Source: Chlorobiaceae bacterium | Lineage (GTDB): Bacteria; Bacteroidota; Chlorobiia; Chlorobiales; Chlorobiaceae | DNA length: 64,000 nucleotides | Direction: 5' to 3' | NCBI GenBank assembly: GCA_013334865.1 | Contig: JAAXWS010000005.1 | Location: 1 to 64,000 of the forward strand | Shown: positions 1-64,000 of the stretch, piece after piece | How positions within the stretch are numbered: position 1 is the first letter of the stretch | How the letters are laid out: each line of letters begins with the position of its first letter | Translations under genes and position numbers: made by a program | The notes under the pieces: generated by a model | Told to the model about the DNA's origin: nothing | What the model saw: only the letters and a program-made list of their open reading frames with translations | Databases searched by the model: none

Positions 1-232
1 GACGGCTCAGCCATCGGAACACGGTGAGCACCTGTTGCCTTTGGCGGGTTCATGCCTTGTTGCCGGAAATACTCACTCGGTCTCAGGTGATACCCGCACG
101 AATCTTCCCGGTCACACTTTCCGACCGCATCGGCAATCTCCTCACCCGTCAAGGTCTCGATGTAGCGGACAAACCTGCGTTGCCTGCAAGCCGGGCAGAT
201 GCGTTTGCCGCCGCCCTGCTGAATCCGGCTGG
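1..232 (-). pseudogene. N-terminal zinc-ribbon fragment of a DUF6371/primase-like protein (partial)
   Basis: On the minus strand an open frame runs from about 232 to the window edge. It shows CPAC (forward 185-196), then RRFVRYIETLTGEE and CDREDSCGYH. This CPxC...CxRExxCGYH pattern resembles the N-terminal zinc ribbon of DUF6371/primase-like proteins of Bacteroidetes/Chlorobi mobile DNA, recognised from memory. Upstream the frame continues through the repeat that starts at 236 and then meets a TGA, with no ATG, GTG or TTG in between. The native N-terminus therefore appears to have been replaced at the repeat junction. The C-terminal part lies outside the window. I infer a 5'-truncated remnant; the family call is moderate. 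Confidence 0.5.
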
Positions 233-885
233 GACGGGGACGTAAGTGAATGAGGGTACTTATTTCAGAAAACAGGCGTCATCGGGCCTCGAACAGTTAG
301 GTATGGGTTGGATTGGCGTGAAGAGAAGATGCCGTCACGACAAGTCGGGACGGCGCTCCCGGGATAAATAGGCGAGAGGGAATGGATGGGGGGGATGGAT
401 TGCCACGGCCTTCGGCCTCGCAATGACGAGAGAAAATAGGCGGCAAGGCCTGACCTTGGAAAATCTTCTTGTTAAGGATATAGTATGAGGGATGTAAGTG
501 ACTGAGGAAAGAAATGCTGGTTCGGATGTGTGCGAGGTGAACGTAAGTGATGAAGGGGGGGACGGGGACGTAAGTGAATGAGGGTACTTATCTCAGAAAA
601 CAGGCGTCATCGGGCCTCGAACAGTTGGGTATGGGTTGGATTGGCGTGAAGAGACGATGCCGTTACGACAAGTCGGGACGGCGCTCCCGGGATAAATAGG
701 CGAGAGGGAATGGATGGGGGGGATGGATTGCCACGGCCTTCGGCCTCGCAATGACGAGAGAAAATAGGCAGCAAGGCCTGACCTTGGAAAATCTTCTTGT
801 TAAGGATATAGTATGAGGGATGTAAGTGACTGAGGAAAGAAATGCTGGTTCGGATGTGTGCGAGGTGAACGTAACTGAATAAGGG
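233..885 (+). repeat. two tandem ~328-bp composite repeat units
   Basis: Two nearly identical units begin at 236 and 564 with GGGGACGTAAGTGAATGAGG. Each then has a block containing ATCGGGCCTCGAACAGTT, a GCGCTCCCGGGATAAATAGG module, and a palindromic GGATTGCCACGGCCTTCGGC...CGCAATGACG module. Each ends in degenerate copies of the leading motif (near 489-513 and 538-556 in unit 1, and 817-840 and 868-885 in unit 2). A third, shortened copy is at 4607-4838. No coding frame here looks real. Confidence 0.85.
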
Positions 886-889
886 TAGA

Positions 890-1364
890 AGCCACGGGGA
901 GGATCGTTCCGCGCTCCCTGTGCCTGTCCTGCCATTGTCTTGCCGTTCAGGCATTGGCAGGCGAGTCGGTTTTCTGATGGTAGCTACGGCGTCTGGTACG
1001 GATCGGATTCGGTCGAGACGACGGTTTATGAATCGGCCTGTCACTGGTACCGGGGCTTGCTCCGAGATGCATGTTTCGAACGAATGACGGTGATTGCCGA
1101 GCGTAAGGTGTACTTGGTGGCATGCATGGCCGCACTACTGGATTTCCGAAAATCGACTGATGAAAACACCCGGACCTTTTGCATCTTTCGGACTACGCGT
1201 TTTGCCAGTCGGTGGGAGCGAGGATTCACCGTGAAGGCCACCCCGGTCTGCTGATGCAATCGGTGCGACGACCCGAGGGCGAAAACGTAGCCATCTTCAA
1301 TACGGCTGTGCTTTCCAACCCGAGACATAACTGCCAGCTGACCTATAGGCTGCAGGGCGGGTAA
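890..1364 (+). pseudogene. RES-domain toxin remnant (5'-truncated, frameshifted)
   Basis: The frame from about 898 to 1160 encodes [18 protein letters not shown] and [13 protein letters not shown], the conserved RES-domain core (NAD-degrading toxins of RES-Xre systems). After about 1160 the matching frame shifts: [32 protein letters not shown] and the natural-looking end [11 protein letters not shown] lie in another frame that stops at 1362-1364. The shift falls in the A-rich stretch around 1155-1170. The N-terminal third is missing and the degenerate repeat end at 868-885 abuts it. No Xre/DUF2384 antitoxin gene remains next to it. The toxin is therefore very likely inactive. Confidence 0.65.
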
Positions 1365-1428
1365 ATTGGGGGCGGAGTCGGGGTTCACCCCAATCTGGTC
1401 GGGAAGTTGAAACGGGAGGTGCAAGAGC

Positions 1429-1605
1429 ATGCATGCCGTCGGATTGTTCGAGGTCAAGCAGGAAGATCTGTACCTGAAAGGCTATGAGACGGCAGTAGAA
1501 ATGACTCGGGGATTAGCGGAATATTTCCAGCTTACAACCCTGTCCGGGTATGGCAATTTCTCGAGGTCTTGTGTTTGTCATTACAATTTTCTACGTACCT
1601 TGTGA
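1429..1605 (+). CDS. small hypothetical protein (58 aa)
   Basis: A short frame starts with ATG at 1429, with a good Shine-Dalgarno (GGGAGGT, 1414-1420) eight bases upstream, and ends at TGA 1603-1605. The product begins MHAVGLFEVKQEDLYLKGYE. I do not recognise it. It lies between the broken RES gene and the zeta-like gene, so it may be the end of a decayed gene or a small partner of the kinase. The ribosome-binding site is the main argument for it. Confidence 0.3.
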   Translation: MHAVGLFEVKQEDLYLKGYETAVEMTRGLAEYFQLTTLSGYGNFSRSCVCHYNFLRTL

Positions 1606-1669
1606 AGGAACAGCTTCGCCAGGCTCTGTCGCATGAGTTTCCCCTCATTCTGTTACTTCATGGGCGCGT

Positions 1670-2182
1670 TTGAAGAAGATCATCATCATAGCTGGGCCAA
1701 ATGGTGCCGGTAAAACCACGTTTGCAAAGCGGTTTTTTCGTGATGAAGCGGGCAGCATTTTTCTGAATGCTGACGAGATCGCCGAAAGCCTTGGTGATGT
1801 TGTCGAGGGGCGCGATGTTAAGGCCGGCAGGATTATGCTTGAACGAATGGATGAGCATAGCCGTAACCATAAGAGCATTATCTTCGAAACCACATTGGCT
1901 GCGCGGATATACGTCGATAAAATTCATGCATGGCATCAATCCGGATATCTGGTCAAGCTCTTGTTTCTGTCCCTGGGTTCTGCAGATCTCGCAGTAGCTC
2001 GGGTTGCCCAGAGGGTTATAGAGGGAGGTCACTCGATTCCTGAAGACATTATCCGGCGGCGTTTCCTGGCCGGGTATGACAATTTTCGGAATCTCTACAG
2101 CTCTATTGTAGATGTGTGGGCATTGTATGATGCCTCTACAATCCCACCAACTCTAATCGATTATTCTCATGATAAAGACTAA
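1670..2182 (+). CDS. zeta-toxin-like AAA/P-loop kinase
   Basis: The 170-aa product starts at TTG 1670; no ATG or GTG is usable in this frame upstream. It opens with a P-loop, GPNGAGKTTFAKRF (residues 9-22), followed by FLNADEIAESLG (31-42) and IIFETTLA (about 69-76). This order is typical of the zeta-toxin/UNAG-kinase-like group, whose toxic members phosphorylate peptidoglycan sugar precursors. A small frame overlaps its 3' end by 14 bp, as in compact toxin-antitoxin-like operons. No good Shine-Dalgarno precedes the TTG. Whether it is a toxin or a housekeeping small-molecule kinase cannot be told from sequence alone. Confidence 0.7.
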   Translation: MKKIIIIAGPNGAGKTTFAKRFFRDEAGSIFLNADEIAESLGDVVEGRDVKAGRIMLERMDEHSRNHKSIIFETTLAARIYVDKIHAWHQSGYLVKLLFLSLGSADLAVARVAQRVIEGGHSIPEDIIRRRFLAGYDNFRNLYSSIVDVWALYDASTIPPTLIDYSHDKD

Positions 2183-2414
2183 GCGGGTAAGCCTTGGAGC
2201 CCTCAAAGATCCTGATCTGCTTGCGGCCACGAAGGCCATGTCAAAGGTCAGGAAGGTGGTGGAAGATCGTGCGATTGCTGCGGGCTCTTCTGTCATTACC
2301 ATGAAGAATGGGCGTATTGTCTGGGTTAGTGCGTCCCAACTCCTTCGCAAAAGAATGATTGCCAGGTGGGGCAGTGTGATGAAACGGGGAGTTCGCATCA
2401 AGGTTGAGAAATGA
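2169..2414 (+). CDS. small basic protein overlapping the zeta-like kinase gene
   Basis: This 81-aa frame begins with ATG 14 bp before the end of the zeta-like gene, so the two are probably translationally coupled. The protein is basic and contains GALKDPDLLAATKAMSKVRK, then SSVITMKNGRIVWVSASQLL and the Arg/Lys-rich end KRMIARWGSVMKRGVRIKVE. I do not recognise a named family. Small partners in this position are usual beside zeta-like kinases, so an antitoxin or accessory role is an inference from context. A 20-mer repeat starts 16 bp after its stop codon. Confidence 0.55.
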   Translation: MIKTKRVSLGALKDPDLLAATKAMSKVRKVVEDRAIAAGSSVITMKNGRIVWVSASQLLRKRMIARWGSVMKRGVRIKVEK

Positions 2415-2430
2415 TTCTGAGAGTGGGGAC

Positions 2431-2770
2431 GGGGACGTAAGTGAATGAGGGTACTTATTTCAGGGCAAGGAAAGCTTTATCGGGCATCAAATATTTGACC
2501 CTTGATGTTGGTATTGCACTCCATCGCGATGGCGACGCGCCCCAGGCACCTGTATTGATGGATATGTGTTGGATAGGGGCAAAGGGAAGAGGGACGGCAC
2601 CTGCGGCGCCATGGCTGAGCTGGAGCTCGGCGCTCCCAGGGGGTATCTCCGCGAAAGTGATTAGTGGATAACGGAGCATAAGGGCGAGCATCGCGAAACA
2701 ATCCATGCGTATTTCAGTAAAGATGGATTGCCACGTCGCTTCGCAACTCGCAATGACGACAGAATATATG
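2431..2770 (+). repeat. composite dispersed repeat (20-mer plus 185-bp module plus ATTGCGAG palindrome)
   Basis: The stretch between the gene ending at 2414 and the next gene holds GGGGACGTAAGTGAATGAGG at 2431, then a module of about 185 bp (2456-2640). That module is almost identical to 6776-6958 and ends in CTCGGCGCTCCC. An imperfect GGATTGCCACGTCGCTTCGC...CGCAATGACG palindrome lies near 2724-2758. Bases 2771-2966 show no repeat or gene that I could identify. Confidence 0.8.
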
Positions 2771-2966
2771 ATCAAGTCAGACAGGCTGACAAGGGGGATA
2801 GTGGTCGGATGGGGATGTCCTGCGAACTGGTGGGAAGTGGATGATCGTCGTGCGTGCCAGGAACAACGTCGTTGAGGTGCCGCTCGTGCGGAGGCGCTGC
2901 TGCGATCGTTCGCAGGCAATCTGTACATTGATGCATGGATGAGTCATTCGAAACAAAGGGGGGGCT

Positions 2967-4280
2967 ATGGTTGTTTATGAACTTCGTGTAACGCTGTTGG
3001 ACGCAGCGCCTCCGGTATGGCGTCGGGTCAGGGTCCCGGGGGAGTACCGGCTCTCCATGCTCCATTCAGTGCTGCAGATGGTCATGGGCTGGGAGAATCG
3101 TCATCTGCATGAGTTCGTCGCGGGTGAGGACGGTCAGCAGCGGAGATATGGGGTGGCCGATGGAGACGATGCCGGTGCGGAGGTGCTGGACGAGCGGCAG
3201 GAGCGTCTGTCGGGACTGGTGCGCGAGCTTGGTGACCGGTTCTTGTATGTCTATGATTTCGGGGATGAGTGGAGGCATGAAGTCGTTCTGGAGTCGGTGG
3301 CCGAGACCGATGGCGAGGGCGATGATGCGCTGCTGCGATGCCTTGATGGCGCTGGGGCCTGCCCGCCGGAGGATTGCGGCGGTGTGCGGGGGTATTGCCT
3401 GCTGCTCGACGGCCTTCGTGACCTCACCGACAGGGAAGAGCATAATGCTGCGGTCGAATTGCTCGGCGAAGGGTTTGACCCGGATGCTTTCGACTGCGGC
3501 GATTTCAATGAGGCCGTCGAGCTGGCGTTTTCCGGCGATGCAGATGAGGATGATGATCCGGAGGAGCAGGAGCAGCTAGCACTGGTGCTGGAGCTTCAGA
3601 AGTTCCTCCAGTCGGATACGATGCCCGAAAGCGCGATGTCGGTCATCGAGCTGGATGGATTGTTTGCCGCCCTTGCGGTATATCCGGTGACGGTCCAGCC
3701 AAGTGCCTGGCTGCCGCTGGTCTGGGATATGACGGGGAAGGGCGAGCAGCCGAAGTTCGCTTCCAGGGCTGAGGCCGAGGGGGTGATGGGGCTGATGTTC
3801 CGGTATTATAACACCGTGGTGCAGCAGCTGGCCGGCGAACCGCTGGAGTATATCCCGCTGTTCGAGGAGGTAGCTGCGGATGACGAGGAGGAGCTGATGC
3901 TGGCGGCTGAGGATTGGGCCGTCGGGTTCATGTTCGGTGCGATGATCGATCCGGAGGTGTGGCAGCGGACGCGTGAGGATGACGAAGGGTTTGGGGTGAT
4001 GATGCCATTCCTGGTCTTGTCTGGCATGCTGGATGATGAGGTTGATGACCGCTCTCTGGCGCAGATGAAGGAAGAATATCTGGATCTTCTCGAGGAGAGG
4101 GTGAGGGAGTTGGGGGAGTTCTGGCGCCCATGGAGGCAGGCGTATCTTGCACGTCAAGGCGCGGGCCGGACCCTCAGGGCTGAGCCCCTCACCGGCCGCA
4201 ACGACCCGTGCCCGTGCGGCAGCGGGAAGAAATACAAACAGTGCTGCGGGCGGTGTGTGTACGGGGACGTAAGTGAATAA
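2967..4280 (+). CDS. pRiA4b ORF-3-like / UPF0149 / SEC-C multidomain protein
   Basis: The 437-aa protein joins three modules. Residues 1 to about 190 resemble the pRiA4b ORF-3 domain ([46 protein letters not shown]). Residues about 215-390 resemble a YgfB/UPF0149 region ([24 protein letters not shown]). Residues about 415-432 form a SEC-C zinc motif ([17 protein letters not shown]). The function is unknown; SEC-C motifs bind zinc and often mediate protein contacts. The last codons (VYGDVSE, then TAA) lie inside a dispersed 20-mer repeat starting at 4263, so the repeat supplies the stop codon. The start is ATG 2967. Confidence 0.8.
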
Positions 4281-4606
4281 GGGAAGTAACATTAAAACCA
4301 TAACAGCCCAGAGCAGTTGTCAAGAGTTTGAATCGCCAAGGCGATAATCATTATCAATTTTTTCACGCATCAACTTATTACTCCGGCAGCAATCGGTCGC
4401 AAATGCCACAACAACGAGAAATTTGGCTAAATCCCTAATTTTTTATGTTTTATCGGTGATCCCCGGCTTGAAATCCGGGGCAATTTATAAGAGTTTTAAT
4501 CGCCGAAGGAATAACAGCCTGCCGTAATTCCGGAACGTCATGAACGCACGTCTATGACTTCAGCGTCAAGGTTGAAATAGTGATGGAGATGTTGATGGAC
4601 ATCCAA
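4281..4606. other. AT-richer intergenic stretch with a short GC hairpin
   Basis: No coding frame looks real here. The composition is visibly more AT-rich than the flanks. A direct repeat of about 20 bp with mismatches (GAGTTTGAATCGCC at about 4325, GAGTTTTAATCGCC at about 4490) is present. A hairpin CCCCGG...CCGGGG at 4461-4480 resembles the REP-type hairpins near 46.7 kb. Confidence 0.5.
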
Positions 4607-4838
4607 TAGTGAATAAGGGCACTTATTTCAGACAGAAGGTGTCATCGGGCCTCGAACAGTTGGGTATGGGTTGGAGTGAAGAGAAGATGCCGTTACGACA
4701 AGTCGGGACGGCGCTCCCGGGATAAATAGGCGAGAGGGAATGGATGGGGGGGATGGATTGCCACGGCCTTCGGCCTCGCAATGACGATGAGGAATGGGCC
4801 ATTGCGAGCGAGGCGAAGCAATCCTGGGGTTGCCTGAG
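4607..4838 (+). repeat. third copy of the composite repeat seen at 236-885, shortened
   Basis: After a truncated leading motif (TAGTGAATAAGGG) this copy matches the 236 and 564 units through the ATCGGGCCTCGAACAGTT block, the GCGCTCCCGGGATAAATAGG module and the ATTGCGAG palindrome. It then continues into a second palindrome form, CATTGCGAGCGAGGCGAAGC (about 4801-4820), which abuts the hipA stop codon. Confidence 0.8.
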
Positions 4839-4847
4839 GATTGCGGC

Positions 4848-6173
4848 TCATGACAGCCGACGGCAACGCTCTTGAACGCCTTCGGTAATTGTTGTGAGCA
4901 CCTGTTCCGGGAATCCGGCAGGGAGCGCGTTGGCGGTTTGTTCAAGGACTTGGGGCGTCAGCCGGACCATATCGCCTATGATAGCTTCACTGTCAGACAG
5001 AGCCAGGCCGCAATCGGTTCCGGTTTTCATGAAATGACGGCGCATGATGGCATCCCACCGGTAGATCCGGTTTTTGCCCCAGAGTGCCATTGCCATCTTG
5101 ACCTTCTGTTTCGGCAGCATTTTAGGGCCGGAGCCGATGACCGGGTATGCTGAAAGAACGTCATAGAGCGGCGTGAGGTGGAAGGTTCCTCCCGGACCGA
5201 GAACGATACTGAAGTTTTTTGCGTGACCGTCAATGGCGCAGAGCAGGTAAAAGGCAACCTGTGCCCGGAAGAACATCTTCCGGTCTTGACTCGCCCGGTC
5301 CGAGCCGAGCAGGAGCGTCATGATGGCCTTGATTCCAGGGCCGCCATCGCTCTCGTATTTATTCCATGGAGGAGTGCCTGTCGCCTGACAAAGGTCCTCC
5401 TGCGGGAGACGAATGATCCATGATCCGTCTCGGGAGAGCTTGCGGTCGAAGCGTTCGACAATCAGGGCTTTGGTGTCGCCGAATGTTGCAACGGTCGCGT
5501 TGGCTGTCGGGAGCCCATATGCCTGAAGTAACCTGCCGCATAACCACTCCTTTTCGATCGAGCTGGTCATGTCGAGATTGTATTGACCGATATGGCCGAG
5601 GGGAAGCTTGAAGATATGGGTTGTCGGCGTGGGGCCATGGGGAATCATCCACTGGCCGTTATGGAAAAGCAGGGCCGTTTTCTCTTGTGCGCCGGCAAGG
5701 GAAATCCTGAATTCGTCTCCCTCACGTCCTGTTTTGCCGAAGTCTCGGCCCTGAACGCTCCTTTTGAGCAGCGCATCGATGTCCTCTTGGTCGATGGGTG
5801 TCGCCCGTATCTTGTGAACGTCTTCGCCAGTGCTGTCAGGCGTAAGCAGTTGGATTGCGCCAACGCAATCACGCCCGGTTTCCGACAGCAGGGAGAATGG
5901 ATCGATGCCGCTGGTGGCAAAACGGTTCTGTATTCTTTTCCTGATGGCGTCGTTGTTTGGCAGGAGGTTGTCGAAGTATGCGTACACAGGCTCACCGCTG
6001 TATTTTTCTTTTCTGAGCGGCATCGACAGGGAGATCGGCCTCGAAAGTGGGGATGCGATCCAGGTGGAGTCATAGCTGAACTCGTGCATGCCATTTGCCC
6101 TGACGGTCCAGTTGCCGACTGGCTCCCCGTTCATCATGAGCCTGAGCGTCTTTGTTTTCGAAGGCCTGCCCAT
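4848..6173 (-). CDS. hipA: HipA serine/threonine kinase toxin
   Basis: The 441-aa product matches HipA of the Escherichia coli type in length and motifs: FRISLAGAQEKTALLFHNG (the region of the autophosphorylated serine and the P-loop-like segment), PTPTTHIFKLPLG, ALIVERFDRK, YESDGGPGIKAIM, and the catalytic and metal-binding stretch IDGHAKNFSIVL...LTPLYDVLSAYP. HipA phosphorylates glutamyl-tRNA synthetase and drives growth arrest or persistence in E. coli. Its ATG at 6173 overlaps the hipB stop codon (TAATG), so the two are coupled; a GTG at 6179 is an alternative start. All expected kinase motifs are visible, so it is probably active. Confidence 0.93.
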   Translation of the reverse strand: MGRPSKTKTLRLMMNGEPVGNWTVRANGMHEFSYDSTWIASPLSRPISLSMPLRKEKYSGEPVYAYFDNLLPNNDAIRKRIQNRFATSGIDPFSLLSETGRDCVGAIQLLTPDSTGEDVHKIRATPIDQEDIDALLKRSVQGRDFGKTGREGDEFRISLAGAQEKTALLFHNGQWMIPHGPTPTTHIFKLPLGHIGQYNLDMTSSIEKEWLCGRLLQAYGLPTANATVATFGDTKALIVERFDRKLSRDGSWIIRLPQEDLCQATGTPPWNKYESDGGPGIKAIMTLLLGSDRASQDRKMFFRAQVAFYLLCAIDGHAKNFSIVLGPGGTFHLTPLYDVLSAYPVIGSGPKMLPKQKVKMAMALWGKNRIYRWDAIMRRHFMKTGTDCGLALSDSEAIIGDMVRLTPQVLEQTANALPAGFPEQVLTTITEGVQERCRRLS

Positions 6174-6415
6174 TACCACTCGGCCTGAGTTGATGAGCCG
6201 TCTCCTTTCTGTCGGAGAACCAGTTCGAGGTTCAGTGCGGACAACAGCTTGAAGAGGTTTTTGACAGAGCAGCGTTCCGGATGGTTTTCGAAGGCCGACA
6301 CCATCTTTTGAGTCATGCCGACCCGTTCAGCCGTTTCCAGCTGTGAGAGCTTCTGTTCTTTTCTATGTCCCTGCAGCAGCAACGCGAGTTGCATCGGGGT
6401 GCGTATGGCATTCAT
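6173..6415 (-). CDS. hipB: HipB antitoxin, Xre-type DNA-binding protein
   Basis: The 80-aa protein has a helix-turn-helix of the Xre/cro class (LLQGHRKEQKLSQLETAERV followed by GMTQKMVSAFE, residues about 13-44) and a C-terminal strand-like LELVLRQKG. HipB binds and neutralises HipA and represses the operon. The gene directly precedes hipA with a one-base overlap. Upstream lie hip-type operators (6454-6471 and 6508-6525). The start is ATG 6415. Confidence 0.88.
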   Translation of the reverse strand: MNAIRTPMQLALLLQGHRKEQKLSQLETAERVGMTQKMVSAFENHPERCSVKNLFKLLSALNLELVLRQKGDGSSTQAEW

Positions 6416-6453
6416 ACTGCGGTGATCAATGGTTGGATGTTTTATTGACCGAC

Positions 6454-6471
6454 TATCTGAAGAGATGGATA
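6454..6471 (-). promoter_or_regulatory. candidate second hip operator
   Basis: TATCT-N8-GGATA has the E. coli hip operator spacing with one half-site mismatch. It lies 54 bp closer to hipB than the perfect site, and HipB probably binds both. Confidence 0.5.
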
Positions 6472-6477
6472 AGCGGT

Positions 6478-6501
6478 TTTTATGCCTTTTGTTGCATAAA
6501 A
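6478..6501. promoter_or_regulatory. inverted repeat between the two hip operators
   Basis: TTTTATGC and GCATAAAA form perfect 8-bp arms around an 8-bp spacer. The site lies between the two TATCC-type sites. It could be another repressor site or part of the promoter region. Confidence 0.4.
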
Positions 6502-6507
6502 CAAATA

Positions 6508-6525
6508 TATCCTTTACGCGGGATA
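6508..6525 (-). promoter_or_regulatory. hip operator TATCC-N8-GGATA
   Basis: TATCC and GGATA, separated by eight bases (TTTACGCG), exactly match the published E. coli HipB operator consensus. The site lies about 93 bp upstream of the hipB start, where autorepression would be expected. Confidence 0.7.
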
Positions 6526-6595
6526 ACGCGCATGACTTTTTCGGTGGTATGGGGACGTGCGGGGGATAGGTACGGCGGGAGATAGGGCGGGAGAT

Positions 6596-6745
6596 AGGGA
6601 CGTAAGTGAATGAGGGAAGATACACTGTTTCCGGTCGTCAGGGTGTCTGACGTTGGGCGGAGGGTATCCACCTGGCGTTTTAGGATTGCCTGGTTGAGCC
6701 GGGCAGTAAATATGCTCAGGCGGATGGTGGCGGATTTAGTGGGAG
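6596..6745 (+). repeat. left-end derivative of the Y1-transposase element
   Basis: After GGGACGTAAGTGAATGAGGG this block matches the first ~150 bp of the full element at 8359 (TTTCCGGTCGT, GGTATCCACCTGGCGTTTTA, TAAATATGCTCAGGCGGATG, GGCGGATTTAGTG). It then stops and is followed directly by another repeat copy. No right end is present. Confidence 0.8.
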
Positions 6746-6749
6746 GGGC

Positions 6750-6975
6750 GCGGAGACGTAAGTGAATAAGGGTACTTATTTCAGGGCAAGGAAAGCTTTA
6801 TCGGGCATCAAACATTTGGCCCTTGGTGTTGGTATTGCACTCCATCGCGATGGCGACACGCCCCGGGCACCTGTATTGATGGATATGTGTTGGATCGGGG
6901 CAAAGGGAAGAGGGACGGCACCTGCGGCGCCATGGCTGAGCTGGAGCTCGGCGCTCCCTGGATAAATAGGCAAGA
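6750..6975 (+). repeat. second copy of the 185-bp module behind a 20-mer
   Basis: Starting with GGAGACGTAAGTGAATAAGG, the block 6776-6958 is nearly identical to 2456-2640. It continues into a CTCCCTGGATAAATAGGCAA module related to the one in the 236 and 564 units. Bases 6976-7115 contain no gene that I can support. Confidence 0.8.
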
Positions 6976-7115
6976 GGCTGTGTCAGTTTTGCTACTGAGA
7001 CAGCCTCTTTTGTTTTGAGGAAAGAGACTGGGGGTGGGGGGATTTCACCTCCAGCCGACTTACCCTCTCGGGCATCTCTCTCTTGAGGAGGATTTCGTTG
7101 TTTTACTTTTGCGTC

Positions 7116-7160
7116 ATAATCGTGCATATTGAATATTAATATTTCCATATACACGATTAT
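7116..7160. promoter_or_regulatory. AT-rich inverted repeat reaching the start codon of the DUF4143 ATPase gene
   Basis: ATAATCGTG (7116-7124) and CACGATTAT (7152-7160) are perfect inverted arms around an AT-rich core containing AATATTAATATT. The right arm ends inside the ATG at 7159. It may be a repressor site or an mRNA hairpin hiding the start codon. Confidence 0.45.
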
Positions 7161-8328
7161 GGGCGTTAAATATCTTGATCGTACGACAATCAGCGACGTC
7201 AGCGAAGGGCTCCGGCACTTTCCGGTGACGGCGATTGTCGGTCCTCGCCAGTGCGGAAAATCCACACTGATCCGTCATTTGCTGAAGTATGAAGGTGCCC
7301 TTGTCTACCTTGATCTTGAGCGGCCATCTGACCTTCGCAAACTTGAGGATCCTGAATGGTTCCTTTCCGGGCAGCGTGGCAAACTGGTCTGTATTGATGA
7401 GGTGCAGCGCAAACCTGAGCTTTTCCCCCTGATTCGCAGCCTGGTGGACGAGTGGGGAGGAAACGGCCATTTTCTGGTTCTCGGCTCGGCGTCACGTGAC
7501 CTCCTCAGGCAGAGTTCCGAGTCGCTCGCAGGAAGGATTACCTATAAGCGCCTTACACCGTTTTTATGGGAAGAGGTCAGAACGCGTGTAACGATTGAGG
7601 TGTACCTCTCTCGTGGCGGCTTCCCCAGAAGCCTCCTTGAGGATGATGATTCTCTTTCATTTGGCTGGCGCGAGGATTTCATCACCAGCTTCCTTGAGCG
7701 CGACTTGCGGCAATGGAGCGGTTTCTCGCCGGCAACGATGCGCCGACTCTGGCAGATGCTGGCGCACAACAATGCACAGATACTCAACCTGTCGACAATC
7801 GGCGGTTCTCTTGGCATAAGCCATACCACAGTCAGGAACTACATTGATCTTTTTGAGGAGACCTTTATGGTGACCTCCCTCTCGCCGCTTCTTGCCAATA
7901 CCGGCAAGCGGCTGATCAAGAGCCCGAAGGTCTATCTGAGCGATACTGGTATAGTGGCGGCACTCCTGGGCCTTGAGGATTTCAACCGGATAGCCGGCCA
8001 TCCGGTGTTTGGTTCGCTCTGGGAAACGCTGGTGCTGGTCAATATCCAGGGGATGTTTCCCCGCGCCGATCTCTCCTATTACCGGACGTCACATGGCGCA
8101 GAAATCGATATCGTCATGGAGCGGTCGGGCAAGCGGATCGCCATTGAATGCAAGGCGTCTGCCGCACCTGCGCTCAGCAGGGGGAACACCTCGGCAATTG
8201 CAGATATCGCCCCGCTGCACACCTTCGTCGTGGCTCCTGTGCAGGAGTCGTATCCGCTCCGTGAAGGAGTCAGCGTCGTCGGGCTCTCGGAACTCATCAG
8301 GCAGATCAAGATGCTGCTTTTCTCTTGA
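7159..8328 (+). CDS. AAA-family ATPase with DUF4143 domain
   Basis: The 389-aa protein has an N-terminal AAA module: Walker A GPRQCGKSTLI, Walker B KLVCIDEVQR and sensor-like FLVLGSASRDLLRQ. The C-terminal DUF4143 region contains a winged-helix-like segment and a nuclease-like SYYRTSHGAEIDIVMERSGK...AIECKAS strand set, which resembles the restriction-endonuclease fold. Such proteins are widespread in accessory regions and their substrate is unknown. I chose ATG 7159 because family members start just before the conserved YLDR segment; a TTG at 7129 would add ten residues. A repeat-bounded transposase element begins 30 bp after the stop. Confidence 0.85.
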   Translation: MGVKYLDRTTISDVSEGLRHFPVTAIVGPRQCGKSTLIRHLLKYEGALVYLDLERPSDLRKLEDPEWFLSGQRGKLVCIDEVQRKPELFPLIRSLVDEWGGNGHFLVLGSASRDLLRQSSESLAGRITYKRLTPFLWEEVRTRVTIEVYLSRGGFPRSLLEDDDSLSFGWREDFITSFLERDLRQWSGFSPATMRRLWQMLAHNNAQILNLSTIGGSLGISHTTVRNYIDLFEETFMVTSLSPLLANTGKRLIKSPKVYLSDTGIVAALLGLEDFNRIAGHPVFGSLWETLVLVNIQGMFPRADLSYYRTSHGAEIDIVMERSGKRIAIECKASAAPALSRGNTSAIADIAPLHTFVVAPVQESYPLREGVSVVGLSELIRQIKMLLFS

Positions 8329-8358
8329 ACGTGAGGGTCGAGGGATCGGAAGGGGAGC

Positions 8359-9582
8359 GGGGACGTAAGTGAATGAGGGAAGGGGCGCCGTTTCCGGTCG
8401 TGAGGGGGGCTGACGTTGGGCGGTGGGTATCCACCTGGCGTTTTAGGATTGCCTGGTTGAGATGGGCAGTAAATATGCTCAGGCGGATGGTGGCGGATTT
8501 AGTGAGGCGCTGAGGTCATTTTTTGAACATCTGGCTTACCGCTGACCTCGAAACGCCGAGTAGCCTTGCTGCATCTGCATGGTTCAGGCCGAGCTCCATC
8601 ACGAACCGTGTGGCAAGTATTCGTCTGGCTGCAGTGCATGCCTCGCTTCGGGAGCCTCCTTGCAGTGCAGCCGGTGTGAGGCCTGAGGCCCCACAGAATT
8701 CTGCAAGCATTGAGGCCGCTTCGTTCTGCCTTGATACGGAAGGTACCATGGTTTTCACTGTGCCCGCAACGTCTCCAAGCACGGATTCGGCGAACTCGCC
8801 GCTGCCCAATATCCGCTCATCGCTGAACTGGCGTTCGCCTCGCTGCCGCATTGACAGTACCTCTGACCATCCTCCGGCTGAACGGATCAGCCCGCCGCCG
8901 GTCAGTTCAGGTTGCCGCCCCAGCAGGCTCTGCTCCTGCATGAATGCCAGGTAGGCCTTGCGTGCGGAACCGGCTGTCTGGCCGAAATGCCGGAGTGCGT
9001 AGTCGGTGTCCTGCCAGGTCAGCTCGACCCTGCCCATCAGGGCCGCGTGGCCGCTCCATGGATATTGTTCGAGTTCCGCAAGAGAGCCGACAAGGCCGGC
9101 TCGAAGGGGATTCAGGTGGATATAGGCGACCAGTTTCAGCAGATAGGATTCAGCCTCGCACAGGATCGATTTGTAGCGGTTCTGGAACAGGTGTCCGCAG
9201 CGCTGATGGCGCCGGTTGAAAGCTACTGAATATCCTGTCAGCACCTTGCGCATGAACGTTGGTAGCCCGGCATTGCCGCTTCTGAGCAGCAGGTGGGCGT
9301 GGTTTGTCATCAGCGACCATGCGGCGATCATCGTGCCGGTTGCGGATGCGGCCTTCGCCACCCGTTCGACAAAGTCCTTTCGATCTTCGTCATCAACCAC
9401 GATCGTGCCGCGTTCGATTCCCCGGACCATCACATGATGCAACGCTCCCGGTGTGTCGAGTCGTGCTCCTCTGGGCATGGGTGCTCCTTGTCTGTTTGCT
9501 TGTAATCCTGATGCTCCATGTTGACGCTTTACAGGTAAGATAAGTGTTTTCTTTGTTGCTTTCCTTATTCACTTACGTCCCC
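8359..9582. mobile_element. Y1-transposase element bounded by inverted 20-mers
   Basis: The left end GGGGACGTAAGTGAATGAGG (8359) and the right end, the reverse complement of GGGGACGTAAGTGAATAAGG (ending at 9582), bracket one transposase gene. About 150 bp of non-coding DNA lie at the left and about 100 bp at the right. Internally deleted relatives lie at 9706-9944 and 10398-10636, and a lone left end is at 6596-6745, so this is a multi-copy family. A second partial right end (CTTACGTCCCCGATTTCTAC) follows directly at 9589. I saw no target duplication, as expected for a HUH-type enzyme. Confidence 0.8.
8516..9478 (-). CDS. REP-associated Y1 (HUH) transposase with C-terminal helix-turn-helix
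   Basis: The 320-aa protein starts MPRGARLDTPGALHHVMVRG, a typical start for REP-associated tyrosine transposases. It has the HUH metal motif TNHAHLLL and the catalytic tyrosine helix LVAYIHLNPLRAG. Beyond about residue 190 is an extra domain ending in a DnaA/Trp-repressor-like helix-turn-helix (LGLNHADAARLLGVSRSAVS). These enzymes nick single-stranded DNA through a 5'-phosphotyrosine. All catalytic residues are visible and the frame is intact, so the enzyme is probably functional. Confidence 0.92.
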   Translation of the reverse strand: MPRGARLDTPGALHHVMVRGIERGTIVVDDEDRKDFVERVAKAASATGTMIAAWSLMTNHAHLLLRSGNAGLPTFMRKVLTGYSVAFNRRHQRCGHLFQNRYKSILCEAESYLLKLVAYIHLNPLRAGLVGSLAELEQYPWSGHAALMGRVELTWQDTDYALRHFGQTAGSARKAYLAFMQEQSLLGRQPELTGGGLIRSAGGWSEVLSMRQRGERQFSDERILGSGEFAESVLGDVAGTVKTMVPSVSRQNEAASMLAEFCGASGLTPAALQGGSRSEACTAARRILATRFVMELGLNHADAARLLGVSRSAVSQMFKK

Positions 9583-9611
9583 GATTTCTACTTACGTCCC
9601 CGATTTCTACG

Positions 9612-9950
9612 ACGGATAGCGTGGGTCGGCAACTGGCGTCGGCAGCTTTACCCAAACGGGCCCGCATGAGCGGCATGAACCGAGGCGACGGTACGGAATC
9701 GGGTAGGGGACGTAAGTGAATAAGGGAAGCAGCTCCCTTTCCGGTCGTCAGGATGTCTGACGTAGGGCGGTGGATATCCACCTGGTGTTTTAGAATTGCC
9801 CGGTTGTGCCCGGCAGTAATTACGCTCAGGCAGCTGGTGGAGGATTTAGTGCGGTGGTGATGTCATTTCCTGAACTATTTTGATGCTTCGCAGGAGGTAA
9901 GATGAGTATTTTCTTTGTTGCTTTCCTTATTCACTTACGTCCCCGATTTC
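9612..9950 (+). repeat. 339-bp duplicated segment, upstream copy (xre 3' end plus mini-element)
   Basis: This segment matches 10304-10642 over its whole 339 bp with a few differences. It begins with the last ~32 codons of the xre gene (ACGGATAGCGTGGGTCGG...) and ends just after the right end of the first mini-element. The upstream copy is therefore an orphaned gene tail. Confidence 0.85.
9706..9944. mobile_element. 239-bp mini-element 1 (internally deleted derivative of the Y1 element)
   Basis: It has both terminal 20-mers in inverted orientation. About 165 bp of left end are homologous to 8359-8523, including the last codons of the transposase, and are joined to a right end of about 70 bp. 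Inside the right end, AGGAGGTAAG-ATG (ATG at 9902) opens an outward frame of 36 codons that ends with TAA at 10010-10012, short of the xre gene. Confidence 0.8.
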
Positions 9951-9992
9951 GCCCCCCCCGATTTTCCCCGATTTTCGCGTCCCCGATTTTCC
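9941..9992. repeat. short tandem CCCCGATTTT array
   Basis: CCCCGATTTC is followed by CCCCGATTTT, CCCCGATTTTCGCGT and CCCCGATTTT. These look like local amplification of the sequence that normally flanks the right end of the mini-element. Confidence 0.6.
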
Positions 9993-10005
9993 TGATATTT
10001 TGCGG

Positions 10006-10027
10006 AATGTAATTATGGTGTTACATT
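10006..10027. promoter_or_regulatory. inverted repeat upstream of xre, candidate operator
   Basis: AATGTAA and TTACATT are perfect arms around TTATGGTG. The site is 31 bp before the xre start codon, a usual place for autoregulation by Xre proteins. Confidence 0.4.
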
Positions 10028-10057
10028 AAGTTCTCTTGGGATATATAGAGATTACAA

Positions 10058-10411
10058 ATGCCAACACCTCATCTGCCGTCGCCTGCAGTCCGGAAAGTGC
10101 TGCGCAAGCTTGGCTCCAATATTCACGAGGCACGGGTGCGCCGCAAGCTTCCCATGAGTGTCGTTGCAGAACGTGCCGCGACCTCCCGGCCAACCCTCTC
10201 ACGCCTCGAGAAGGGCGATCCTTCCGTGAGCATCGGTATTTATGCGGCGGTCCTGCAGGCCCTTGGGTTGCTGGATGACCTTGCCGGGCTTGCAGATCCC
10301 TCAACGGATAGCGTGGGTCGGCAACTGGCGTCGGCAGCTTTACCCAAACGGGCCCGCATGAGCGGCATGAACCGAGGCGACGGTAAGGAATCGGGTAGGG
10401 GACGTAAGTGA
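10058..10411 (+). CDS. Xre-family transcriptional regulator (orphan antitoxin-like)
   Basis: The 117-aa product carries a helix-turn-helix (NIHEARVRRKLPMSVVAERA then ATSRPTLSRLEKGDPSVS, residues about 21-58) followed by IYAAVLQALGLLDDLAGLAD. This is the arrangement of antitoxins usually followed by a HipA-like kinase. No kinase follows. The last residues GRGRK and the TGA come from the left 20-mer of mini-element 2, so the native C-terminus and any partner gene have been cut off. An inverted repeat at 10006-10027 may be its operator. The promoter lies between mini-element 1 and the gene. Confidence 0.75.
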   Translation: MPTPHLPSPAVRKVLRKLGSNIHEARVRRKLPMSVVAERAATSRPTLSRLEKGDPSVSIGIYAAVLQALGLLDDLAGLADPSTDSVGRQLASAALPKRARMSGMNRGDGKESGRGRK

Positions 10412-10642
10412 AGAAGGGAAGTTGCCCCCTTTCCGGTCGTCAGGATGTCTGACGTAGGGCGGTGGATATCCACCTGGTGTTTTAGAATTGCCCGGTTGTG
10501 CCCGGCAGTAATTACGCTCAAGCAGCTGGTGGAGGATTTAGTGCGGTGGTGATGTCATTTCCTGAACTATTTTGATGCTTTGCAGGAGGTAAAATGAGTG
10601 TTTTCTTTGTTTCTTTCCTTATTCACTTACGTCCCCGATTTC
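10304..10642 (+). repeat. 339-bp duplicated segment, downstream copy
   Basis: This copy is continuous with the intact xre reading frame. Together with 9612-9950 it gives an A-B-A layout with a period of 692 bp. Confidence 0.85.
10398..10636. mobile_element. 239-bp mini-element 2
   Basis: It has the same length and structure as mini-element 1: left 20-mer (variant GTGAAGAAGG), left-end homology, and right 20-mer ending at 10636. It ends 19 bp before the PAP2 start codon. Its right end carries AGGAGGTAAA-ATG pointing outward toward that gene. Confidence 0.8.
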
Positions 10643-10659
10643 TTCTTATATCAGTATGA
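10594..10659 (+). CDS. 21-aa leader frame opened inside mini-element 2
   Basis: A strong Shine-Dalgarno (AGGAGG, 10584-10589) precedes ATG 10594. The frame reads MSVFFVSFLIHLRPRF... through the right 20-mer and ends at TGA 10657-10659, which overlaps the PAP2 ATG as ATGA. PAP2 itself has no visible Shine-Dalgarno, so translation of this leader may deliver ribosomes to it. Whether the peptide itself matters is unknown. Confidence 0.45.
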   Translation: MSVFFVSFLIHLRPRFLLISV

Positions 10660-11204
10660 AGACCAGATCGTTTATCAAGGCCTCGCTTGTAGCTTTTGTC
10701 ATTGCCGTGTGGCCTGCGGGCGGGGCGAATGCGAGTGGCGTCATCGAGACGTCGGGAACAGTGCTGAGTGTGGCGTTGCCGGTTGTCGCCGGGGGATTGA
10801 CGGTGAGCAAGGAGGATGCGCCGGGGCGGTTGCAGCTGGTGCAAGCGTTGGCTACGACCGTCGGCGTGACCTACGGGCTGAAGTACACGGTCCATGAGAC
10901 GCGGCCGAACGGTGGGGAGCATTCGTTCCCTTCGGCGCATACGTCGGTGTCGTTCGCTGCGGCGGATTTCATCGGGCGGCGCTACGGGTGGGACTATGGC
11001 ATTCCGGCTTATCTTGCCGCGGGTTACGTCGGCTACACCAGGGTTGAGGCAAAGGCGCACTATACGCGTGACGTGCTTGCCGGCGCGGCGATCGGTATTC
11101 TCGGCAGTGCGTTGTTCACCACACCTTTTGGCGGCGGGGGGATGAAGGTGTCTGCAATGCCGACAGGGGAGGGGGTTGCCATGCGGTTATCCTGTACGTG
11201 GTAA
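10656..11204 (+). CDS. PAP2-family phosphatase
   Basis: The 182-aa protein has an N-terminal hydrophobic signal-like segment (SLVAFVIAVWPAGGANA) and the three phosphatase motifs: KYTVHETRPNGG, FPSAHTSVSF, and RVEAKAHYTRDVLAG with the catalytic histidine. Members remove phosphate from lipid phosphates or undecaprenyl pyrophosphate at the membrane or in the periplasm. It is shorter than many PAP2 proteins and has few clear membrane helices, so a periplasmic form is likely. Mini-element 2 stands 19 bp upstream in place of a native leader. The next gene begins 17 bp downstream, so the two may be cotranscribed. Confidence 0.85.
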   Translation: MKTRSFIKASLVAFVIAVWPAGGANASGVIETSGTVLSVALPVVAGGLTVSKEDAPGRLQLVQALATTVGVTYGLKYTVHETRPNGGEHSFPSAHTSVSFAAADFIGRRYGWDYGIPAYLAAGYVGYTRVEAKAHYTRDVLAGAAIGILGSALFTTPFGGGGMKVSAMPTGEGVAMRLSCTW

Positions 11205-11221
11205 GTTGCTGAACCGGTAGC

Positions 11222-11983
11222 ATGCTGATTCTTAACAAGATATTGCCGTTGCTGGTGCTGCCGCCGGGCATTTGCCTGGTGCTTGTTGCTGTCGGCCTTT
11301 TGTGGCGCCGGAAGGGGCTGGCGTGGGCTGGCGTTTTCTTGCTCTTTGTGTTGAGCGTTCCGGTGGTGGGGGATTCGCTGATGCGCGGCGTGGAGTGGCC
11401 TTACGACCGCATTCCTGTCAATCGGGTCCGGAGGGCAGATGCTGTGGTTGTCTTGAGCGGGATGATCGAGCATACCAAGGGAGCTCCTTTAGGGGAGTGG
11501 GGTGAGGCTGCGGACCGGTTCGAGGGCGGGCTCGACCTGTTCAGGGCAGGAAAAGCGCCTTTGCTGGTTTTTACCTATGGCCAGCTGCCCTGGCAGAAGG
11601 GCATGGCCCCGGAGGGGGAGCTCCTCGCAAAGCGTGCGATGTCGCTCGGCATTCCCGCGAAGTCCATCCGGCTCACCGGGCAGGGCGGGAATACCGCGGA
11701 AGAGGCGGTCGAGGTGGCTCGGTTGTTTGGCATTGGCAAGGGATCCGGGAAAAAGATCATCCTGGTGACGAGCGCATTCCACATGAGGCGGGCAGCCATG
11801 TTGTTCACTCGGGCCGGGTTCCTGGTCGACCCGTATCCTGTCGATTTCCGGACAGCTGAAGGAAAGCGGCCGACCATCCTGAGCTTGTTGCCGGATGCTG
11901 AAGCCATGGACGAATCCGCCACGGCAATTCGCGAGGTGATCGGGACCGGTTTTTATCTGGCGACGGGCTGGTTGGGAAGGTAA
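11222..11983 (+). CDS. ElyC/SanA/YdcF (DUF218) family membrane protein
   Basis: The 253-aa product begins with two hydrophobic helices (LPLLVLPPGICLVLVAVGLL and AGVFLLFVLSVPVVGDSL). A DUF218 domain follows: ADAVVVLSGM, PLLVFTYGQ, TGQGGNTAEEA and IILVTSAFHMRRAAMLF. ElyC of E. coli, with the same layout and length, acts in envelope and peptidoglycan precursor homeostasis. Linkage to a PAP2 phosphatase fits an envelope-lipid role, which is inference. Confidence 0.85.
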   Translation: MLILNKILPLLVLPPGICLVLVAVGLLWRRKGLAWAGVFLLFVLSVPVVGDSLMRGVEWPYDRIPVNRVRRADAVVVLSGMIEHTKGAPLGEWGEAADRFEGGLDLFRAGKAPLLVFTYGQLPWQKGMAPEGELLAKRAMSLGIPAKSIRLTGQGGNTAEEAVEVARLFGIGKGSGKKIILVTSAFHMRRAAMLFTRAGFLVDPYPVDFRTAEGKRPTILSLLPDAEAMDESATAIREVIGTGFYLATGWLGR

Positions 11984-12061
11984 GGGGCAGAGGGAGGCGC
12001 CTGCGGCCGTGAGAGAGCTATTTGTTTTGGAGTGAATTTCAACCTGGAAAGGTGAACCAAT

Positions 12062-12082
12062 GGGGCCGAGGCCCTTTTTTTA
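12062..12082 (+). terminator. intrinsic terminator candidate after the ElyC-like gene
   Basis: GGGC-CGAG-GCCC is followed by seven T. It lies 80 bp after the ElyC-like gene and faces the same way. The remainder of 11984-12303 shows no gene that I can support. Confidence 0.5.
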
Positions 12083-12303
12083 TTTCTGTTTTTTCTCCGG
12101 GAGGCGTGACTGTGGCAACGGGGAACCCCTGAGCGTGTTGGCATGTTGGTGCCGATGCCGTATATTTTTGACCTTGCAGGATGCGCAGTGTTTTGCTGTC
12201 GCTCCGTTCCGAACCGGTTTACCTCATCGCCTTCCGAATGGCCTTGAACTGCTGGTAACGATGGCCTGCGTGCCGACAGTAGCATGAACCTAACAGGATG
12301 ACG

Positions 12304-12687
12304 ATGGTATCGAACATCACCGACAAATTCATTGTGGTGGGGGACCGGGTGCTGATCAAGCCCAAATCCCTCGATGAAAGGACCAAGACCGGCATCTACC
12401 TGCCTCCCGGTATCCAGGAGAAGGCGAAGATCCAGAGCGGCTACGTCATCAAGGCGGGGCCGGGGTACCCGGTGGGGCCGCCGTCCGAGTCCGACGAGCC
12501 CTGGAAGGAGTCGGCGACGAGCCCGCAGTACATTCCCCTGCAGGCCAGGATGGGCGACCTGGCGATTTTTGTGCAGAACAGCGCCTGGGAGATCGAGTAC
12601 GGGGACGAGAAGTTCCTGATCGTCCCGAATTCGGCCATCCTCCTGCTCATCCGCGAGGACGATGACCTCGAAGAGTATCTCAAGTAA
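12304..12687 (+). CDS. GroES-like co-chaperonin family protein
   Basis: The 127-aa product follows the GroES fold order: VGDRVLIKPKS, a mobile-loop-like segment DERTKTGIYLPPGIQEKAKI, SGYVIKAGPG, and a C-terminal YGDEKFLIVPNSAILLLIRE. It carries an insert of about 30 residues (around PVGPPSESDEPWKES) that ordinary 95-residue GroES lacks. No groEL lies beside it, so it is a divergent paralogue rather than the main groES. I chose ATG 12304 over 12298 because ACAGGA then stands at proper spacing. The role is unknown. Confidence 0.8.
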   Translation: MVSNITDKFIVVGDRVLIKPKSLDERTKTGIYLPPGIQEKAKIQSGYVIKAGPGYPVGPPSESDEPWKESATSPQYIPLQARMGDLAIFVQNSAWEIEYGDEKFLIVPNSAILLLIREDDDLEEYLK

Positions 12688-12750
12688 GCCTTGCTCCGGG
12701 CTGGTCCCGTGGCGCATCGCCGTATTCATAGCTGAAAAATCCAGACCGTC

Positions 12751-13707
12751 ATGACTACCGCAACCGATATTTCGCAGCTTTCGACCGAGGAGCTGCAGGC
12801 GCGCGTGAGGGCCCTCAAGAAGGAGCTGAACGCCGTCATCCTCGCCCATTACTACACCCTGCCCGAGATCCAGCAGGTGGCTGACGTGGTCGGCGACAGC
12901 CTCGCGCTGGCCAGGGCCGCCCAGAAGAACACCGCCGACGTGATCGTTTTCGCAGGGGTCTACTTCATGGCCGAGACCGCCAAGATCCTGAATCCCGGCA
13001 AGCTCGTGCTCATGCCTGACGCCGATGCCGGCTGCCCGCTGGCCGACAGCTGCCCGGAGGATGAGTTCCGGGCCTTCAGGGAAGCCAACCCCGACGCGAT
13101 CGCCATCACCTACATCAACTCGACGGCGGCCATCAAGGCGCTGTCGGACATCACGTGCACCTCGTCAAACGCCGAGCATATCCTCAGCCAGATACCGCAG
13201 GGGCAGCGGATCATCTTCGGGCCCGACCGCAACCTCGGCGCATGGCTGGCCAAAAGGAGCGGGCGCGACATGCTTATCTGGCAGGGGTACTGCTACGTGC
13301 ACGATGCCTTCACCGAGACCTGCATGGTGCAGGCGATGGCCATGCACCCCGGGGCCGAGCTGATCGCCCACCCCGAGTGCCGCGAGGAGGTGCTCCGCCA
13401 TGCCTCGTTCGTCGGCTCGACGCAGGCCCTGCTCGACTACACGCAGAAGAGCCCTTCGAACAGCTTCATCGTGGCCACCGAGCCGGGCATCATCTACGAG
13501 ATGCAGCTCCGCTCGCCGGGCAAGACCTTCATCCCGGCGCCGAAGGATCCCGCCAACCCGCGCAGCATCTGCCGCCAGATGAAGCTCAACACCCTCGACC
13601 GGCTCTACCTCGCCATGGTGAACCGCCAGCCGGAGATCACCGTCGAGGAGAACCTCCGCGAGGCAGCGCTGAAGCCGATCACGAGGATGCTCGAGATGTC
13701 GGCCTGA
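12751..13707 (+). CDS. nadA: quinolinate synthase A
   Basis: This 318-aa enzyme makes quinolinate from iminoaspartate and dihydroxyacetone phosphate in de novo NAD synthesis, using a 4Fe-4S cluster. Visible marks are AVILAHYYTLPEIQQVADVV, GVYFMAETAKIL, the cysteine segments ADAGCPLADSCPEDEF, ITCTSSNAEHIL and HPECREEVL, and the C-terminal NPRSICRQMKLNTLD. The length is normal for the short NadA form. It lies 63 bp after the GroES-like gene. A long hairpin follows the stop. Confidence 0.95.
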   Translation: MTTATDISQLSTEELQARVRALKKELNAVILAHYYTLPEIQQVADVVGDSLALARAAQKNTADVIVFAGVYFMAETAKILNPGKLVLMPDADAGCPLADSCPEDEFRAFREANPDAIAITYINSTAAIKALSDITCTSSNAEHILSQIPQGQRIIFGPDRNLGAWLAKRSGRDMLIWQGYCYVHDAFTETCMVQAMAMHPGAELIAHPECREEVLRHASFVGSTQALLDYTQKSPSNSFIVATEPGIIYEMQLRSPGKTFIPAPKDPANPRSICRQMKLNTLDRLYLAMVNRQPEITVEENLREAALKPITRMLEMSA

Positions 13708-13720
13708 TACATGATGTCGG

Positions 13721-13761
13721 TTCAGGACGATCATCTGCGCCGCGCTGATGATCGTCCTGAA
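13721..13761 (+). terminator. long hairpin after nadA
   Basis: Arms 13721-13735 and 13747-13761 are perfect 15-bp complements (TTCAGGACGATCATC and its reverse complement) around an 11-base GC-rich loop. No T tract follows, so it may protect the 3' end or act as a weak terminator. Confidence 0.45.
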
Positions 13762-13948
13762 GCTGAATATACCCTTTCCTTATTCCTGAAGGCTCGAACG
13801 CCATGTCTACAGCCCATCGGACGCCTGGCTACGCTATGTGACAACGGATTACGATATGATGGTTTACGGGGAAGAGCGAAGGGCTGCCCCGGTACCCATT
13901 TCCTGTTGGCGTGGCCAACACCACAATTTCAAGCAAGACCAGTTTCCC

Positions 13949-14428
13949 ATGCTGACCCTGAAGAAAGTCACCCTCCAGTACAGCCCTTACGAAGACCGCA
14001 TACGTATTTCGGGTGAGCACGACAGCGGGGACCCGGTGGCGTTCCTGCTCACGATGCGCATGAGCAGGATGCTGGCGGGCCTGCTTTGCACGCACCTTGA
14101 ACGTACCGCACCCGAAAAGAGGCTTGTAGGGCGGGACATGCAGCTTGCATGCATGCAGCGCGACGCCGAATGGCAGCTCAAACCTGCCGAACCGGTACGA
14201 TTCGAGACGGGCATGGCGATGTACCTCCCGGAGAAGTTCGACCTCAGCTGCACCCCGGAGATCGCGGCCATTGCTTTTCCTGCGGGTTCCGACCGTGCCG
14301 AACTGAAGATGAACATGACCGAGCTCCGCCAGTTTCTGTCGGTATTTTACCGCCTGTTCCGCTCCGCAGACTGGCCCATGGATGCGTGGCCCGAATGGTT
14401 CATCGCAGGTGAGCCGGCAAACAACTGA
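13949..14428 (+). CDS. hypothetical protein preceding the type I secretion operon
   Basis: The product is 159 aa from ATG 13949 (MLTLKKVTLQYSPYEDRIRI). It looks like a beta-rich soluble domain (RFETGMAMYLPEKFDLSCTP, SDRAELKMNMTELRQFLSVF) with an aromatic C-terminus. I do not recognise the family. The frame stays open to 13838, so a longer N-terminus is possible, and no clear Shine-Dalgarno is present. It lies 102 bp before the first secretion ABC gene on the same strand and could belong to that system, for example as an accessory factor. That is inference from position only. Confidence 0.6.
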   Translation: MLTLKKVTLQYSPYEDRIRISGEHDSGDPVAFLLTMRMSRMLAGLLCTHLERTAPEKRLVGRDMQLACMQRDAEWQLKPAEPVRFETGMAMYLPEKFDLSCTPEIAAIAFPAGSDRAELKMNMTELRQFLSVFYRLFRSADWPMDAWPEWFIAGEPANN

Positions 14429-14530
14429 ACGAATCCCTAAGTGTTTGTCTGGACGGCTGATAATTGGTAACTATTGTGTATTTTCCGACTACCACATTCA
14501 TTCTGGCATCAAACACAGGATCGCACACCG

Positions 14531-16279
14531 GTGAGCTACCCCCAGATCAAGTCGGAGTTGAAGGCGGAACTGTTGTCGGCCCTTCCATATTTCTACCGTA
14601 CGCTGCTGTTCAGCCTGTTCACCAACATCCTCGTCCTCGCCCCGACGCTCTATATGCTCGAGGTGTATGACCGGGTGGTCAACAGCCAGAGCTACAAGAC
14701 CCTTTTCATGCTGACCCTGCTGGTGATCGGGGCCTATATCCTTCTCGAGACGCTCGAGTGGGTCCGCTCGCGGGTACAGCAAGAAGCCGGCCTCCGCTTC
14801 GACGAGCGTCTCCGCACCAGGGTGTTCGACCTCGTGTTCGCCGCAAGGCTCCAGAATATGCCCGAAGGCCGCGCCGCCCTTGCGCTCGGAGACCTGAAGA
14901 CGCTCAGGGAGTTCATCTCGTCGCACGTGATGCTCTCCTTCATCGATGCGCCGTTCGCCCTGCTCATCCTGATCATCCTGTTCCTGATCGACCCGTCTAT
15001 CGGCTGGTTTTCGGTAGGTGGCGCGATCGTTCAGTTCCTGATCGGATTCATCAACGAAAGGAAAATAGGGGGGCCCCTGACTGCTGCCAGCCAGAGCGCC
15101 CTGAGCGCCCAGGCATATGCCTCCGGAGCGCTCAGGAACACGCAGATCGTCGAGGCGATGGGGATGCTGGGGCCGATCCGGGAGCGCTGGCTGGAACGTC
15201 AGCGGAGATTCCTGCAGGAGCAGGCCATCGCCTCCGACAGTGCCGGGTCGAATGCGGCGTTGTCGCGCCTGGTCCAGTCCCTCCTGGGTTCCCTCCTGCT
15301 CGGCCTGGGATGCTACCTCGTCATGCAGGGGAAGATCAACATGACCGAAGAGCTTGTCGGGTGGGTTCTCGGCGGCAAGGTGTTGAACCCGCTCGTGCAG
15401 ATCATCGCCGGCTGGCGCCAGGTCGAATCCGTCCGTGAATCATACCGGCGCCTGAACGGGATGATGCAGGCAATGCCCAAGAAGGAGAAGGGGATGCCCC
15501 TGCCCGCGCCCACGGGGATGCTGTCGGTCGAAGGGGTATCGGCCGGGCCTCCCGGCACGCAGTTACAGGTGCTTCGTGGGCTTGCCTTCCGGATCGCATC
15601 GGGGGACTGCGTGGCGGTCGTGGGTCCTTCGGCTTCGGGCAAGACAACCCTTGCGCGACTGCTTGTAGGCATCTGGCCGGCGATGTCTGGCAAGGTCCGC
15701 CTGGACGGCAGCGACATCTATGCATGGGATAAGGAGGAGCTCGGCCCGCACATCGGATACCTGCCGCAGACGGTGGAGCTGTTCGAGGGGACGCTCGCCG
15801 AGAATATCGCCAGGTTTGGCGAACCCGACCCTGAAAAGGTTCGTGGCGCCTGTCGCATGGTCGGGCTCGAAGGGTTTGCCGATACCCTTCCGCAGGGCTT
15901 TGATACCAATATCGGAGATGACGGTGCGTTCCTTTCAGGAGGTCAGCGCCAGCGGGTCGCTCTCGCCCGGGCTGTCTACGGCATGCCGAAGCTGGTTGTC
16001 CTCGACGAACCGAACTCCAACCTCGACGATGCCGGCGATGCCGACCTGGTCTCGACCCTGCAGCAGCTGAAGGCTCTCGGTTCCACGGTCATCGTCATTT
16101 CACACAAGATGAACATCCTCGCAGCCGTCGGTTACATGCTCGTGCTGGTCGACGGGCAGGTAAAGCTGTTCGGGCCGCGTGATGAAGTGCTCCAGGCCCT
16201 TCAGCCGAAACCGAATACTGCAGCTCCGCAGGCGGGGAGTGCGCAACCTCAGGCGGCGCCAGGAGGGACACCGTTATGA
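14531..16279 (+). CDS. type I secretion ABC transporter 1 (PrtD/AprD type)
   Basis: The 582-aa half-transporter has an N-terminal membrane domain (helices around RTLLFSLFTNILVLAPTLYM, LFMLTLLVIGAYILLETL and FALLILIILFLIDPSIGWF) and a C-terminal ATPase with Walker A GPSASGKTTL, signature LSGGQRQRVALARA, Walker B LVVLDEPNSNLDD and H-loop VISHK. No C39 peptidase-like N-terminal domain is present, as in the PrtD group that exports RTX-type proteases and lipases. I chose GTG 14531 because ACAGGA lies ten bases upstream and the length then fits the family. It overlaps the next ABC gene by ATGA. Confidence 0.88.
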   Translation: MSYPQIKSELKAELLSALPYFYRTLLFSLFTNILVLAPTLYMLEVYDRVVNSQSYKTLFMLTLLVIGAYILLETLEWVRSRVQQEAGLRFDERLRTRVFDLVFAARLQNMPEGRAALALGDLKTLREFISSHVMLSFIDAPFALLILIILFLIDPSIGWFSVGGAIVQFLIGFINERKIGGPLTAASQSALSAQAYASGALRNTQIVEAMGMLGPIRERWLERQRRFLQEQAIASDSAGSNAALSRLVQSLLGSLLLGLGCYLVMQGKINMTEELVGWVLGGKVLNPLVQIIAGWRQVESVRESYRRLNGMMQAMPKKEKGMPLPAPTGMLSVEGVSAGPPGTQLQVLRGLAFRIASGDCVAVVGPSASGKTTLARLLVGIWPAMSGKVRLDGSDIYAWDKEELGPHIGYLPQTVELFEGTLAENIARFGEPDPEKVRGACRMVGLEGFADTLPQGFDTNIGDDGAFLSGGQRQRVALARAVYGMPKLVVLDEPNSNLDDAGDADLVSTLQQLKALGSTVIVISHKMNILAAVGYMLVLVDGQVKLFGPRDEVLQALQPKPNTAAPQAGSAQPQAAPGGTPL

Positions 16280-18006
16280 AGAAACCCCGTTTTTCCGAAC
16301 GCAGCGACCTGACACGTCATCTCTGGGCTTTCAGGAAGGAGTTCGCCTGGGTGGGCATCTTCAGTTTCATCGCCAACCTCCTCATGCTGACGCCGACCCT
16401 GTACATGCTGCAGATCTACGACCGGGTCTTCAAGAGCCGGAGCGAGCTGACGCTGCTGTTCATCACGCTCATCGTGGTCTTTTTCTATGCCGTCATGGCC
16501 ATAGCCGAATGGCTGAGGTCGCGGCTCCTGGTCCGCGGCGGTGTGAGGATGGACGAGGCCCTCAACAGCATCGTGTTCAACGCCAGTTTCGAGCGGCACC
16601 TGAAGGAGGCCGGCCGCAATCCGGCTGAGGCCTTTACAGACCTGACGACCATCCGCCAGTTCCTGACTGGCAACGGGATCTTCGCCTTTTTCGACCTCCC
16701 GTGGACTCCGATCTACATTGCGGTGGTCTTCCTGCTGAACCCGTTCATCGGGTGGCTTTCGATCCTGTTCGTCTGCATCCAGCTCGGCATGACCCTGTGG
16801 AACAGCCGGTCGACGTCGGGCGATATCGAGCAGGCTTCCGAGGCTGCCGCGAAAGGGAGCGGCTATGTGATGGGCAAGCTGCGGAACATCGAGCCCGTCC
16901 ATGCGATGGGCATGCTCCCGAGCCTGCGAAGCCGCTGGCAGGAGCTGTATGCCGATGCGCTCGACAAGGGGGCGCGCGCCAGCCACAAACAGCACAAAAA
17001 CCAGGCGGTCTCAAAGCTTGTCCGCTACAGCATGCAGTCCCTGACCCTCGGCGCCGGAGCGCTGATGGTGCTCGACGGCCGCATGGCTGCCGCCGGCATG
17101 ATCGCGGCCAACGTGCTGATGTCCCGTGCGCTGCAGCCCATTGATCTGGTCATGTCGGCCTGGAAGCCGTTCATCCAGGCCAGGGAGGCGTTCCGCCGAA
17201 CCGAGGCGCTGCTTTCGGAATTCCCCGGACGCCCTGCTGGTGAAGCCTGTGCCGAACTGCTGGGCCAGGTGTCGCTGGAATCCCTTGCTGCAAGGGCTCC
17301 GGGGCGCCAGGCACCTATTCTCCAGGGGATCGGCCTGGATGTTCCTGCCGGCACCGTCGTCGGTATCGTCGGCCCGTCGGGTTCCGGCAAGACGACGCTC
17401 GCTCGCTGCATTGTCGGCGCCTGGCCGGATGTCGAGGGACGGGTGTTGATCGACGATATCAACGTAGGACTTTACGACCGTCCGGCCCTCGGGCACAGGA
17501 TCGGTTATCTTCCACAGGACATCGAACTGTTCGACGGTACCATTGCGGAAAACATTGCGCGGTTCTCGCAGGTCGACCCGGCAAAGATCATCGAGGCGAC
17601 CCGGCGTACCGGCATCCACGACATGATCCTCCGCTTCCCGAACGGCTACAACACGCAGGTCGGCGAGGCCGGAGGCATGCTGTCCGGCGGGCAGCGGCAA
17701 CGCATCGGCCTGGCGCGCGCCCTTTACGGCAACCCGGCGCTCGTGGTGCTCGACGAGCCGAACTCGAACCTTGACGACGCAGGCGATCGCGCGCTGGTCC
17801 AGGCGGTAACCGAACTCAAGCAGTCCGGCAGGACGGTTTTCCTGATCACCCATCGCCCGAACATCCTTGCCGTCGTCGACAGGCTGATCGTCATGAAGGA
17901 TGGGCGGGTCGAACATTACGGGCCGAGGGAGGGCGTGCTGGAGGTGCTCCGTGCCCGGGCCGCGCAGGCTTCCGGTCCTGTCGCCCCTTCGGCCAACCGA
18001 GTATGA
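16276..18006 (+). CDS. type I secretion ABC transporter 2 (PrtD/AprD type)
   Basis: The 576-aa half-transporter has the same architecture as its neighbour but only partial sequence identity. Membrane helices are near FSFIANLLMLTPTLYMLQIY and FITLIVVFFYAVMAIAEWL. The ATPase has [41 protein letters not shown] and LITHR. Both ABC proteins keep every ATPase motif, so a heterodimer with two active sites, or two separate exporters, is possible. The ATG overlaps the previous stop codon. Confidence 0.88.
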   Translation: MKKPRFSERSDLTRHLWAFRKEFAWVGIFSFIANLLMLTPTLYMLQIYDRVFKSRSELTLLFITLIVVFFYAVMAIAEWLRSRLLVRGGVRMDEALNSIVFNASFERHLKEAGRNPAEAFTDLTTIRQFLTGNGIFAFFDLPWTPIYIAVVFLLNPFIGWLSILFVCIQLGMTLWNSRSTSGDIEQASEAAAKGSGYVMGKLRNIEPVHAMGMLPSLRSRWQELYADALDKGARASHKQHKNQAVSKLVRYSMQSLTLGAGALMVLDGRMAAAGMIAANVLMSRALQPIDLVMSAWKPFIQAREAFRRTEALLSEFPGRPAGEACAELLGQVSLESLAARAPGRQAPILQGIGLDVPAGTVVGIVGPSGSGKTTLARCIVGAWPDVEGRVLIDDINVGLYDRPALGHRIGYLPQDIELFDGTIAENIARFSQVDPAKIIEATRRTGIHDMILRFPNGYNTQVGEAGGMLSGGQRQRIGLARALYGNPALVVLDEPNSNLDDAGDRALVQAVTELKQSGRTVFLITHRPNILAVVDRLIVMKDGRVEHYGPREGVLEVLRARAAQASGPVAPSANRV

Positions 18007-18019
18007 GAAATCAAATCCA

Positions 18020-19216
18020 ATGCAAGTGAACAAGAATATTGGCGGGTCGAACAACGTGAACGGCAGTGATGCCGGCGTTCCAATCATGAAGCATGCCGAT
18101 ACCCGAGGCCCGATCAGGCTCGGCTTCTGGGTCCTGATCGTCGGATTCGGGGCATTCCTGCTTTGGGCGGCGTTTGCTCCCCTCGACGAGGGGGTCCCGT
18201 GCGGGGGGATGGTGAGCATCTCCACGAAGCGAAAGGTAGTGCAGCATCTCCACGGCGGGACGGTGACCGGTGTGGGTGTTCATGAAGGGCAAACCGTCAG
18301 GAAGGGGGAGCTCCTCCTCGAACTCGACAGCAAGGCATCGAAGGCCCGTTACGCCGAGGTCCATCAGCACTACCTGGGGCTGCGGGCTGCCGAATGCCGC
18401 TTGCTTGCCGAACAGCGGGGGGAGTCGTCCATCAGGCCGCACAAGGACCTGGTTTCAGATCCTGACAGGTCGCTGGTCGACCAGCTGCTCAGAACGCAAC
18501 GGGAGCTGCTCGATGCCCACACGACGACAATCCGGCTTTACCGGGAGCAGCTCGCGTCACTCAAGGATCTTGTCAGGGAGGGCTATGCCCCCCTGAGCCA
18601 GCAGCGTGATATCGAGATCAAGATCGCGCAGTTGAGAGCCGAAAGCGCGGCCCAGCTGGCCCAGGTCCAGAACGAGGTCCAGGCCGATTCAGAAAAATCG
18701 ATAGCTCTTGCCGAGGAGCTTGCCGAGACCGAGGTCCGTTCACCTTCCGACGGCCAGGTCGTCGGCCTTCAGGTACAGACTGTCGGCGCCGTCATCCAGC
18801 CGGGCCAGAAGGTTATGGATATCGTGCCTCTCAATGAATCCCTGATCGTCGAAGCGAAGATCCCTCCGCACCTGATCGACAAGGTACACAAGGGACTGGT
18901 CGCAAACGTCCAGTTCGCCTCCTTCGCAAACTCGCCCCAGCTGGTCGTTTCCGGCAGGATCGAAACGGTTTCGGCCGACCTCCTGACCGAGATGGCTTCC
19001 TCGACGGGCCAGGGTCAGCAGGCTCAGGCTCCGGTGCAGGCTTACTATCTCGCGCGGATCGCGATCACCGGGGAGGGCATGAAAACACTCGGAAGCCGGA
19101 AGCTTCAGCCGGGGATGCCGGTCCAGGTCGTGATCAAGACAGGTGAGCGCACGATGCTCGATTATATCCTGCATCCGCTGATGAAGCGGATGACGGCTTC
19201 GCTCAAGGAGGAGTGA
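18020..19216 (+). CDS. type I secretion membrane-fusion protein (HlyD family)
   Basis: The 398-aa product has a short cytoplasmic N-terminus, one membrane helix (LGFWVLIVGFGAFLLWAAFA) and a lipoyl-like half-motif (VVQHLHGGTVTGVGVHEGQT). A long coiled coil (residues about 110-245) comes next, then the second half-motif (EVRSPSDGQVVGLQVQTVG) and the HlyD C-terminal strands (LQPGMPVQVVIKTGERT). It bridges the inner-membrane ABC protein and the outer-membrane channel. ATG 18020 lies 13 bp after the preceding stop. Confidence 0.92.
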   Translation: MQVNKNIGGSNNVNGSDAGVPIMKHADTRGPIRLGFWVLIVGFGAFLLWAAFAPLDEGVPCGGMVSISTKRKVVQHLHGGTVTGVGVHEGQTVRKGELLLELDSKASKARYAEVHQHYLGLRAAECRLLAEQRGESSIRPHKDLVSDPDRSLVDQLLRTQRELLDAHTTTIRLYREQLASLKDLVREGYAPLSQQRDIEIKIAQLRAESAAQLAQVQNEVQADSEKSIALAEELAETEVRSPSDGQVVGLQVQTVGAVIQPGQKVMDIVPLNESLIVEAKIPPHLIDKVHKGLVANVQFASFANSPQLVVSGRIETVSADLLTEMASSTGQGQQAQAPVQAYYLARIAITGEGMKTLGSRKLQPGMPVQVVIKTGERTMLDYILHPLMKRMTASLKEE

Positions 19217-19221
19217 CCGAA

Positions 19222-20619
19222 ATGAACGGAACGCGAAGATGGTTTGGTGATTTCCGGCAGGCAGGAAAAGGTGCTACCCGTGGAATGACTGTTTTCCGCT
19301 GGTTCATTCCTGCCGCGATCCTGCTGGCGCCCCGTGCCCTTCCTGCCGAAGAGCCGCTCAGCCTCACCGGGGCGTATGCATATGCGGTTCATTCCGATGC
19401 GCGGATCCGATCGGCCGAGGCAGACCACTCCATTTCAAGGGAGGAGGTATCCAAGGCGGTGTCGGCGTTCATGCCAACCATCAGGGCTTCGGCTTCCCGG
19501 GGGCGCAACAGGACGGAGAGCGTGATCCCGTCCGCTTATCAGGATCAATATTACAACACGATTAGCAACTCGCTGACCCTGAAGCAGCCGCTGTTCAACC
19601 TGCAGAACGTTTCGTCGCTGAAGCAGGCAAAGGCTATCGACGCCAAAAGCGAATGCATGCTGGCCCATGAACACTCTTTGCTTATCGTGCGTACCGCCGA
19701 GGCTTTTTTCAACGTGCTCTTCGCCGAGGAGAGCCTGGCGTTCTCCCGGTCGCAGACCACGGCGGCACTTGGTCAGCTTCAGCAGGTGAAAAAACGCTAC
19801 ACCGGCGGCTTCGGTACGCTGACGGAGGTCAATGAAGCCCAGGCCAACTACGACGTTGCGATTGCCGAAGAGGCGACCGGCGTCAGCAACCTGGACGCCA
19901 GCCGGCATGAACTCGAGCGCATCACCGGTATCTATGCCGAAAAACTCTATCACCTGGCGCCAGAGAAGCTGGTATTGAATAAACCTGATCCGGAGCGTGT
20001 CGAGGAGTGGATTCTCCTTGCGAAGGAAAACAACCTGCAGGTGAATGCGTCACGCAAGGAGATCGAAGTGGCCGACAGGGAGATCGACAAGAACCGGGCT
20101 TCCCGATATCCGCAGGTCGATCTTTGGGCCGGCAAGAGCTACTCCCAGAGCGAGAACAACTATACCATCGGTTCGACCTATAACACCTATTCGGTCACGG
20201 TTCAGCTCAACGTGCCCATCTACTCCGGCGGGTACACGAGCGCTTCGATCAGGCAGTCTGTCGCCAGGAAGCTGAAAGCGTATGACGACATGGAGCTCCA
20301 GGAGCGGTCCGCAACGTCGGACATCAGGAAGTACTACCATTCGCAGCTGAACAGCATCGTGCAGATCAAGGCGTACGAACAGGCGCTCAGGTCGAACGGG
20401 ATTGCTCTGGAAGGAACCCGGAAGGCGTTCCTTGCCGGATTCCGGACAAATGCGGACGTCCTCGACGCCCAGAAGAAACTGTTCGACAGCCGCCGGAACC
20501 TTGCAAAGGCCAGATACCAGTACATCCTGAGCGGCCTGATGCTGAAGGATACCGCGGGCCTCCTGAGGGTTGCCGACCTCGAAGCGCTGAACAGCTGCCT
20601 TGCTGCTCCTGGTTCGTGA
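19222..20619 (+). CDS. type I secretion outer-membrane channel (TolC family)
   Basis: The protein of about 465 aa has a signal-like segment (FRWFIPAAILLAPRALPAEE) and two TolC repeats with the usual alternation of long helices and strands: VSKAVSAFMPTIRASASRGR, GGFGTLTEVNEAQANYDVAI, VQLNVPIYSGGYTSASIRQS and RTNADVLDAQKKLFDSRRNL. ATG 19222 has AAGGAGG ten bases upstream; a GTG at 19213 and an ATG at 19285, just before the signal segment, are alternatives. The gene completes the secretion trio in one operon and overlaps the glycosyltransferase region. Confidence 0.9.
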   Translation: MNGTRRWFGDFRQAGKGATRGMTVFRWFIPAAILLAPRALPAEEPLSLTGAYAYAVHSDARIRSAEADHSISREEVSKAVSAFMPTIRASASRGRNRTESVIPSAYQDQYYNTISNSLTLKQPLFNLQNVSSLKQAKAIDAKSECMLAHEHSLLIVRTAEAFFNVLFAEESLAFSRSQTTAALGQLQQVKKRYTGGFGTLTEVNEAQANYDVAIAEEATGVSNLDASRHELERITGIYAEKLYHLAPEKLVLNKPDPERVEEWILLAKENNLQVNASRKEIEVADREIDKNRASRYPQVDLWAGKSYSQSENNYTIGSTYNTYSVTVQLNVPIYSGGYTSASIRQSVARKLKAYDDMELQERSATSDIRKYYHSQLNSIVQIKAYEQALRSNGIALEGTRKAFLAGFRTNADVLDAQKKLFDSRRNLAKARYQYILSGLMLKDTAGLLRVADLEALNSCLAAPGS

Positions 20620-20639
20620 AAACCGTCGTGATCGAAAGG

Positions 20640-21869
20640 ATGCGAATTCTGTTCATACACCAGAATTTTCCCGGACAGTTCCGGCACCTGGCCCCGGCGC
20701 TTGCAGCCCGGGGGCATGAGGTTACCGCGCTTTCGATGGCAGACCGGCCCCCCGCGGCCTGGAACGGCGTGCGTGTCATCTCCTATCGGGCAAAAAGGGG
20801 CAGCACTCCGGGAATCCATCCATGGGTCGGCGACATGGAAAGCAAGGTCATCAGGGCAGAGGCCTGTTTCCGTGCGATGCTTCAGCTCAGGGCAGGCGGG
20901 TTCATGCCCGACCTGGTCGTTGCCCATCCCGGCTGGGGAGAGAGTCTGTTCGTCAATGAGGTTTGGCCAGGAACCCGGCTTGCCCTCTACTGCGAATTTT
21001 TCTACCGGCCAGACGGGGCCGACGTGGGTTTCGATCCCGAATTCCCGCCGAAGGATCCCGAAGGCGACGCCTGCCGGCTGAGGATGAAGAACCTGAACAA
21101 CCTCCTGCATTTCGATATCGCCAGTGCCGGCCTTTCGCCCACGGCATGGCAGGCGGAGAGTTTTCCCGAACCGTTCCGTTCGAAGATCACGGTGATCCAT
21201 GACGGCATCGATACCGGAACGGTGTGCCCCGACGTGCGCGCGCGCCTGCGGTTGCCCGACGGCGCCGAACTGGGCCGGAACGACGAGGTGGTCACGTTCG
21301 TCAACCGCAACCTCGAGCCTTACCGGGGTTACCATATCTTCATGCGGGCATTGCCGGAGGTGCTCCGGCGACGCCCGAAGGCGCAGGTGGTCATCGTGGG
21401 CGGCGACGAGGTGAGCTACGGGGCGCGTCCGCCGGAAGGGAAGGGCTGGAAGGGGATTTTTGTTGACGAGGTGCGGCCGCAGCTTTCCGAAACTGAGTGG
21501 GGGCGGGTCCATTTCGTGGGGAAGGTGCCGTACCCCCAGTTCGTCAGCCTGATGCAGGTGTCGACCGTCCATGTCTACCTCACCTATCCGTTCGTCCTGT
21601 CCTGGAGCCTGCTCGAGGCGATGAGCGCGGGATGCGCCATCGTCGCCAGCGACACGGTGCCTGTCCGTGAGGCGATCCGTCATGGCGAAACAGGCCGGTT
21701 TGTCGACTTTTTCGACGTTTCGGGCCTTGCCGGCGAGGTCTGCCGGCTTCTTGACGATCCGGGGGAACGGGCGCTGTTGGGCCGGAATGCCCGTCAGGCC
21801 GCTTTGGAGATGTACGACCTGCAGCGCGTTTGCCTGCCCCGGCAGCTGGAATGGGTCGAATCCCTGTGA
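20640..21869 (+). CDS. GT4-family glycosyltransferase
   Basis: The 409-aa protein starts ILFIHQNFPGQFRHLAPALA, typical of the Glyco_trans_4_3 N-terminal domain, and ends with a GT4 donor-binding domain (VVIVGGDEVSYG, YLTYPFVLSWSLLEAMSAGC, VREAIRHGETGRFVDFFD). It is a cytoplasmic retaining transferase of unknown donor and acceptor. The frame stays open upstream to a GTG at 20616 that overlaps the TolC stop, so the gene belongs to the secretion operon. A cargo glycosylation or cell-surface role is inferred from that linkage. Confidence 0.85.
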   Translation: MRILFIHQNFPGQFRHLAPALAARGHEVTALSMADRPPAAWNGVRVISYRAKRGSTPGIHPWVGDMESKVIRAEACFRAMLQLRAGGFMPDLVVAHPGWGESLFVNEVWPGTRLALYCEFFYRPDGADVGFDPEFPPKDPEGDACRLRMKNLNNLLHFDIASAGLSPTAWQAESFPEPFRSKITVIHDGIDTGTVCPDVRARLRLPDGAELGRNDEVVTFVNRNLEPYRGYHIFMRALPEVLRRRPKAQVVIVGGDEVSYGARPPEGKGWKGIFVDEVRPQLSETEWGRVHFVGKVPYPQFVSLMQVSTVHVYLTYPFVLSWSLLEAMSAGCAIVASDTVPVREAIRHGETGRFVDFFDVSGLAGEVCRLLDDPGERALLGRNARQAALEMYDLQRVCLPRQLEWVESL

Positions 21870-21939
21870 TCACTGAGAGCGTCGTTCCTGTTTCCCACTT
21901 GCCCCAAATGTGCGTACCTTGGTAAAAAAAGAGCTTTCC

Positions 21940-22674
21940 ATGCACATCAGGAAAATCCTCGCATCCCTTGCCGTCGCGGCTTTTTCCCTTGAGTTGCAGC
22001 CGGAGGCGCTTGCCTGGCACGACCGTACCCACCTGGCCATTGCCGAGGCTGCCGGCTTCGACCTCTGGTACAGCGCGGCCGCGCCCGACGTTGCCAAGTC
22101 GAAGGCTCCGTTCACGCCGATCGAAAGCCCGAACCACTACTTCAACAACAACGCCGGCCGTGAAGTGACTGCCGAGATGGTGCGCGGCCAGGTCGACCTG
22201 TATGACCGGCCGGACGACATCGGCGAAGGGCATCTGTACGGTGCGATGATCGGTTCGGTCAGGGCGTACCGGACGGTCAGGGCGACGGGGAAGTACGCCC
22301 GGTACCCGCTGGCCTATCTGGCCCACTATGCCGGAGACCTCTCCATGCCGCTGCATAACACGGGGTTCGACGATTTCAACAGGGCGAGGCACGGTATCAA
22401 CGACGGCGTGATCGATGCCGGCGTCAGGGACAGCGTCGCCTCGATCCGGAAACGCATGGAGGTGCCGGTCATCGGCAACGAAGCCGACTTTGCCCGGGAA
22501 GTCGCGCGCGTCGCCGAGTTGGCCCGCAGGCTGGGCATGAAGATGCGCCGGGAGAACCGCGACATGACCGCGGAAGAGGCCTACACCCAGGTGACGCTCA
22601 GCGCGTCGCTGCTGAAGGCCGTGCTGGCGTATGCGGAAACTCCTGCTGCACCGGCCGCTGAGAACAAACCGTAA
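21940..22674 (+). CDS. secreted P1-nuclease / phospholipase C-like zinc protein
   Basis: The 244-aa product has a signal peptide ending near EALA|WHDRTH. The mature N-terminus WHDRTH and later histidines (IESPNHYFNNN, YLAHYAGDLSMPLHNTGFDD) match the Trp/His/Asp trinuclear zinc site of the S1/P1 nuclease and PLC superfamily. It may cleave phosphodiesters in the periplasm or outside the cell; nuclease and lipase activity cannot be separated here. It stands 70 bp after the glycosyltransferase gene. Confidence 0.75.
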   Translation: MHIRKILASLAVAAFSLELQPEALAWHDRTHLAIAEAAGFDLWYSAAAPDVAKSKAPFTPIESPNHYFNNNAGREVTAEMVRGQVDLYDRPDDIGEGHLYGAMIGSVRAYRTVRATGKYARYPLAYLAHYAGDLSMPLHNTGFDDFNRARHGINDGVIDAGVRDSVASIRKRMEVPVIGNEADFAREVARVAELARRLGMKMRRENRDMTAEEAYTQVTLSASLLKAVLAYAETPAAPAAENKP

Positions 22675-22682
22675 CCACGACC

Positions 22683-23756
22683 ATGGCAAACAGGGAACAT
22701 CTAGAACTGATACGTCAGGGAACCTCCGCATGGAACGCCTGGCGTTCCGCCAATCCTGGCATCCTGCCCGACCTTCGGGAAGCGGAGCTGCAGGGCGCCG
22801 ACCTGAGGGAGGCCAACCTCGGCGAGGCGGACCTCAACGGTGCGAAACTCGTGAGGGCGAGGTTGACGGGTGCGGACCTTCGAGGTGCCGACCTTCGTGG
22901 GGCGGACCTCTCAGGGGCCATCCTCGACGGCGTCGATTTCAGCAGGAGCACAATCGACATCCTGACCCGTTACGAGGGGGTGCAGGGGTGCGATATCGGT
23001 GTTAACGGCCTCTATTCGGCCGCAACCGATTCTGCGGCCCTGATGCGGATCGACCCGCCCGGCAACTCCATGCAGGGGGCGAACGCCGAGGCGGTCATCG
23101 AAAGCCTCAAGCAGGCCCGCAAGCTGCACACCTTCTCGCTGCTGCTTGCCGGCATCGCCATGCTGTTCATCGTCATCAAGCCGAAGACGATCACCCTGCC
23201 GTACCTTGCCGGATCGTTCAAGTTCGACGAACTGAGCTACACCTTCCTGGCGACCATCCTTTCGACCATGCTCCTGAGCCAGGTGTCGTCGTTCCTCGAC
23301 TCGGCCCTGCAGGGCGCGCACTACCTGAACGACCGGCGCGCAGCCATGCTCGTCGGCCACTTCCCCTGGCTGCTCTCCAAATTCGAGAGCGATCCGGCCA
23401 TGCGCCGCCAGTCCAGGCTCCAGCGCTTTTTCCTGGTCTATCATCCGCTGCTCTACATCTACTTTTTCGTGAAGTGGGATGCCCTGCTTGCCGGCGACTG
23501 GACGGGCTTCATCGACCATTACCGCGAGCTTCCCGTCGTGCTCGGCGAATACCTGCTTCCGGTGGTTTACGTGATCCTGATCGTGCTTTGCCGTCAGATC
23601 TTCAGGATGTCGGAAGGGTTCCAGCGGCCGATCCTGTTCGACATCGAGACCGAACGGGAGCGCCGGAGCGATATGGAGCGGCTTGCCGAGGCCCTTGAAA
23701 AGCAGGCCCACCAGACCACCGAGCTGATCGAACTGATACGAAAGCGAGACAGGTAG
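22683..23756 (+). CDS. pentapeptide-repeat membrane protein
   Basis: In this 357-aa protein residues about 30-85 form pentapeptide repeats of the A(D/N)LRG type (GADLREANLGEADLNGAKLV...). Residues about 140-330 contain four hydrophobic helices (FSLLLAGIAMLFIVI, TFLATILSTMLLSQV, LLYIYFFVKWDALLAG, LLPVVYVILIVLC). The C-terminus is a short coiled coil. The repeat is a right-handed quadrilateral helix that mediates protein contacts; the function of this membrane variant is unknown. ATG 22683 lies 8 bp after the previous gene. Confidence 0.8.
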   Translation: MANREHLELIRQGTSAWNAWRSANPGILPDLREAELQGADLREANLGEADLNGAKLVRARLTGADLRGADLRGADLSGAILDGVDFSRSTIDILTRYEGVQGCDIGVNGLYSAATDSAALMRIDPPGNSMQGANAEAVIESLKQARKLHTFSLLLAGIAMLFIVIKPKTITLPYLAGSFKFDELSYTFLATILSTMLLSQVSSFLDSALQGAHYLNDRRAAMLVGHFPWLLSKFESDPAMRRQSRLQRFFLVYHPLLYIYFFVKWDALLAGDWTGFIDHYRELPVVLGEYLLPVVYVILIVLCRQIFRMSEGFQRPILFDIETERERRSDMERLAEALEKQAHQTTELIELIRKRDR

Positions 23757-23759
23757 TAT

Positions 23760-23797
23760 TCGTGACGCGTCATGCGTCACGAGTGATGCGTGATGAG
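23760..23797. repeat. GTGACG/CGTCAC low-complexity palindromic repeat
   Basis: Permutations of CGTGACGCGTCATGCGTCAC follow the pentapeptide gene. The same degenerate motif recurs at 54118-54147, 54259-54330, 56318-56362 and 56499-56530. Confidence 0.65.
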
Positions 23798-24012
23798 ATA
23801 TTTACTATCCTTGTGTATATTCCGTATATGAAAGCAGGCGGCGTCTGTTCGGATCCCCCCGGTCGAACCTGACATCTCTTTCCCGTCCTGTACTTCCGTC
23901 GATCGTTGTCTCCTTTCCTTTCCGTACATCCAGGCGCTCCATTCAGGCGCAAGGTTCATTGCCGTAATCCGTTCCCGAGACCCCCACAAACCCAAAACAC
24001 TGGAGGAGCGCA

Positions 24013-24828
24013 ATGCCTACGAAAACAACAACCCGGCCTGAACAGCACCGCATCTGCAACGTGGTGCCTTCAAGAAACGTCGAGGTCGACTGGGGCCTGG
24101 AACAGGCTCTGGCGGCCGGAGCCATCCAGGCGCCTCCCAAGAAGGCTGCGTTGCCCGCGAGCGTCGACCTTCGGGATGCGTGGTGGGAGATCGGCGACCA
24201 GGGGCCGACCGGTTCGTGCGTCGGCTGGGGTTCCACCGACAGCGTCGCCCGTTACCATTTCGTCAAGGCAGGCAAGCTGGTCAAGACCGAGCACCTCTCC
24301 ATACGGCTCTCCTGGATGGGCTCCAAGGAGCTCGATACAGATCCTAACCCCAACACCTTCATCGAATCCGCCGGTACCACCCTCAAAGGGGCCGTCGACA
24401 TCCTCAGGAAGAAGGGGGCCGTGCTGGACAGCGTCCTCCCGTTCCAGATCACGAATTATATGTACACCGGCGAGGAGAGCACCTTCTACGCGACGGCTGC
24501 GACCCGGAAGATCGCCTCCTATTTCAACCTCGGCAAGGATGTCGCCAAATGGCGCGACTGGCTGGCCTCGCACGGCCCGATCCTGGCCGCCCTCGATGTC
24601 GACGAGACCTGGGACAACGCGACCGCGACCAAAGGGAAGCTCGACACCTTCAAGCCGGCCACGACCAGGGGAGGGCACGCCATAGCCATCGTCGGTTATA
24701 CGGCCGACAAGCGCTTCATCGTCCGCAACAGCTGGGGGACCGCCTGGGGCGACAAGGGCTTCGGGTATGCCACCGAAGCTTACATCAAGGCGGGTTTCTT
24801 CAGCGAGAGCTACGGCATCACGATCTGA
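24013..24828 (+). CDS. papain-like (C1) cysteine peptidase
   Basis: The 271-aa product has the papain active-site set: Gln63 and Cys69 in DQGPTGSCVGWG, His222 in GGHAIAIVGY and Asn239 in NSWGTAWGDKGFGY. VDLRDAWWEIGDQG at residues 51-64 is the start of the mature C1 domain. The preceding ~45 residues are a short N-terminal extension with no signal peptide and no long propeptide. It is therefore either cytoplasmic or exported by a non-Sec route, such as the type I system upstream, which is speculation. A chagasin-type inhibitor gene follows 86 bp downstream. GGAGGAG precedes ATG 24013. Confidence 0.9.
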   Translation: MPTKTTTRPEQHRICNVVPSRNVEVDWGLEQALAAGAIQAPPKKAALPASVDLRDAWWEIGDQGPTGSCVGWGSTDSVARYHFVKAGKLVKTEHLSIRLSWMGSKELDTDPNPNTFIESAGTTLKGAVDILRKKGAVLDSVLPFQITNYMYTGEESTFYATAATRKIASYFNLGKDVAKWRDWLASHGPILAALDVDETWDNATATKGKLDTFKPATTRGGHAIAIVGYTADKRFIVRNSWGTAWGDKGFGYATEAYIKAGFFSESYGITI

Positions 24829-24914
24829 TACGGTATGCGCGGGCGCTATCGGGAGCGTTGGCGCCCGTGAACGTTAGCTCGAAATCCGATGTTCATGCTT
24901 GAAAAAGGACTGCA

Positions 24915-25355
24915 GTGAACAGATCGCCATCCATTCCGAAAGTTGCGTTCGCCGCAGTGTTGCTGGCGTTCGTTTTCGCAGTTGGCTGCGGCCCGGTGAC
25001 ATCCCGCGCAAACCACGACAAGGCGCCAGCCATGCTGCATCAGCTCGACGAATCGGATAACGGCCGCACGGTCGCCCTCCGCACAGGGGAGAAGATGAGG
25101 ATCACCCTTCCGGAGAACGCCACGACAGGCTACCGCTGGGAGCTCGAACGGTGGGACAGGGAGGTGGTCGGGCTGGTCGCCGAGGAGCCGAAATACCCTT
25201 CCGGCCAGGCGGTCGGGTCGGGAGGCCATGTGGAGTTCATCTTCCTTGGCCGGAAGCCCGGTTCCGGCAAGATCGCCCTGAAGGAGTGGCGCCCCTGGGA
25301 GGGGGAGGCATCGGTCATCGCCCGCTTCCACCTGCACGTCGACGTGCAGCCGTAA
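24915..25355 (+). CDS. chagasin-type (I42) cysteine-peptidase inhibitor, lipoprotein
   Basis: The 146-aa protein starts at GTG 24915, with AAGGA upstream. It has a lipoprotein signal ending FAVGC. Its mature domain shows the three chagasin inhibitory loops: NATTGYRW, VGSGGHVEF and EWRPWEGEA, matching NPTTG, GxGG and RPW of the family. Such inhibitors plug C1 peptidase active sites. As a predicted outer-membrane or periplasmic lipoprotein next to a C1 peptidase gene, it may protect the producer. The stop codon touches the left arm of a palindromic repeat. Confidence 0.88.
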   Translation: MNRSPSIPKVAFAAVLLAFVFAVGCGPVTSRANHDKAPAMLHQLDESDNGRTVALRTGEKMRITLPENATTGYRWELERWDREVVGLVAEEPKYPSGQAVGSGGHVEFIFLGRKPGSGKIALKEWRPWEGEASVIARFHLHVDVQP

Positions 25356-25430
25356 AAAAAGGGACGACATTCATTCTTTGTTGTTATTCCGAATCCGGAA
25401 GTGCAAGAAATGAATGTCGTCCCTTTTTTT
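25354..25430. repeat. palindromic GGGACGACATTCATT element between convergent genes
   Basis: The perfect 22-bp arms 25354-25375 and 25409-25430 start with A7 and end with T7, around a 33-base loop. The element sits exactly between the ends of the convergent inhibitor and ABC-ATPase genes, so it should work as a two-way terminator. A second family member is at 34711-34780. Confidence 0.8.
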
Positions 25431-25442
25431 GCTTGATGCCGG

Positions 25443-26182
<740 letters not shown>

Positions 26183-26186
<4 letters not shown>

Positions 26187-27637
26187 TTGTCGCTTCCCGA
26201 TGAAAGAATGCCGGTGGATTTTCTCTGCAATCGCTGCTCGAGCTTGTGGGCGTAGTGTGCGAGCGGGAGGCTCATGGCGAGGTAGTACACGCAGACCACC
26301 AGGCCGATGCCGAGGTAGCTCTGCGTCGCGTTGGCCAGCTCGCGGTAGGCGGTCGCCAGCTCCCACACCGCGATGGCGAAGGCCGTCGAGGTGTCCTTGA
26401 AGAGGGAGACGAAGTCGTTGGTCATGGGCGGGAGGGCGATGCGGAACGCCTGCGGGAAGATGATGCGCCGGAATGCCTGCGCCGGGCGCATCCCCAGCGA
26501 ATAGGCCACCTGCCACTGCCGTGCGGGCACCGCTTCGAAGGCCGTGCGGTAGACCTGCGATTCGTAGGCGGCGTAGTTCAGCCCCAGCCCGACCACTGCC
26601 GTGAGCCAGCCCGGCAGGGTGATGCCGATGACCGGCAGGCCGAAATAGAGGAACAGGAGCTGCACCAGCACGGGGGTGCCCCTGAAGAACTCGATGTAAA
26701 TCGTGCAGAGGGTGCGGAGTGCGGCTCCTCCGTTCGACTGGCCGAGCGCCAGAGGAATTCCGAGCACGACCGCGATGAGCATGGCCCCGAAGGCGATCAG
26801 CACGGTCACCAGGGCCGCCTTGCTGAGCTTGATGAGGCCTTCGGACCAGTTGAAGCTGGATTTGGTGACCTTGTATTCGGCAGGTTTTTCCGTGCGGAGG
26901 CTCAGCTGCTCGTTGTTCCAGAGCTCCCATTTCCTGAAGATCTTTTCGGTGGTGCCGTTGTTCGACAGGGAGTCGATGGCGACGTTGATCTTTTTCTGCA
27001 GTTCCGCGTCTCCCTTGCGGATTCCCACCACATAGGCGCCCGTATGGAACGGCGCTCCGGCGGCCCTGAGCTTGGGATTCTTCCTTGCGTAGAACATCTC
27101 GCCGGCCACATCCATGACGACGGCGTCGATCCTGCCGAGTTCGAGGTCCTGATAGGCTCCGACCGGATCCTGATAGCCGACGCTTTTGTAGCCGCCTTCG
27201 TCGAGCAGCCGGGATGAAGCGCAGTTGACGAGCGTTCCGACAGGGATGCCCAGTTTTTTGCAATCTTCGAGCGAGTTGATCCGCTGGTCGTTTTTCCTGA
27301 CGGTGAGCTGTAGCCTGAACAGGTAATAGGGCTTGCTGAAGAGTACTTCACGTGCACGGTCTTCGGTCGGTTCGAAGCCGTCGATGATCACGTCGAACTC
27401 CTTTCGCTGGAGGGAGGCGACGATGCTCTCCCAGTCGGTCGCCACGAATCGGGCTTTCATGCCCATCTCGTGGGCAAGCGCTTCGGCGAACTCGTAATCG
27501 AAGCCCGTATAGGATTGCGGGTTGGCAGGGTCTGTAAAGACGTACGGCGCTCCGCCGCTCGGGTCGGCGCCCCACCGGAGTGCGGGACCGGCCATGGCCG
27601 TCAGTGAATTGATCACCAGCAGCGCACACGACAACAA
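26183..27637 (-). CDS. fused substrate-binding protein / permease of a polar amino-acid ABC importer
   Basis: In this 484-aa protein a signal peptide and a type 3 solute-binding domain (GFDYEFAEALAHEMGMKARF, IIDGFEPTEDRAREVLFSKP, residues about 25-245) are joined to a HisM/GlnP-type permease (about 275-470). The permease has YIEFFRGTPVLVQLLFLYFG and the EAA-like loop YSLGMRPAQAFRRIIFPQAF. The fusion tethers the receptor to the membrane pore. It is the first gene of a two-gene minus-strand operon. Confidence 0.88.
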
Positions 27638-27669
27638 CAGCTTTTTCGTGGCAGGATGGGGGTTTGCGG

Positions 27670-27699
27670 TTGACAGGGTACTTGCGAATCATGTAAAAT
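27670..27699 (+). promoter_or_regulatory. candidate sigma70-type promoter for the ketosynthase gene
   Basis: TTGACA (27670-27675) and TAAAAT (27694-27699) are separated by 18 bases, about 100 bp before the gene at 27799. Confidence 0.35.
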
Positions 27700-27798
27700 T
27701 ACGCATCAGTCGGGCTTTGTCAATAAAATATTCTCGCGTAAGTCATAAATTCATAAGCGTGTGCCGGTTGTATCGCCGTTCAACGAGTCGTATCCCCC

Positions 27799-28794
27799 AT
27801 GAACCTCACTCTTCCCCTCAAGATCGCGGGTATCGGACGTTACCTGCCCTCCCGTGTCGTGCCGAGTTCGGAGCTGGAATCGCAGTGCGGAGTTCCCGAG
27901 GGATGGGTCGAGCACAGGAACGGAGTCAGGGAACGCCGCTGGGTAACTACGGAAACATCGTCGTTCATGGCGGCGCAGGCGGCTCTCGAAGCGCTCGCCG
28001 ATGCGGGCCTCGAGCCGGGTGAGCTCGATCTTGTCATCAATGCGTCGGGCACCGCCGAACAGGCCATCCCCGATACGGGCGCGCTGATCCAGCGTGAGCT
28101 CGGCCTCGGCAGGTCGGGCATTCCTGCCATGTCGGTCCATACCACGTGCCTGAGTTTCATCACGGCCCTCGAAGTCGCGGCGCACTTCCTTTTCTCAGGC
28201 CGTTTCGGCAGGATTCTTGTCGCCAGCTCGGACATCTCGTCGTGCGGCATCGACCTGAAACAGCCGGAGTCTGCAAGCCTCGTGGGCGATGCCGCCGCGG
28301 CGGTCGTCGTGACGAGGGCTGACGCGGACGATCGGTCGAGGATCTGCAATGTGCATTTCCGGACCTTTGGCGACGGCGCCTGCCTGACTTCGATCATGGG
28401 CGGCGGATCGGCGCGGCATCCCCACAAGCCGGGGCACGACCCTGGCGACGATCTTTTCCGGATGGACGGCCCCGCCGTGCTTCGGATGGTGCGGCAGTTC
28501 GACGAAGGGTTTCTCGAAGAGCTGTATCCCGGCTTGTCGAAAAGCCTGGTCGACATCGATCTCGTCGTACCCCATCAGTCCAGCAGGGTGGGCCTGCAGC
28601 TGCTTCAGCGATACGGATGGCCGGCAGAGGCGGTCTTGCAGACGCTTGGCGAGCTGGGCAACTGCGTTGCGGCCTCCATTCCGGCGACCCTGTACGAGGC
28701 GGTGCGCAGCGGAAGGCTGAAGCGGGGCGACAAGGTGCTGCTCGTCGGGACCGGAGCGGGGCTTTCGTTGGGCGGGCTGGTGATGGTTTACTAA
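27799..28794 (+). CDS. 3-oxoacyl-ACP synthase III (FabH/OleA-like)
   Basis: This 331-aa thiolase-fold condensing enzyme carries a catalytic Cys in VHTTCLSFITALE, His in VVPHQSSRVGLQ and Asn in ELGNCVAASIPATL, the FabH-type triad. It also has GIGRYLPSRVV at the start and GTGAGLSLGGLVMVY at the end. HQSS in place of HQAN, and the adjacent reductase gene, suggest a special-purpose synthase (FabH-like, or OleA-like head-to-head condensation) rather than the housekeeping FabH. The acyl substrate is unknown. Confidence 0.8.
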   Translation: MNLTLPLKIAGIGRYLPSRVVPSSELESQCGVPEGWVEHRNGVRERRWVTTETSSFMAAQAALEALADAGLEPGELDLVINASGTAEQAIPDTGALIQRELGLGRSGIPAMSVHTTCLSFITALEVAAHFLFSGRFGRILVASSDISSCGIDLKQPESASLVGDAAAAVVVTRADADDRSRICNVHFRTFGDGACLTSIMGGGSARHPHKPGHDPGDDLFRMDGPAVLRMVRQFDEGFLEELYPGLSKSLVDIDLVVPHQSSRVGLQLLQRYGWPAEAVLQTLGELGNCVAASIPATLYEAVRSGRLKRGDKVLLVGTGAGLSLGGLVMVY

Positions 28795-28834
28795 AGAGAG
28801 GGAAACGTCATAACAATAAACGGAGGTGTGCCGT

Positions 28835-29842
28835 ATGGAGAGAACCGTACTGGTGACCGGTGCATCGGGTTTCATCGGCTCACATCTCGTTGACAGGTGC
28901 CTGCTCGAGGGGTACGCTGTCCGGGCGCTGGTGCGCAAGGGCAACCCGGCGATTGCGGCGCTCAGGCGCGCCGGTGTCGAGGTGGTCGAGGGCGACGTGC
29001 GGGACGACGCGGCCGTCGACGACGGCGTGAAGGGTTGTGGCCTCGTGTTCCATGCTGCGGCGATCACCTCCGACTGGGGGCCGATGCAGGATTTCGTCGA
29101 CATCAACGTCGGCGGCACCCGGCGGGTGTGCGATGCCGCGCTGCGCTACAGGGTCGGCAGGGTGGTCCATATCAGCTCGTTTGAGTGCTTCGCCCATTAC
29201 CGATTGGATCGGATCGACGAAAAGAGTCCCTATGCGCCCCGGGGCGCCTCCTACGCCGATACGAAGATCGGCAGCACGGTCGAGGCGTGGGCCGCGTCGA
29301 AGCGGGGCCTTGAGCTCTGCGTGCTTCATCCTGTCTGGGTCTACGGGCCCCGTGACCGGACGCTCTTCCCGCTGCTGGCCGACGGGATCCGCCGGGGCCA
29401 GATGTTCTACTGGTCCCGCAACGCGCGCATGAGCCTTGTCTACATCGACAACCTGGTCGACCTCTGCATGCTTGCCGCCACCCGGCCTGAGGCATCGGGC
29501 GAGGCGTTCCTCGCCTGCGACGACGAAGCGATGACCTTCGAGGGGCTCTGCGAGCGGATTGCTGCCGGCATCGGCTCCAGCCCGCCGTTCCTGCACCTGC
29601 CCTACGGGCTCGTGCATGCGCTTGCCGGAGCGATGGAATGGGCCTTCCGGACGGCGGGGAGCTCAACGCGCCCGCTGCTCACCCGGCAGGCCGTGGAGGT
29701 GCTCGCATCACGTGCCGTCGTTGATGTATCCAAGGCAAGGGACCTCCTTGGATGGCGGAGCGCGGTGCCGCAGGAGGAGGGGATCCGCCGGACGCTCGAC
29801 TGGCTCAAGGCCGTCGATTCCCGGGAGTGGAAAATGAAGTAA
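28835..29842 (+). CDS. extended SDR NAD-dependent epimerase/dehydratase (OleD/3beta-HSD-like)
   Basis: The 335-aa Rossmann protein has the TGASGFIGSHLVD nucleotide motif, active-site YADTK (YxxxK) and YIDNLVDLCMLAA typical of extended SDRs of the 3beta-hydroxysteroid dehydrogenase group. I chose ATG 28835 because GGAGGT stands seven bases upstream; a GTG nine bases earlier lies within that Shine-Dalgarno. The gene follows the ketosynthase by 40 bp. Together they could condense acyl chains and reduce the beta-keto product, as OleA and OleD do. OleB and OleC are not in the window. Confidence 0.8.
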   Translation: MERTVLVTGASGFIGSHLVDRCLLEGYAVRALVRKGNPAIAALRRAGVEVVEGDVRDDAAVDDGVKGCGLVFHAAAITSDWGPMQDFVDINVGGTRRVCDAALRYRVGRVVHISSFECFAHYRLDRIDEKSPYAPRGASYADTKIGSTVEAWAASKRGLELCVLHPVWVYGPRDRTLFPLLADGIRRGQMFYWSRNARMSLVYIDNLVDLCMLAATRPEASGEAFLACDDEAMTFEGLCERIAAGIGSSPPFLHLPYGLVHALAGAMEWAFRTAGSSTRPLLTRQAVEVLASRAVVDVSKARDLLGWRSAVPQEEGIRRTLDWLKAVDSREWKMK

Positions 29843-30109
29843 GTCCGGAAAAAAATCTTTCGGCGCTGATATGTCCAGAAACTCTTGACAGACAAGCAAA
29901 AGCGGATATTTGCGCTGTTACGTCACAATTTTCGGCGAAGGAAAAGCGTTGACCGTAGTCAAAAAAATCGTTACTCTTCATGTTAATCCGCTGCGTTTAC
30001 CCGCGAGCTTGAACCCTTTGATCCGACAGTAGTTTCATAAAAGGATAAGTTGCTCTGAAAAAAGCAGTTACCCTTCTTCATCCCATTTATTTGACTTCGG
30101 AGACCTCCT

Positions 30110-33100
30110 ATGAAAATTTCCCGTTTGTTCACCACTCCCGGACAAAACGTCTACGACCGCTTCGAGTACACCCACAGGACCTCCGTGCTGCGTAATCCTG
30201 ATGGTTCCAAGGTCTTCGAGATGAACGACGTCGAGGTTCCGGTTTCATGGTCGCAGGTCGCTTCCGACATCCTTGCCCAGAAGTATTTCCGCAAGACGGG
30301 GGTTCCGCAGTTCGACGAGAACGGCAAGCCGATGCTCGACGCCGAAGGCCGCCCGGTGACCGGCAGCGAGAACTCCATCAAGCAGGTCGCGCACCGCATG
30401 GTCGGCTGCTGGAGGGCGTGGGGTGAACAGTACGGCTACTTCGATACGCCTGAAGACGCGCAGGCGTTCTACGACGAGGTCGCCTACATGCTGCTGGCGC
30501 AGATGGCCGCCCCGAACTCGCCGCAGTGGTTCAACACCGGCCTCAAGTTCGCCTACGGCATTGACGGCCCGGCCCAGGGCCACTTCTACGTCGACCAGAA
30601 GACGGGCGAGATGCGCGAGTCCGAGGACGCCTACAGCCGTCCGCAGGCCCACGCATGCTTCATCCAGTCGGTGAACGACGACCTGGTCAACGAAGGGGGC
30701 ATCTTCGACCTCGCCATCCGCGAGGCCAGGGTCTTCAAATTCGGCAGCGGTTCCGGCACCAACTACTCGAACCTCCGTGGCTCCGGCGAGAAGCTCAGCG
30801 GCGGCGGCAGCTCCTCCGGCCTGATGAGCTTCCTCAAGATCTTCGATTCCGCGGCCGGCGCCATCAAGTCGGGCGGCACGACGCGCCGTGCGGCCAAGAT
30901 GGTCATTATCGACATCGACCATCCCGACGTCGAGAAGTTCATCGAGTGGAAGGCCAAGGAGGAGGACAAGGTCGCCTCGATGGTCACCGGCTCCAAGATC
31001 TGCTCGCGCTTCCTGAAGGCGATCGTTGCCGAGGCACTCGTCAGCGGCACCGACCGCCAGGAGAACCCGGGCCTTGACAAGCTCATCCGCAACGCCCTGC
31101 ACCGCGGTGTGCCCATGAGCTACATCCTCCGCGTGCTCGCCCTCGTCGAGCAGGGCTACACCTCCCTCGACTTCGACGAGTACGACACCCATTACGAGTC
31201 CGAGGCCTACCAGACGGTCGGCGGCCAGAACTCGAACAACAGCGTCCGCGTGACCAACGCCTTCATGAAGGCCGTGCAGAACGACGAGATGTGGGTGCTG
31301 CGCGAGCGCACCACCGGCAAGGACTCCAGGGCCGTGCGTGCCCGCGACCTCTGGGAGAAGATCGCCATGAGTGCATGGAAGTGCGCCGACCCCGGCCTGC
31401 AGTTCGACACCACCATCAACGACTGGCACACCTGCCCGAAGAGCGGCCGCATCAACGCCAGCAACCCGTGTGTGACTGCAGATACTCTGGTGGCGACCGA
31501 CCGCGGACTTGAGCGCATCGGAGACCTCGTCGGCCAGTCGCGCGGCATCAAGAGCATCGATGGCAAGCTGCACTGGGTCGAAAAGATTTTCCCGACCGGC
31601 ACCAAACCGGTTTACGAGCTTCGTACGAAAAGCGGTTACCGGCTGAAGCTTACCGGCGACCATCCGGTCTTTACCGAAAATCGCGGCGATGTCAAGGCTT
31701 GTGAATTGAGCAAGGATGATGTGGTTCGCCTCGTCGGTGCCGAGTTCGGCAAAGAGAGCACCGGTTCTGCCGATATGGCCCAGCTGGTCGGCCTGCTTGT
31801 CGGGGACGGATGTATTGCCTCGACGGGGAACAGCACCGCTGCCGGAGAGCCTCGCCGTGTCGCGTTTCTCACCGTTGACAAGGCAGAGCGCGAGATAGCC
31901 GGCTGGGCCAATACGCTGATCAACGATATGCGTCCCGAACTGGGCGAACACAACAAGCCGGGGTCGGTCACCGAAACCGTGACCACCGCCCGCGTAGCCG
32001 TTGGCCGCCCCCGGATTCTTCGCCAGCTCGAAACCTTCGCAGTGCTTGATAAAGGGAGCGAAAACAAGGCGTTTACCGATGCGGTCTTCCGTCTTGTCCG
32101 CCCTGAACAGGCGGCGTTGTTGAGGGGACTGTTCACTGCCGACGGAACGGTTGCCAACTACGGCGACAAATCGCAGTATGTCGCGCTGGACTCCACCTCG
32201 CTAGAACTGCTTCGGACTGTACAGTTGATGTTGCTCAACTTCGGCATCAAATCGAAAATCTATGAAAACCGCAGGGCAGGGGAGCTCGTATCGCTTCTGC
32301 CCGACGGCAACGGAGGCACTAAAGAGTATCCTGTCATGCAGATGCACAGTCTGCGAATCAGCCGTAGCTCCAGAGTGCTTTTCGAGGAGCAGATCGGATT
32401 CATGCCCGAGAGCAGGAAATCGGAAGAGCTTGCCCGCCTGAACCGGACGGTCGGCGTGTATCGTGATTCGCTTGTCGACACGGTCGCATCGCTTGCCTGC
32501 ATTGGCCAGGAGCCGGTTTTTGACCTGACCGAGCCGGAGACCAGCCACTTCATCGCCAATGGTATCGGCGTCCACAATTGTAGCGAATATATGTTCCTCG
32601 ACGACACGGCCTGCAACCTGGCCAGCCTGAACCTTGCCCACTTCCTGAACGAGGAGAGCGGCAAGATCAGGATCGCCGAGCTGCTGCATGCTTCCAACCT
32701 CTGGACCATCGTGCTCGAGATCTCGGTGCTCATGGCCCATTTCCCGTCGCAGGATATCGCCCGCCTCAGCTACGAGTTCAGGACGCTCGGCCTCGGCTTC
32801 GCCAATATGGGACGACTGCTCATGGTGCTCGGCATCCCGTACGATTCGCCAAGAGCGCTCGCCATCGCCGGCGCTATCTCGGCCCTCATGACCGGCCAGG
32901 CTTACGTCACCTCGGCCGACATGGCCAGGGACCTCGGCTCATTCGCCCGTTACCGCGAGAACGCCGACGACATGCTCCGCGTCATCCGCAACCACCAGAG
33001 GGCTGCCCGGAACGCCTCGGAAGAGGAGTACGAAGGCCTCTCCGTCAATCCGCGCGGCATCGATTCCGAATACTGCCCGAAAGAGCTCTTCGAGGCGGCA

Positions 33101-34669
33101 GGCAAGGTCTGGGACGAGGCGCTGAAGAAGGGAAAGAAGCACGGGTTCCGTAACGCCCAGGTCAGCGTGATCGCGCCCACCGGCACCATCGGCTTGGTCA
33201 TGGACTGCGACACCACCGGCATCGAGCCGGAATTCGCCATTGTCAAGTTCAAGAAGCTTGCCGGCGGCGGCTACTTCAAGATCGTCAACCAGTCGGTGCA
33301 CAAGGCGCTCGGCCGCCTCGGCTACACCGACCTGCAGATCGAGGAGATCGAAAAGTACTGCAAGGGGCAGGGGACCCTCAGGGGATGCCCCGGCATCAAC
33401 CAGCAGTGGCTCAAGAGCCGGGGCTTCACCGACGACAAGATCGAGGTGGTCGAGAAGCAGCTTGAAGGGGTGTTCGACATCCGCTTCGCTTTCAACAAGT
33501 GGATCGTCGGCGAGGAGTTCTGCCACTCCCTCGGCTTCAGCGAGGCTGAGCTGAACGATCCGTCGTTCGACATGCTGATCGCCCTTGGCGCCACGCCGGA
33601 AGATGTCGACGCCGCCAACGACTACGTCTGCGGCACCATGACCATCGAAGGCGCGCCGCACCTCAAGGATGAGCACCTGCCGGTGTTCGACTGCGCCAGT
33701 ACCTGCGGCAAGAAGGGACGCCGCTACATCAACCATATGGCCCACGTGCACATGATGTCCGCCGTACAGCCCTTCATCTCCGGCGCCATCTCCAAGACGG
33801 TCAACATGCCCGGCAGCGCTACCACCGCCGAGATCGGCGAGGTCTACATGTCGGCATGGCAGCACATGGTCAAGGCCATCACCATCTACCGCGACGGCTC
33901 CAAGCTTTCGCAGCCGCTGAACATCTCCAACGTCTCTCCGCTCGACGAGGTGATCATGCTCGGCAACGAGGAGGACCTCGACGAGACCAAGGGACCGAAA
34001 GAGGTGCAGGAACGCATCATCGAACGCGTCTACCACCGCTCGGAGCGCCGCGTCCTGCCCAAGCGCCGCAAGGGGTACATCCGTGAAGCCTATGTTGGCG
34101 GCCACAAGGTGTTCCTCAGGACCGGCGAGTACGAAGACGGTTCGCTGGGCGAGATCTTCATCGACATGTACAAGGAGGGCGCGTCGTTCAAGGGCCTCCT
34201 CAACTGCTTCGCCGTGCTCGCCTCAAAGGCGCTGCAGTACGGCATGCCGCTCGAGGAGCTGGTCGACAGCTTCACCTTCACCCGCTTCGAGCCTGCTGGC
34301 GCGGTGCAGGGGCACAACGCCATCAAGAACTCCACGTCGATCCTCGATTACGTGTTCCGCTCCATCGGCTACGACTACCTCGGCCGCAAGGACTTCGTCC
34401 ACGTCAAGGCCGTCGACGAGGTGCCGGAAGTTGTCTCAAAGAACGGCAACGGGAAGCACGCGGCTTCGGCTCACGAACCGGAGCTTGCCGTGCACGCCAT
34501 GGCCGCCCAGGCCGACGAACAGCACGCGGCCCTCCAGAACCAGGTCGCCCAGGCGAGGGTTCAGGGCTACACCGGCGAGCAGTGCGAGAACTGCGGCTCG
34601 ATGAGGGTCAAGCAGAACGGCACCTGCAAGGTCTGCGACGACTGCGGCATGACCACCGGCTGCTCCTGA
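30110..34669 (+). CDS. nrdJ: adenosylcobalamin-dependent (class II) ribonucleotide reductase with intein
   Basis: This 1519-aa precursor contains a 370-aa intein; the spliced enzyme would be 1149 aa. It reduces ribonucleotides to deoxyribonucleotides with a B12-generated thiyl radical. Visible are the first redox cysteine (HACFIQSVNDD), the FGSGSGTNYSNLRG loop, the radical cysteine in NP|CSEYMFLDDTACNLASLNL with its partner cysteine, and VSVIAPTGTIGLVMDCD. The C-terminal zinc-ribbon-like tail (CENCGS, CKVCDDCGMTTGCS) probably relays electrons. GGAG precedes ATG 30110 in a 267-bp leader where I see no riboswitch. No other nrd gene is nearby. Confidence 0.95.
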   Translation: MKISRLFTTPGQNVYDRFEYTHRTSVLRNPDGSKVFEMNDVEVPVSWSQVASDILAQKYFRKTGVPQFDENGKPMLDAEGRPVTGSENSIKQVAHRMVGCWRAWGEQYGYFDTPEDAQAFYDEVAYMLLAQMAAPNSPQWFNTGLKFAYGIDGPAQGHFYVDQKTGEMRESEDAYSRPQAHACFIQSVNDDLVNEGGIFDLAIREARVFKFGSGSGTNYSNLRGSGEKLSGGGSSSGLMSFLKIFDSAAGAIKSGGTTRRAAKMVIIDIDHPDVEKFIEWKAKEEDKVASMVTGSKICSRFLKAIVAEALVSGTDRQENPGLDKLIRNALHRGVPMSYILRVLALVEQGYTSLDFDEYDTHYESEAYQTVGGQNSNNSVRVTNAFMKAVQNDEMWVLRERTTGKDSRAVRARDLWEKIAMSAWKCADPGLQFDTTINDWHTCPKSGRINASNPCVTADTLVATDRGLERIGDLVGQSRGIKSIDGKLHWVEKIFPTGTKPVYELRTKSGYRLKLTGDHPVFTENRGDVKACELSKDDVVRLVGAEFGKESTGSADMAQLVGLLVGDGCIASTGNSTAAGEPRRVAFLTVDKAEREIAGWANTLINDMRPELGEHNKPGSVTETVTTARVAVGRPRILRQLETFAVLDKGSENKAFTDAVFRLVRPEQAALLRGLFTADGTVANYGDKSQYVALDSTSLELLRTVQLMLLNFGIKSKIYENRRAGELVSLLPDGNGGTKEYPVMQMHSLRISRSSRVLFEEQIGFMPESRKSEELARLNRTVGVYRDSLVDTVASLACIGQEPVFDLTEPETSHFIANGIGVHNCSEYMFLDDTACNLASLNLAHFLNEESGKIRIAELLHASNLWTIVLEISVLMAHFPSQDIARLSYEFRTLGLGFANMGRLLMVLGIPYDSPRALAIAGAISALMTGQAYVTSADMARDLGSFARYRENADDMLRVIRNHQRAARNASEEEYEGLSVNPRGIDSEYCPKELFEAAGKVWDEALKKGKKHGFRNAQVSVIAPTGTIGLVMDCDTTGIEPEFAIVKFKKLAGGGYFKIVNQSVHKALGRLGYTDLQIEEIEKYCKGQGTLRGCPGINQQWLKSRGFTDDKIEVVEKQLEGVFDIRFAFNKWIVGEEFCHSLGFSEAELNDPSFDMLIALGATPEDVDAANDYVCGTMTIEGAPHLKDEHLPVFDCASTCGKKGRRYINHMAHVHMMSAVQPFISGAISKTVNMPGSATTAEIGEVYMSAWQHMVKAITIYRDGSKLSQPLNISNVSPLDEVIMLGNEEDLDETKGPKEVQERIIERVYHRSERRVLPKRRKGYIREAYVGGHKVFLRTGEYEDGSLGEIFIDMYKEGASFKGLLNCFAVLASKALQYGMPLEELVDSFTFTRFEPAGAVQGHNAIKNSTSILDYVFRSIGYDYLGRKDFVHVKAVDEVPEVVSKNGNGKHAASAHEPELAVHAMAAQADEQHAALQNQVAQARVQGYTGEQCENCGSMRVKQNGTCKVCDDCGMTTGCS
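31469..32578 (+). mobile_element. intein with LAGLIDADG homing endonuclease inside nrdJ
   Basis: Residues 454-823 begin with CVTADTLVATDRGLERIGDL (block A, Cys1), contain block B TGDHPVF and end with HFIANGIGVHN followed by extein Cys+1. Two dodecapeptide motifs, LVGLLVGDGC and LLRGLFTADG, mark a LAGLIDADG endonuclease. All splicing residues (Cys1, TxxH, terminal His-Asn, Cys+1) are present, so splicing should work. Confidence 0.95.
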
Positions 34670-34710
34670 ACAGAAGGACACAAAGGACAGCAGGGACCGT
34701 AAGGACCAAG

Positions 34711-34780
34711 AAAAGGGGACGACATTCATTCCTTACACTTCTGAGCCTGAAAGTGTAAGGAATGAATGTCGTCCCCTTTT
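34711..34780. repeat. palindromic GGGGACGACATTCATT element between convergent genes
   Basis: Perfect 30-bp arms (34711-34740 and 34751-34780) enclose a 10-base loop, with A4 and T4-6 at the ends. The element separates the end of nrdJ from the end of the ftsE-like gene and should act as a bidirectional terminator. It is the same family as 25354-25430. Confidence 0.85.
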
Positions 34781-34789
34781 TTGTGCTTT

Positions 34790-35521
34790 TTAGTCTTGGG
34801 CGGAAGCTGTTTGCGGCTGTTCAGCGGGGATGGTGACGGGGCGCCAGCCGGTGGCGCAGGCCTGGATGCTGGTTTCGATGAGGTTCTGGTCAGAGATCAG
34901 GAGGGTTTTCGACGGGTAGTGGCGCACGAGTTCGTAGTCGTGGGTGCCGATGACGACCGTGATCCCCCTGGCGTTGATCTTCTTGAGGTATTCGAGCACT
35001 TCGATCGATGAGTCGGGGTCGAGGTTGCCGGTGGGTTCGTCGGCGAGGATCGCAACCGGTTCGCTGACCAGGGCCCGGGCGATGGCGACACGCTGCTGCT
35101 CGCCGCCCGAGAGGTTCTTGGGCATCTCCCTGGCTGCGTGCTCGAGGCCGACTTCGCGCAGGGCGGTCATGACCTTGTCCCTGACGAGGGAGTCCTTCGT
35201 GCCGGTGACCTTGAGCACGAACGCGAGGTTGTCGTAGACGTTCCGGTCCTCGAGCAGCCTGAACTCCTGGAACACGATGCCGAGCTTTCGGCGCAGGTGC
35301 GCGATTTGCCGCTTCTTGATGGTTTTCGAGCTGAAGCCGCCAATACAGACCTCGCCTTTTACCGGTTTTATCTCCATGTAGAGCGATTTGAGCAGGGTGG
35401 TCTTGCCGCTGCCGCTCCTGCCGACGACGTAGACCAGTTCGCCGGGCTGGATGTTGAGGTTCAGGTTCCTGAATATGGGTTTTCTGCCGATTTCGATGTC
35501 GGCATTCACGAATGAGATCAT
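34790..35521 (-). CDS. ftsE: FtsE-like ABC ATP-binding protein
   Basis: The 243-aa ATPase is of the FtsE/LolD type with [63 protein letters not shown] and [17 protein letters not shown] is the characteristic FtsE Q-loop region. FtsE pairs with FtsX to control peptidoglycan hydrolases at the division site; no ftsX lies in the window. Its ATG overlaps the pdxA stop by ATGA. Confidence 0.8.
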
Positions 35522-36531
35522 GGCTGTGGTCGAGGTGTTGACGTTCTGTTTCTTGCGATGTGGGCGGCGAGCAGGGCCGCTTCGTAAAAGCTGCGTTCGG
35601 ACGCCGTTCCCCTGCCGGCCTGGTCGAACCCTGTGCCGTGGTCGGGCGAGGTCCGGACGATGGGCAGGCCGAGGGTGACGTTGACCCCGGTGTCGAAGGC
35701 GAGCACCTTGAAGGGGAGCAGGCCCTGGTCGTGGTACATGGCGACCACGAGGTCGTACTCACGCTGGCGCCTCGAGCCGAAGAATCCGTCGGCGGGGAAG
35801 GGGCCGCCGATGTTGAGCGACCCCGCGAGCCGTTCGATGCAGGGACGGATGACCGATGCCTCCTCGTCCCCCATGACGCCGCCGTCGGAGGCGTGCGGGT
35901 TCAGGCCGAGCGCGGCGATGGATGGACGTTCGAGCCGGAAGTCCTGACGCATCCATCCGGCGAGCGAACGGAAGTAGCCGTCCATATCCATCGACCTGAC
36001 GAGTCCGGGCACGGCCGAGAGCGGCACATGGATGGTGGCGAGCGCGACCTTCAGGCCGGAGACGGGATCGACGAAGAGCATGACCGGCGACGGCACGCCG
36101 AAGAGGTCGGCGAGGAAGTCGGTGTGCCCGGTATTGCTGAAGCCGGCGATGGCCACCGCCTCCTTGTGGATCGGTGCGGTGACAAGGGCTTCGCAGAGCC
36201 CGTCGCGGCAGAGCCCCGCTGCAGTTTCGAGCGCTTTCATCGCGATGCATCCGGCCGTTTTCGATACGGTGCCGGGCTCGATCGTTTCGGGCTCCTCGAC
36301 GCTGAGCACCGGCAGCACGCCGGGATCCGACGAGATGCGGGCTATGGCGTCGACCGACGGGACCGGTTCGATCCTGACCGGCAGCCCGAGAAGGTCGCGG
36401 TAGTGCTCGAAGGCCCTGACCGAACCCGCGGCGACGGGGACGAGCCCCTTCCGCTGCAGCCCCTGGAGGCTTTTGAGCACGATCTCCGGCCCGATGCCGT
36501 GGATGTCTCCGGTCGAAACGGCTACCCTCAT
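35518..36531 (-). CDS. pdxA: 4-hydroxythreonine-4-phosphate dehydrogenase
   Basis: This 337-aa enzyme of the DXP-dependent vitamin B6 pathway oxidises 4-phosphohydroxy-threonine. Visible motifs are STGDIHGIGPEIVLKSL, the zinc-site histidines in GHTDFLADLFG and MYHDQGLLPFKVL, and LGLPIVRTSPDHGTGFDQAG at the C-terminus. It starts one base after the DUF4293 gene ends and is coupled to the ftsE-like gene downstream. Confidence 0.93.
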   Translation of the reverse strand: MRVAVSTGDIHGIGPEIVLKSLQGLQRKGLVPVAAGSVRAFEHYRDLLGLPVRIEPVPSVDAIARISSDPGVLPVLSVEEPETIEPGTVSKTAGCIAMKALETAAGLCRDGLCEALVTAPIHKEAVAIAGFSNTGHTDFLADLFGVPSPVMLFVDPVSGLKVALATIHVPLSAVPGLVRSMDMDGYFRSLAGWMRQDFRLERPSIAALGLNPHASDGGVMGDEEASVIRPCIERLAGSLNIGGPFPADGFFGSRRQREYDLVVAMYHDQGLLPFKVLAFDTGVNVTLGLPIVRTSPDHGTGFDQAGRGTASERSFYEAALLAAHIARNRTSTPRPQP

Positions 36532-36532
36532 C

Positions 36533-36997
36533 TCAGAGCCTCTTGTATGCGGTGGCGATCTTCTCGTCCTTCTTGATGCCGAGCGTGGCGAGCCAGAAGA
36601 GTACCGGTTCAGGCAGGATCATGAACATGCCGCCGCCTGGAATGAAGGTCACCTGGGTGGCCGAGGTTTCGAGATACTGCTTGAGGAAGTGCCCGCCGGC
36701 GAGGCCGGAGACAAGGTCGCCGGCGAAAAGGATGAAGCAGGCGAGGATCAGCTTCTGCTGGAGCTTGCGGTTCCTGAACTGGAAGATGGCCGCCAGGGAG
36801 GCGATACCGGTCAGGGGCGAAAAGATGCCGCCGGCGATGCTGCCCGCAGAGACGACGATTCCCGCGCCCTGTACGTCCATGAAGTCGCCGAAAAGCACGA
36901 TGTGGCCAGCCGTGAAGGTCCAGAAGGGCATGGCCATGCTGCCGAAGGCGAGCAGGGCGGCGAGGAAAAGGTAGAGGCTTTGGATTCTCGAAAGCAT
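36533..36997 (-). CDS. DUF4293-type four-helix membrane protein
   Basis: The 154-aa product begins MLSRIQSLYLFLAALLAFGS, the hallmark start of DUF4293 proteins of Bacteroidetes/Chlorobi, and has four hydrophobic segments. The function is unknown. I chose ATG 36997 because the family begins with this segment; the frame extends 16 codons further upstream. It lies between kdtA and pdxA in a same-strand run. Confidence 0.75.
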   Translation of the reverse strand: MLSRIQSLYLFLAALLAFGSMAMPFWTFTAGHIVLFGDFMDVQGAGIVVSAGSIAGGIFSPLTGIASLAAIFQFRNRKLQQKLILACFILFAGDLVSGLAGGHFLKQYLETSATQVTFIPGGGMFMILPEPVLFWLATLGIKKDEKIATAYKRL

Positions 36998-37072
36998 GGT
37001 CGTTTGCAGTTTAAATGTGCGGCGGTTTCGGATGAATATACGCAAAATGGATGTTTAGGTGCCAGCTGGCAC

Positions 37073-38350
37073 CTAATGGCACATCCTTTCGATGGCTTCC
37101 GACACGGTGCGGGTGGCGCCGAGACGCGACTGCACGTAGGCGCCGGCGCGCGCTCCGGCCTCGTGCATGTGCGCCGGGTCGCCGGCAAGGCGCGAGAGCG
37201 CCTGGCGAAGGTCGGCCTCGCCGGTGATGACCGTCGCCCCTCCTGCCTCTACCAGCTCCCCGGCTTCGGGGGATTTCCGGTGGTTCGGGCCGAAGAGCAC
37301 CGGTATGCCGTGTACGGCCGGCTCGATCGTGTTGTGCACGTTGACGCCGAAGGCTCCTCCGACATAGGCCATCGAGGCGATCGCATAGAGTTCTGCAAGG
37401 TAGCCGGTCTGGTCGACGACGAGCACCTGCGTCTTCGGGTCGAAGCGGTCGTCGATCGACGAGATCGTCACGGCATCCAGACCGCGTTGCCGGAGGTCGA
37501 GCAGGATGCGGTCGATGTTCGGCCGGTCGACCTTGTGCGGCACCAGCACGAGGCTGACCCTCTCCCGGAGCGGCAGCCATGCCGGGAGCAGCGCCGCCTC
37601 GTCCGGTTCCCAGGTGCTCCCGGCGACCAGCACCGTCCTGCCCCGGAAGAGCGGTTTCATGCGTGCGGCCCGTTCGTCGCTGTTGCGCCGGCGTTCGTCG
37701 ACCTGGTCGAAGCGGGGATCGCCGGCCTGCACCACATTCCTGCAGCCGAAGGTGGTTTCGAACGCTTCGCGGTCACGGCTGCCGACGGTGAAGATGGCGT
37801 CGAACAGGGCGAAAAGGTCCCGGTAGAATCCTTTCAGGAGCGGGTGGAAGTAGGTCGACCCGGGCGGGAGCGCCGCCGCGGCCAGCACCAGCTTCGCACC
37901 GCTGTCCCTGATGGCCTCGAGGTGGTTGGGCCAGAAGTCGTAGCGCATCAGCATGAAGATGTCCGGCCTGACGAGCCCCGCCAGCCGCTTCGCATCGGCA
38001 GGGGTGTCGACGGGCAGGTAGAAGACGGCCGAAGCGTCGGCGAACTCCTTGCGCGCCTCGTAACCCGAGTCGGAGAGGAACGAGACCACGACGTCGAGCC
38101 CCGGCACCCGGCGCTTCAGTTCGGCGATGACCGGACGTGCCTGCTCGAACTCGCCGACAGAGGATGCGTGCACCCACAGGCGGCAGGCCGGCTTCGGGAC
38201 TGCGCCCAGCTTCCGCCCGATATCGTCGAAGAGGCCGCGGCGAAGCTCGCGGAATTTCCTGAGCGACGCGATACGGGGTGAGAGCAGCCGCAATACTCCT
38301 GGTATGAGCGGAGAGATGGTCCTGTATGCGGTGATGAGGGCTCCGGACAT
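37073..38350 (-). CDS. waaA: 3-deoxy-D-manno-octulosonic acid transferase
   Basis: This 425-aa GT30 enzyme transfers Kdo to the lipid A precursor at the inner membrane. It has an N-terminal anchor region, the family motif WVHASSVGEFEQARPVI with the catalytic-base Glu, DFWPNHLEAIRDSGAKLVLA, LVPHKVDRPNIDRIL and GGAFGVNVHNTIEPAVHGIP. The length is normal. It is the most upstream gene of the waaA-DUF4293-pdxA-ftsE run. Confidence 0.92.
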   Translation of the reverse strand: MSGALITAYRTISPLIPGVLRLLSPRIASLRKFRELRRGLFDDIGRKLGAVPKPACRLWVHASSVGEFEQARPVIAELKRRVPGLDVVVSFLSDSGYEARKEFADASAVFYLPVDTPADAKRLAGLVRPDIFMLMRYDFWPNHLEAIRDSGAKLVLAAAALPPGSTYFHPLLKGFYRDLFALFDAIFTVGSRDREAFETTFGCRNVVQAGDPRFDQVDERRRNSDERAARMKPLFRGRTVLVAGSTWEPDEAALLPAWLPLRERVSLVLVPHKVDRPNIDRILLDLRQRGLDAVTISSIDDRFDPKTQVLVVDQTGYLAELYAIASMAYVGGAFGVNVHNTIEPAVHGIPVLFGPNHRKSPEAGELVEAGGATVITGEADLRQALSRLAGDPAHMHEAGARAGAYVQSRLGATRTVSEAIERMCH

Positions 38351-38453
38351 GTCGGGTCAGCGTGCGTGAAGGTTGCGTGCAGGGAGTGGCGCGGAACTCT
38401 TGCCGCTCCCGAGACGGTAAGGTAAGAAAAAAGGTTAGCAGGAGAAACCGCCA

Positions 38454-38855
38454 GTGCCTTTCCGACTGATCGAACATACCGCCGACCTCTGCTTCGAGGT
38501 CACCGCGGGCAGCTTCGGGGAGCTGCTCGAAGAGTCCATGCGGGCGATGACGGGGTGGACCGGCCCGGTCTGGGGGACGGCTGTGGTCGAATGCCGCTTT
38601 TCGGTCGAGTCGCCCGGCCGGGCGGTGCTGCTTGTCGACCTGCTCAACGAGGCGCTCACCCTGTCGCAGATCCACCGTGAGGCGTACGAAAGGATCGAGT
38701 TCCGGTGCCTTGAGGAGCGCCGGGCCGAAGGGCGTTTCATCGGACGCTCCATCACCGGCGCGCGTGACGAGATCAAGGCGGTCACGTACCACGGCGCGAA
38801 GGTCGAACGGCAACCCGACGGCACGTGGCTGGCCACCATCCTGATGGATATCTGA
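38454..38855 (+). CDS. archease, RtcB cofactor
   Basis: The 133-aa protein starts at GTG 38454 with AGGAG upstream. It shows the archease pattern: FRLIEHTADLCFEV at the start, LLVDLLNEALTLSQ in the middle, and IKAVTYHGAKVE before a C-terminal ILMDI with the metal-binding aspartate. Archease promotes guanylation and multiple turnover of the RNA ligase RtcB. An rtcB gene lies 5.5 kb downstream on the same strand. The next gene starts one base after its stop. Confidence 0.92.
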   Translation: MPFRLIEHTADLCFEVTAGSFGELLEESMRAMTGWTGPVWGTAVVECRFSVESPGRAVLLVDLLNEALTLSQIHREAYERIEFRCLEERRAEGRFIGRSITGARDEIKAVTYHGAKVERQPDGTWLATILMDI

Positions 38856-38856
38856 T

Positions 38857-39408
38857 ATGGGCCGCACACGGGTCTTTGTGGGGTTGCCGGCAGGCAGGTC
38901 GCTCCAGGATGAGGTGGCCGGCTTCAGGCGTTCGCATGGGGCGCTGAAGGTACGCTGGACCAGACCTGTGAACCTGCACGTCACGATGGTGGCGCCGTGG
39001 GCGCTGCTTGAACCGGCGCCGGTGTGCAGGGCCCTTGAGGGATTCGCTTCGACGATGGCTGCGGTACCGGTGCGTTTCGATGCGGTATCGGCCGGGCCCG
39101 ACCCCCATCGTCCGAGGCTCCTCTGGGCGACGGGCACGGCTCCAGAATCGATCTGCACGCTCGCCGCCAGGCTGAACGCTGCGCTGGGCGACGGCAGGGA
39201 ATCATCGCGCGGCTTCCTGCTTCACCTGACGATCGCACGGCTTCACCGGCAGGATGCCTGTTCAGGTGCCGTCATGAAGCTCCGTGAGACGGTCTGCTGG
39301 GAGGCCCTCTTCGACACGATCTGCCTCTACGAGTCGATCCTGAAACCAACCGGTGCCGAGTACCGCGAGCTCTGCCGCTTCCCGCTCCTGGATCCCTTTA
39401 AAAAATAA
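38857..39408 (+). CDS. thpR: RNA 2',3'-cyclic phosphodiesterase (2H family, ThpR/LigT)
   Basis: This 183-aa protein of the 2H phosphoesterase fold has both catalytic motifs, LHVTMV (HxT) at residues about 43-48 and LHLTIA (HxT) at about 123-128. It also has the family start RVFVGLPAG. It opens 2',3'-cyclic phosphates on RNA ends. It starts one base after archease, so RNA end-healing and RtcB activation are probably coexpressed. Confidence 0.9.
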   Translation: MGRTRVFVGLPAGRSLQDEVAGFRRSHGALKVRWTRPVNLHVTMVAPWALLEPAPVCRALEGFASTMAAVPVRFDAVSAGPDPHRPRLLWATGTAPESICTLAARLNAALGDGRESSRGFLLHLTIARLHRQDACSGAVMKLRETVCWEALFDTICLYESILKPTGAEYRELCRFPLLDPFKK

Positions 39409-39674
39409 ATTCGTCTTTGGCCGGAGAAAATCGTACTATGGAGTCGATTTTACGTGTGTGGTGAATATGCCAAGAAAGAACGCGGAAGACGCGAGGCCCC
39501 CGGGCCAAGGTTTTTTCCGCTGATTGTGACGGTTCGACGGCGGGCCAGCTCCTGCCTGACGACGGATGTGCCGGTTGACGGCAACCCTTCTGCCTGCTTC
39601 TTCTTTCCTGCATTGCTGCCACTTCGCCTCGCATGAGGCATTTTTTATCAATGACCAGGAAGGAACATACCATC

Positions 39675-41573
39675 ATGGACGAACAGCTTACTTTTCGCAG
39701 CCTCGAGCTTGCCGAACCCATCCTCAGCGCCCTCGCCGACGTGGGATACGAAACCCCGACCCCCATCCAGGCGCAGACCATCCCGCTGATTCTCGAAGGT
39801 CGCGACGTGCTGGGCCAGGCGCAGACCGGCACCGGCAAGACCGCGGCGTTCGCGCTGCCGGTGCTGTCGAACCTCGACCTGTCGCGCACCGAGACGCAGG
39901 CCCTCGTGCTGGCCCCGACCAGGGAGCTGGCCATCCAGGTTGCCGAGGCTTTCCACAGCTATGCAGACCACCTTCCGGGCTTCCATGTGCTGCCGATCTA
40001 CGGCGGCCAGGACTACGGCGTGCAGCTTCGCAGCCTGAAGCGCGGCGTGCATGTGGTGGTCGGCACCCCCGGCAGGGTCATGGACCACATGCGCCGCGGT
40101 TCGCTGAACCTCGAGAACCTGCAGTGCCTGGTGCTCGACGAGGCCGACGAGATGCTCCGTATGGGCTTCATCGACGACGTCGAGTGGATCCTGGACCAGA
40201 CCCCTTCGGAGCGCCAGGTCGCGCTCTTCTCGGCCACGATGCCGGCGCCGATCCTGCGAATCGCCCGCAAGTACCTGAAGGATCCGGAAGAGGTTACCAT
40301 CAAGTCGAAGACCACCACGGTCGAGACCATCCGCCAGCGCTACTGGCTGGTTGGCGGGCACCACAAGCTCGACGCCCTGACGCGCATCCTCGAGGCCGAA
40401 CCGATTGACGGCATGATCATCTTCGTCCGCACCAAGACCGAGACCCTCAACCTGGCTGAAAAGCTCCAGGCAAGGGGATTCGCGGCGGCGGCCCTGAACG
40501 GCGACATGGCGCAGCAGCAGCGCGAGCGCACCATCGAGCAGCTCAAGGACGGCACCCTGAACATCGTCATCGCTACGGACGTGGCGGCCAGGGGACTCGA
40601 TGTCGAGCGCATCAGCCACGTCATCAACTACGACATCCCGACCGACACGGAGTCCTACGTGCACCGCATCGGCAGGACCGGCCGCGCCGGCCGCAGCGGC
40701 GAAGCGATCCTCTTCGTCTCGCCGAGGGAGCGCGGCATGCTCTATTCGATCGAGCGGGCCACCCGCAAGCGCATCGACCTGATGGAGCTTCCGTCGACCG
40801 AGGTGATCAACGACAAGCGCATCGCCCGCTTCCAGCAGCGAATCACCGATACCATCGCCGCCGAGGACCTGGAGTTCTACACGCACCTGGTCGAGCGCTA
40901 CTGCGAGGAGCACGAGGTTTCGCCGGTCGAAGCCGCCGCTGCCCTTGCTCGCCTCCTGCAGGGCGACACGCCGTTCCTGCTCTCGGCGAAGCCCGAGCGC
41001 GAGCCCTCCCGCAATGCCGATCGTGACCGCGACCGTGAGCCTCGCCGCGATTCGTTCAGGGAGCGCGACTCGTTCCGCGAACGGGACTCTTCCCGTGAGC
41101 GTGACTCGTTCCGCGAAGAGCGTGAGCCCCGCAAGCAGCGCAAGACCAGCCTGTACGGCGACGAGAAGATGGAGACCTATCGCATCGAGGTCGGCAAGGT
41201 GCACGATGTCAAGCCGGGCAACATCGCCGGTGCGATCATCAACGAGATCGGCCTCGATCCCGAGGCTGTCGGCAAGATCATCATCGGCGACCATTACAGC
41301 ACGGTAGAACTGCCTGCAGGTATGCCGAACGATGTGTTCCAGGAGCTCAAGAAGGTCAGGGTCTGCGGTCAGCAGCTCAGGGTCTCGAAGATGGATGACC
41401 AGCGGAGCGCCTACGGTGACCGCGGCGGTAACCGTGGCGGCGACCGTGGCGGCTACGGCGGCGGCGACCGGGGCAAGAAGAGCTTCGGCAAGTCCGGCGG
41501 CGGGAAGGGCAAGAAGGACGCCCCGTTCTTCACCGGCTTCAACGTCCCGAAGAAGAAGCGGATGAAGGACTGA
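39675..41573 (+). CDS. deaD: DEAD-box ATP-dependent RNA helicase (DeaD/CsdA type)
   Basis: The 632-aa helicase has the Q motif PTPIQAQTIP, Walker A AQTGTGKTAAF, PTRELAIQV, VLDEADEMLRMG, SAT, and VATDVAARGLDVE with HRIGRTGRAGRSGEA. A DbpA-like RNA-binding fold (residues about 505-580) comes next. The linker is rich in RD/RE/SFRERD repeats (about 455-500) and the tail is glycine- and lysine-rich. It remodels structured RNA and ribosome intermediates, often in the cold. I chose ATG 39675 with AGGAAGGA upstream; ATG 39651 is an alternative. Confidence 0.92.
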   Translation: MDEQLTFRSLELAEPILSALADVGYETPTPIQAQTIPLILEGRDVLGQAQTGTGKTAAFALPVLSNLDLSRTETQALVLAPTRELAIQVAEAFHSYADHLPGFHVLPIYGGQDYGVQLRSLKRGVHVVVGTPGRVMDHMRRGSLNLENLQCLVLDEADEMLRMGFIDDVEWILDQTPSERQVALFSATMPAPILRIARKYLKDPEEVTIKSKTTTVETIRQRYWLVGGHHKLDALTRILEAEPIDGMIIFVRTKTETLNLAEKLQARGFAAAALNGDMAQQQRERTIEQLKDGTLNIVIATDVAARGLDVERISHVINYDIPTDTESYVHRIGRTGRAGRSGEAILFVSPRERGMLYSIERATRKRIDLMELPSTEVINDKRIARFQQRITDTIAAEDLEFYTHLVERYCEEHEVSPVEAAAALARLLQGDTPFLLSAKPEREPSRNADRDRDREPRRDSFRERDSFRERDSSRERDSFREEREPRKQRKTSLYGDEKMETYRIEVGKVHDVKPGNIAGAIINEIGLDPEAVGKIIIGDHYSTVELPAGMPNDVFQELKKVRVCGQQLRVSKMDDQRSAYGDRGGNRGGDRGGYGGGDRGKKSFGKSGGGKGKKDAPFFTGFNVPKKKRMKD

Positions 41574-41762
41574 AAGGTCTGAAAAGATCGAAAGGACAGC
41601 AGGGACAGCAGGGACGAAGATGAAGACTCTTCTGCTGGAGTCCCTGATGTCCTTGTTGTCGTTTGAGTCCTTTTCTTCAAATCCCTCACTCCCCCCATAA
41701 CTGTTTTTTGTGTATACTGTTCAGGATGGATTTATGTGAAACGTCATTGAACAGGAGGCTTC

Positions 41763-43169
41763 ATGGAACTTGAATTCTACGGGGCGACGCATCGGGTGAC
41801 CGGTTCCTGCCATATCCTCAGGGCTGGCGGTCATACGATTCTCCTTGATTGCGGGCTGGTGCAGGGCGGGCCTGAAGACGATGCGGTGAACCGTGAGCCC
41901 TTTCCCTTCGACCCCGACTCGATCGATGCGGTCGTCCTGAGCCACGGGCACATCGACCACTCCGGCCGCATTCCGCTTCTGGTGAAACGCGGATTCAATG
42001 GGCCGATCTATACCCACGAGGCTACCGCCGAGCTCTGCCGGGTGCTCCTCAAGGATTCGGCATCGCTGTCCGAGCACGACGCCCTGCGCCGCCGCCGGCA
42101 TGGCTATGGCGATGCGGAGCCGCTCTACACGGTCGAGGAGGCCCTGCTTGCCGTCGACCAGATGCATGGGCTTCGTTACGGGAAGATGAAGGAGATCCTG
42201 CCCGGCATCTCCATCCGCCTGCACGATGCCGGCCACATCCTCGGCTCCGCCTTCGTCGAGCTGGAGGTGACCGAGGGTGAGGTGCGCCGCACGCTTGTCT
42301 TCAGCGGAGATATCGGCCAGTACGGCACCCCCATCATGAACGATCCTTCAGCGATCGGCCACGCCGATTATGTCATCGTCGAAAGCACCTACGGAGACCG
42401 CCTGCACCGCTCGCTCGAGGAGACCGTCAGCGAGATCGGCGAGATCATCGACGCTGCGCACCGTGACCACGGAAACGTGCTCATCCCGTCATTCGCCGTC
42501 GGCAGGAGCCAGGAGCTGCTCTACCTTCTCGGACAGCACTACCACGAGTGGGACCTTCCCCGCTGGCAGGTCTACCTCGACAGCCCCATGGCCATCGAAG
42601 CGGGCAAGATCTATTGGGGTCATCCCGAACTCTGGGACGACGAGGCGAAGCTGTTCCGGAAGGAGCTGCGCCGGATGCCGCCGCTGGGCAACCTCCACCT
42701 TACCGGGATGGTCGATCAGTCCATCGCGATCAACTCTGTCCGGCAGGGGGCGATCATCGTCGCCGGAAGCGGCATGTGCAACGGTGGACGGATCATCCAC
42801 CACCTGAAGAACAACATCTGGCGCCCGGAGTGCCATGTGCTCATCATCGGCTTCCAGGCGCTGGGGACCCTGGGGCGAAGGCTTGTCGACGGGCAGCATG
42901 AGGTGCATATCAACGGCACCTCCTTCCGCGTCGCGGCAAAAATCCACACCGTCGGAGGCCTGTCCGCCCATGGCGACCGGGACGACCTGCTCCGGTGGCT
43001 GGGCAGCTGCGAATGCCGGCCGGCCGTGTTCATCGTGCATGGCGAGGACCGGGTCAAGGAGATCTTCCGGGAGACCATAAAGGCTTCGATGTCGCTTGAG
43101 CCCGAGGTGCCCATGCCGGGGCAGATCCTCGACCTTGGAAGCGGCATCCTGCGCAGTGCAGAATCATGA
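41763..43169 (+). CDS. beta-CASP metallo-beta-lactamase ribonuclease-like protein
   Basis: The 468-aa protein has the zinc-binding LSHGHIDHSGRIP, DAGHILGS, FSGDIGQYG and ESTYGDR. The beta-CASP insert includes IPSFAVGRSQELL, and the C-terminal RNA-specificity segment includes GGLSAHGDRDDLLRW. Relatives are archaeal and bacterial CPSF-like nucleases that cut or trim RNA. GGAGG precedes ATG 41763. Its place between a DEAD helicase and RtcB supports a role in RNA processing. Confidence 0.9.
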   Translation: MELEFYGATHRVTGSCHILRAGGHTILLDCGLVQGGPEDDAVNREPFPFDPDSIDAVVLSHGHIDHSGRIPLLVKRGFNGPIYTHEATAELCRVLLKDSASLSEHDALRRRRHGYGDAEPLYTVEEALLAVDQMHGLRYGKMKEILPGISIRLHDAGHILGSAFVELEVTEGEVRRTLVFSGDIGQYGTPIMNDPSAIGHADYVIVESTYGDRLHRSLEETVSEIGEIIDAAHRDHGNVLIPSFAVGRSQELLYLLGQHYHEWDLPRWQVYLDSPMAIEAGKIYWGHPELWDDEAKLFRKELRRMPPLGNLHLTGMVDQSIAINSVRQGAIIVAGSGMCNGGRIIHHLKNNIWRPECHVLIIGFQALGTLGRRLVDGQHEVHINGTSFRVAAKIHTVGGLSAHGDRDDLLRWLGSCECRPAVFIVHGEDRVKEIFRETIKASMSLEPEVPMPGQILDLGSGILRSAES

Positions 43170-43185
43170 ACCAGACTGAAAGAGC

Positions 43186-43638
43186 ATGAACGTAAAGACC
43201 ATAGCTGAACTCATTCCCATCCTCCAGACGTCCGTCGGCCCGATGATCCTGATCTCGGGCCTCGGACTGCTGCTGCTGACCATGACCAACCGTCTCGGCA
43301 GGACCATCGACCGTTCCAGGCAGCTCCTCGACGAGTACGAGGAGCTGCCGACGGCGTCTCGATCCAAAGTCGACCGCGAGATCGTGGTGCTCTGGAAACG
43401 TGCGAGCTACGTCAGGACCGCGATCCTGTTCGCCTCGGCGACCTGCCTCGGGGCGGCCACGCTGGTCATCACGCTCTTCCTGACCGGCCTTTTCAGGATC
43501 GACGCGCCGATCGTCGTGTCAACGGTGTTCATCATGAGCATGCTGAGCCTGATCGCCGCGCTCGTCTTTTTCGTGCTCGATGTCAACCTCACCCTGTCGG
43601 CGCTCCGTATCGAGCTTGAGGGGCACCGGAGGCACTGA
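43186..43638 (+). CDS. DUF2721 membrane protein
   Basis: The 150-aa product has an N-terminal helix (VGPMILISGLGLLLLTMTN), then RLGRTIDRSRQLLDEYEEL, and two further helices (ILFASATCLGAATLVITLFL, STVFIMSMLSLIAALVFFVL). This is the layout of DUF2721 proteins. The function is unknown. It follows the beta-CASP gene by 16 bp. Confidence 0.8.
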   Translation: MNVKTIAELIPILQTSVGPMILISGLGLLLLTMTNRLGRTIDRSRQLLDEYEELPTASRSKVDREIVVLWKRASYVRTAILFASATCLGAATLVITLFLTGLFRIDAPIVVSTVFIMSMLSLIAALVFFVLDVNLTLSALRIELEGHRRH

Positions 43639-43644
43639 GCTCCC

Positions 43645-44223
43645 TCAGCGCCCCTTCATCCTGTAGGTGCCGATCAGCACCGCCTCCCCGAGCACATGTC
43701 CCTTCATTGCCGCCTCGAGCTGCCGCTTGTCGGGCGAGTGGAGGTCGTCAAGGAGCACGTCGAGCGCGTAGAGCTTGTGGAAATAGCGGTGCGTGCCGAC
43801 CGGCGGGCACGGGCCGCTGTAGTGCCTGCGCTTCGAGTTCCCGATCCCCTCGAGCACACCCGGTGGCAGCGGCAGGTTTCCCGCGCCCTCCTTCAGTCCC
43901 GCCATGGAGGGCGGGATGTTGTAGACCAGCCAGTGTACCCAGGTCAACTTCGGCGCGGCCGGATCGGGTGCGTCGGGGTCGTCGACGATCAGCACCAGGC
44001 TTTTCGTGCCGGCCGGCAGGTTCGACCAGGTGAGCGGGGGAGAGACGTTTTCGGCTTCGCAGGTGTAACGGGCCGGTATCGGGCCCATATCTTCGAAAGC
44101 CGGCGAGGTGAGCGTCAGGGTCATGGTTCCTCCGGATCTTGCGGCGGCAGCGCCCATGGAGAGCAGGAGGGAGAGGATGACGGCCAGCACCGTACCGGTT
44201 CCGCGGCTTTTCCGGATCTTCAT
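43645..44223 (-). CDS. YbhB/YbcL family PEBP-like protein, secreted
   Basis: The 192-aa protein has a signal peptide (VLAVILSLLLSMGAAAA) and the phosphatidylethanolamine-binding-protein fold: YTCEAENVSPPLTWSNLPAG, VLIVDDPDAPDPA, WVHWLVYNIP, YSGPCPPVGTHRYFHKLYAL. Bacterial members are of uncertain function; some influence kinases or stress responses. It converges with the DUF2721 gene, six bases apart, and is divergent from rtcB. Confidence 0.9.
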   Translation of the reverse strand: MKIRKSRGTGTVLAVILSLLLSMGAAAARSGGTMTLTLTSPAFEDMGPIPARYTCEAENVSPPLTWSNLPAGTKSLVLIVDDPDAPDPAAPKLTWVHWLVYNIPPSMAGLKEGAGNLPLPPGVLEGIGNSKRRHYSGPCPPVGTHRYFHKLYALDVLLDDLHSPDKRQLEAAMKGHVLGEAVLIGTYRMKGR

Positions 44224-44338
44224 CTCCGCAGCGGGTTCAGGTTTCGGGGGTGCATCAGCAGGAACGCTTACCAGCGCCTGTTGGTTCAGTCAAGGCCGGA
44301 GCAGATTCTCCCTCGAACGGCACAAACGGAGACGCAAC

Positions 44339-45736
44339 ATGGAACGGGGATCGATCAGGAGGGTTTCGGACTGGCTGTGGGAGATACCCCGCGTCTACCG
44401 TGAGGACATGCGGGTGCCCGCCCGATTCTACGCCTCCGAGGCCATGCTCGCCCAGATCCTCGCTGACCGATCGCTCGAGCAGCTGGTCAACGTGGCCACC
44501 CTGCCCGGCATCCGGCTCCATGCCCTCGCCATGCCCGACATCCACGAAGGCTACGGCTTTCCCATCGGCGGCGTCGCGGCCTTCGACCTCGACGAGGGCA
44601 TCATCTCTCCCGGGGGCATCGGCTACGATATCAACTGCGGCGTGAGGCTGCTCAGGACCGGTGAGCATTTCGCCGACGTCCGCGACAGGATCCCGGATCT
44701 GGCCCGCGGCATCTACCGGCAGGTGCCTTCCGGAGTCGGCCACGGCAACCGGATCACCTTCTCCACCGAACAGCTCGACACGATCCTGCGCGGCGGGGCA
44801 GGGGCGATGGTCGGGTTCGGCTACGGGACGGAGGAGGACCTCGGGTACCTCGAATCGGGCGGCGTGCTCGATGCGGCCGACCCCGCAGCGGTCTCACCGC
44901 ATGCCAGGCAGCGGGGCCTCGACCAGCTTGGCACCATGGGGGCAGGCAACCACTTCGTCGAGATCGACAGGGTCTCCACGATCTTCGATCCTGCCGCCGC
45001 CGAACGCATGGGGCTCTTCCGCGGCCAGGTGGTCATCCAGATCCATACCGGCTCCCGCGGCCTCGGCCACCAGATCGCCACGGACTACATCCGGGCAATG
45101 AACCTCGCCATGCCCGGTTACGGCATCACGGTACCCGATCGCGAGCTTGCCTGCGTGCCGTTCCGCAGCAGGGAGGGGCAGGAGTACTTCCGCGCCATGT
45201 CGGCCGGCGCGAACTTCGCCTGGGCCAACCGCCAGCTCATCACCTGGGAGGTCCGAAGGGCGTGGGAGTCGCTTTTTACATCCGAACCTCCGGAGGTACT
45301 CTACGACGTCGCGCACAACGTTGCCAAGATCGAGGAGCACGAGGTGGAAGGGCGCAAAGTGCAGCTGCTGGTGCTCCGCAAGGGCGCCACGCGCGCATTC
45401 CCCGGCCAGCCGGTCATCATTCCCGGCAGCATGGGCACCAGCTCGTTCGTGCTGGAGGGGATGGCCGGCTCCATGCGCGAGAGCTTCGGCTCCTCCTGCC
45501 ACGGCGCAGGCCGCCGCATGTCGCGCACCAAGGCCAGGCACACGATCCAGGGCAGCCACCTCAGGAAGGTGCTGGAGGAGCAGGGCATCTCCGTGCAGGC
45601 CGGCTCCATGTCCGGCCTCGCCGAAGAGGCCCCCGAAGCCTACAAGGACATCGCCGACGTCGTTGGCACCGTCGCCGCCGCCGGCATCGCCCGCAAAGTC
45701 GCCCAGCTGGTACCCGTCGGCATCATGAAAGGGTGA
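44339..45736 (+). CDS. rtcB: RNA-splicing ligase RtcB
   Basis: This 465-aa ligase joins 2',3'-cyclic phosphate or 3'-phosphate RNA ends to 5'-OH ends with GTP and manganese. Metal and guanylation residues are visible in GGIGYDINCGVR, MGAGNHFVEID, IHTGSRGLGHQ, DVAHNVAKIEEH and SSCHGAGRRMSR. ATG 44339 begins the family-like start VSDWLWEIP; the frame is open further upstream but overlaps the divergent ybhB region. Archease and a cyclic phosphodiesterase lie 5-6 kb upstream. A repeat array starts about 45 bp after the stop. Confidence 0.95.
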   Translation: MERGSIRRVSDWLWEIPRVYREDMRVPARFYASEAMLAQILADRSLEQLVNVATLPGIRLHALAMPDIHEGYGFPIGGVAAFDLDEGIISPGGIGYDINCGVRLLRTGEHFADVRDRIPDLARGIYRQVPSGVGHGNRITFSTEQLDTILRGGAGAMVGFGYGTEEDLGYLESGGVLDAADPAAVSPHARQRGLDQLGTMGAGNHFVEIDRVSTIFDPAAAERMGLFRGQVVIQIHTGSRGLGHQIATDYIRAMNLAMPGYGITVPDRELACVPFRSREGQEYFRAMSAGANFAWANRQLITWEVRRAWESLFTSEPPEVLYDVAHNVAKIEEHEVEGRKVQLLVLRKGATRAFPGQPVIIPGSMGTSSFVLEGMAGSMRESFGSSCHGAGRRMSRTKARHTIQGSHLRKVLEEQGISVQAGSMSGLAEEAPEAYKDIADVVGTVAAAGIARKVAQLVPVGIMKG

Positions 45737-45779
45737 TGCACATCTCCGACAGGACCTTCGGAGAATCAGTTCCAAATTC

Positions 45780-46067
45780 AGGGAATCCCGACCCGTCGGG
45801 ATCCCGGACATTCGTGGCAGGAATCCGAAGATCTTCCGAAAGCACAGTCCCATACTCAGGATGGCTTCAGCCCTGCGGACATTCGTGGCAGGAATCAACA
45901 AACTCTCAAAATCGCCGTCCCATACTCAGCAGGGTTTTAACCCTGCGGAAATTCGTGGCAGGGATCCAAAAAACTCTCGAAATCGCCGTCCCATATTCAG
46001 CAGGGTTTTAACCCTGCGGAAATTCAACTTTTACATTCTCCTGTGTAGCCCCCGGCTTCAGCCGGGG
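45780..46067 (+). repeat. 70-bp-period repeat array, left of the IS200-like gene
   Basis: The phrase CATACTCAG recurs at 45851, 45921 and 45992, with more degenerate units from about 45780. Each unit carries a hairpin CAGGGTTTTAACCCTG and ends CCCTGCGG(A)ATTCGTGGCAGG. The array ends with a ~48-bp tail ending in CCCCCGGCTTCAGCCGGGGG, which is repeated exactly at the end of the right array. Bases 46068-46220 hold further GC hairpin fragments and no gene. Confidence 0.9.
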
Positions 46068-46220
46068 GGGGGGAGAGGAACTCCCCCCCCAAAAAAAATC
46101 CCGGGCTTCAGCCCAATATCTTCCTTCTGGGTCCAACAAATTTTCACGAAACCTTATCAAGCCGTACATTTTATCAGTGATTTTCCCGACATTCCCGAAC
46201 CCGGCAATCCCCCCACCCCC

Positions 46221-46652
46221 ATGCCGATTGTCAGACTCTGGGCTCACTGCATATGGGCGACCAAGAACCGTGCGCGTATCCTCAAACCCGACATCCGGGC
46301 GGAACTGCTACGCCACATGGCTGACTACGCAAAGAAGAACGGGATCTTCATCGATTGCCTCAATGGCAGCACCGACCATCTGCACCTGCTGGTTTCGTTA
46401 GGCGCCGACCAGCGCATCTCTGAAGTCGTCAGGATGCTGAAAGGTGAATCGGCGTATTGGCTCAATAGGTCGGGGGCGTTTCCCTTCAGGTTCGCCTGGC
46501 AGGCCGACTACTTCGCTGCATCGGTAAGCGAATCGCAGGTCGACAAAGTGAGGACGTATATCGCTAACCAAATCGAGCACCACAGGGTCAGGAGCTTCGC
46601 CGAAGAGTACGATGAGTGGCTCGAGAAGTGCGGGTTTGCCAAGCCGGGATGA
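46221..46652 (+). CDS. IS200-like Y1 (HUH) transposase, short REP-associated type
   Basis: The 143-aa protein begins MPIVRLWAHCIWATKNRARI. It has the HUH motif STDHLHLLVSL and the catalytic tyrosine in VRTYIANQIEHHR, the layout of IS200/TnpA-type single-strand transposases. The start MPIV matches the family. The gene is framed by hairpin-rich repeat arrays, as REP-associated transposases usually are. The frame is intact. Confidence 0.9.
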   Translation: MPIVRLWAHCIWATKNRARILKPDIRAELLRHMADYAKKNGIFIDCLNGSTDHLHLLVSLGADQRISEVVRMLKGESAYWLNRSGAFPFRFAWQADYFAASVSESQVDKVRTYIANQIEHHRVRSFAEEYDEWLEKCGFAKPG

Positions 46653-46680
46653 ATCCCGGCGGCAGCCGTGAGGGATTTTT

Positions 46681-46880
46681 GGGTTAAAACCCTATAAAAT
46701 AATTGGATAACTGTGCCCCGGGCTCAAGCCCGGGGCTATACAAGAACATGTAAGATTTGAATGTCCGTCGGCCTGAAGCCACTCCTGAATGTGGGAGGCT
46801 CAAGCTCGGGGCTACAGAAGAGAATTCAATATTTGAGTGTACGTCATCCCGACAAGTCGGGATATTCTGAATGTCGGATC
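46681..46880. repeat. REP-type hairpins between the transposase gene and the right array
   Basis: GGGTTAAAACCC (46681-46692), a near-perfect GCCCCGGGCTCAAGCCCGGG hairpin (46715-46736), GCTCAAGCTCGGGGCTACAG (about 46799) and a CGACAAGTCGGGATATTC element (about 46853) are single or degenerate relatives of the hairpins in the arrays. Confidence 0.7.
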
Positions 46881-46919
46881 CCGTCCTGTCAGACCGCGGA
46901 TATTTGCCGCAGGAACCCG

Positions 46920-47229
46920 AAGATCCTCCGAAATCACCTTCCCATACTCAGCAGGGTTTTAACCCTGCGGACATTCGTGGCAGGAATCCAAAAACTCTCG
47001 AAATCGCCGTCCCATACTCAGCAGGGTTTTAACCCTGCGGACATTCGTGGCAGGAATCCAAAAACTCTCAAAATCGCCGTCCCATACTCAGCAGGGTTTT
47101 AACCCTGCGGACATTCGTGGCAGGAATCCAAAAACTCTCGAAATCGCCGTCCCATACTCAGCAGGGTTTTAACCCTGCGGACATTCAACTTTTACATTCT
47201 CCTGTGTAGCCCCCGGCTTCAGCCGGGGG
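46920..47229 (+). repeat. 70-bp-period repeat array, right of the IS200-like gene
   Basis: CATACTCAG occurs at 46942, 47012, 47082 and 47152, an exact 70-bp period with almost no divergence. The tail 47180-47229 matches the tail of the left array. There are no variable spacers, so this is not a CRISPR. Confidence 0.92.
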
Positions 47230-47279
47230 AACACTTCATGCACGTTGTGCACTTTTCGAAGAGAATCTGAACATGCTGA

Positions 47280-48194
47280 TTATCCCCTCGGATGGAAGGT
47301 CCTGTGGACCTCCTTGATGAAGGAGCGGTCGATGTGGGTGTAGATCTGGGTGGCGATGATGGAGCTGTGGCCGAGCATCTCCTGGACGGCTCGCAGGTCG
47401 GCGCCGCCTTCGAGGAGGTGGGTGGCGAAGGTGTGGCGGAAGGTGTGGGGGCTGACGGCCTTTTCGATACCTGCGATCACGGTGTATTGTCGCACGATGT
47501 TCCATGCGGCCATGCGTGACATGCCTGATCCCCGCCCGCTGAGGAAGAGGGTGTCCTGCGCCCTGGGGCCGGCGAGGCTGGGGCGAAGCTCCTCCTGGTA
47601 GCGCTTGACCCATGTTGCCGCAGACTCTCCGATCGGCACCAGCCGCTCCTTCGATCCCTTTCCGAATACCCTTACGAAACCGCCGTCAAGGTAGAGGCTC
47701 TGCTGCGTCAGGCCGGTCAGTTCGCTGACCCGGACGCCGGTGGCGTAGAGGAATTCGAGCATTGCCTTGTCGCGGATGAGGTACTTGCCCGGCGGGTGCT
47801 GCCGGAGGGGGGCGTCGAGGAGGCGCATCATCTCGTCCACGGTGAGTACGCAGGGGAGGTAACGGCCCTGCCTGGGCTGGTGGATGTTTTCGGAGGGGTT
47901 GCTCTCCGAGAGGCGTTCGGTGACGAGGAACTTGTGGAAGGAGCGGATGGCGGAGATGTTCCTGGCGACGGAGCTGGCTTCGAGGCCGATCTCGTGCAGT
48001 TCGAGGATGAATTTCCTGATGTCGCCCGGGACAGCTTCGGAGGGCGCTACCCCTGCCGACTGGAGCCATGAGAGGTAGCGCCCGAGGTCGTTCAGGTAGG
48101 AGGCGCGGGTGTTGCCCGAGAAGTTCCGTTCGAGGGTCAGGTAGTTGAGGAACGCCTCGAGGCTGGTCCGGTATGGCTCCTGCAGCCCTGGCAT
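47280..48194 (-). CDS. xerD: XerC/XerD-type tyrosine recombinase
   Basis: This 304-aa recombinase has an N-terminal SAM-like domain ([20 protein letters not shown]) and the catalytic set Arg in [10 protein letters not shown], Lys in [11 protein letters not shown], HxxR in [14 protein letters not shown], the second His in [10 protein letters not shown] and Tyr in IYTHID. It resolves chromosome dimers at dif. ATG 48194 lies two bases after the rsmB stop, so the pair forms an operon. Whether it is XerC or XerD cannot be settled here. Confidence 0.9.
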
Positions 48195-48196
48195 CT

Positions 48197-49531
48197 TCAG
48201 GCTTCCTTTTTCCTGAACCTCGCGGCGAAGCCGCCGTCGAACCCTTCCCGTTCGCCGGGGAGGGTGAGCAGCCATCCTTCGGCGGTTTCGGCGGGAAGGT
48301 ATGCTTTCGGGAATGCTTCCGGGATGACGTCGGCCTCGAATTCGGGATGCCGTTCGAGGAAGGCTTTTGCCTGCTGCTCGTTCTCCTCTGGTTCGACGGA
48401 GCAGGTGGCGTAGACGAGCGTGCAGCCCGGCGCGAGCAGTTCGGCAGCACGGTCGAGCAGGGCCTTCTGCAGCCCGGCGAGCTCGTCGAGCTTTTCGGGG
48501 CCGGTGCGCCAGCGCAGTTCTGCGCGGCGCCCGAGCGCGCCGGTGCCGGTGCAGGGGGCGTCGAGCAGGATGATGTCAGGTGTGCAGCCGGGGTCGAATG
48601 TGAGCGAGTCCCCCTCCTTCGGCTCGATGATGGTGATGCCGAGCGCGCGGGCGTTCGAGGCGATCCGGTCGAGCCTGCGTGCCGAGCGGTCGAGGGCGAT
48701 GATCCTCCCCTTGTCGCCCATCAGCTCGGCCATGAAGGTGGACTTGCCCCCCGGGGCGGCGCACATGTCGTAGACGGTGCTGCCGGGCACAGGTGCTGCC
48801 AGCAGGCAGGCGAAGGCCTGCGATGGGTTCTGGACGCTGACGAGGCCCGCTGCGAGCAGCGGCTCCATGAGGGCGAATTCCTGCGAGAAGAGGAAGTGGC
48901 CGAGCCCGTCGCCGAGGCGGCGGATGCCGGCGAGGTCCTCCTTCGCGGCAAGCTCTTCGGGCGTGGCCTTGAGGCGGTTCACCCGGTAGCCGGTGGCCGG
49001 GGGGAGGTTGCCGTGACGGAGCATGGCTACGGTGCGTTCGAGGCCGTAGCGCGACATCCAGCGTTCGACGAGCCAGACGGGGTAGGAGTGGAGCACCGAA
49101 AGGCGGTCGGCGTCGCCCATTCCTGCGGTCCACGCCTCGAAGTCGGCGGTTTTCGGGGAGACCTTGCGGAGCACGCCGTTGACAAGCCTGGAGAGGTGGT
49201 CGCCCTTGAATTTGCGGGCAAGCTTGACGCACTCGTCGACCGCGGCCGGGCGGGGCACCCGGTCGAGGTGCAGGAGCTGGTAGACGCCGAGCCTGAGGAT
49301 GTTCTTCAGCACCGGGGCGGCCTTGGCGTAGTCGTGCCGGTAGAATTTCGAGATCACGAAGTCGCACTGGAGACGGTACTTGAGGGTGCCGCTCACCAGC
49401 TCGCGAGCCAGCGCACGGTCGCTTCGCCTGGCCTCCGATCCTTCGAGGAGGTGGTTGAGCACCTCTTCCGATTTCCTGTTGCCGGTCTCGAGCTCCTGGA
49501 GTGTCCGGAGGGCCGTTTCGCGTGCGTTCAT
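48197..49531 (-). CDS. rsmB: 16S rRNA (cytosine-967-C5)-methyltransferase
   Basis: The 444-aa protein has an N-terminal NusB-like RNA-binding domain (residues about 1-140, [20 protein letters not shown]) and a SAM-dependent methyltransferase domain. The latter has [38 protein letters not shown] with the first catalytic Cys, and [16 protein letters not shown] with the second. The length is normal for RsmB/Sun. Confidence 0.93.
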
Positions 49532-49619
49532 GGATATGGTGGTAAAGTCTGTAAGAGCAATGAAAAAAATGATATGTGTTGTAAAATAGCACGCGCTTCC
49601 TTAAATTCTTGACACTTGA

Positions 49620-51146
<1,527 letters not shown>

Positions 51147-51156
51147 TCAGGCATCA

Positions 51157-52215
51157 ATGGACCATATCGCTATCATATCCGAAGAGACCCGGTATTTCGA
51201 ATCGAACGAACCGCTTGCGCTTGAGCTCGGCGGCCAGCTGCCTTCCGTCAGGGTGGCTTACCGGACCTGGGGCAAGCTGAACGGGAAGAAAGACAACGTC
51301 ATCCTCATCTGCCATGCCTTGACCGGCAATGCCGACGCGGACGCCTGGTGGGGCGGACTGTTCGGCGAGGGCCGGGCGTTCGACGAGACGAAGGACTTCA
51401 TCATCTGCAGCAACGTGCTGGGCAGCTGCTACGGCACGACCGGGCCGCTGTCGCAGAATCCCGTATCGGGACGGCACTACGGCCCCGATTTTCCGCGCAT
51501 CACCATCCGCGACATGGTCGCGGTGCAGCACCGGCTCGTGAAGTCGTTCGGCATCGAGCGCCTCAATCTCGTGGTCGGCGCCTCGCTCGGCGGCATGCAG
51601 GTGCTGGAGTGGGGGTGCATGTACCCGGAGATGGCCGGTGCGCTGATGCCGATGGGCATCTCGGGCCGCCACTCAGCCTGGTGCATCGCCCAGAGCGAGG
51701 CCCAGCGGATGGCGATCGCGGCCGACGGCGACTGGAACGACGGCTGGTACGACCCTGCGCTGCAGCCAGCCAAGGGCCTTGCCGCCGCAAGGATGATGGC
51801 CATGTGCACCTATCGCTGCTTCGAGAACTTCCAGATCCGTTTCGGCAGGAAGATGCAGGAGGACGGGCTGTTCACGGCGGAGAGCTACCAGCGCTACCAG
51901 GGCAGGAAGCTGGTGGGGCGCTTCGACGCCAACACCTACATCACCCTCACCAGGGCGATGGACATGCACGATGTAGGGCGAGGCAGGGGGGCCTACGAAG
52001 CGGTGCTCGGGTCGCTGACGATGCCGGTGGAGATCCTCTCCATCGACTCGGACATCCTCTATCCCAAGGAGGAACAGGAGGAGCTGGCGCGCCTGATTCC
52101 CGGTTCTCGGATCCTCTTCCTCGACGAACCCTACGGCCACGACGCCTTTCTCATCGACGTGGAGACGGTCAGCAGGATGGTGTGCGAGTTCAGTGCAGGC
52201 ACCGCCCGGCGATGA
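51157..52215 (+). CDS. metX: homoserine O-acetyltransferase
   Basis: The 352-aa alpha/beta-hydrolase-fold enzyme has VAYRTWGKLN, CHALTGNADAD, the nucleophile elbow GASLGGMQVLEW, the aspartate in IDSDILYP and the catalytic His in YGHDAFLIDVE. It makes the substrate of MetY and is cotranscribed with it under the SAM riboswitch. A 63-bp palindrome follows its stop codon. Confidence 0.94.
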   Translation: MDHIAIISEETRYFESNEPLALELGGQLPSVRVAYRTWGKLNGKKDNVILICHALTGNADADAWWGGLFGEGRAFDETKDFIICSNVLGSCYGTTGPLSQNPVSGRHYGPDFPRITIRDMVAVQHRLVKSFGIERLNLVVGASLGGMQVLEWGCMYPEMAGALMPMGISGRHSAWCIAQSEAQRMAIAADGDWNDGWYDPALQPAKGLAAARMMAMCTYRCFENFQIRFGRKMQEDGLFTAESYQRYQGRKLVGRFDANTYITLTRAMDMHDVGRGRGAYEAVLGSLTMPVEILSIDSDILYPKEEQEELARLIPGSRILFLDEPYGHDAFLIDVETVSRMVCEFSAGTARR

Positions 52216-52217
52216 AA

Positions 52218-52280
52218 TGGGGTCAGGTCTTGTATTTTAGCATTTCCCGCGGAAATGCTAAAATACAAGACCTGACCCCA
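52218..52280. repeat. 63-bp palindrome (TGGGGTCAGGTCTTGTATTT family) between convergent genes
   Basis: Perfect 30-bp arms (52218-52247 and 52251-52280) surround CGC. The palindrome fills the gap between the metX stop (52215) and the serS end (52285). Similar GGGGTCAGGTCTTG repeats are known to me from many genomes near REP-associated transposases. It probably ends transcription in both directions or protects both 3' ends. Confidence 0.85.
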
Positions 52281-52284
52281 GAGT

Positions 52285-53568
52285 TTAGCCGATCACGTCG
52301 AAGCCGGTGTAGGGGCGGAGCACTTCGGGAACCGTTATCCTGCCGTCGGCGGTCTGGTAGTGCTCCAGGAGGGAGACCATCAGGCGCGATGTGGCAAGCC
52401 CCGAACCGTTCAGGGTGTGCACGAACTCTGGCTTTGATTTGCCGTCGGGCTTGAAGCGGATGTTGGAGCGGCGTGCCTGGTAGTCCTCGAAGTTCGAGAC
52501 GCTCGAGGCTTCGAGGTACCTGTCCTCGGCGGGGGACCACACCTCGATGTCGTAGCACTTGGCCGCGTTGGCGCTGATGTCGCCGCCGCAGAGGGTGATG
52601 ACTCGGTAGGGGATCTTCAGCGCACAGAGGATCGCCTCGGCGTGCGAAAGGATCTGTTCGAGCGCATCGTAGGACTCTTCCGGCCTTGTGAAGCGGACCA
52701 TTTCCACCTTGTTGAACTGGTGCACACGGAGGAAGCCCCTCGTGTCCTTGCCGTAGCTGCCAGCCTCGCGACGGAAACAGGCGGAGTAGGCGACGTAGGC
52801 GATCGGGAGCTTTTCGGCGTCGAGCATCTCTGCCCGGTGCAGGTTGGTCACGGGTACTTCGGCCGTCGGGATGGCGTACAGGCCGTCCTCCGGCATGTGG
52901 TAGACCTGGTCGGCGAACTTCGGCCACTGGCCGGTGCCGCGCAGGGAGTCCTGGTTGACCAGGAAGGGCGGGAAGACCTCAGTGTAGCCGTGGTTCGACG
53001 TATGCGTATCGAGCATGAAATTGATGAGCGCGCGCTCGAGGCGGGCACCCTTGCCGACGTAGACAGGGAAGCCGGCACCGCTGACCTTGGCACCGCGCTC
53101 GAAGTCGAGGATGCCGAGGCTCCTGCCGAGTTCGAGGTGGTTTTTGAGAGTGAAGCCGAGGTCGTGGCTGAATTCGACGGGTCCCTTGTAGAGGACGTTG
53201 TCTTCGGCGGAGCGTCCTTCGGGCACCGATTCGTGCAGCCTGTTCGGCAGGGTGAGCAGCAGCTCCTCCATGCCGGTGTCGAGCACGGCCAGTTCGGCGT
53301 CCAGCACCGAGATCTGGTCGGAGACCGTCTTCATCTGGCTGATCAGCTCTTCGGCCGAGCCCTGCCCGGTGCGCTTGATGTCCGCGATCTCCTTCGATAC
53401 CCTGTTGCGCAGGGCCTTCAGGTCGTCGGTGCGCTGGACCATCTCCTTCCGTGACCGGTCGATGTCGAGCAGTTCATGGACTTTGCCGGCGTCGCCGCCC
53501 ATCTGCCGCTTGTGCAGCATGGCGATCACGTCATCGGGGCTCTGCCGTATGAGGTTGATATCGAGCAT
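52285..53568 (-). CDS. serS: seryl-tRNA synthetase
   Basis: The 427-aa class II synthetase has the N-terminal coiled coil (residues about 30-105), DVIAMLHKR at the start, the TAE loop in [11 protein letters not shown], motif 2 [16 protein letters not shown] and motif 3 [19 protein letters not shown]. The length is normal. It lies 21 bp after the yqeY-like gene on the same strand. Confidence 0.96.
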
Positions 53569-53589
53569 GGTTCGAGTCTCTTGATAGGG

Positions 53590-54048
53590 TTATGCGGAAA
53601 GCAGGCTCTTGACGATGTTCTGGACCTTGGTGCCGTCGGCCTTGCCTTTCAGCGCCTTCATGGCTTCCCCCATCACCTTGCCCATCTCCTTCATGGAGGT
53701 TGCTCCGGATTTGGCGACGATGTCGCGGATGACGGCTTCGACCTCTTCGTCGGAGACCGGGGCGGGGAGGTACTCCTCGATCACCTTGAGCTCCGAGGCT
53801 TCGGTTTCGGCGAGATCGGGGCGGTTGCCGGCGGTGAACTGCTCGATGGCGTCGCGGCGCTTCTTGGCGATGCTTACGAGCACTTCGAGCTCCTGGTCGG
53901 CATTGAGCACGGCCACACCCCCGACCCTGATCGAGACCTCCTTTTCGAGGAGGGCCGCACGGATGGACCTGATGGCGTTGAGGCGGATCTTGTCGCCGCT
54001 CTTGAGGGATTCCTTGAGTTCCTGGTCGATTCTCTCCTTGAGGCTCAT
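53590..54048 (-). CDS. yqeY: YqeY/GatB-related domain protein
   Basis: The 152-aa product begins MSLKERIDQELKESLKSGDK and contains LIRSIRAALLEKEV-like helices. It ends with the tRNA-binding-like motif ATSMKEMGKVMGEAMKALKG, as in the C-terminal domain of GatB and in YqeY. The precise role is unknown. I chose ATG 54048 because family members start there; the open frame upstream is repeat-derived. Confidence 0.88.
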   Translation of the reverse strand: MSLKERIDQELKESLKSGDKIRLNAIRSIRAALLEKEVSIRVGGVAVLNADQELEVLVSIAKKRRDAIEQFTAGNRPDLAETEASELKVIEEYLPAPVSDEEVEAVIRDIVAKSGATSMKEMGKVMGEAMKALKGKADGTKVQNIVKSLLSA

Positions 54049-54117
54049 GGTTAGTCGTGTGCTGTTTGACGAATTTGTTGTTGAATCACAAGATACGAGA
54101 AAAAAGCGAGAAGTTGT

Positions 54118-54330
54118 CGTGATGCGTAACACGTGACGCATCACGAATAACAATATCGGCCTCGAATAATCAATCGCTATCGGTATCGAAATCGTGATCG
54201 AACCGCATCGAAAGAATCGATTTCGACGGCGATTTTGATTTGGAGGAGGCCATCTTCATCTTGTCACTCATTACTCATAACGTGTCACGTGTCACGTAAC
54301 ACGCGTTACGTCCCATGAGTTACGAATCCT
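54118..54330. repeat. GTCACG-type and ATCGA-type low-complexity repeats
   Basis: GTGATGCGTAACACGTGACG (about 54118-54147) and AACGTGTCACGTGTCACGTA plus neighbours (54259-54330) are permutations of GTCACG. Between them (54168-54245) lies a stretch of ATCG/CGAAATCG permutations. The 3' part runs into the end of the reductase gene. Confidence 0.6.
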
Positions 54331-55054
54331 GCAAATCCCCGCCTGTCGGGCGCAGCACGATCTCCTCGACTGTCGTCCGGCCGGGTTGCAGGTAGGCCTG
54401 CACGATCGGTTCGGCGATCTCTTCGGGCATCATCATGAGGGCCTTGAAATCGTCGTCGACCTCGCCCCACATCGGGGTGCATACCGCACCGGGCATGACG
54501 TCGGTGATCCTGACGTTGCAGGGGCGGGCGTAGAGCCGCATCGTCTCCACGAGCCCCCGCTGGCCGAACTTGGACATGCAGTAGACCGACGAGTGCCTGA
54601 AGGCCTTTTCAGCCGCCACCGAAGTGATGAAGAAGATGTGGCCCGAACGCTTTTTCTCCATGATGGGGAAAAGCGCCTGGGTCAGGAAGAAGGTCCCCTT
54701 GAGGTTGGTCGCCATGGTATAGTCGAAGTCATCCTCGGTCATCTCGCTCAATGGGCCGAAACGCCCGACGCCGGCGTTGTTGACCAGGCAGTCGATGGTT
54801 CCGTGCTTTCCGATGACATATGCTGCGAGTCTCCGTACATCATCGATGTTGCCGAGGTCACAGGCGAAGGTCTCCGTGATGGCCCCTTCGGCCCGGCATT
54901 CGAGGGAAAGCGAGTCGAGGTCCGACTGGTTTCTCGAGCAGAGTACGAGCAGCGGATCGAAGTCAGGGTTGTTCCTTCCCGCTCGTGCGAAGGCGATGGC
55001 GATGGCCCTTCCGATACCCTTGCCGGCTCCGGTAATGAGGATTATATGCGTCAT
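54320..55054 (-). CDS. sepiapterin reductase
   Basis: The 244-aa short-chain dehydrogenase has the NADP motif ITGAGKGIGRAIAIAFARAG, NNAGVGRFGPLSEMTEDDFD, catalytic Ser in ITSVAAEKAFRHSS and YCMSKFGQRGLVETM. From memory these segments match the structurally studied Chlorobium tepidum sepiapterin reductase very closely. That enzyme reduces 6-pyruvoyltetrahydropterin or sepiapterin to L-threo-tetrahydrobiopterin, the pterin glycosylated in green sulfur bacteria. Confidence 0.9.
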   Translation of the reverse strand: MTHIILITGAGKGIGRAIAIAFARAGRNNPDFDPLLVLCSRNQSDLDSLSLECRAEGAITETFACDLGNIDDVRRLAAYVIGKHGTIDCLVNNAGVGRFGPLSEMTEDDFDYTMATNLKGTFFLTQALFPIMEKKRSGHIFFITSVAAEKAFRHSSVYCMSKFGQRGLVETMRLYARPCNVRITDVMPGAVCTPMWGEVDDDFKALMMMPEEIAEPIVQAYLQPGRTTVEEIVLRPTGGDLQDS

Positions 55055-55208
55055 GACTGCTGTTTGGGAAAATTGGTCGAGATCGAGTGTAGTTGCTGCG
55101 AATTAAGCCGGTGCTATTGCTCGGACATGTGAAAAGATATATATTATTCCTGTAGTGCCGGTTGTTATGAATTGAATTTTATTAACCAATCAAGCAGTGG
55201 ATGTCACC

Positions 55209-55469
55209 ATGCCTAAAAGTAAAGTAAAGTGGTTCGATGGCAAAAAAGGATACGGTTTCATCCTGAACCCGGAAGGGGGAGAGGATATCTTTGTCCATTT
55301 TTCCGCTATCGTTTCGGAGCAGACCTTCAAGGTGCTGAACCAGGATGCAGAAGTCGAATATGATCTTGACAAGACCCAGAAAGGGTTGCAGGCCAAGAAC
55401 GTTCGAGAGTTTGCCGTTGCCGTCGAGGCCGTACCGGCAGTTCCTGCTGAATCCGATTACCGTGCCTGA
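55209..55469 (+). CDS. cspA: cold-shock domain protein
   Basis: The 86-aa product has the cold-shock fold with RNP1 KKGYGFILN and RNP2 DIFVHFSAI, starting KSKVKWFDGKKGYG. A short Ala/Pro-rich tail (VEAVPAVPAESDYRA) follows the ~67-residue domain. It binds single-stranded nucleic acid and acts as an RNA chaperone. I chose ATG 55209; a GTG at 55197 would add four residues. Confidence 0.92.
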   Translation: MPKSKVKWFDGKKGYGFILNPEGGEDIFVHFSAIVSEQTFKVLNQDAEVEYDLDKTQKGLQAKNVREFAVAVEAVPAVPAESDYRA

Positions 55470-55616
55470 GTTCACTTCGGACTCTATTTCACGCAGCTAA
55501 TCGTATTCCGGCAGCCCCCTACTGCCTTTTCATCAAGAAAATCGTTTTTCAGTCCGGTGCACGTCCGGATCCCGCCAAGCGCGATAGATTAACACGGAAT
55601 GAGCTGATGTACGGTA

Positions 55617-56288
55617 TCAAGAGAGCATCGAGTGGTCTCGGAAGCTGAACCAGTCGTCGGTACCCAAGATCACATGGTCCAGAAGCTCTATCTGCAGCAG
55701 GTTTCCTGCCTGCCTGAGGATTGACGTGACCTGTTTGTCGGCGTTGCTCGGCTGCACGTCCCCGGAAGGGTGGTTGTGCACCAGGATGACGGCGTTCGCG
55801 CTTTCCCGGATCGCAGCCTTGAAGATCTCCCTCGGATGGATGAGGGAGGCCGTCAGGGTGCCGATCGAGACGATCTCGTGCCGGATGATCCTGTTTTTTG
55901 CATCCAGGAAAAGGATGCACAGGTGTTCCTTTGTCCCATCCGGGATCCTTCCCTTCATGTACTCGAACACATCCCGTGCCGACTGGACCTTCAGGTTGGC
56001 GTTCCGGCTGTAGTGCAGCCGCTTGTGGAGTTCGAAGATGGCGATGATCTGCATGGCCTTGGCTTCGCCTATGCCGGGGATTTTCTGCAGCTCTTTCAGC
56101 GACAGCCCCCCAAGGCGCTCGAGCGTGTGCCCGGCAAGGATCTGGTTGCAGGTGTCGACGATGTTGTGGCCGGGGGTGCCGGACCTCAGGATGATCGCCA
56201 GAAGTTCAGCCGGGCTGAGGGCGGCCGGGCCGGAGTGCAGGAATCGCTCCCGCGGCCTGTTTTCGGGGTCGATGTCGTGTATGCGCAT
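55617..56288 (-). CDS. radC: RadC/JAB-domain DNA repair-like protein
   Basis: The 223-aa protein has a helix-hairpin-helix segment ([20 protein letters not shown]) and the JAMM metal motif [14 protein letters not shown] with upstream Glu in [10 protein letters not shown]. Despite the name, its biochemical role is uncertain. ATG 56288 begins the family start [16 protein letters not shown]; the open frame upstream is GTCACG repeat. Confidence 0.92.
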
Positions 56289-56317
56289 GGTCCTGTGGGG
56301 GGCAGGGTTGCGGGGAA

Positions 56318-56515
56318 GCCGTGACGCGTGACACGTGGCTCGTGACACGAAACGCGTGACGGGAGACAAAAAGCAAGTTAACACTTCCTGTCAATTATCA
56401 AGCGGCGGGTAGATATGGCTGGTGCAGGAAGATGCAGCATCGTGCCGACCCGTATCGGGCACGGCACGCCGTGCCCCTGCGGATTGACCGCGAGCTGTTC
56501 GTCTCGTGTCACGAG

Positions 56516-56530
<15 letters not shown>
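56318..56530. repeat. GTCACG-type repeats flanking the cimA end
   Basis: GTGACGCGTGACACGTGGCT... (56318-56362) and CTCGTGTCACGAGTTACGCG (about 56501-56530) lie in the gap between radC and cimA. The second block overlaps the last codons of cimA, so the repeat also forms its 3' end. Confidence 0.6.
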
Positions 56531-58093
<1,563 letters not shown>

Positions 58094-58107
58094 GTCTTGT
58101 TACTTCG

Positions 58108-58680
58108 TTATGCCTGGCTTTTGGCCATAAGATCGTTCTTCCTCGCGTACTCGAAGATGCCGCCAGCCTGCACGATGTCCACGACGCTGCCCAGGGGCCT
58201 GAGCTGGTAGGTGACGTTCTGCGTCAGGTTGGTGATGGTGTTGTTCTTCATGTCGATCGACAGTTCGTCCCCGGTGAGGATCAGCTTGTTGAGCTGCTGC
58301 GACGTTTCGTAAGGAATGACAAAGCCGCCGTCCACACAGTTGCGGTAGAAGATCCTCGCGTACGATTCGGCGATGATCGCCCTTGCGCCGGCGACCTTCA
58401 GCGAGAAGGGGGCGTGCTCCCTCGATGATCCGCAGCCGAAGTTCGGGCCTGCGATGATGATCGAGTAGGGGGAGGTGTGGGCGCCTTCGGAAACGAAGGG
58501 GATTCCGCCTTCGGGAAGTCCGCCCTGCTCGAGCGGCACGCCGGAGAGTGCGTACTTGCCGTACATCTTCACCTCTTCCGGGTTGGAGAGGCTGTAGACC
58601 AGGTGCTCGGCGGGGATGATCTGGTCGGTATCGATATTCTTGCCCAGCACGTAGGCTTTACCCTGAATGATGCTTTCCAT
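58108..58680 (-). CDS. leuD: 3-isopropylmalate/citramalate isomerase small subunit
   Basis: The 190-aa swivel-domain subunit has the motifs GKNIDTDQIIPAEHL and GPNFGCGSSREHAPFSL. It acts with LeuC to isomerise isopropylmalate, and citramalate in this operon. I chose ATG 58680; ATG 58707 is possible. Neither has a clear Shine-Dalgarno. Confidence 0.93.
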   Translation of the reverse strand: MESIIQGKAYVLGKNIDTDQIIPAEHLVYSLSNPEEVKMYGKYALSGVPLEQGGLPEGGIPFVSEGAHTSPYSIIIAGPNFGCGSSREHAPFSLKVAGARAIIAESYARIFYRNCVDGGFVIPYETSQQLNKLILTGDELSIDMKNNTITNLTQNVTYQLRPLGSVVDIVQAGGIFEYARKNDLMAKSQA

Positions 58681-58764
58681 GTGTGTCAGTTTTATAAACA
58701 ATTTCATGTTAGGAGCGCCGGCCGGTGATTGGTGCCGGCCGGCGCATCCCTTCAGGTCATGCGA

Positions 58765-60060
58765 TCAGAGGAAATCCCTCGGATCGGTGAGCTTGCCCGT
58801 CACTGCAGATGCCGCGGCGGTCAGCGGAGAGGCCAGGTAGACTCCGGCGAACTTGCTGCCCATGCGGCCGGGGAAGTTCCTGTTGGTCGTCGACACGACG
58901 ACGTCGTTGTCCACCGAGCGGCCGACCGTGTCCGCCGGGCCGCCGAGGCAGGCCGCGCAGGAGGGCAGCGCGATGCTGCAGCCGGCCTCCTCGAAGATCG
59001 AGCGCAGGGTCTGGCCCTCGTAGGTCTCCGTGGAGAGCTGCGAAGCCACCAGGACCGTCGCCGGAACGATGTTGGTCGTCACCGCCACCTTCCTGCCTTT
59101 CAGGATCTTTGCCGCAAGCATGAAGTCGGTCAGCTTGCCGCCGGTGCAGGAGCCGATGTAGGACTTGGTGATCGGCGTGCCGGCAACGCTGCGCACGGTC
59201 GCGCGGTTGTCGGGGCTGTGGGGCTGGGCGACGACCGGTTCGAGCTTCTCGACGTTGTAGCGGTACATGCTGTGGTAGCTGGCGTCGGGATCGCTGTGGA
59301 AGACCTCGAACGGCTTCGTGGTGCGCGCCTTGACGAAGGCCTCGGTCACGGCGTCGACGGCGATGATGCCGTTCATGCCGCCGGCCTCGATGGCCATGTT
59401 GCAGAGCGTCATGCGCTCGTCCATCGACAGGCTGTAGACCGCCTCGCCGTCGAACTCCATAGCGCGGTAGGTCGCGCCGTCAGTGCCGATGTCGCCGAGG
59501 ATCTGCAGGATCAGGTCCTTGGCTGTCAGGTATTCGGGCATCCTGCCCTCGAAGGTGAATTTCATGGACTCGGGTACCTTCTCCCAGAGCTTGCCGGTGC
59601 CGAGGATGAATGCCGCGTCGGTGTTGCCGATGCCGGAGCCGAACATGCCGAACGCACCGGAAGTGCAGGTGTGCGAGTCGGTGCCGAACAGCACGGTGCC
59701 AGGGATGTTGAAGCCCTCTTCGGCCAGCGCTACGTGGCAGACGCCACGGTAGCGGTCGGTGCCCACGTCGTAGTAGTTGGGCAGGGACTGCTCGTCGGCG
59801 AACTGGCGCAGCAGGTCGATGTTGCGGTGCGCGTGCTCGTTTGCCGTGAAGATGTAGTGGTCGGGAAGCACCACCACCTTCTCGGGGTTCCAGACCTTCG
59901 CGTCGGGTCCGAACTCCTGCTTGAAGATGTCGAAGGTCGGCGGCCCGCAGACGTCGTGCGTCAGGAGGACATCGACATTCAGCCAGACGCTCTCACCAAC
60001 ATCGACGAACTTGCGGTTGGCGGCCCTGGCGAAAATTTTCTGGGTGATCGTTTGTGCCAT
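58765..60060 (-). CDS. leuC: 3-isopropylmalate/citramalate isomerase large subunit
   Basis: This 431-aa aconitase-family subunit starts MAQTITQKIFARAANRK. It has the 4Fe-4S cysteines in SYIGSCTGGKL and SIALPSCAACLGG, and GTDSHTCTSGAFGMFGSGIG. It works with LeuD, 84 bp downstream. A 200-bp gap with a hairpin separates it from leuB. Confidence 0.94.
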   Translation of the reverse strand: MAQTITQKIFARAANRKFVDVGESVWLNVDVLLTHDVCGPPTFDIFKQEFGPDAKVWNPEKVVVLPDHYIFTANEHAHRNIDLLRQFADEQSLPNYYDVGTDRYRGVCHVALAEEGFNIPGTVLFGTDSHTCTSGAFGMFGSGIGNTDAAFILGTGKLWEKVPESMKFTFEGRMPEYLTAKDLILQILGDIGTDGATYRAMEFDGEAVYSLSMDERMTLCNMAIEAGGMNGIIAVDAVTEAFVKARTTKPFEVFHSDPDASYHSMYRYNVEKLEPVVAQPHSPDNRATVRSVAGTPITKSYIGSCTGGKLTDFMLAAKILKGRKVAVTTNIVPATVLVASQLSTETYEGQTLRSIFEEAGCSIALPSCAACLGGPADTVGRSVDNDVVVSTTNRNFPGRMGSKFAGVYLASPLTAAASAVTGKLTDPRDFL

Positions 60061-60145
60061 GGTTGATCGTATTCCGTTATCGGTACTGTTCTGAAATTGC
60101 TCTTCCCGGCTGCGGCAGACGGAGCTGTACGCATGCCCTTGAAAT

Positions 60146-60203
60146 CGAAAAGCCGGTGACTGACAGGGCCCCGGCTTTTTCGTGCGGCGGTTTTTTGCCG
60201 CGG
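60146..60203. other. hairpins in the leuB-leuC gap
   Basis: AAAAGCCGG...CCGGCTTTTT (about 60148-60180) is a strong stem with an A/T-rich border on both sides. GCGGCGGTTTTTTGCCGC follows at about 60184-60200. In the transcription direction (minus) this could be a terminator, attenuator or processing site that sets leuC-leuD-cimA apart from the upstream genes. Confidence 0.45.
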
Positions 60204-60260
60204 TTGCTCTGTCAAGTGGCCTGCCGTCCATATCGGGGGCAGGCGTCGCCGCCGGGATGT

Positions 60261-61316
60261 TTAGATGCAGGCGACGATGGCCGCGGTCATCTCGGTCGTC
60301 GAGATGCTCTTTTCGCCCGGCCTCGAGATGTCCGCCGTGCGGACGCCGGTCGCCAGCGCACGCTCGATGGCGTCGTAGATCTCGCCGGCGACGTCCGGCC
60401 TGCCGAAACTGTTCTCGAACATCATGGCCACCGATGCGATGGTCGCGATCGGGTTGGCCTTGTTCTGGCCCGCTATGTCGGGCGCGCTGCCGTGGATGGG
60501 CTCATAGAGCGCGTGCTTCGATCCGATGCTGGCCGACGGGAGCATGCCGAGGCTGCCGGTGATCATGCCCGAGATGTCGCTCAGGATGTCGCCGAACAGG
60601 TTGCTGGTCACGATCACGTCGAACTGCTTGGGATTGCGCACGATCTGCATGGCCGCGTTGTCGACGTACATGTCGGCAAGCTCGATCTCCGGGAAATCCT
60701 TGTGGACCTCGTGCACGATGTTGCGCCAGAACTGCGAGACCTCGAGCACGTTTGCCTTGTCGATCGAGGTGACCTTCACGTTGCCGCGCTTCCTGGCCGC
60801 TTCGAACGCAAGGCGGGCGATGCGCTCGACCTCGTAACGCTCGTAGACCATGGTGTTCCAGCCGCGGTTTTCGTCGTAGCCTCTCGGCTGTCCGAAGTAG
60901 ATGCCGCCGGTCAGCTCCCTGAACACCATGAAATCGGTGCCCTGCACCACTTCCGGCTTCAGGGTCGATGCGTCGAGCAGGGCGTCGTAGACCTTGGCGG
61001 GGCGGAGGTTGGCGAACAGGCCGAGCTCCCTGCGGATCTTCAGCAGGGCAGCCTCGGGCTTTTCCGCGTGCGGCAGGTTCTCCCATTTCGGGCCGCCGAC
61101 CGCGCCGAGCAGCACGGCGTCGCAGTTCCTGCAGGCCTCGAGGGTCTCGTCGGTCAGCATGGTGCCGTGAAGTTCGTAGGAGGCTCCGCCGAACGGATGC
61201 TCCTCGACCGTGAATTCGATGCCGTGCTTTCTGGCGACGGCGTCCAGGACGTCGAGGGCACCTGCCACCACTTCGGGGCCGATGCCGTCACCCGGGATTG
61301 AGACGATCTTGTACAT
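60261..61316 (-). CDS. leuB: 3-isopropylmalate/3-methylmalate dehydrogenase
   Basis: This 351-aa decarboxylating dehydrogenase has YKIVSIPGDGIGPEVV, the substrate arginines in ALLKIRRELGLFANLRP, FRELTGGIYFG, SNLFGDILSDISGM and EPIHGSAPDIAGQNKANP. It makes 2-oxoisocaproate from isopropylmalate, and 2-oxobutyrate from methylmalate in the citramalate route. It starts 11 bp after ilvC. Confidence 0.95.
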   Translation of the reverse strand: MYKIVSIPGDGIGPEVVAGALDVLDAVARKHGIEFTVEEHPFGGASYELHGTMLTDETLEACRNCDAVLLGAVGGPKWENLPHAEKPEAALLKIRRELGLFANLRPAKVYDALLDASTLKPEVVQGTDFMVFRELTGGIYFGQPRGYDENRGWNTMVYERYEVERIARLAFEAARKRGNVKVTSIDKANVLEVSQFWRNIVHEVHKDFPEIELADMYVDNAAMQIVRNPKQFDVIVTSNLFGDILSDISGMITGSLGMLPSASIGSKHALYEPIHGSAPDIAGQNKANPIATIASVAMMFENSFGRPDVAGEIYDAIERALATGVRTADISRPGEKSISTTEMTAAIVACI

Positions 61317-61327
61317 GGCTCTCCGGA

Positions 61328-62320
61328 TTACTTCTTCTTGAGCCAGCTCATCATCTCGCGAAGCTTCGCGCCGACCTTCTCGATCGGGTGATTGCCGTTG
61401 CTCTCGCGCAGGCTGTTCAGGGACTTGTAGCCACCGTTGCACTCGTCCATGAACTCCCTGGCGAATCGGCCGTCCTGGACCTCTTCGAGGATCTTCTTCA
61501 TCTCGGCCTTCACGGCGGAGGTGATGAGGCGCGGGCCGCGGGTCATGCCGCCGTACTCGGCGGTGTCACTGACCGAGTAGTTCATGCGGGACAGGCCGCC
61601 TTCATAGTAGAGGTCCACGATGAGCTTCAGCTCGTGCATGCACTCGAAGTAGGCGAGTTCCGGCGGATAACCGGCTTCGGTCAGGGTCTCGAAGCCGCAC
61701 TTGATCAGCTCGGCCGAACCGCCGCACAGCACGGCCTGTTCGCCGAAAAGGTCGGTCTCGGTCTCGTCCTTGAAGTTGGTCTCGATGACGCCGGCCTTGG
61801 TGCCGCCAATGCCCTTGGCCCAGGCGAGGGCGATCTTCTTGGCATCGCCGGTGGCGTCCTGGTGCACCGCGATGAGGCACGGCACGCCGTTGCCTTCGGT
61901 GTAGGTCCTGCGGACCAGGTGGCCGGGGCTCTTCGGGGCGATCATGATGACGTTCACGTCGGCCGAAGGGACGATCTGCTTGTAGTGGATGTTGAAGCCG
62001 TGGCCGAAAGCGAGCGTGGCGCCCGGTTTCAGGTTCGGCAGGATCTCGTTCTCATAAACGCTCTTCTGGGTCTGGTCCGGCAGGAGCACCATGACGATAT
62101 CGGCCCATTTGACCGCATCAGCGACGGTTTCGACCCTGAGGCCGGCCTGGCGCGCCTTGGCGCATGAGGAGCTGTCGGTGCGGAGGCCGACGCAGACGTT
62201 CAGGCCGCTGTCTTTCAGGTTCAGCGAGTGGGCATGGCCCTGGCTGCCGTAGCCGAGGACGGCGATATTCTTGTTCTGCAATACCGCGAGGTCGGCATCC
62301 TGCTCGTAGTAGACGTTCAT
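61328..62320 (-). CDS. ilvC: ketol-acid reductoisomerase
   Basis: The 330-aa class I enzyme has the NADPH motif [42 protein letters not shown], the metal-binding LFGEQ/E...E set, and [10 protein letters not shown]. It converts acetolactate or acetohydroxybutyrate to dihydroxy acids in valine and isoleucine synthesis. ATG 62320 gives the family start [11 protein letters not shown] 62326 would add two residues. Confidence 0.95.
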
Positions 62321-62360
62321 TGACATATCTGTTGACTTTTTTACGTACGAAAAATAAAAA

Positions 62361-62840
62361 TCAGCTATCGCCGCGGTGGATGGCAACCGCGCCGGACCGG
62401 GCGAGTTCCCGGATCCCGAAAGGCCTGAACATGTCGATGGCCGTGTTGATCTTGTCCGGTGAACCGATGACCTCAATAGTAATGGATTTTTGCTTGATAT
62501 CCACGACTTTTCCCTTAAAAACGTTGCTCAGCTCGAAAATCTCGTGCTGCGTGGATTTCGAGAGTTTGAGGCTCATCAGGAGCAGTTCGCGCTCGACGTG
62601 CGGCTGGTGGGTGAGGTCGGTCACCTTGATGGTGTCGACCAGCCGGTTGAGCTGCTTGAGCACCTGGCTGATGATCCTGTCCTCGCCCCGGGTGACGATG
62701 GTCATGCGGGAGACTTCAGGGTCTTCCGTCTCGCCGATGGAGATGCTCTCGAGGTTGAAGCCGCGCGCGCTGAACATCGCGGCGACCCGGTTCAGGGTGC
62801 CGAACTTGTTTTCGACCAGTACAGAGATAAGGTGTTTCAT
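62361..62840 (-). CDS. ilvN: acetolactate synthase small (regulatory) subunit
   Basis: The 159-aa ACT-domain regulator begins [20 protein letters not shown] and has [20 protein letters not shown]. It ends with a second domain ([20 protein letters not shown]). It binds valine and confers feedback control on IlvB. It starts 8 bp after the ilvB stop. Confidence 0.95.
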
Positions 62841-62848
62841 AGTATCGG

Positions 62849-64000
62849 TTAAACCATGGTTTTTGGATTCAGCCGGGCGAGCAGCATGTCCGAGATCGAG
62901 CCGCCTGCGGGGACCATCGGGAACACCATGTCCTTCCTGACGACGCGGAAATCGACCAGCATCGGCCCGTCGTTGTAGGCGAGGGCGTCCGAGATCGCCT
63001 TGCGCGCGGCTTCAGGGTTGTCGGCGCTCGTGGCGCGGCAGCCGAACGCTTCGGCGACCTTCACGAAATCGGGGTTGCTCGCCTCCAGGTCGGTGAACGA
63101 GTACTTCTCCTTGTGGAACAGCTCCTGCCACTGGCGGACCATGCCGAGGTAGCTGTTGTTCATCAGGAAGATCTTGATGGGCAGCTTGTGGTAGACGGCC
63201 GTGACCAGCTCCTGGATGTTCATCATCAGGCCGCCGTCGCCGCAGATGGTGATCACCGGCCGGTCGGTCACGCCGAAGGCCGCGCCGATGGTGGCCGGAA
63301 GGCCGAAGCCCATGGTGCCGAGGCCGCCGCTGGTGACGATCGAACGCGGTTCGGTGAACTTGTAGTACTGCGAGGTCCACATCTGGTGCTGGCCGACGTC
63401 GGTGACGATGACGGCGTGCCCTTTGGTCTGCCTGGAGATCTCGTCGATGACGAACTCGGTCTTGAGGCTGTCCTTTTCGACCGTGTAGTCGAGCGGGCAC
63501 TGCCTGCGCCATGCCTCGATCTCGGCGAGCCAGGCGCTGCGGTCCTCCTTTGTTTTCGGCAGTTCGTTCAGGAGCGACTCGACGAAGTCCTTCGAGTCGC
63601 CGACGACCGGAAGGTCGACCTTGACGTTCTTGTCGACGTTGGTCGGGTCGATGTCGTTGTGGATTTTCAGCGCCTGCGTGGCGAAGGTGTCGATCTTGCC
63701 GGTGACCCGGTCGTCGAACCGTGCGCCGACCGCGATCAGGAGGTCGCAGTTGCTGACCGCCTGGTTTGCCCAGAAGGTGCCGTGCATGCCGAGCATGCCC
63801 ATCGACAGCGGATGGTCGCCGGGGAAGGCGCCGAGGCCCTGCAGGGTCATGGTGACCGGGATCTGCTGCTCGGCGGCAAGCTTGAGGAGCGCTTCCGAGG
63901 CGCCGGCCGTGACGACGCCGCCGCCGACGTAGAGCAGCGGGCGCTTGGCCTTCGAGATCATCTTCGCGGCCTTCGAGACCTGGTTTGCGTGGCATTTGAA
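62849..64000 (-). CDS. ilvB: acetolactate synthase large subunit (N-terminal part outside window)
   Basis: The last 383 residues of a ThDP enzyme are present and the frame continues past the window end. Visible are the middle domain (RPLLYVGGGVVTAG, GMLGMHGTFWANQAVSNCDL) and the ThDP-binding domain with GDGGLMMNIQELVTAVYHKL and NNSYLGMVRQWQELF. It condenses pyruvate with pyruvate or 2-oxobutyrate. It is the most upstream gene of the visible operon. Confidence 0.95.
   Translation of the reverse strand, partial: FKCHANQVSKAAKMISKAKRPLLYVGGGVVTAGASEALLKLAAEQQIPVTMTLQGLGAFPGDHPLSMGMLGMHGTFWANQAVSNCDLLIAVGARFDDRVTGKIDTFATQALKIHNDIDPTNVDKNVKVDLPVVGDSKDFVESLLNELPKTKEDRSAWLAEIEAWRRQCPLDYTVEKDSLKTEFVIDEISRQTKGHAVIVTDVGQHQMWTSQYYKFTEPRSIVTSGGLGTMGFGLPATIGAAFGVTDRPVITICGDGGLMMNIQELVTAVYHKLPIKIFLMNNSYLGMVRQWQELFHKEKYSFTDLEASNPDFVKVAEAFGCRATSADNPEAARKAISDALAYNDGPMLVDFRVVRKDMVFPMVPAGGSISDMLLARLNPKTMV

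Follow-up and report, generated by a model that had tools for sequence, protein, structure and literature searches.

Y1 transposases associated with terminal inverted repeats (TIRs) form a class that was named by Di Nocera et al. (2013; PMC3733652) as TIRtrons and TIRYTs. That paper gives a TIR motif GGGGWSAS for the majority of cases and reports the TIR families as singles, dimers and clusters. Most TIRYTs fall within subclass 2.1 of the TnpA-Y1 proteins, which is present in approximately 15% of the strains sampled and for which no REPs are reported (Quentin et al., 2018; PMC6006769). REPINs have been described as non-autonomous RAYT units, and the RAYTs themselves are held to be unable to move (Bertels & Rainey, 2011; PMC3116915).

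The locus described here lies in a stretch of 64,000 nucleotides (G000:C31:1-64000; hereafter the window) from a draft genome of the Chlorobium group (2.42 Mb, 44 contigs). An earlier note on this DNA had stated that HUH Y1 enzymes lack TIRs, which is true for IS200/IS605 but false for the TIRYT branch (PMC3733652; PMC6006769), and had regarded such a transposase class with TIRs as rarely described, a view that is overtaken by the naming of the class in 2013. The window element belongs to this known TIRtron/TIRYT kind, subclass 2.1. The available text of the two papers (PMC3733652; PMC6006769) does not describe internal-deletion mini-elements, border tests, a test for target-site duplication or the reiteration of flank and tip. 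As far as the papers show, the results presented below on borders, arms, target-site duplication, mini-elements and reiteration are additions to the open-access literature. TIRYT genes are widespread, and the results bear on whether they move and on what substrate.

The full-length TIRtron and related ends in the window

The resident element consists of inverted 24-mers enclosing the gene for a Y1 (HUH) transposase (Table 1), and its alignment with the relative in G006 terminates exactly at both outer TIR ends. The 15-mer GGGGACGTAAGTGAA has ten exact copies in the 2.42 Mb genome, all of them inside C31:236-10636, and its reversed control has none. With up to three mismatches, 17 TIR matches are present in the window compared with 1.2 expected. 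Copies elsewhere in the same genome are at most 55% identical to the window element, which is thus of low copy number with diverged copies. The inverted ends that the earlier note had described as common to the full element and both mini-elements were located, those of the mini-elements at 9706-9731/9919-9944 and 10398-10421/10613-10636. They are near-identical (19-20 of 20 positions match) but are not the strictly identical 20-mer that had been proposed. A search of window positions 1-12000 against Rfam gave no match.

The transposase matches Pfam Y1_Tnp (E = 1.9e-9) and, over residues 284-318, HTH_31 (E = 2.7e-4) and HTH_23 (E = 1e-3), both below their curated cut-offs; the match to NCBIfam REP_Tyr_transpos is likewise below its cut-off. 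The AlphaFold model (pLDDT of 82) shows helices at the C-terminus. A PDB sequence search with the transposase gave no match. The best Foldseek match of the model is 4er8 (E. coli TnpA-REP with a REP hairpin; E = 4e-6), followed by ISDra2 and IS608 TnpA. An alignment of 28 homologues (Chlorobiaceae, deltaproteobacteria and Aegiribacteria) shows no variation at H60, H62, F98 and Y119-IHLNP, and Q99 is conserved in at least 90%. The middle residue of the HUH motif is A in the window protein, whereas the published subclass 2.1 table has V, Y or F. The dN/dS ratio of the window/G006 gene pair is 0.16, and the gene is under purifying selection.

Table 1. Features of the TIRtron locus (window coordinates)
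Feature	Position	Strand	Remarks
328-bp tandem duplication	231..886	+	98%; each unit opens with a TIR, followed by a second kind of subterminal end (TACTTATTTCAG)
TIR with second-type end	2431..2640	+	95% to 6746-6961
Solo TIR with 5'-side-like end	4263..4300	+	39 nt, 85% complementary to 9545-9583
Solo transposase-3'-side end	6596..6745	+	6597-6741 92% identical to 8360-8504
TIR with second-type end	6752..6961	+	95% match of 6746-6961 with 2431..2640
Full TIRtron, 1,224 bp	8359..9582	- (transposase gene strand)	89% nucleotide identity to G006:C55:13192-14416
TIR, transposase-3' side	8359..8382	+	GGGGACGTAAGTGAATGAGGGAAG
TIRYT transposase, 320 aa	8516..9478	-	Y1_Tnp domain (HUH H60/H62, Y119 in YIHLNP) and putative C-terminal HTH
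TIR, transposase-5' side	9559..9582	-	GGGGACGTAAGTGAATAAGGAAAG as read on the - strand
Stutter: second TIR tip and flank copy	9583..9606	-	GAAATCGGGGACGTAAGT repeated, period 19
Duplicated segment, copy 1: hipB 3' end (94 bp) and mini-element 1	9612..9950	+	97% over 339 bp to 10304-10642
Mini-element 1, 239 bp, TIR to TIR	9706..9944	+	arms pair over 25/26 bp
Degenerate reiteration of CCCCGATTTT adjoining mini-element 1	9945..9990	.	read directly from the sequence
hipB-like HTH gene	10058..10411	+	homology to relatives ends at 10386, 11 bp ahead of mini-element 2
Duplicated segment, copy 2: hipB 3' end and mini-element 2	10304..10642	+	97% over 339 bp
Mini-element 2, 239 bp	10398..10636	+	96% identical to mini-element 1

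Further ends lie to the left of the element. The solo left end claimed previously was found where it had been placed. TIR ends of a second type lie at 236, 564, 2431 and 6752. At 4263 there is also a TIR whose end is of the 5' type. A subterminal end related to the second kind is present in the TIRtron of G005, and the two units at 231-886 are likely to be relics of a second, G005-like TIRtron. A repeat with a self-complementary core, ATTGCCACGGCCTTCGGCCTCGCAA, occurs at 399-423, 727-751 and 4757-4781.

Borders, tips and arms of the elements

In five pairs of TIRtrons that lie in different contexts, the DNA alignment ends on either side within 0-3 bp of the outer tip of the TIR. For the window/G006 pair the offsets are 0, 0, 0 and 0 at 89% identity; the remaining pairs are G028a/G072, G072/G007, G064/G028b and G007/G064. 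At orthologous sites (G062/G064 and G068/G030) the alignment continues into the flanks. No alignment that places the borders elsewhere was encountered and, as had been claimed from the window, the outer TIR ends appear to be the element borders.

Two loci were found in an unoccupied state. The two genes that flank the G005 element are direct neighbours, with no element between them, in at least seven genomes (G000, G008, G007, G019, G014, G004 and G013), the unoccupied locus in the window's own genome being at C20:108867-108995. The element shared by G068, G030 and G084 lies between def and a tRNA gene, and this locus is unoccupied in G109, G094, G099 and G027. The earlier note had looked to empty sites for the exact ends and the target. 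Comparison of the joined flanks of three TIRtrons, and of the flanks of the G005 element, the G072 and G079 mini-elements and the window elements, gave empties at the level of the locus, or breakpoints with homology on one side, but no nucleotide-exact empty site, as the intergenic stretches at the empty loci have diverged too far for the exact join to be read.

A TIR was detectable in 67 of 92 distinct full-length relatives. Across the 51 two-ended elements, the tip RGGGACG is at least 96% constant at positions 2-7, and it is seen at 102 ends. Over arm positions 8-22, identity is 83% for the two ends of a single element and 43% for ends of different elements, a difference reached in none of 5,000 permutations. 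Each TIR has two parts, the constant tip RGGGACG and about 16 nt of private arm, the latter common only to the two ends of one element. Target-site duplications, including those of 3-6 bp, are no more frequent at the 51 two-ended full elements than in shuffles, and insertion appears to produce no target duplication. At 36 of 110 ends, the dinucleotide directly outside the border is TA, compared with a background of 4% (p = 3e-23). Because both ends show this enrichment, TA might be a remnant of the TIR and not the target.

The fold of the left 165 bp, proposed earlier as a place to look for subterminal hairpins, revealed only modest structure, with z-scores of -0.95 for the full copy, -1.9 and -2.5 for the mini-elements and -3.9 for the solo end. 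REP-like hairpins in this region were considered as recognition sites and rejected, the structure being modest and decaying in the full copy. As single-stranded DNA, the whole of mini-element 1 folds at z = -6.7, as expected from the inverted repeat alone; the TIR arm by itself is not self-complementary.

Mini-elements and reiterated ends

The window mini-elements retain approximately 170 bp of the transposase-3' side and 50-68 bp of the 5' side. Both are present and TIR-bounded, as the earlier note had stated, but they are not independent insertions, because they occupy the two copies of one duplicated segment (339 bp, 97% identical), of which 94 bp are flank. They were also described as clean internal deletions. 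Both ends are indeed kept, but the left ends match those of the resident copy at only 82-83% of positions (about 17% different), which indicates that the mini-elements derive from an older relative and not by simple deletion of the resident copy. The pair thus goes back to one insertion followed by duplication. In relatives, hipB is directly followed by hipA; the hipB-like gene at 10058-10411 has no adjoining hipA. A separate HipA of 443 residues is encoded at 4848-6179; immediately upstream of it, in the ORF at 6173-6625, lies a hipB-like gene of its own.

Mini-elements, on whose existence elsewhere the earlier note had made its reading depend, are found in other genomes. Two in G072:C81 align over 394 nt and are 78% identical exactly from TIR to TIR, with unrelated flanks, and the first of them has 255 bp that are 98.8% identical to the full element of G072. 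G079 has a 241-bp mini-element (C82:18717-18957), and 119 nt at one of its ends are similar to the transposase-3' side of the G079 TIRtron. Its 79% identical relative in G021:C10 shares the borders and lies between unrelated flanks, and a truncated relative is present in G022:C9. Compact hairpin TIR dimers are present in G018. A tip-pattern search of 86 genomes for mini-elements of 194-255 bp found matching arms only in G079 and G018; most of the candidates look like chance, the backwards-read control being equally frequent. The mini-elements of the window, G072 and G079/G021 share the traits of MITEs in being short, lacking a transposase and having TIRs related to a resident element. They differ in dispersal: the window pair shares its flank, and the G072 pair and the G079/G021 relatives are at unrelated sites.

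Clustered full-length copies were also seen. Several diverged TIRYT genes lie within 25 kb of each other in G007:C59 (L121 and L122), and two TIRtrons that are 97% identical lie in tandem in G014:C2 (L120). For a complete Desulfobacterales chromosome (G111), recent expansion of copies was considered and rejected, the two elements being only 68% alike. Many TIRYT genes are situated where contigs end, suggesting that assemblies are broken by related copies.

Short tandem reiteration of the flank together with the TIR tip, scored as an exact repeat of 10 nt or more with a period of up to 45, occurs at ten of 111 ends, compared with 0.2% of control flank positions and 0.6% of controls with a tip-like start. 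The window examples are listed in Table 1. The longest stutter array seen has four successive TIR tips with GGGTTCT-like spacers (G008:C13, L117, 2869-2951). Homology to relatives is lost on one side only at the ends of mini-element 2 (where hipA is missing), at the G079 mini-element (beside a conserved gene) and at the solo ends of G062:C41 and G074:C61. At 1741-1751 of L327 (G079:C82), only 10 bp separate the G079 mini-element from the middle of this gene, which five relatives (L331-L335) have uninterrupted; its upstream part is absent beside the mini-element. Possible readings of the reiteration and the one-sided loss are slippage or re-ligation at nicks, and deletions adjoining the ends.

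Interpretation and comparison with known systems

The reading that we favour, with a probability of roughly 0.7, is that of a low-copy TIRtron with a TIRYT-type Y1 transposase and TIRs, accompanied by non-autonomous mini-elements and solo ends of the same family and moving, or having moved, by the following proposed mechanism. The two TIRs would pair into one long stem in single-stranded DNA, the transposase would read the private arm and Tyr119 would cut next to the constant tip. The cut strand would then be joined to a new TA-flanked site, and the same transposase may move the mini-elements in trans. In the window, a mini-element would have come to lie beside the hipB-like gene and later have been copied with 94 bp of flank by local duplication. 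The proposal in the earlier note, that an autonomous Y1 element is accompanied by TIR-bounded derivatives with internal deletions, finds support: the TIR borders hold, and mini-elements are found in G072 and G079/G021. Counted against the favoured reading are the age of most copies in the window's own genome (at most 55% identical), the single event plus duplication behind the window mini-elements and the lack of a nucleotide-exact empty site.

The TIRs could instead be binding or regulatory sites of a domesticated TIRYT, with the gene, mini-elements and solo ends spread passively by recombination or duplication between repeats. Such a history would fit the low copy number and the long-standing divergence between copies of a genome, as well as the spread of the window mini-elements by a duplication that includes flank; moreover, Bertels & Rainey (2011; PMC3116915) argue that RAYTs cannot move themselves, and a similar proposal exists for single-copy RAYTs. 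We nevertheless consider it unlikely, as full elements and mini-elements occur in unrelated contexts with homology that stops at the TIR tips, which flank-including duplication fails to explain, and each element has kept its pair of private arms matched.

Long TIRs and a MITE-like size are typical of DDE elements. On these general grounds the mini-elements could be mobile but moved by an unrelated DDE-type transposase that recognizes the same inverted repeats; the missing 3-6 bp target duplication at the 51 two-ended elements, the Y1 transposase as the sole gene between the TIRs of full elements and a TIR arm private to each element make this highly improbable. That the window mini-elements and clustered ends are an artefact of assembly might be suspected in a draft genome of 44 contigs, but this deserves hardly any weight given that the duplicated copies differ by 3% and that independent mini-elements exist in other genomes.

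More broadly, and only tentatively, subclass 2.1 enzymes of the RAYT type (class 2) may not be domesticated: they may move their own gene in the manner of an insertion sequence and spawn MITEs via a single-stranded stem of paired TIRs, not via subterminal hairpins, with flank-and-tip reiteration and one-sided loss as by-products. The defined borders, the constant tip with its private arm, the lack of target duplication and the compact mini-elements provide exact substrates for a cleavage or excision assay and are relevant to the claim that enzymes of the RAYT kind have lost the ability to move themselves.

Comparison with known systems places the locus as follows. MITEs usually have a target-site duplication, which is absent from the full elements tested here. 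IS200/IS605 elements (subclass 1.1) also insert without target duplication, as do the TIRtrons here, but have a short core protein with a Y---Q motif and subterminal hairpins without TIRs, whereas the window element encodes a 320-residue protein with YIHLNP and has TIRs and modest subterminal structure. The PATEs of Haloquadratum (PMC3119063) are likewise transposase-free and without target duplication, with end structures as in IS605-type elements; they have palindromes near their termini and no terminal inverted repeats, whereas the window mini-elements have TIRs. SMR-A, also from Haloquadratum (PMC3119063), is similarly short, with TIRs and no target duplication; its transposase is not known, nor is a related full element with a transposase, and the likeness to the mini-elements is one of description.

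REPINs (PMC3116915) are likewise non-autonomous, consist of two inverted repeats and have been ascribed to a Y1 transposase that is single in its genome. They are, however, inverted pairs of REP palindromes in high copy number, whereas the window mini-elements are rare and keep approximately 170 and 66 bp of the two sides. The GT[AG]G tag of the REP hairpins of RAYTs and REPtrons is absent from the window TIR tip, a comparison made on the tip only. The closest match is the TIRtron/TIRYT class, with which the window element shares a RAYT-like Y1 transposase and GGGG-starting TIRs in place of REP hairpins. The C-terminal HTH of subclass 2.1 is of the DnaA_C, HTH_23 or HTH_28 kind; the window protein has a putative C-terminal HTH, seen in the sub-threshold matches and the modelled helices. 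The tip RGGGACG found here differs from the published GGGGWSAS, to which GGGGACGT fits at six of eight positions. The subclass 2.1 signature of FQ and YIHLNP is present as F98-Q99 and Y119-IHLNP, and a gene flanked by TIRs and low-copy, diverged copies, as in TIRYTs of subclass 2.1, are both found for the window element.
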